A stretch of DNA of 23,971 bases from a virus: positions 1 to 23,971 of the IMG/VR virus record IMGVR_UViG_3300044641_000963. One strand, given 5' to 3'. The translations under genes were made by a program, and so were the position numbers. This document shows positions 1 to 23,971 of this stretch, one piece after another (positions within the stretch are counted from its first letter, which is position 1; the number at the start of each line of letters is the position of its first letter). Under the pieces are notes generated by a model that was not told where the DNA came from, did no database searches, and saw only the letters and a list, made by a program, of their open reading frames with translations.

Positions 1-1685
1 GAAAAATTAGGACTTACCGTTCTAGATCCACCAGCCCATATGGCTACATCTCCTGGTGTAGTTGTAGCAAAAAATCCAATATTGCCAGCTTTGTTTATAG
101 ATGTATCATCTATTGTCCAACCAGCAATTGTTCCTTTGTTAGCAATAATTCCAGATTCAGTGTCTAGCTGGAAAAGCTTACCAGATGAGTTGGTTCCTTG
201 GATTCCAATACCAATCTTTTGTCCAGAAATATTTGTTAGCTTTCCTATTTCAAATTTTCCAGATGATGTTGTTACTCTAAGTTGTCCATCTACAGATGAT
301 GTTCCTATGTCTACAGAACCAGTAAATGCTCCAGCATTAGCATTTATTTTTCCAGTTATTTCTAAATTAGTTCCGTTCCAAAGTAACCAGTCGTTTGTTC
401 CTCCAACTTTAAATCTTGCAGCAGATGAAACGCTAGTGTTTCCAGTTACATACCAATAATTTTCTGGAGCGATGTATAAACCTTTATTTGAATTACTTCC
501 ACCAATTCCGTATCCGAGTTTCATGTCTCCAGCAGTAATTGCTACATCTGTTTTTAAAGATGTGTTAGCTGGTATTACTATATCTGGATACTGCTTATAC
601 CCAGAGTTGTCATTTCCATAAACATCATACGTTGTTACAGCTATCTGATAAGTTTGACCAGCCTTTAATCCATACAAATATGTTGATAGGGTTCCTCTTC
701 CTGGAACAGACATATATGTATAATTAGCATCAGAAGCAGTCTTGTATCTTATTCTATATCCAGAAGTTGAAGTATCTGTGTTTTGTGTCCATGTAAAAAG
801 AATCTTTTTATCAAAATTAAATAGACCATTTGAATCTTCTTCAACAGTAGTAGATCCTAAATCAAAGTTATTTTCTGGTGGTAAATCGTCAAAGACTATT
901 GGGTCGTATGCTTTTCCTTCTTTTATATCTGAATTTAAAGACTCACAGTCTGAATAAGAAAGATGATTTAGTTTAACATAAACTGTTGCTAGGGTATCTA
1001 GTGTTATTGAAGCTGGACCAATTCCAGTGTATCTAAGCTCCCAGTTATAAGGACTTTGTGTTTCTGATACGTAAACTCTTGTTTCCCTGTATGTACCATA
1101 AGCTGTTCCGCTATCTTGCCATGATACAAGTATTCCATTGTTCTGGCTAATAACATTCCAAGATGCTGCTGATATTGTATGCGTACAAACCTGGTCAACG
1201 AAAGGCTCTACAGTTACTGGGCACTGATCTGAGCTTCCATCTCCATAGATACTTTGTATTGAAAATGATGTAAATGAAGTTCTAAAAATTCCACCGAACT
1301 GGAATATGTTATTTTCTCTTGTTAACACCCATGAGTAGTTTAGAGAAGTACCAGTTGCTGGTATAAGGTATGATCTTGTGTACCCACCTGCTTGAAGATT
1401 AACCACATAGTTTCTTACACGCTGATCATTTTTTGTCCATGCGACATTAAGACCAGCCTTGGCATCCCAAGTTGCGGTAACATTTGATGGACATATGCGT
1501 GATGGAGCTGGTGTTTTAAAATTAAATCTATCAGAAAATTCGCTTGTTCCTAAAGCTTTGTCGCTATATATCCAAGCAACCTGCAATGCGTAATCTGTAT
1601 TACAATCTAGATCTGGTATTACAACATCCCAGTAGTCTCCATCTTGACTCTGAGTTATTCCTAGATCTGGATATTGTTCTGACAC
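1..1685 (-). CDS. Fn3-repeat tail fibre / minor tail protein, C-terminus beyond window
   Basis: An open frame of 561 codons runs from a GTG at 1685 to the left edge without a stop. The frame has a stop at 1707-1709 and no other start. GGAG lies 6 bases before the GTG, which begins one base after the upstream stop codon. Residues 1-58 look like the second half of a fibronectin type III domain. Two Fn3-like domains of about 80-90 residues follow, then another (about 250-370) with GYRIRYK and a 'GLKAGQTYQIAVTTYD' signature. From about residue 375 the sequence turns into Gly/Ser/Thr/Asn-rich fibre-like segments with 'ITGKINANAGAFTG' and 'GTIAGWTI', seen in tail fibre/tip proteins of Gram-positive phages. 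Cys65/Cys155 and Cys167/Cys247 sit at the two ends of the second and third domains. The likely role is an extended tail-tip or receptor-binding component. Exact function is unproven. Confidence 0.85.
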   Translation of the reverse strand, partial: MSEQYPDLGITQSQDGDYWDVVIPDLDCNTDYALQVAWIYSDKALGTSEFSDRFNFKTPAPSRICPSNVTATWDAKAGLNVAWTKNDQRVRNYVVNLQAGGYTRSYLIPATGTSLNYSWVLTRENNIFQFGGIFRTSFTSFSIQSIYGDGSSDQCPVTVEPFVDQVCTHTISAASWNVISQNNGILVSWQDSGTAYGTYRETRVYVSETQSPYNWELRYTGIGPASITLDTLATVYVKLNHLSYSDCESLNSDIKEGKAYDPIVFDDLPPENNFDLGSTTVEEDSNGLFNFDKKILFTWTQNTDTSTSGYRIRYKTASDANYTYMSVPGRGTLSTYLYGLKAGQTYQIAVTTYDVYGNDNSGYKQYPDIVIPANTSLKTDVAITAGDMKLGYGIGGSNSNKGLYIAPENYWYVTGNTSVSSAARFKVGGTNDWLLWNGTNLEITGKINANAGAFTGSVDIGTSSVDGQLRVTTSSGKFEIGKLTNISGQKIGIGIQGTNSSGKLFQLDTESGIIANKGTIAGWTIDDTSINKAGNIGFFATTTPGDVAIWAGGSRTVSPNF

Positions 1686-1686
1686 A

Positions 1687-2547
1687 CTAAACTCCGAACG
1701 ACAAGTCTAGTTTAAATTCTATTGCTGCTTCTCTTCCAATTACTTTAATCAATGTTGAGTCTAATATAGACCTAGCAATAAGACCATACTCTGGATCAAA
1801 TGTATCTTCGTCATTTATTCTAAGACCATCCATAGATACAGATGTTTGAGCAGTTGTTGGAGTAACAATAATTCCTAACTTAACAACACTTTGTGGATTA
1901 AATGTTCCTGTTGATACCCCAGAAGACATGTTTAAATTCTTTATATTGTTTCCAACTGAATGTCCAGTAAATGTAAATTCTAAGTAATCGGTATCTGAGC
2001 TATATAGCCTTACCTTCAATGAGGATAGATTTGCATCATTTGCTTTGTATGAAAGCGATAATGTATCTAATGGGTTGTATCCAGATATATCCATACTATC
2101 AAGTAAGTATGTGTACTCTTTTGGAGCCGCCGCATTTGATGTAAATGTTAGCGAGCTATCTCCAACTCTAGAGTTTGTTTGATCTAGCTCTGGCTCTGGA
2201 CTCCATTGATATGGCAATTCAAAGTTAGATATAAATTTGCTTTCGTATAAATTTCTTGAATAAGACTGGCCAGAGTAGATTCCAATTTCATTAATCTTAC
2301 CTGCAATGTTTGTAGGAAGTGTAGCTGAATATATTACTGTATATTTTACTGGTGATACAGAAGAGTCTATATCAATTCCGCCAACCCTAATTGGAACACG
2401 ATAAAACTCAAAACCAAGTCTTGAGTTTGTATCCGATAAAGCATATTCAGTTCCTGTTGCAATTCCAATAGCCATTTCTTTTGAAGAAAATGATGAGTTG
2501 CCAGCTACAAAATTAGTAAGAAATCTTTTACCAAATTTAGTTATCAT
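1687..2547 (-). CDS. Beta-rich tail tip / minor tail protein
   Basis: This 286-residue protein starts at an ATG in an ATGA overlap with the preceding gene, behind a strong GGGAGGA site. Residues 1-95 hold the pattern 'YTVIYSATLPTNIAGKINEIGIYSG', which resembles N-terminal domains of baseplate or tail-fibre proteins that dock on the tail tip. From about residue 105 the chain is dominated by beta-type segments such as DTLSLSYKA, LKVRLYSSDTDYLEFTF and VVKLGIIVTP. This suggests a jelly-roll or LamG/carbohydrate-binding-like sandwich, though no catalytic motif is visible. It lies between the Tal-like gene with its small partner and the Fn3 fibre gene, so a role in host recognition or fibre attachment is likely. 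The family assignment is inference from fold-like patterns and position. Confidence 0.7.
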   Translation of the reverse strand: MITKFGKRFLTNFVAGNSSFSSKEMAIGIATGTEYALSDTNSRLGFEFYRVPIRVGGIDIDSSVSPVKYTVIYSATLPTNIAGKINEIGIYSGQSYSRNLYESKFISNFELPYQWSPEPELDQTNSRVGDSSLTFTSNAAAPKEYTYLLDSMDISGYNPLDTLSLSYKANDANLSSLKVRLYSSDTDYLEFTFTGHSVGNNIKNLNMSSGVSTGTFNPQSVVKLGIIVTPTTAQTSVSMDGLRINDEDTFDPEYGLIARSILDSTLIKVIGREAAIEFKLDLSFGV

Positions 2548-2891
2548 GATCTTCCTCCCTGGTTATCTGATATTGTTATTGCGTACAAGAAACCGTCTAT
2601 CTGCTCTTCGCTTGAATTATAAATTCTAAACTTAGCTCTTGCTCTTTGCATTCCAGACGCATCTTCATACAGCTCAAATCCTTTTAAAACTATGTCTGAA
2701 AGCTGAGGCCTTTTACCGCCTTTGGGATCTTCGTCTCCATCTTCGTCCCCAAAAGATCCTGCAGAACTGTTTGATCCAAATGGGAATGACTGAGTAATAG
2801 ATTTAGTTTCCCCAGACTTGCCCTTCCACACTTCGGCTAAACGAGGGTCATCATCAAAAATGACTGGTATTTTTCCTACTTCAATTCCCAT
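2544..2891 (-). CDS. Small acidic tail-tip-region protein of unknown function
   Basis: This 115-residue protein begins MGIEVGKIPV. Residues about 40-60 form a Ser/Gly/Asp/Glu-rich low-complexity linker (GDEDGDEDPKGGK), followed by a compact C-terminal half with alternating beta-type residues (IVLKGFELYED, ARAKFRIYNSS, GFLYAITISD). I do not recognise a family. The acidic linker dividing two short segments suggests a flexible connector or accessory protein of the tail tip. The ATG has no Shine-Dalgarno sequence before it but lies 6 bases downstream of a perfect TATAAT, so its message may be leaderless. Its stop codon overlaps the next start in ATGA, indicating co-translation with the following tail-tip gene. 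Confidence 0.75.
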   Translation of the reverse strand: MGIEVGKIPVIFDDDPRLAEVWKGKSGETKSITQSFPFGSNSSAGSFGDEDGDEDPKGGKRPQLSDIVLKGFELYEDASGMQRARAKFRIYNSSEEQIDGFLYAITISDNQGGRS

Positions 2892-2905
2892 TTATTTATT
2901 ATACC
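2892..2905 (-). promoter_or_regulatory. Extended -10 promoter, probably leaderless
   Basis: The 23-base gap after the Tal-like gene contains TGGTATAAT, an extended -10 element with TATAAT at 2898-2903. Exactly six bases then separate it from the ATG at 2891, so the expected transcription start falls on the A of the start codon. No convincing -35 hexamer is visible at 17-18 bases upstream, which extended -10 promoters can tolerate. There is no Shine-Dalgarno sequence for the following gene, which fits a leaderless message. Confidence 0.6.
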
Positions 2906-2914
2906 ATTACGCCA

Positions 2915-5900
2915 TTAGATTGCTCTACATGAAAGCGTAGTGGTTACCCCCTCACTATATTGTAAAGAGCATTTAACAACTAAATACTTAGTATCTGTTT
3001 CAGACATTCCTAAAACTGGGTATTTAATACTTACAATATCTCCAGCAGAAATTAAAGGGTTTCCAAAAACCTCTATGTCTACAAACCTTCCCTTATTTAA
3101 TACGCTTGACTTTATCCAATCTGCTAAGGTCTTTGCGTCCTCTTCAGACTGAATCCAAGAAGATTCAAAAACAACAAATTCTTTATTTGAGGAGTCCTCT
3201 GACTGATCTGTATCGTAGTCTATCGAGCCTGACCTTCTTATAGAGTTTCCCAAAACATAAAAACTTGTATTGTTGCTATCATCCAAAACCACAGTAGTTG
3301 AAGTGTTATTTAAAACGTAAGCTTCGGCACCGAAAGGCTGTAACCTTTGATCTAACACTTTAACATATTTATTTAATGCGGTTCTAAAAGTAATTGGTAC
3401 GGCTGGTCTAGACCCATCATCATAAGACTCTTTTACTTTTCTTATTTCTCTAGCAGTAGTTCCAAATTCAAAAAGGGCACCTTTTTCGTCGGCAACGGTT
3501 TGTCCAGCATTGTAAATTAAATCTCCAAATAGCATAGAAAGAGTATCGTCTGCATAAACACCATTGTATTCATAACCCCTCGTTAACGATCTATTTTTGT
3601 ATACATCTTCATCAATACTTTTAGCATACAGATATTCAAAGTAAGCAATTCCTTGACCACAGTGTAGTCCAACATTTTTTGTTATTGAAACTGGAGGTAT
3701 GGTTAAGTTAACAGAATCAGTTCCAGAGTCTACTGCTTCAATTTTAAATCCATTAATAAAAACAGTTATTGTGTTTTTTATAGATTCTTTTTTTACAAGA
3801 ACGTCTATGTTATATGAACTTCCAGCATAAATTCCAGCTAATGTTTTAGTAGATGTTTGCTGACTATCTTTTAAAACTGTAAGCTTCCCATTTTTTACTC
3901 TAACAATCATTATGTCTTTTTGAAGACCAGCGTATGCTGTAGTTCTTACTAAAAGATAATATCCATTCTCACCAGTTTGGTCTAAGCAAAAACCTATACC
4001 GCCTGCCTGCTCTGGAGAGTTGAGTTGGCTATCAAAAAACATTCTTGTTCCAAAACAGAAATGGGATTTTGATAAATCTATTGAATTAAATTCTTTTACT
4101 GCAATATCAAAAGTTCTTTTATCAGTATCTAAATTAGATATTGCCATAAAGCTTTTAGATACTGTTTCGCTTGATTCGCTGGCTGGTGTACTAAGACTGC
4201 TCACCCCAGGTTTTAATTTTGCAATATCTGGAGTTGTAAGCTTTAGCTTTTTGTTTAAAGTAAATTTATTTGAATTAGACTCTCCTTCAGAGTTTATGTA
4301 AGAGTTTAAAGTTTTTTTGTGAGGCATTCTAGAGGTATCGAAAGCTCCTCTAGTTTTTATATTATACTCTCCAGTAGGATAAAAATTTTTATAACCTGGT
4401 TTAGCTAAAGCTGAATACTTCCATATGTCAGATTGATTTTTAATTAAAACTCTAATTGGAGGTTTATCACGTGGAGGAGTAAATGTTATGTCTTTCTCGT
4501 TAGGTACATACTGGTACCAGGCTCCATCATACTCAATAACCTCTCCGTTTATTAAAACATAACCGTTAAACTGATCTAAAATTTTATCTACTCTTGCAGA
4601 ATTTATTGTATTTTGATTAAGCTGAAATTTTGTACTGTTGTCATCAATATCTGTTGCAAGTGATCCAGCCCCAAGGAAGGAAGGTTCTGATTTCCAGAGA
4701 GGCGAAGATGATTCTGAGTTGGTAGAGGCAAATGCTGTTTTATATCTTACTCTAACGTTGTTAGCTGAAAACAACTCTTGGGTAGACAATCTAATTATGT
4801 TAGGCGCATATTCTACATTAGATCCAGATTTGATCTCTTCATTTGTAAATATCCATGAGCTTGGCAAATCTTTGTCGTATATAAAATTTCTACTGTAAAA
4901 GTTTAATACATTGTATTCATCTACAAATGCGTTCATCTGGATGTCTCTACATAGTTCTTGCAAAACTTCCCAGACTGTTTGTTCACCGTCCGACCACCAA
5001 TAAATTAAAGATGGAATGGAGTCGTCATCAACCTCTCCATCTGTTTTTTTAATATTTATCTTATAATTAGAAAATCCAACTGAGTCTAAAACTCTTTTAA
5101 TTACTGAAGTTACAGGTGAAGACTCTACTAAAAGCTGAGGGCACACAGTATCCTGAAGTATTTTTGCAGCATCTGTTGCATCTATAGATGCTTCTCCAAA
5201 CTCTGACAATGACCAGGAGGTTACATAAAAAACTCCTTGAGGTATCTTTTGCACTGAAGATCCGTCTCCAATATTTATGTATGGTTTTATAATTGCATTC
5301 TTAAACAAATATAGTTTTGAATTATCTATTGGGCCAGACCTATCATATTCAACTATCTGTCTAGATGTAGTATTATATTTTGTTATTATAAGGCTAAGGT
5401 AGTTTGCCGTTATTATTCCAACTGGAACAATTGATGTGCTATCTGAAGTAGTTTCTTTATTTACTGTAAAAGAAACAATATCTGAATCTATTGGCATAAC
5501 CCATCTTGGACTAAACTCAATTACTCCCAAAAACTTTCCTGTATTTGAATTAACTGCAGTCAAAGATATCTTTTTAAAGTATTGAGTTGTTGTATAAGAT
5601 GATGGCTCTGTAGGTGAAGTAAACCATGTTGATCCATTATAATATATTCTTGCCTCTCCATTTACAAGGGTGGTTCCTCTAACAGATACTGTTGTGTTGT
5701 CTTCCTTAACTCCAGTAATAGTCCATTCAGTTGGGGTGTCGTGACTTGTTTCAAATCTTGCAATTATTTTATTTGCTGGTATTAGCTTAGCTGTAGTTTT
5801 TTCTTCATTAGAAAAGTATTCAAGAGATATGTCTATATTAGTGTTTTTAGGCGCTAACCAATATTTATAAACCATATCTGGTCCAGGATAATAAAGCCTT

Positions 5901-6208
5901 GGCCTTGTTCCAATATCTAAATCCCTTGGTCTTTCAAAAGAATCAACGGGGGTGTCTGTGTTATTATTTGTATGAACTAGATATTTAATTCCTGGAGATA
6001 GTGGTCTAAATGGCTTATAAATAGTATCTATAGGAAATAACTTTTTAAATGCGCCAGAAAAAGGATTTTCTATATTTTCTGGATTTGTTGTTGCCTTGAT
6101 ATATTCAACCATAGAGTTAAGATTGTATTCAATTGTAGCTCCAGCTGAAGTTGATAACGAATATCCTTTTTTAATTAAATCTTTAGTTTCATTTGATACA
6201 GTTATCAT
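2915..6208 (-). CDS. Tal-like tail hub / tail-associated minor tail protein with LamG-like insert
   Basis: This 1097-residue protein starts at an ATG overlapping the previous stop (ATGA), behind GGAG at 5 bases. Size and position directly after a Dit-like gene fit the siphovirus tail hub (Tal, gp27-like), which closes the tube and contacts the cell. Residues 1-450 are the probable hub part. Around residues 540-560 is 'YVLINGEVIEYDGAWYQY', a pattern seen in minor tail proteins of actinobacteriophages. Residues about 690-865 form a beta-rich block with GGIGFCLDQTGENGYYLLV and NTITVFINGFKIEAVDSG that resembles a LamG/concanavalin-type sandwich. It may bind glycan. The C-terminus (PLISAGDIVSIKYPVLG to the end) again looks like a baseplate hub strand set. 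No peptidase motif was recognised. Hub assignment is by context and general pattern. Confidence 0.8.
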   Translation of the reverse strand: MITVSNETKDLIKKGYSLSTSAGATIEYNLNSMVEYIKATTNPENIENPFSGAFKKLFPIDTIYKPFRPLSPGIKYLVHTNNNTDTPVDSFERPRDLDIGTRPRLYYPGPDMVYKYWLAPKNTNIDISLEYFSNEEKTTAKLIPANKIIARFETSHDTPTEWTITGVKEDNTTVSVRGTTLVNGEARIYYNGSTWFTSPTEPSSYTTTQYFKKISLTAVNSNTGKFLGVIEFSPRWVMPIDSDIVSFTVNKETTSDSTSIVPVGIITANYLSLIITKYNTTSRQIVEYDRSGPIDNSKLYLFKNAIIKPYINIGDGSSVQKIPQGVFYVTSWSLSEFGEASIDATDAAKILQDTVCPQLLVESSPVTSVIKRVLDSVGFSNYKINIKKTDGEVDDDSIPSLIYWWSDGEQTVWEVLQELCRDIQMNAFVDEYNVLNFYSRNFIYDKDLPSSWIFTNEEIKSGSNVEYAPNIIRLSTQELFSANNVRVRYKTAFASTNSESSSPLWKSEPSFLGAGSLATDIDDNSTKFQLNQNTINSARVDKILDQFNGYVLINGEVIEYDGAWYQYVPNEKDITFTPPRDKPPIRVLIKNQSDIWKYSALAKPGYKNFYPTGEYNIKTRGAFDTSRMPHKKTLNSYINSEGESNSNKFTLNKKLKLTTPDIAKLKPGVSSLSTPASESSETVSKSFMAISNLDTDKRTFDIAVKEFNSIDLSKSHFCFGTRMFFDSQLNSPEQAGGIGFCLDQTGENGYYLLVRTTAYAGLQKDIMIVRVKNGKLTVLKDSQQTSTKTLAGIYAGSSYNIDVLVKKESIKNTITVFINGFKIEAVDSGTDSVNLTIPPVSITKNVGLHCGQGIAYFEYLYAKSIDEDVYKNRSLTRGYEYNGVYADDTLSMLFGDLIYNAGQTVADEKGALFEFGTTAREIRKVKESYDDGSRPAVPITFRTALNKYVKVLDQRLQPFGAEAYVLNNTSTTVVLDDSNNTSFYVLGNSIRRSGSIDYDTDQSEDSSNKEFVVFESSWIQSEEDAKTLADWIKSSVLNKGRFVDIEVFGNPLISAGDIVSIKYPVLGMSETDTKYLVVKCSLQYSEGVTTTLSCRAI

Positions 6209-6795
6209 ACCTGCTCCAAAGATATGTCAACACTCCAAAATGTTTGTAGTCCTCTTTTAATAACTGAAAAACTGCAAGATGTAAACATTACTGTGTAAGT
6301 ATAGTCATCTGATAAAGCTCCGTCAGACTGCTCAATTAAATCGGTACTAAAAACTGTTGGGTTTAATTTAATTCTAAAGGGTAGTTTGCCAGCAGAACTT
6401 TCATAAAAGTTTTTCAAATCTTCTGCGCCCCAAGCACCGTCAACTGTTTCATTTCTAAAAGAAGGTAACATTTCCCATGAAATATTTATATTAATCTTAT
6501 CGGCCACAATATATTTTCTGAGTGTACCGTTTGACATTCTAGATGACTTCTCAATTCTATTTGTATCTATTGAAATTGGCTGTCTATTGTGCTCAGTAAC
6601 TCTTCTAAATCTTAATTGATTTTTAGAGCTATAAGCCAAGTTGTTTCTAGTTGCTACAGATGATGTATATGAATTACCTGGGGCAACAACAGAAGCCCCC
6701 TTATAATCAAATGAGTTATTTGCTGTATCAATTGCAAATGGGTCTAATGCCTCTATGTATAAAATTGAGCCTTTACTTAAATTTTGAAAACTCAT
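6205..6795 (-). CDS. Dit-like distal tail protein
   Basis: This 196-residue protein lies between the tape measure gene and the Tal-like gene, the standard position of the distal tail (Dit) protein that caps the tube and forms the baseplate ring. It starts at an ATG in a TAATG overlap with the tape measure stop, with only a weak ribosome site, so coupling to tape measure translation is likely. The sequence has long beta-type stretches (ININISWEMLPSF, YTYTVMFTSCSFSVIKRG, FWSVDISLEQV) and a short helical segment (AEDLKNFYESS). It is shorter than typical two-domain Dit proteins, consistent with an N-terminal tube-like domain only. Position is the main evidence. Confidence 0.65.
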   Translation of the reverse strand: MSFQNLSKGSILYIEALDPFAIDTANNSFDYKGASVVAPGNSYTSSVATRNNLAYSSKNQLRFRRVTEHNRQPISIDTNRIEKSSRMSNGTLRKYIVADKININISWEMLPSFRNETVDGAWGAEDLKNFYESSAGKLPFRIKLNPTVFSTDLIEQSDGALSDDYTYTVMFTSCSFSVIKRGLQTFWSVDISLEQV

Positions 6796-9700
6796 TATGA
6801 CCCAACCTTTCTATTTACTCCAGCTGCCATTTCTTTTAATCTCATTTCATTACGTATTTCTAGTGCAACATCTTTTGCTGTCACGTTTGTTCCATTTAAT
6901 TCTACATTTATATTATATACTGATCCTGATGCTGCCGCCGTAGCATTTGGATTAAATGGATTCATGTTAGCTGGAATAACAGCTTCATTTTTATGAAGCA
7001 TTGCTAACATATTAGCTGGAACCATATTGATTCCATTTTCAAACATTGGTAAACCTAGATTTTTTAATGAAGAATTTGAGAAGTTTTGGACAAGCCCGCC
7101 ATTTGCCCATCCGTCGCCGCGGCTGATACCCCAACTGCCACGGCTAGCCTCCGACTGTCTAGCAAGTTTTTCTGCTTCAATAATTCTTTGTAGCTCTGGT
7201 AAAGCTGCTGGCTCTATATATCCGCCTGGACCATATGGGAAGTTTGCTGATGTACGGTATGTGCTTCCAAACCACCGTATAGTTTCTGGGCGAAGTGCTG
7301 CACTTAGAGTTGAATCAAGGTCAGCAGTTCTATCAAACTGCCAGCCAATTATGCTGTTTCGATCATTAAATTCGTCAATGGGGTAGCGAGGAGTTGCTGG
7401 TGCAGAGGATACGGTTTCAGTTATATGATTATTTTCCCAAGATCCGATACCTTTCCTTGGCTCTCCAGTTGATGGCTTTGCTTTCTTAGACTTTTTAAGT
7501 TTCATTAGTGTATCTAGATAGCTCTTTATGCCAGTAATTGAAGTTGCACCATAGTAAGGATCATCTGCCATAAACCCACCGATACGAAGAGCTGATGGCC
7601 TTCCCATGTCAGTTAAAGTAGGTGAATGTTTTATTCTAGTAATTGAAACTGCTTTATTGTATAAAGCTTCTGAAAGATGAAGCCATCTATATTCTGGATG
7701 TGTTCCACGATAGCTAATGTGTCCAGTAACTGGATCATAGTTTATCCAGGACATTTGTTTTTTAGTAACAGGATCTAGAATCTCTGCTTGGTGCATTCCA
7801 CCTGCGCCAAAGCCTTCTGAAGTTACTCTTCCTTCTTTTAAACCTTCAATAAATTTGTCTATGTATTTTGCATCAGTAGGTAAAATATCTGCTTTCTCAA
7901 ACCTAAAAATATAATCTTTTCCGTTTACCTTAATAGACTCTTCTATAATTTTTGGCAAATTCTTATTTTCTTCAATAAGATTAGCGGCAGTGGTATTTTT
8001 TAAATCTGGTAGTGAAGTAAAATTATTTCTCCTTGCTGCTCTTATTGCATCAGATAGCGCAAGTTCATATCTTGCTTTTGCAAACTCTGGTGTGTCAACT
8101 TTATCTGCTTTTTTAAGAGCCACAAAATTACTTCTAAGTGTAGCGTTTGGAATAAGGCTAACTCTAGCTTCTGTTGGTAAATCTAGAGTTGCTTTATTTA
8201 TTAAATTATATGCTGCAGAACGTGCACGAAGTGTATTAACTCCTTTTAGAGCACCCACTCCTGGAACAAAATTTAATCCTGCATTAGCCCAATCACCTTT
8301 AGTTGCGCTTCCCTTTGCAATTTCTCCGAAAGGATGAATCATAGCTTTCATCAAGCTAGAAACATCTGATTCATAAGATGTTGGATTTAAAGCTTTTCCA
8401 ATTCCATCTTTTCCAAATGTCGGAGTTTTACCTTGAAAGTAAACACCCAAAAGATCTGAAGCTAATGATGTAAGTGGCGCAAGAATTCCAAGTGGGGAAC
8501 GAGTGAATACTTTACCAAATCCCTCTGAGTAGTTATTTATAGGATCATCTATTTTAGATTCATAATATGAAAGATTTTTATTCTTTCTTGCTTTTTGTTT
8601 TTGGTTTTCATCCTTAAGTGGAGTAAGCTGAAGTCTCATCTTCTCAGCTTCGGTTTGCTTTCTGCTTAAACCAAACGATCTCATACCTAGGTCATGAGGT
8701 GCACTTGAATGAGTGTGCCCTACTGGACCGCCAGCATGGAACATTAGTGGCCCTAAACCATAGGCACCATTACCGATTCCGCCCATAGAGGCTCCAGAGC
8801 CTGCCAAACGTATAGGGTCTCTATCTATACCCATTCCTGGGCTTGTAAATGGCTTGCGTGGCTGCTCAAGCATCTGATGCATGTAGTCTGAGTGCTGTGG
8901 AACATCTCCGCTAAAATTAAGTCCTGGTATTTCTGTTCCACCCCATATGTCCATACCTGGGCTACGTGGTCCAATAAATCTTGAAAGCTCTCCCCAATAT
9001 TGTCCAAAAGGATTTCCTATTGGTTTTCCAGATCTTGAATATGGAACCCCTGGCTTCTTTTGTCTTGGTACTGTTATAGGCCCACTAATCCAATTTCCAG
9101 AATTAGTTAATGAGTTTACGACTTTTCCACCTTCTGCAAACTTCTTTATGCTTACCTTTGTACCTGCAAAAATTCTTGACCCACCCATATACTTTGGATC
9201 TTTTAGCTGAGGATTCATTTCCATTAATTGCTTAACAGTAATACCATACTTTGCAGCAATACCAGATAGTGTATCTCCTCTGTTTACTGTGTATCTTTCA
9301 TTTTCATAATCTGATTTAGCTTCGTCTGCGCTGTAGTATTCTTGTGTGCCATATCCATATTTAACGTCATCTACTGGCTTATATGAAGGTCTTCCAAATC
9401 CTACAATTGGAGCATTCTTTAAATTGTATTTTCTTACTTTTCTAAGTACGGCTCCGCCGCTTCTTTGACTTCCAGAACCTGATGTATTTCCTTCTATAGT
9501 TGAAACTAAATTCTTTCCTAAAACATTGCTTACAAGACCAACGTGAGAAATTCTGTTGACGCCGTCTCCTGGGAAATCCATAAAGGCTAAATCTCCCCGA
9601 CGTGGATTCATTGTTGTCCACTTGCCACTCTTCATAAATGATTGAGCTCCGCCAGGAGTCCAAATCATGCTTGACAAATCTACTCCAGATTTTTTTGCTG

Positions 9701-12700
9701 CCCAGTTTATAAAAGCGCCACACCATGCAATAAATCTATTTTTTAGATCGTAGGCTTTTTGTGCAAAGCTACCGAATATTGTGTCATTGCCTCTTCCTTC
9801 TTGATATCCTAGCATAGACTCTGCTGTTTTGATCATTGCGTCTGCTGTTCCCATAGTGCCAACTTTTCCACCATTTGCAAATCTGCCAGCGTTTAAGTTA
9901 TCTAAGAAACCTGATCCAAATTGTCTTTCAGCTTTTTCAACTGAACTTGCTCTAATTACATACTCTCCATTTGAAAGATAAGCTGGAATAGAATCAGATG
10001 TTCCTGTGCCTGGGCCTCTTACATCTCCACCTGGATTAAAGTGTTTAACTGCTCCTCCAGTGGCCATTTTAACTCTGGCACCCTTTGTTTTCTTCTGATC
10101 ATCCCATGAATAAACTTCTGTTCCAGAATCATTGCTTATGTAGTCTTTCCCATTCCAGCTAAATCTATACCATACAACATCATTAATGCTAACCATCTTT
10201 GAAGATCCAGAAGATCTTGCATTTTTAGCAGCCTCTATTGCATTTTTTCCTCTGCCTTGCTGAACTGTATCTTTTCCAAATTCAATAGTACCCTTTGGTG
10301 TGGGTGCCTTGTAACCTCCTAGTGCTTTCACAAGGTCATCACGAAGTTTAGATAGGGTTACTCCTCCAGTAATTAAAATTGCTAGCTTGCTTACAGCTGC
10401 AACATCTTTATCAAACTGGGAAAGAGAATCATTGTTTACTGTTCTATTTTCTGAAAGAATAGGTCTTCCCTGTGCATCAAATCCAGTTGGAGATCCAGTA
10501 GTTACTTTTTCAGGAACTTTTGGCTTTCCGTCTGAATTAAAATATCCTGGGAATGCATTTCTTATTGTTTCTGCAAGCAGGCCTGGTCCAGTCCCAGCCT
10601 TTTGCATTTCTTTTAGGAAACTAATAAGCTGTCTCTTAATATCTGCTTCTTCTTCAACTCTATCTTTACCTGAAAGAAGCTGTGCATTAACAGCTCTTGT
10701 ACTAAGCTCGTTATACTTTGACTGAAATTTTTCAAGAGTGTCTTTTATATCAGCTGCTACTGCAGAGTCATCTTGATTATTTTGGAAAACAGTATTCTTT
10801 TTATCTTGTGCGTCTTGTATTGCTTGTGCATCTTTTTCCAATGGTGCTTTTGCCTTATTAGCCGCATCTTCTATAGCCTTCTGGGCTAACTCTGATTGCC
10901 TATTTTGAGTAAGCTGATCTATATCAAGCTTTGCTTGATTTGCTGCAGCCATATCTCCACGAGAAACTGCATCTGCATATTTTATCTGTAGCTTTTGCAA
11001 TTCTAATGCATAGTTTGAAGCATCTTGAGTTGCCCTTAAGGCTTCTAGCTTTTTATTTTTCTCTTCATCGATAAGTTTGATCTTTTTTGCAATTACTTTT
11101 AATTCTTCCTGTGCACTTCTTTGAGAAGCTGCATTTGCTCTTTGAGCTGCTGCAGAAGTTGCAGCAATTGTTTTTTGAAGTTTAGATAAAGCAGATCCAA
11201 CAGTTGCGTATGTGGTAGCAGAATCAGCAGCTTGTGTTAGCTGGGAAATTCCTGTTCCGATTGCTGAAGTAAATCCAGCAAGTTTTGATGCTAGAGTAGA
11301 ATCTATTTTGCTTAGATCAATATTTATTCCAGCAGTAAAAAGTTTCCACTTTGCAAGTATTCCCTTTATAGTGTCTGATTCATTAATTATTCCTGCTAGC
11401 AAAGGTTGTGTTTTTTGAAGATTTAAGTATACGTCGCTACCTATTTCTTTATTCATGCCTGGGTTATTTGTTTCTGCTTTAGACATAACCATTTCATAAG
11501 CTTTAAACTCATCTATAACATTTCCAAGCTCATCTTTTGTTCCAACTAAAGATTTCGTTGCTTCAGAAAATACACCTATTAGTCCTTCAAAACCGTTTCC
11601 TACCTCTTTATACCAATCAGCAGTTCCTGTTCCTTTGCTTAAGGTGTTTACCAAATTTCCAACAGAAAATTCTGCCGCTGTAGCTTTATCTGTTATTGCT
11701 CCAAATTCTGTATTTGCAAGCAATTTGTATGCTTGAGAAGCTTTATTGCTATTTGCTAAAGCACCGTATATTTTTTTATTTGCTTCTTCAACGCTCATCC
11801 CAGCAGCAACCATTTGTGCTTTTTGATTATTAATTAATCTTTGTGTTTCTGCTGTTGTTTCTGATCTATTCAAGGATTCAATTACATCTTTTAATTCTTT
11901 TCCTTCTTCTTTTGCCTTCTTAAGTTCCTCTATTGATTGAGGTAGTCCAGGCATACCAATTGAGTTTCCTTCTGCCCCCTTGGCTGCTGCGGTTGCTAAT
12001 TTTTGTTTATCTATGTAGCCCTGCATGGTTTCTTTAAGATTAAAATACTTTATTCCAGCCTGCTCCGCAGCTTTAGCTGTCATAGAAAGTCCTATAGAGG
12101 CATCTTGCTGAGCATCCTTGTAATCTTTATAAAGTTTAAACGCTAAGCCTGCGGCACCGATTGCTGCTCCTATTAAGCCAAAGCCTTTAGCAAATCTTCC
12201 AATCATTGCTCCAAATCTTGCCATCTTGTTAAGACCAGTAGTTAATTCTTTTAATGCAGACCCTGCGGATTTTATCCCTGCACCCATTCTACCAAATGGA
12301 AGCATTGGAAGTATTGAAGTAGCAGCCATAAGACCCATTCCAGCGGACGCTCCTGACACTTCTTTTCCTAGGATGTTAACTTTTTCTTTGCCCATCAATG
12401 CCATGCCGCCCATTGATCCAGCCATTCCAATTCCCATTTGAGAACCCATACTCATACCATTGTATCTTCCAGGAACAGAAATTCCAGCTGCTTTGGCTTG
12501 CGCCTTAGTCATTGAAACATCTCTACCACCAGTTGACTCATTGTTTACAAGATACTCTGTTCTTCTCATGCCAATAGTTCCGACTTTTCTGGATTGAACT
12601 CCTTCTACACCAGTATCTTTATAGCCTCCAACAAATCCTGGTCCGAATAGTCCCTGCGATGGTGCTTGTCCAGCAGGATATCTAGCTGCAGCATAAGCAT

Positions 12701-15700
12701 TTTGTTCTCTTATGATTGCGTTTTGCGCTCTTTTGGCAAAATTTAATGTTGATGTAGCAGCTGATCTTACAGCACTGCTCATATTTGTAGCAGTATTCTT
12801 TATAGACTGAGTAATAACTCTTGCATTTATATCTATAGCTTTTGCTAGCTGCATAGAGTCTACCTTAATTGAATTTCCCATAGATCTAAAAGCTGCTGAT
12901 AAATATTGAGCTTTCATTGCTGCTGAATTTTTAAATGGGTCAAGCATGTTGTTAACCATTACTTGTCCAGGGTTATAGAAGCTTGTTGTTCCTGTTCTTA
13001 CCGCTTCTCTACCTAAGCCGCTTGTTAAAGCCTGCTGTCCACCTATCTGATGAGATCCTGCTCTAGATCTTGCTGCCGCTGCATCTCTTTCTCTTTGTGC
13101 ACGTTGTTCTGCTTCCCAGTTAGCTCTTGCAGCAGGGTTTCCTGGTCTGCGTGATCCATCTTTTTTAGGACCGTAAGCATATCTTCCTCGTCTGATTGGA
13201 CCGCCACCAACTGGTCCTCCAGCATTAAGATATTTTGGATTAGCATGCACGGCATGATATTTACTCCAATCAACCTCAATACCATCATCCAATCTTTTGA
13301 GCATTGCTTCATAAGGTGGTCTAAGATCTACAGGTAAACCATTTATTATTTTTACTAATTGTGGACGGGCATCTTCTAATATTTTCTTCATTTTTTTGCC
13401 GTATTTTTTTGGGCTCATTTTAGAAATTATTGGGGCAGTGTCACGTGCAAAATCTTTTCTTGCTCCACCCTTAACGGCAAGCAGATTGATCATTGCCTGC
13501 TTTTCCATAGAGTTCATTTCAGCAGCTTCTGCAAGACGAGTGTTACCAGATGCTCTAGGGAATACTCCAGATTGTCCGACATCTGGATTAAAATTACCAT
13601 ATACGTTTGATCTAGATAAATCTTTATTGTTTAAAAGAAGAGAGTTGGCAAGCTGCCTAAGCACTGTATCTTCATCCCATGGCACATTGGTGTTAGCAAA
13701 GCGTGGATCATAGTCTGATTCTAGTGCGAGCAGTTTGCTTTTTTTTCTTGGATCTAATGGGTTAGCAACCGTTCTAGCTCTTTGAACTGGAGATTCTATT
13801 CCAAAAAGATCTCTTGCAATTTGAGTGCCTATTGGCTCATGGGTTGCAACTACTTCATGAGGAACGCCTTTAACAAAAACCTTTTTATTACCAACCTTAT
13901 ACAATCCAGATACGCCAGGTACAGGATAACTCATTCCTGTGCTTGCAGAAATCTGATGTCCATATTCAGTTACTGGTGTATCAGCAAACTTTCCTAGAGC
14001 ATCTTTCGAACTCAATTCCCTTGCTTTTGCTAAAATCTTTAATTGCTTATCTGGTGCAAGTAACTTTAGTGCGGGAGCAATATTTCCATAATTTGATCTA
14101 CCTCTAGAAATATGTCCGCCTGGAATCATTCCGCCAGCATTCCATGCTCCCGATACAAGCATTGGTCTTGGAGGTCTTCCAGCAAGTATCCACTTTGATC
14201 TTTTTGCTGCTGCTTCTAAAAGCATACGTAAAGAATTTTTTTGATCTTTATTTGCTCTTACTACTCTGCCAGATTCCCAGTCAGCCTTGCTTTTAATTTT
14301 GCCATCATCTTGCAATGCTGCAAATATATCATCTACGCTTGCAAACTTGTCTAGGCCTGTTTTCTTTAATGCTGCAGCAAGGTTTGCTTTTGCATCTTCT
14401 GAACTTAAATTTAAAACATCTCTTGATAAACCTATAGTTTCAAGGGTGCTCATTACATTATTTATTCCAGCAGGTAATACAGCACCAACCCCCATATAAC
14501 CACTAGTTGTATATCCAACTAGATCTTTGCGTCTAAAATGTGCTTTATCGTGCAATCCTTGAATAGATGGAGACTTATCAGATGCATTTAAAAATGTTGT
14601 TGGAGCAATTGCTGCTATAAGATCATGCACTCCAGCAAATTTTTTATTTGCTAGCATTGCTTCTCTAACGTCATTTAATTTCCAATTTAAAGCTTTGCTA
14701 TTGCTTCTTGGGTATACAGTTTCTCCATCTGCATTTTTAATACCAGTTGCATCTTTAACACGTGGGACCATGCCATCTCTTTCTAGTCCCTGGACCTGCT
14801 TAATTCTTATTTTTACAAAATTGTCATCGCTTCCACCAGCTTGAGCTTTAGCTTTATCAAAATTGCTTGTTGCAATATTTATAGCTTTATCAATTGGTAA
14901 ATTATTGTGATAAGATAATTCAGCTGCGTCAAGCATGATCATTCTTACTCTTATATCATCTTCGTATCTTGGGTTATTAATAAACTTTAAATACTCTCTA
15001 TACTGTCTTTTAAAGTTTTCTTCTTTCATTCTAGCCTTAGCAGACTTAGACATTTTTTTACCGTACGAATTAATGCCACGCATGATCTGCCCGCCAAAAC
15101 TATATCCACTATTTGCTGCATCTACTGCTGCATATAGCTCAGGCATTCTTTGAATTTGAGGACCAAAAACTACTTCCCGTGGAGTAAGAGCTGCTGTAAT
15201 ATTTCCACCGTCATTTAAATATGTGCTTGGAGCCATTGCAACTAATGGGGCATTTGCTGGATCCATTGCAGCTTGCTGGTTCAAAACATATCCACCTAGT
15301 GGAACACTTCCCAATCTATCATCATAGTCTACTGAAGATGGTCCTGAAACAACTGTTTTGTTTGGACCAAATGATTCAATGTCTCCACCTATATTAAACT
15401 TAGGCATTCTTGTTGTTTGAATACTGTATGGTGCACCAAATGTTCTTACACCACGGAGTCTTCCAAACTCTTCCATGACGGAAGCATTTGTTTTTTTCTT
15501 ATACAAGTCTCTGAGTGTAAACTGTCCATTCGCATCAACAACTGGTTGATCCATCATTGGAGCTCTTGTTAAATCAATTGTTCTTCCTCGTCCAGCAGCA
15601 TACATACTTACTGCTGATCCCATATCTGCTTCTATCTGTGCATTAAGTGCAAGTATTCTTGCCTTTGCTTGATCAACAGTAATTTCTGCATTTCTCATTT

Positions 15701-18098
15701 GTTGAACAATTAATGCAGATTGAGTTGCTGCGCTATCTGCAAATCTTTGAGTTATTGGAAGAATATCATCGAATGTATCTAATAGTTCTCTGCTTACCGT
15801 TCCACCCATTGCAATTGTTTTCTTTAGATTTGCAACCTCCTGCTCTGTTTGCATTCCTAGAGTTGCCATCAATGCATGGAATTTAGCAGCCTCTGGTGCA
15901 ACAATTCCTGTAGATATTCCCTTTACACTTGTTAGGCCTTCAACATTTGGAAGTCTGTCATGCATATAAATTTGAGGAGTTCTAGATATTCCCCTATTTA
16001 CTGGTATAGCTCCTGGAACACCACCAAACAGAGTAGCTGGATTATTAAGATCCCTTGGTCTAATGTGAGACATTGCTCTAGTATTAGGATCTCCAACATA
16101 TGGATCATCAGGATCTACAACTCTTCTTCCATGAGCAGGAGCAACAATTGTATTTCCAGCAACAGTAGAGACTCCTGCGTTTACTGGAACTGCACTCTTC
16201 ATTGATGCTGCTTGAAGGTTTTGATAATCTAAAACAAGTTTTTGCAATGCATTGTGAAGAACTTGAGCTGCAGCTGCATCTGAATAAAATGCATTCTCAA
16301 CCATTTCTGCTGCTTTTTGAGCAGCAATAATTTCTGGAGTAAGCATCTTCCATCCATTTGCTTTCATAAAGAAAGATCTGAGCTGGACTATTCCCTTTGT
16401 TATATAACCAAAGAAGTTGGCAAGTACACCAGTTAACATAATTAGTGGGCCAACTAATGCTGTAAATCCTGCCATAAAAGTAAGAGCTTTTTTAATCGGT
16501 GATGGCAAATTAGTGAAGAATTCTAAAATCTTTGACGCAGCATTTATAAGCTTAGTTGCAACCCCAAGAAACTCATCTCCTACATCTGCAAGCTGTGCTT
16601 TTAAAGACTCCATAGCTCTTCTATACTTACCAGATGCAGACTCTGTAATCATTCCTAATTCTCGCTCTGCAATTCCCGCCAAATCCGAAGTGCTTGCCTT
16701 CATTAAATCCATAACCTGAAGCGTCTGGCTTCCTTCTTTTCCAAGGTTGTTTAGAAGTGCGCTCATTCTTGCAAACTGGAACTTACCAAACATTTGCTCA
16801 AGTGCTCTAGCTTTACTCAATGGGTCTAGGGTATTTAAAGCTTTTTGCAAATCTAGCAACATTCCAGTTGTATCACCAGTATTTTTTGCAACCAGCCCCA
16901 TTACATCTATGCCAAAATCTGACATTATACCGACTGTTTGTTTTGTTGGATTAATAAGAGAAGCTAAACCTGACTTTAATGCGTTTGCACCTTCAGATGC
17001 GTTAATTCCACCTTCTCTCATTGCAGTCATATAAAGAGCTAAGTCTTCGATGCTGCCTCCGAGTTGCTGTATAACTGGACCAGCTTTTGGAATTGCTTCT
17101 ACTAAATCGTTAAGTGTTGTAGAAGTTTGGTTTTCAACTGCGTTAAGAAAGTTAATTGATTCTGTAAGCTGTTGTGTATTTTGCTTAAAAGCTGTTTGAA
17201 TTGAAAGAGTAGCTTTCATTGCATCTTGTCTATCTACTTCTCCAAGGATTGCAAGTCTAGTGGTTTCTTCTATAGAGCCTAAAAGATCGTTGCCCATCTT
17301 TCCAGTTGCCGCAATATCAGCACCTAGTGCAATTGTATCTTTAAAAGAAGCTCCCATTGTTTGAGATAAAGATTTTGCTGTCTGTATAACTTCTTCTCTA
17401 ATTGCTTTTAAATCCGTTGCAGATGTTGCAGCTAGCCCACCGTAAACCTTTGTAAGTCTTACAAGCTCTTGGTCTGCTTCTCTAAATGCTTTTCCTGCTG
17501 CAGCACCAAACATTGTTAATGGAACTGTAAGTCCAACTGTCAGCTGACGACCTGCCCACTGGGTATTTTTACCCCAGTTAATTAAAGATCCTGCTCCTTC
17601 AGATAGTGCACGATTCATTATCTGAAGTTCCATGCGAGCTAGCTGTGCACTATTTTTTACAGCGTCTAATCCTCTTGGGATCATAACGTTGTACTGCATT
17701 AATCCTTGAGCATTTCTACCTAAAGGCTGGAGCACTGAGTTTTGAAGCATTACCTGCTCTTTGGCAAGCTCCCTTATCATTCCCTTTTGAGTTGTAGCGT
17801 GTTCTCTAAATGTCTGGAAGTAATTCTTAAGCTTTAATCTACCAGAGTCTAGGTTTTTACCAAACTTATCTACATCTGAATTAAGGTTTACAAAGTGACT
17901 AGAAAACTGTCCGCTTCCAGTTAGTGTATCTCTAAATAAGTTATTTGCTAATTTTGTTGAAGCAGATATGGCTCTATTAGATGCAAGAAGTTCTCTTTGT
18001 AATTGTTGGAGACTAGAACTAGCCCTGTGTACTTCAGACACAAGGCTAGATAAGTCGGCTTTGGCGACTATACTGGTTACAATTTGTTCGTCAGCCAC
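6795..18098 (-). CDS. Giant tape measure protein with CHAP, LysM and candidate kinase-like and GNAT-like modules
   Basis: This 3767-residue protein starts at GTG in a TAGTG overlap with the chaperone stop, behind GGAG at 6 bases. It sets tail length and is expected to enter the cell during DNA ejection. Residues about 205-480 match the TP901/PhageMin_Tail tape measure core ('EADQELVRLTKVYGG', 'IEDLALYMTAMREGG'). Hydrophobic segments lie near 535-565, 1885-1935, 1965-1990 and 3195-3220. A charged coiled coil spans about 2312-2436. The motif 'GPGTGTSDSIPAYLSNGEYVI' near 2690 is typical of phage tape measures. A CHAP peptidase (Cys2793, His2852, Glu2869) and a LysM domain (about 2930-2985) follow. 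Additional modules resemble a HipA-type kinase fold (about 1390-1620) and a GNAT (about 3385-3510); one at 1015-1320 is unrecognised. At about 0.15 nm per residue a wholly helical ruler predicts roughly 565 nm, an upper estimate if globular inserts do not count. Confidence 0.95.
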   Translation of the reverse strand: MADEQIVTSIVAKADLSSLVSEVHRASSSLQQLQRELLASNRAISASTKLANNLFRDTLTGSGQFSSHFVNLNSDVDKFGKNLDSGRLKLKNYFQTFREHATTQKGMIRELAKEQVMLQNSVLQPLGRNAQGLMQYNVMIPRGLDAVKNSAQLARMELQIMNRALSEGAGSLINWGKNTQWAGRQLTVGLTVPLTMFGAAAGKAFREADQELVRLTKVYGGLAATSATDLKAIREEVIQTAKSLSQTMGASFKDTIALGADIAATGKMGNDLLGSIEETTRLAILGEVDRQDAMKATLSIQTAFKQNTQQLTESINFLNAVENQTSTTLNDLVEAIPKAGPVIQQLGGSIEDLALYMTAMREGGINASEGANALKSGLASLINPTKQTVGIMSDFGIDVMGLVAKNTGDTTGMLLDLQKALNTLDPLSKARALEQMFGKFQFARMSALLNNLGKEGSQTLQVMDLMKASTSDLAGIAERELGMITESASGKYRRAMESLKAQLADVGDEFLGVATKLINAASKILEFFTNLPSPIKKALTFMAGFTALVGPLIMLTGVLANFFGYITKGIVQLRSFFMKANGWKMLTPEIIAAQKAAEMVENAFYSDAAAAQVLHNALQKLVLDYQNLQAASMKSAVPVNAGVSTVAGNTIVAPAHGRRVVDPDDPYVGDPNTRAMSHIRPRDLNNPATLFGGVPGAIPVNRGISRTPQIYMHDRLPNVEGLTSVKGISTGIVAPEAAKFHALMATLGMQTEQEVANLKKTIAMGGTVSRELLDTFDDILPITQRFADSAATQSALIVQQMRNAEITVDQAKARILALNAQIEADMGSAVSMYAAGRGRTIDLTRAPMMDQPVVDANGQFTLRDLYKKKTNASVMEEFGRLRGVRTFGAPYSIQTTRMPKFNIGGDIESFGPNKTVVSGPSSVDYDDRLGSVPLGGYVLNQQAAMDPANAPLVAMAPSTYLNDGGNITAALTPREVVFGPQIQRMPELYAAVDAANSGYSFGGQIMRGINSYGKKMSKSAKARMKEENFKRQYREYLKFINNPRYEDDIRVRMIMLDAAELSYHNNLPIDKAINIATSNFDKAKAQAGGSDDNFVKIRIKQVQGLERDGMVPRVKDATGIKNADGETVYPRSNSKALNWKLNDVREAMLANKKFAGVHDLIAAIAPTTFLNASDKSPSIQGLHDKAHFRRKDLVGYTTSGYMGVGAVLPAGINNVMSTLETIGLSRDVLNLSSEDAKANLAAALKKTGLDKFASVDDIFAALQDDGKIKSKADWESGRVVRANKDQKNSLRMLLEAAAKRSKWILAGRPPRPMLVSGAWNAGGMIPGGHISRGRSNYGNIAPALKLLAPDKQLKILAKARELSSKDALGKFADTPVTEYGHQISASTGMSYPVPGVSGLYKVGNKKVFVKGVPHEVVATHEPIGTQIARDLFGIESPVQRARTVANPLDPRKKSKLLALESDYDPRFANTNVPWDEDTVLRQLANSLLLNNKDLSRSNVYGNFNPDVGQSGVFPRASGNTRLAEAAEMNSMEKQAMINLLAVKGGARKDFARDTAPIISKMSPKKYGKKMKKILEDARPQLVKIINGLPVDLRPPYEAMLKRLDDGIEVDWSKYHAVHANPKYLNAGGPVGGGPIRRGRYAYGPKKDGSRRPGNPAARANWEAEQRAQRERDAAAARSRAGSHQIGGQQALTSGLGREAVRTGTTSFYNPGQVMVNNMLDPFKNSAAMKAQYLSAAFRSMGNSIKVDSMQLAKAIDINARVITQSIKNTATNMSSAVRSAATSTLNFAKRAQNAIIREQNAYAAARYPAGQAPSQGLFGPGFVGGYKDTGVEGVQSRKVGTIGMRRTEYLVNNESTGGRDVSMTKAQAKAAGISVPGRYNGMSMGSQMGIGMAGSMGGMALMGKEKVNILGKEVSGASAGMGLMAATSILPMLPFGRMGAGIKSAGSALKELTTGLNKMARFGAMIGRFAKGFGLIGAAIGAAGLAFKLYKDYKDAQQDASIGLSMTAKAAEQAGIKYFNLKETMQGYIDKQKLATAAAKGAEGNSIGMPGLPQSIEELKKAKEEGKELKDVIESLNRSETTAETQRLINNQKAQMVAAGMSVEEANKKIYGALANSNKASQAYKLLANTEFGAITDKATAAEFSVGNLVNTLSKGTGTADWYKEVGNGFEGLIGVFSEATKSLVGTKDELGNVIDEFKAYEMVMSKAETNNPGMNKEIGSDVYLNLQKTQPLLAGIINESDTIKGILAKWKLFTAGINIDLSKIDSTLASKLAGFTSAIGTGISQLTQAADSATTYATVGSALSKLQKTIAATSAAAQRANAASQRSAQEELKVIAKKIKLIDEEKNKKLEALRATQDASNYALELQKLQIKYADAVSRGDMAAANQAKLDIDQLTQNRQSELAQKAIEDAANKAKAPLEKDAQAIQDAQDKKNTVFQNNQDDSAVAADIKDTLEKFQSKYNELSTRAVNAQLLSGKDRVEEEADIKRQLISFLKEMQKAGTGPGLLAETIRNAFPGYFNSDGKPKVPEKVTTGSPTGFDAQGRPILSENRTVNNDSLSQFDKDVAAVSKLAILITGGVTLSKLRDDLVKALGGYKAPTPKGTIEFGKDTVQQGRGKNAIEAAKNARSSGSSKMVSINDVVWYRFSWNGKDYISNDSGTEVYSWDDQKKTKGARVKMATGGAVKHFNPGGDVRGPGTGTSDSIPAYLSNGEYVIRASSVEKAERQFGSGFLDNLNAGRFANGGKVGTMGTADAMIKTAESMLGYQEGRGNDTIFGSFAQKAYDLKNRFIAWCGAFINWAAKKSGVDLSSMIWTPGGAQSFMKSGKWTTMNPRRGDLAFMDFPGDGVNRISHVGLVSNVLGKNLVSTIEGNTSGSGSQRSGGAVLRKVRKYNLKNAPIVGFGRPSYKPVDDVKYGYGTQEYYSADEAKSDYENERYTVNRGDTLSGIAAKYGITVKQLMEMNPQLKDPKYMGGSRIFAGTKVSIKKFAEGGKVVNSLTNSGNWISGPITVPRQKKPGVPYSRSGKPIGNPFGQYWGELSRFIGPRSPGMDIWGGTEIPGLNFSGDVPQHSDYMHQMLEQPRKPFTSPGMGIDRDPIRLAGSGASMGGIGNGAYGLGPLMFHAGGPVGHTHSSAPHDLGMRSFGLSRKQTEAEKMRLQLTPLKDENQKQKARKNKNLSYYESKIDDPINNYSEGFGKVFTRSPLGILAPLTSLASDLLGVYFQGKTPTFGKDGIGKALNPTSYESDVSSLMKAMIHPFGEIAKGSATKGDWANAGLNFVPGVGALKGVNTLRARSAAYNLINKATLDLPTEARVSLIPNATLRSNFVALKKADKVDTPEFAKARYELALSDAIRAARRNNFTSLPDLKNTTAANLIEENKNLPKIIEESIKVNGKDYIFRFEKADILPTDAKYIDKFIEGLKEGRVTSEGFGAGGMHQAEILDPVTKKQMSWINYDPVTGHISYRGTHPEYRWLHLSEALYNKAVSITRIKHSPTLTDMGRPSALRIGGFMADDPYYGATSITGIKSYLDTLMKLKKSKKAKPSTGEPRKGIGSWENNHITETVSSAPATPRYPIDEFNDRNSIIGWQFDRTADLDSTLSAALRPETIRWFGSTYRTSANFPYGPGGYIEPAALPELQRIIEAEKLARQSEASRGSWGISRGDGWANGGLVQNFSNSSLKNLGLPMFENGINMVPANMLAMLHKNEAVIPANMNPFNPNATAAASGSVYNINVELNGTNVTAKDVALEIRNEMRLKEMAAGVNRKVGS
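7575..7950 (-). other. GNAT-like module inside tape measure (about residues 3385-3510)
   Basis: Within the tape measure protein, the segment from 'VNGKDYIFRFEKAD' to 'GRPSALRIGG' has the order of strands and helices of a small acetyltransferase. A two-strand meander (AEILDPVTKKQMSWINYD) leads into 'GHISYRGTHPEYRWLHLSEAL', the position of beta-4 and the acetyl-CoA loop. It ends with 'HSPTLTDMG', which resembles the HS..RT..G ending of actinophage GNAT-like proteins. The canonical R-x-x-G-x-G/A loop is replaced by Arg3471-Trp-Leu-His-Leu-Ser, so cofactor binding may be lost. The assignment is inference from pattern. Confidence 0.45.
9135..9860 (-). other. CHAP peptidase plus LysM cassette inside tape measure
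   Basis: Residues about 2748-2900 of the tape measure form a CHAP (NlpC/P60-like) fold. 'AWCGAFINWAAKKSG' holds the nucleophile Cys2793, 'HVGLVS' holds His2852, and 'TIEGNT' holds Glu2869 and Asn. This is the complete catalytic set in the usual order. A LysM peptidoglycan-binding domain follows at about 2930-2985 ('YTVNRGDTLSGIAAKYGI', 'LMEMNP'). Wall-degrading domains in tape measures are known to open peptidoglycan locally during DNA entry. The intact residues suggest this one is active. Confidence 0.85.
13170..13220 (-). repeat. Gly-rich linker repeat, copy 3 (tape measure residues 1627-1643)
   Basis: This linker reads GGPVGGGPIRRGRYAYG. It lies directly after the candidate kinase-like module and shares the GG-x-[IV]…RGR..YG pattern with copies at residues 1322-1338 and 1002-1013. 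Confidence 0.6.
13240..13930 (-). other. HipA/kinase-fold-like module inside tape measure (about residues 1390-1620)
   Basis: The segment starts with 'SGLYKVGNKKVFVKGVPHE', which looks like a kinase N-lobe: beta strands with Lys1410 in the VxVK position. A helix 'IGTQIARDLFGIESPVQRA' follows, as in HipA-like and related atypical kinases where a GlxxP-type turn follows the helix. 'LANSLLLNNKDLSRSNVYG' supplies a catalytic-loop-like N-K-Asp1493-x4-Asn1498, the same D-x4-N spacing as in protein kinases. A helical C-lobe runs to about residue 1610. No clear DFG-type Asp is seen after the loop (GVFPRASGN stands there), so activity is doubtful. It lies between linker repeats 2 and 3. The call is inference from motifs only. 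Confidence 0.4.
14085..14135 (-). repeat. Gly-rich linker repeat, copy 2 (tape measure residues 1322-1338)
   Basis: This linker reads GGMIPGGHISRGRSNYG. It separates the unrecognised module (about 1015-1320) from the kinase-like module. It aligns with copy 3 without gaps over 17 residues at GG, G, the I-x-RGR tract and YG. Confidence 0.6.
14150..15055 (-). other. Unrecognised module inside tape measure (about residues 1015-1316)
   Basis: The segment between linker copies 1 and 2 begins MSKSAKARMKEENFKRQYREYL. It is mainly helical and charged, with 'SYHNNLPIDKAINIATSNFDKAK', 'LNWKLNDVREAML', 'HDLIAAIAPTTFLNASD' and a Gly-rich 'VGYTTSGYMGVGAVLPAGIN'. It does not resemble the core ruler, which is Ala/Gln/Lys-rich. 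I cannot assign a family. Confidence 0.4.
15060..15095 (-). repeat. Gly-rich linker repeat, copy 1 (tape measure residues 1002-1013)
   Basis: This linker reads GGQIMRGINSYG, a shorter copy of the linker at 1322-1338 and 1627-1643. It lies immediately before the unrecognised module. Confidence 0.5.
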
Positions 18099-18765
18099 TA
18101 ATTACTCCTAGAGTATCCTAACCCTGCGCCAATTCCAAATCCAGCTTTCGCTGCAAAGGGCCCTTGCAAAGCAACAACATCATCTGCTGATGCATTTATT
18201 CCAAGTGCTCTTCTTTGGATATCTTCAAAGGTAGAACCTTTTTCTTTTTCTTCTACACCATCATCTAACTGTATTCCTTTTAGTGACGCTGCAAACTTTC
18301 TTTGGTTATGCTCTTTCTCATTCATCGCTGTTATGGTTTGAACCAATTCTGGCATTGATAAATTTTCTTCTAGTTCCTCATAATTCTTCCAGTGACCCAG
18401 AAGAAAAACTTGGCCTTCTAAAGCGGCTAAATCTAGTTCTGACCAGCCAGTACCGCTGCCGCTATTAGGTTTGGGTCGTCCATCTTAATTCCTCCGCAAA
18501 CTTCAAGGATTCTATTAATTGTTGGAACATCTAATGCATCTTCTAGCTTGTCAAGGTCTGCAACTAGATCTGGAAGCTGTGTTTCTAATGCTACTCCGCA
18601 TGCTTCAACTAAAATTCCAAGGGTTGCTGTCTCGTCTTCTGCATCTTGAACTTTCTTAATTACTTCCATAAACTTTCGTAGCTGCTTGATTGATAATGGC
18701 TTGAGCTTTACTTTAGCTCCGCTTTGTAGTTCAATCTCTTCTACATCATATACTGTTGTTGCCAA
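18098..18765 (-). CDS. Tail assembly chaperone, long frameshifted product (gpGT-like)
   Basis: This product arises by -1 ribosomal slippage at CCCAAAC (18469-18475). The first 99 codons come from the short chaperone frame (18765 to 18469). Reading then resumes with the base at 18469 and continues for 123 codons to the stop at 18098-18100, giving 222 residues. The -1 frame is fully open from the slip site: PNSGSGTGWSELDLAALEGQ, then a helical charged tail ending GLGYSRSN. The ATG at 18355 inside this frame has no good ribosome site and is probably not a separate start. In siphoviruses the long form coats the tape measure protein and recruits tail-tube subunits. The stop overlaps the tape measure start by one base. 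The frameshift is read directly from sequence and is not demonstrated. Confidence 0.88.
18433..18765 (-). CDS. Tail assembly chaperone, short product (gpG-like)
   Basis: This 110-residue protein starts at a TTG (18765) behind a perfect AAGGAGG with a 5-base spacer. It comprises a short beta N-terminus (VYDVEEIELQSGAKVKLKPLSIKQLRKFM) followed by helices and ends LAGQN. 'VKLKPLSIKQLRKF' is typical of the G-type chaperone of lambda-like and actinophage tails. It lies between the major tail protein and tape measure genes. Most ribosomes should make this form, and a minority slip at CCCAAAC to make the 222-residue form. It has its own promoter about 25 bases upstream. Confidence 0.88.
   Translation of the reverse strand: MATTVYDVEEIELQSGAKVKLKPLSIKQLRKFMEVIKKVQDAEDETATLGILVEACGVALETQLPDLVADLDKLEDALDVPTINRILEVCGGIKMDDPNLIAAAVLAGQN
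18469..18475 (-). promoter_or_regulatory. -1 ribosomal frameshift slippery heptamer CCCAAAC
   Basis: The zero-frame codons are C CCA AAC, so the heptamer fits X-XXY-YYZ exactly, with re-pairing at CCC and AAA. It lies 11 codons before the short-product stop. A GGAGGA sequence ends 14 bases upstream, close to the spacing of the stimulatory Shine-Dalgarno-like element of dnaX. The downstream -1 frame stays open for 123 codons. Confidence 0.85.
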
Positions 18766-18780
18766 TTTATCCTCCTTAAG

Positions 18781-18822
18781 GATCGTCTAAATTATTATAG
18801 CATAACCATTATACGGATACAA
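18781..18822 (-). promoter_or_regulatory. Promoter for tail chaperone / tape measure transcription unit
   Basis: An extended -10 TGCTATAAT lies at 18794-18802 (hexamer 18794-18799). TTGTAT lies 17 bases upstream at 18817-18822 as a partial -35. The predicted start near 18787 leaves a leader of about 22 bases containing AAGGAGG. It directly follows a hairpin terminator and should restart transcription. Confidence 0.65.
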
Positions 18823-18853
18823 GAGCAAAGCCCCCAATTTCTTGGGGGCTTTG
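18822..18853 (-). terminator. Rho-independent terminator after major tail protein gene
   Basis: A perfect 12-bp stem CAAAGCCCCCAA / TTGGGGGCTTTG (18826-18853) surrounds a 4-base loop. On the minus strand the U-rich tail is short (CTTTGCTCTTG), so it may leak. It shares its core arms with the terminator near 22905. Confidence 0.85.
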
Positions 18854-18870
18854 ATATTAATTATTAATAT
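18854..18870. repeat. Perfect AT palindrome
   Basis: ATATTAAT-T-ATTAATAT is a perfect inverted repeat between the major tail protein stop codon and the terminator hairpin. Made only of A and T, it could be chance or a protein or RNase target in the 3' leader. No function can be read from it. Confidence 0.5.
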
Positions 18871-18872
18871 AA

Positions 18873-19634
18873 TTAAATTGATAGAACGCGGTCAATAATC
18901 TTACCGTATTCTGAACCAGCGTGAGCTGAGTCACCTGATGGTAGAAGACGGAATGTTACTGGGAATGTTGTTGCTGCTGTACGAGCCAAAGAGAACTGTG
19001 ACTGTTCAACAGACAAAACGCGACGTGCATAATATACACGCTCAGTTGCTGATGCTTCTGAAGTTGGAGCCTGTCCAACTGCAATTAGCTGACGCTCTGT
19101 TGGAGCTGCACCTAGTGCACCTGCTTCCAAACCTAGTGTGTCAACTGCTGTTGAACCAGTTCCTGTTGATGTAAGTGTTGATCCCTTTTGACCAAATACT
19201 GCAAGAACGTTCTCTAGAGTACCTTCTGCCATTTCTGTTGAGATTTGAACCATCATCGCAGACTTGAACAGCTTAGCTGTATCTAGCAACTGGTCAACAG
19301 TTACTGAGTCAAATGTTGGCTGGTAGCTGATCTGAAGACCGTTATTTGTGTAACCTACGTTGCGGTAAGCTCCACCGATTGCTGGTGTTGATTCTGAAGG
19401 TGTTGCTGTTTGAGTAGCACCTGTTGTTGTTAAAACTTTATTTAGTGTTGTAGTGTAAGACTCTCCTGATGAGAATGCTGGTACAAAACGGTTCTTTGAT
19501 GCAACAAAAGCGTTTGCTTCGCCTGCATCCATGCTTGAATCGTAACCAGATACTGTTGAATCTTCTACTGACAAGAATAGCGGTGATGCACCAACAAGAA
19601 TGTTTCTTGCGTCACCTGTATTTTGATATGCCAT
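18873..19634 (-). CDS. Major tail (tube) protein
   Basis: This 253-residue protein begins MAYQNTGDARNILVGASPLF. I place the start at the ATG at 19634 because AGGAGG (19645-19650) precedes it by 10 bases. The upstream in-frame ATG at 19658 would put that site inside the gene. The sequence is Ser/Thr/Gly-rich with beta-type segments (GLQISYQPTFDSVTVDQLLD, VYYARRVLSVEQSQFSL, TTFPVTFRLLPSGD), as expected of a tube subunit. It lies between the tail terminator and chaperone genes, and has its own promoter and terminator. Codon use is distinct (CGT/CGC for Arg, more C-ending codons), as expected of a very highly expressed protein. No extra Ig-like domain is evident. Confidence 0.85.
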   Translation of the reverse strand: MAYQNTGDARNILVGASPLFLSVEDSTVSGYDSSMDAGEANAFVASKNRFVPAFSSGESYTTTLNKVLTTTGATQTATPSESTPAIGGAYRNVGYTNNGLQISYQPTFDSVTVDQLLDTAKLFKSAMMVQISTEMAEGTLENVLAVFGQKGSTLTSTGTGSTAVDTLGLEAGALGAAPTERQLIAVGQAPTSEASATERVYYARRVLSVEQSQFSLARTAATTFPVTFRLLPSGDSAHAGSEYGKIIDRVLSI

Positions 19635-19651
19635 AATTGTATTGCCTCCTG

Positions 19652-19665
19652 ATTTCATATGAAAT
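19652..19665. repeat. Inverted repeat in the major tail protein leader
   Basis: ATTTCATATGAAAT is a perfect 14-base palindrome ending one base before the AGGAGG ribosome site. As RNA it could form only a weak 5-bp stem with a 4-base loop. It might be an operator or translational element, or chance. Confidence 0.4.
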
Positions 19666-19701
19666 TAATATATATATTTTGGCTGGCTAGGCCCTTTCCT
19701 C

Positions 19702-19737
19702 TGTTCTAATTTTACTCTACTACCTTATAAAAGGCAA
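19702..19737 (-). promoter_or_regulatory. Promoter for major tail protein gene
   Basis: TTGCCT (19732-19737) and TAAAAT (19709-19714) are separated by exactly 17 bases. The -35 begins two bases after the upstream stop codon. The predicted leader is about 68 bases, longer than the other leaders here, and includes the palindrome at 19652-19665. Confidence 0.6.
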
Positions 19738-19738
19738 A

Positions 19739-20248
19739 CTAGGCAAATCTGCCTTTGCCATCTAGTATTCTTGAGTACTTTATCTCTAATACTACATCTG
19801 CTGCATAGAATCCTTGGATTTCTTCTGATGGGGCTGTAGATGATATATCTGCTACTTGAATACTATGGAACTTGAATTTATCTGATAATCCCGCCCATTT
19901 ATTAACATCTCTGGCAGACTCATCCATTCTTCTAAATTCATCAGTTAGGAAGTTTCTTATTTCAACAATATCCAGGATCTCTGGTGAATATAGGGTTAAT
20001 AGGATTTGCTCGCAACATATCATCCAGTTATTCTCATAGGACATGCCTACTTTATCATAGACTATATGCTTCTTGCCGCTCAAGAATTGATTCATTTCTG
20101 GCTGTTGCTGAACTGGGACTATTGGCACAAGTGCCTCTCCTAGGTTATCTGAATAGTAATCATTCTCATCAAATATGCCCAGCCATGTAAGTCTGTTCCA
20201 TAAGAACTTTCTTATTTCAAACATTGAATCTAATTTATAATTAGCCAT
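19739..20248 (-). CDS. Probable tail terminator / tail completion protein
   Basis: This 169-residue protein has its start overlapping the previous stop by 8 bases, behind GAGG. It lies between the neck protein gene and the major tail protein gene, the usual place of the gpU-like tail terminator that caps the tube at the head end. The sequence has helix-strand alternation: 'MFEIRKFLWNRLTWLGIF' at the N-terminus, 'NNWMICCEQILLTLYSPEILDIVEIRNFLTDEFRRMD' in the middle, and a terminal strand 'FYAADVVLEIKYSRIL'. This fits the small alpha/beta fold of tail terminators. No residue motif is diagnostic. Confidence 0.6.
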   Translation of the reverse strand: MANYKLDSMFEIRKFLWNRLTWLGIFDENDYYSDNLGEALVPIVPVQQQPEMNQFLSGKKHIVYDKVGMSYENNWMICCEQILLTLYSPEILDIVEIRNFLTDEFRRMDESARDVNKWAGLSDKFKFHSIQVADISSTAPSEEIQGFYAADVVLEIKYSRILDGKGRFA

Positions 20249-21032
20249 TTACGAACCTCGCAAATGCTGCTGATGTAGCAGCCTCTGCTTCATTTGCCAG
20301 CTGATTTGGCGAGAAGCTATATTTAACTGTTTTAACTTGTGCTGGAACTCCTAATGCTCTAGACAATGATGAATTAAATAGTCTTTGGAATCCCGATTTT
20401 TTTATAGACAGATTAACTAGGTTGCCAGTAAAGAAGTATCTATATTGTGAAAAGAATGCATTTTTGGTTGCCGCTCCGCCTGGTTTTTTAACAGTAACTG
20501 ATTGCCCCTTTGGCATGAACACGGTGTATCCATCTATATCAAACACAAGCCTTTCTGAAAATCTTGGAGCAATAACTACGGTCTTTCCCTGCTCCATTAT
20601 TTCAGCTTTTTTTACAAAGACATGTTTATTTTTAGAATTTTCAGAAGGTACAAAGGATTTGGAATCGGTCAATTCATAATTAACTTTTAAAGATAATCCA
20701 TCTGCTGGAAGTTGTTTTAACTTAAATAGTCTTGCCTCGTCTTGGCCAACCCTGTCCCACTCATAAACGTGGTGAAAAGATTTTGGGGAAGTTCTTGCTT
20801 TTGCATCAATATAATCGCCAAAATCAACTTGCAATTGATCAAAGATTACATTTCTAAATGCTGATTGAAATTGAGCATTTGATGCTAGCTTTGCCATTAC
20901 ATTTGTTTTATAGAATAGTGCTGCAGATATCTGTGCTACTGTGCTGTCTCTTAGTGCACCACTGACAGGCTTATTGGCCATAAGATTTACCAATCCGCTT
21001 GCTGCTTTAATGGCTAAAATTTCAGATGTCAA
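20241..21032 (-). CDS. Head-tail neck protein, HK97-gp10-like
   Basis: The frame extends to an ATG at 21086, but that overlaps the preceding gene by 65 bases with no ribosome site. I prefer the TTG at 21032, with GGAG 10 bases upstream and an 11-base overlap, giving 263 residues beginning (M)TSEILAIKAASGL. The segment 'SPKSFHHVYEWDRVGQDEARLFKL' is typical of neck / tail-component proteins of actinobacteriophages near the HK97 gp10 group. The rest is beta-rich (VIAPRFSERLVFDIDGYTVFMPKGQSVTV). Its place between the head-closure-like and tail-terminator-like genes supports a role at the head-tail joint. The start choice is uncertain. Confidence 0.65.
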   Translation of the reverse strand: MTSEILAIKAASGLVNLMANKPVSGALRDSTVAQISAALFYKTNVMAKLASNAQFQSAFRNVIFDQLQVDFGDYIDAKARTSPKSFHHVYEWDRVGQDEARLFKLKQLPADGLSLKVNYELTDSKSFVPSENSKNKHVFVKKAEIMEQGKTVVIAPRFSERLVFDIDGYTVFMPKGQSVTVKKPGGAATKNAFFSQYRYFFTGNLVNLSIKKSGFQRLFNSSLSRALGVPAQVKTVKYSFSPNQLANEAEAATSAAFARFVNG

Positions 21033-21447
21033 TTTGCTGGTTCTCCGCTCTTTGTAATGATGAGTTATAACCAACAACATTACCAAAAGGATCTGATATC
21101 GGTGTAGTTCCTACAACATCAAAAACAGTGGGAGTGTCGCTTGGATAATTTAATTCGTACCAGATAGCATTTCCGTCTGCGTCTCTTATGTTTTTAATCT
21201 TATCTCTTGGGGTTAATCTTTCAGATGTTCTAGCTTCTATGTACTGGTTGTTTGAATACTTGTTTCCAAATTTTTGATTATCATTAGATCTGTTTCGACT
21301 TTCAGTAATTACTCCTCTAGCATAACAATCTAATGTTTTAATATAGTAAAACTTTCTAATGATGGCACCAGTATCTTTATCCTGCTGCTCTTGCTGCCTA
21401 TAGATATCCATCTTCATAGACATTAAGCCATCAACTATCTCAAACAT
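21022..21447 (-). CDS. Head closure protein (head-tail connector)
   Basis: This 141-residue protein starts in a TAATG overlap with the adaptor gene stop. The C-terminal half contains 'RLTPRDKIKNIRDADGNAIWYEL' followed by 'DTPTVFDVVGTTPISDPFG' and 'SSLQRAENQQIDI'. This combination of a beta-barrel with a VFEVVG-type strand and a helical end is seen in SPP1 gp16-like / head completion proteins of actinobacteriophages. Such proteins seal the portal-adaptor stack after packaging. It has the expected size and stands right after the adaptor. Confidence 0.7.
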   Translation of the reverse strand: MFEIVDGLMSMKMDIYRQQEQQDKDTGAIIRKFYYIKTLDCYARGVITESRNRSNDNQKFGNKYSNNQYIEARTSERLTPRDKIKNIRDADGNAIWYELNYPSDTPTVFDVVGTTPISDPFGNVVGYNSSLQRAENQQIDI

Positions 21448-22430
21448 TACACAATTACCATTTGAGTTACAACATAATCTTCAAGCAGCTTATCTGCATA
21501 CGCTGAGCCAGTACCAGTAAATGCATCAGATGAGTACTCAAAATCCCAATCTGTTGTTGATATTTTACTAACATACCTATCTCGCCATAGTCTATCCTTG
21601 GCAAAATACGTACGCATAATCTCTATAGCTGCCTGCTCAACCTCATCTGGAATATATTCCCAACCAAATACTGCATGAACATCGTAGTACTTTCCTCTTC
21701 TAAAAATATCTGGGCTTAAGTCATGAATTGAAGGAGGAACCATTCCATTTGCAACATAGACATCTCTATCTAAAAGACTTTCTTGGTTTATTCTGATTCC
21801 AAATCCACTTGTTGTAGTTTTTATTTCATAACCTAGATAATTAATATTATTAAGATTATCTACTAGAATTTGATCATTTTGGCTAAGAGAATGCAGCTCA
21901 TGTATTTTGCTAGTAAAAGAAAGAGTGTCTGAGTCGCTTCCCATTATTGTAATTGTGTCATGGAATAAATAGAATTTTTGACCAGTATAATTTTCAATCA
22001 TTTTTCTTGCATACTTTTCTGCCATTCTTAATTCATGATAGCTTTTAAAGTTAGGGTCTGAAGCTTCTGCTCCTAAGCCTAAGTCTTCTATAACTTCCGC
22101 TAGGTTTACATAAGGCTTAACAATATCACAATACGTTGTCAAGTACTGAGAAACACCTTCTATTGTAAACTGCCACACAAGCTTAAGTTTTTTTAACCTA
22201 TTAGTTAGTGGTAGCGGAAGATATAGAGCATAAGTCCCAGGGTTAGACTCTTCTGGAACTGCAGTAAATATACCAACCTGTTGAGTGGGGCTAATTGCTG
22301 GAACAACGGTATCATCCTCAGTTATGTCATATACAACAACAACAACTGGGTTTGAGTTATCTAGTACCTCGCCTCTCCAAGAAATTCTTGTCTTAATTGG
22401 AGCGTTTGTATCTATGTATATCTCTGCCAT
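21447..22430 (-). CDS. Head-tail adaptor with extra N-terminal beta domain
   Basis: This 327-residue protein has residues about 105-327 resembling an HK97 gp6 / SPP1 gp15-like adaptor. Helices include 'LAEVIEDLGLGAEASDP' and 'YHELRMAEKYARKMIENYTGQKF'. The end has 'GWEYIPDEVEQAAIEIMRTYF', 'DRLWRDRYVSKISTTDWDFEYSSDAF' and 'AYADKLLEDYV', the usual C-terminal layout. Residues 1-100 are a separate beta sandwich (IKTRISWRGEVLDNSNPVVVVVYD, TYALYLPLPLTNRLKKLKLVWQF) similar to Ig-like or BppU-N-like domains. Adaptors are often 100-150 residues, so this is a two-domain version. The gap to the previous stop is 9 bases and no good ribosome site is visible, so re-initiation is likely. Confidence 0.75.
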   Translation of the reverse strand: MAEIYIDTNAPIKTRISWRGEVLDNSNPVVVVVYDITEDDTVVPAISPTQQVGIFTAVPEESNPGTYALYLPLPLTNRLKKLKLVWQFTIEGVSQYLTTYCDIVKPYVNLAEVIEDLGLGAEASDPNFKSYHELRMAEKYARKMIENYTGQKFYLFHDTITIMGSDSDTLSFTSKIHELHSLSQNDQILVDNLNNINYLGYEIKTTTSGFGIRINQESLLDRDVYVANGMVPPSIHDLSPDIFRRGKYYDVHAVFGWEYIPDEVEQAAIEIMRTYFAKDRLWRDRYVSKISTTDWDFEYSSDAFTGTGSAYADKLLEDYVVTQMVIV

Positions 22431-22439
22431 GTGTTAGGC

Positions 22440-22838
22440 TTAGTTGTAGTACTCCTGTACTTCTCTAGGTGTAGCCAATCTAAACCCTTCCTCCTTATCA
22501 AAAATTTCTTGAGCCACATCTGGCTTCATTGCTACGAATGGATGATCTCTAGTGAATGTAAATCCTAAAGCATCATATCTAGCATTTGGGCGATCCATTT
22601 TTACAAGGATCATATCTTCATCAAGCTTTTGATTTGGATCTAGGCGAGGAAGAATTTCATCTGAATCTTCTTTTGCGTTCTCTATGTTTTTAAGTGTACC
22701 TTGGTAAACTGACCAAGTTACTCCTTCTTCTGTTAGGGCTGCAATAACATCTGCTTTATTTTTTAGTCCATCAACATCAACTGCGAAGTCCGCTGCTAAT
22801 GCCTTTAGATCTTTGACCTTAAGTGTGTCAAATGACAT
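22440..22838 (-). CDS. SAP/HeH-domain small protein after the capsid gene
   Basis: This 132-residue protein starts at an ATG with AAAGGAG 7 bases upstream. Residues 5-38, 'LKVKDLKALAADFAVDVDGLKNKADVIAALTEEG', form a helix-extended-helix SAP/Rho-N-like motif, which usually binds nucleic acid. A charged linker (ENAKEDSDEILPRLDPNQ) leads to a C-terminal segment with 'ARYDALGFTFTRDHPFVAMKPDVAQEIFDKEEGFRLATPREV'. Similar small genes stand directly downstream of the capsid gene in many actinobacteriophages. Their exact role is not established; a head-joining or DNA-contact function is inferred. It has its own promoter. Confidence 0.75.
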   Translation of the reverse strand: MSFDTLKVKDLKALAADFAVDVDGLKNKADVIAALTEEGVTWSVYQGTLKNIENAKEDSDEILPRLDPNQKLDEDMILVKMDRPNARYDALGFTFTRDHPFVAMKPDVAQEIFDKEEGFRLATPREVQEYYN

Positions 22839-22858
22839 ATATATACTCCTTTGGTATG

Positions 22859-22894
22859 TATATAAATTATAGCACTATAAAATTAAAATGAAAA
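22859..22894 (-). promoter_or_regulatory. Promoter for head-tail joining gene unit
   Basis: TGCTATAAT (22866-22874) carries a perfect extended -10. TTTTCA at 22889-22894 lies 17 bases upstream and matches four of six consensus -35 bases. It overlaps the T-rich tail of the terminator before it. The predicted leader is about 21 bases and holds AAAGGAG. Confidence 0.7.
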
Positions 22895-22919
22895 GCCCCC
22901 AAAATTAATTGGGGGCCTT
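22887..22919 (-). terminator. Rho-independent terminator after major capsid gene
   Basis: GCCCCCAA (22895-22902) pairs with TTGGGGGC (22909-22916) across a 6-base loop, followed on the minus strand by TTTTCATTTTAATTTT. The short distance after the capsid stop codon and the U-rich tail make this a strong candidate. Confidence 0.88.
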
Positions 22920-22940
22920 TCCAGCAAGTTATTTCTTAAA

Positions 22941-23971
22941 TTAAGAAGCAACCTTAACGTCTTTAACGACAACCCATGCGTCTGCCTGCTCAATTTGGGT
23001 TCCAACACGAGTATACATTGTATATTCGATTGAGTCCTTCTTTGGCCAGAAGAATCGGTAAACAGTTACGTCGCGCTTGATACCAATAACTACGTTATTA
23101 GGGAATGTCAAGTGAACGTCTCCGTGATCTCCTGTTGGAGTTGCATATGAACCAGTCTGAGTTTCCTTAAGTAGCGGAACTTCAACAATTGGAATACCAA
23201 ATGCGAATGGAGCTACGAAACCTGCTGGGCCACCTAGGCCTGGCTGGTCTCCACGGATAATGCTTGAAGCAATATCTTGTGGGTTAATGTTCTGGATGTC
23301 TCTTGATGTTGAATACAAGTAATCTTGTATAAGGTTTGAGCCTGAAAGGAAGCGTAGGTCTGTACGACGCTGCTTGTACTTACGTGGCATTGCCTTAAGA
23401 GCCTTGTTGAAGATGTCACGAGATATTGCTGCACCCGCTCCAGCTACTACGTGGCCATTTGCCTTTGCAATCTTAACAACACCATCAAATGACTTGTATA
23501 GCAAGTCTCCTGTGTCAGCTGTGTTACCGTTAAGAACTACGTCCTCAAGGTCGTTACCAGCCTGTGTTGCCATAAGTCTTGCAATGTGATCTTCTAGATC
23601 TGCACCTTCAATGTTGTCTTCTAGAGACTCAGTTGAAAGCTCCCAATCTAGACGAAGCTTTTTTGTTGTGAGAGAAATCTTTGAGAACTGTACAGCTGCA
23701 TTTCCGCTGTTTAGGTTATCTGCTTCAGCTGCAAGCTTCATAAGCTTTGTGCCAACGCCAATACGATCAATCTCTGTAGTGTCAGCTCTCATTCGAACTG
23801 TACGTGCTACTTTACCGATTACTGTTGCATCGAACATGTAATCGAGGAATCTTGCGGATTGCTCAGGATTGAGCAAGCCTCCCTTACCCTCGGAACCTAC
23901 GTGAATTCCGTCGGTAGGGTTTGCTGCGCCAGTCATTCCACCTGTTAGTGTTGTGCCTGCTTCAGCTGCTT
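22941..23971 (-). CDS. Major capsid protein (HK97 fold), 5' end beyond window
   Basis: The frame is open to the right edge, giving 342 visible residues. The ATG at 23936 has no spaced ribosome site, and the residues before it (AAEAGTTLTGGMTG) read as protein, so the true start is probably outside. The chain has the features of a capsid subunit: an N-terminal arm segment (LNPEQSARFLDYMFDATVIGKVARTVRM), then E-loop-like beta strands. These are followed by 'LSTESLEDNIEGADLEDHIARLMATQAGNDLEDVVLNGN' (the long spine-helix region), 'DLRFLSGSNLIQDYL', and a final 'FGIPIVEVPLL…NNVVIGIKRDVTVYRF'. This agrees with phage HK97-type capsid proteins. Codons favour CGT/CGC, AAG and AAC, as in the tail-tube gene, and a terminator follows. 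Confidence 0.88.
   Translation of the reverse strand, partial: AAEAGTTLTGGMTGAANPTDGIHVGSEGKGGLLNPEQSARFLDYMFDATVIGKVARTVRMRADTTEIDRIGVGTKLMKLAAEADNLNSGNAAVQFSKISLTTKKLRLDWELSTESLEDNIEGADLEDHIARLMATQAGNDLEDVVLNGNTADTGDLLYKSFDGVVKIAKANGHVVAGAGAAISRDIFNKALKAMPRKYKQRRTDLRFLSGSNLIQDYLYSTSRDIQNINPQDIASSIIRGDQPGLGGPAGFVAPFAFGIPIVEVPLLKETQTGSYATPTGDHGDVHLTFPNNVVIGIKRDVTVYRFFWPKKDSIEYTMYTRVGTQIEQADAWVVVKDVKVAS

Follow-up and report, generated by a model that had tools for sequence, protein, structure and literature searches.

Some phages inject host-modifying enzymes, T4 Alt and the polyvalent proteins among them, and tape measure proteins (TMPs) are known to carry cell-wall hydrolases. The polyvalent proteins combine kinase, GNAT and peptidase domains in polypeptides that are proposed to be injected with the DNA (Iyer et al. 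2017, PMC5512222); their kinases lack the C-terminal subdomain and have been described mainly from elements of Verrucomicrobia-Chlamydia and Bacteroidetes (PMC5512222). TMP-related effectors have been described for the contractile injection systems of Streptomyces, namely Tme, which has an active endonuclease domain (PMC11126660), and Sle1 (PMC13277306), and the TMP of mycobacteriophage TM4 has a peptidoglycan hydrolase motif, according to a passage of PMC13277306 that cites it. TMP release has also been described together with the formation of a membrane pore for DNA passage (PMC8718954). Our literature search, outside which most subscription journals lay, returned no report of a kinase in a TMP; the ‘kinase domain protein’ of phage MinS1 is a separate 95-aa protein and not the MinS1 TMP.

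Here we describe a real, conserved kinase-like module that is carried as cargo by TMPs. As in the polyvalent proteins, several domains (predicted as kinase-like, CHAP, LysM and, probably, GNAT) are joined in one multidomain phage protein; in contrast to their kinases, the module has a helical C-lobe in its AlphaFold2 model, such that the loss of the C-terminal subdomain does not apply, and its carrier is a tape measure protein; that term does not occur in PMC5512222. The likeness to Tme and Sle1 is that a tape-measure-related protein carries an active domain (the endonuclease, in Tme), but for these no kinase domain is reported, the active domain is C-terminal and the particle is not a phage virion. 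TM4-type TMPs likewise hold an enzymatic domain, and the TMP described here has CHAP and LysM domains as well; as far as that passage on TM4 goes, however, such hydrolase motifs act on the cell wall, whereas a kinase would need ATP and therefore the cytosol.

The window (the whole stretch of DNA that was analysed, 23,971 nucleotides) lies in the structural region of a tailed-phage record. Its TMP, of 3767 aa and with a GTG start, is encoded at 6795..18098 on the minus strand, as are all features given below, and bears the TMP signature in both Pfam and PHROG profile searches (PF10145 PhageMin_Tail, E 1.5e-27; PHROG tail length tape measure protein, E 8.3e-118). The tail-gene region around it also encodes, always on the minus strand, a major head protein, a head-tail adaptor and minor tail proteins. 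WhiB-type genes, an actinobacterial marker, occur in 6 of 11 long contigs, and Streptomyces phage TMPs are among the best matches to the TMP N-terminus; together these indicate actinobacterial hosts, and the carriers are a group of siphophage-like viruses, probably of such bacteria.

The kinase-like module occupies aa 1335-1625 of the TMP (13224..14096), with a core at about 1370-1625. Its boundaries come from two related loci, L221 and L322, where similarity to the window TMP holds inside the module and not in its flanks, and glycine-rich linkers lie on either side: AGGMIPGGHISRGRSN at aa 1321-1336 (14091..14138) before it, and a second at aa ~1625-1643 (13170..13226) after it, with similar linkers flanking other blocks of the TMP. 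An earlier note had placed a ‘HipA-like’ kinase fold at 13240-13930, which does correspond to about aa 1390-1620, and its residue numbering is correct throughout: VFVKG at 1407-1411 with K1410, GIESPVQRA at 1433-1441, and NNKDLSRSN at 1490-1498 with D1493 and N1498. Short overlapping ORFs found on either strand between 13040 and 13930 were taken as chance.

Pattern scans of viral contigs found 30 relatives using the protein alone, and then, with growing alignments, 115, 212 and finally 333 confirmed places. From the loci that were fetched, 117 distinct module copies reduced to 74 representatives sharing less than 90% mutual identity, the most distant of them at 34% identity to the window. Five residues are identical in 74/74 of these, down to that 34%, so that chance does not explain the pattern: the strand-3 lysine K1410 (13869..13871), the alpha-C glutamate E1421 (13836..13838), D1493 and N1498 of the catalytic loop D1493-LSRS-N1498 (13605..13622; its leucine is likewise found in 74/74), and D1506 (13581..13583), the putative metal-binding, DFG-type aspartate, within NPDVG. 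The set thus comprises the strand lysine, alpha-C glutamate, catalytic aspartate with D-x4-N spacing and metal aspartate of a kinase. Where the earlier note had seen no obvious DFG-type aspartate it was mistaken, and its suggestion that the module might be inactive is not favoured, since the full catalytic set is retained. G1388, S1390, P1392, G1398 and Y1400 are also invariant and make up a glycine-rich stretch that separates strand 1 from strand 2 (aa 1388-1400, 13899..13937), a candidate for the ATP loop; E1460-S1461, at the end of strand 5 (13716..13721), is a putative hinge, with E1460 (E126 of the 74-sequence alignment, A5) nearly invariant and S1461 present in 73/74. In seven pairs dN/dS was 0.13-0.17, which shows purifying selection on the module. 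No convincing relative was found among isolate phage records, nor any in two pattern scans of genome contigs, which reach only close to moderate relatives.

An initial AlphaFold2 model built on 15 close sequences scored poorly (pLDDT 63.6) and was superseded by one from alignment A5, with pLDDT 92.7 and pTM 0.89. In model numbering its elements run E47-51, E64-68, E71-78, H81-98, E106-111, E121-128, H131-134 and H142-154, followed after D1506 by H197-204, H215-224, H229-253, H260-273 and H277-285. K1410 falls in strand 71-78, E1421 in helix 81-98 and the catalytic loop after helix 142-154, while the glycine-rich segment lies between E47-51 and E64-68, giving a predicted topology of beta-beta-beta(K)-alphaC(E)-beta-beta-alphaD-alphaE-D..N..D-helical C-lobe. 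This is the kinase order: a five-strand N-lobe with alpha-C between strands 3 and 4, a hinge and a helical C-lobe.

Structure searches with Foldseek point the same way. Against the PDB, the top five matches are all CtkA (E 1.5e-3 to 1.3e-2, probability 0.97-0.99); of the 50 matches listed, 49 are kinases or kinase-fold proteins, including HipA, PI3K and IRAK4. The TM-scores of the best matches stay low, at 0.34-0.38, and their rmsd exceeds 8 A; TM is mostly below 0.4. No PDB match reached E <= 0.001. Among predicted viral structures (BFVD), the best match is an uncultured phage protein named as a PI3/4-kinase catalytic domain, and another top match is a 1201-aa portal protein from an uncultured phage. 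Regions resembling the model occur in the uncultured phage proteins A0A6J5S481, A0A6J5MJB0 and A0A6J5NE85, one of them named HK97 portal protein; kinase-like cargo may thus be carried on other virion proteins too. Taking topology, structure matches and invariant residues together, we consider it very likely that the module has a kinase-type fold, and to that extent the earlier proposal of such a fold inside a TMP is borne out.

The closest structural matches, the CtkA/HipA-like kinases (PDB 3akj, 3akk, 3akl, 2wiu), share with the module, as modelled, a small two-lobed kinase architecture, the strand lysine, the alpha-C glutamate, the D-x4-N loop and the metal aspartate. The ‘HipA-like’ label holds for this structural resemblance only. 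HipA_C (PF07804) had no match in the window record and no HipA family appeared in hmmscan; PI3_PI4_kinase (PF00454) was likewise without a match in the record, and an hhalign comparison with eight HipA sequences was non-significant (probability 0.65%, E 0.088, 29 columns of the alpha-C region only), even if it did set E1421 in register with HipA E203. Rather than a stand-alone toxin gene with an HTH antitoxin, as is characteristic of HipA, the module is embedded in a phage TMP and has no antitoxin partner, and D1506 follows N1498 by 8 residues, against about 18 in HipA and about 13 in classical kinases; this short spacing counts against a kinase reading. No family in Pfam, PHROGs, NCBIfam or PDB sequences recognises the module, with matches to ROXA-like, uteroglobin and ribosomal proteins being at chance level only. 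For these reasons we liken the fold to that of a HipA/CtkA/PI3K-type kinase, and suggest that the module probably works like one, yet do not class it with HipA; it is a new, divergent kinase-like family.

The distribution of the module is that of an exchangeable part. Wherever the N-terminus of a kinase-bearing ORF is recognisable, the ORF is a TMP; the others are truncated 5' or result from a broken reading frame (L367, L030/L063). In L030/L063, several frame changes interrupt one relative's TMP, both inside the module and upstream of it, through sequencing error or decay. Among relatives of the window the module occupies about aa 1330-1620; elsewhere it starts at about 1250, 1040, 985 or 766, and in L221 the match to the window TMP is confined to the N-terminal region and the module. 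It is absent from 25/25 complete TMPs (2,042-2,302 aa) of a sister group with 63-68% N-terminal identity, while TMPs of lower N-terminal identity, at 57-61% or 34-42%, do carry it; it is also absent from L084 and L093, at 80% and 74% N-terminal identity, respectively. In L084 (5881-13998), an unrelated block at aa about 1020-1480, without a Pfam match and set between similar glycine-rich linkers, replaces both the module and the block upstream of it. L175 and L059 have N-termini 96.6% and 94.4% identical to that of the window and modules at only 54% and 74%. This variable position, the absence from the sister group and a divergence out of step with the TMP N-terminus are the behaviour of swappable cargo; the numbers of TMPs with and without the module are not frequencies, because the module itself served to fetch most of the loci. 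A second conserved block lies upstream of the module at aa 1010-1334 (14097-15071), between glycine-rich linkers; it shows 36-100% identity among relatives and is replaced in some.

Four other explanations merit consideration, two of which concern whether this is a working kinase fold at all. The low TM-scores and the lack of a PDB match at the threshold above could mean that the structure matches reflect a generic alpha+beta arrangement; we think this decidedly improbable, as the PDB matches are dominated by kinases, the best viral match is a PI3/4-kinase-like protein, and strands, helices and catalytic residues follow one another as a kinase requires. That the fold is real but catalytically dead, serving as a binding or spacer domain, might be argued from the missing sequence-family support and the short N-to-D spacing, but five catalytic residues invariant across 74 divergent copies would be unexpected in a spacer or pseudokinase, and we give this explanation very little credence. 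Catalytic activity of some kind we hold to be likely.

The remaining two accept an active fold and differ in what it does and where. Kinase-fold families with other chemistry exist, SelO (AMPylation) and SidJ (glutamylation) being precedents, and the module could transfer AMP or glutamate, or have a lipid or small molecule, and not a protein, as its phosphorylation substrate; in favour stand the PI3K- and PI4K-type structure matches, and in its short N-to-D spacing and its unusual glycine-rich loop the module departs from standard protein kinases. Against this, the best PDB matches are protein kinases, with CtkA foremost and HipA also listed, and on balance we judge other chemistry unlikely. 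Residence in a structural protein could instead indicate work in virion assembly or inside the particle, phosphorylating the TMP or tail tube, for example, rather than on the host; complete TMPs whose N-termini are 63-68% identical do without the module, however, such that it is no general need of assembly, and the swapping pattern resembles that of cargo, which makes an assembly role improbable in our view. We therefore favour a new, divergent kinase-fold family that is exchangeable TMP cargo, is delivered by the virion and modifies a host target at infection, to which we assign a probability of about 50%.

Other parts of the TMP bear on how such delivery might work. A Kyte-Doolittle scan placed hydrophobic segments at aa 537-567 (16398..16490) and aa 1969-1987 (12138..12194), with the module between them. 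At least two such segments are present in the window TMP and in 11/12 other TMPs scanned, and the module sits between two of them in the window and in 9/10 kinase-bearing relatives scanned; L359 has only one segment at the threshold used. After the second segment come a CHAP peptidoglycan hydrolase domain at aa 2791-2871 (9486..9728; PF05257, E 2.9e-5 and 24.9 bits, just under the cut-off; PHROG endolysin, E 4.4e-20) and a LysM domain at aa 2936-2984 (9147..9293; PF01476, E 3.6e-12), and because both are inside the same TMP, this protein would combine cell-wall and putative protein-modifying activities. Near its C-terminus, aa 3360-3530 (7509..8021) form a probable GNAT acetyltransferase-like domain, assigned by alignment (A7) to a homologous segment of L144 (11856-12344) that matches Acetyltransf_10 (2.6e-4) and Acetyltransf_1 (2.7e-3), both just under the cut-off; this domain was found in only a few relatives.

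Synthesising these observations, we propose a speculative model, in which we infer both catalysis and delivery. The TMP would exit the tail ahead of the DNA, and its C-terminal CHAP/LysM part would act on the cell wall. With this part in the wall and the two hydrophobic segments spanning the membrane, the stretch between them, which holds the module, would lie on the cytosolic side, with access to ATP. There, ATP-Mg would be bound through K1410, E1421 and D1506, with D1493 as the catalytic base and N1498 as a metal ligand, and the module would phosphorylate a protein target; modification of a host protein early in infection might, for example, blunt defence or redirect host machinery. Whether the module, once delivered, does serve as a kinase inside the host is, to our minds, evenly balanced, and one consideration counts against delivery, namely that a folded 290-aa domain would have to fit the tail lumen. 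More tentatively still, and with some doubt, TMPs at large may be swappable injection carriers for cytosolic enzymes, with an undescribed kinase family in the slot between hydrophobic segments and delivered on a membrane hairpin ahead of the DNA.

Our analysis provides a kinase-like family that Pfam, PHROGs and NCBIfam do not match and for which over 300 places in viral metagenomes were confirmed; it also yields a 290-aa construct with set boundaries and five target residues for mutagenesis. The findings suggest that, in phages of this group, a kinase is injected into the bacterial host along with the DNA; if true, the TMP would be a general effector route, and would offer a testable origin for the very first stage of host takeover.
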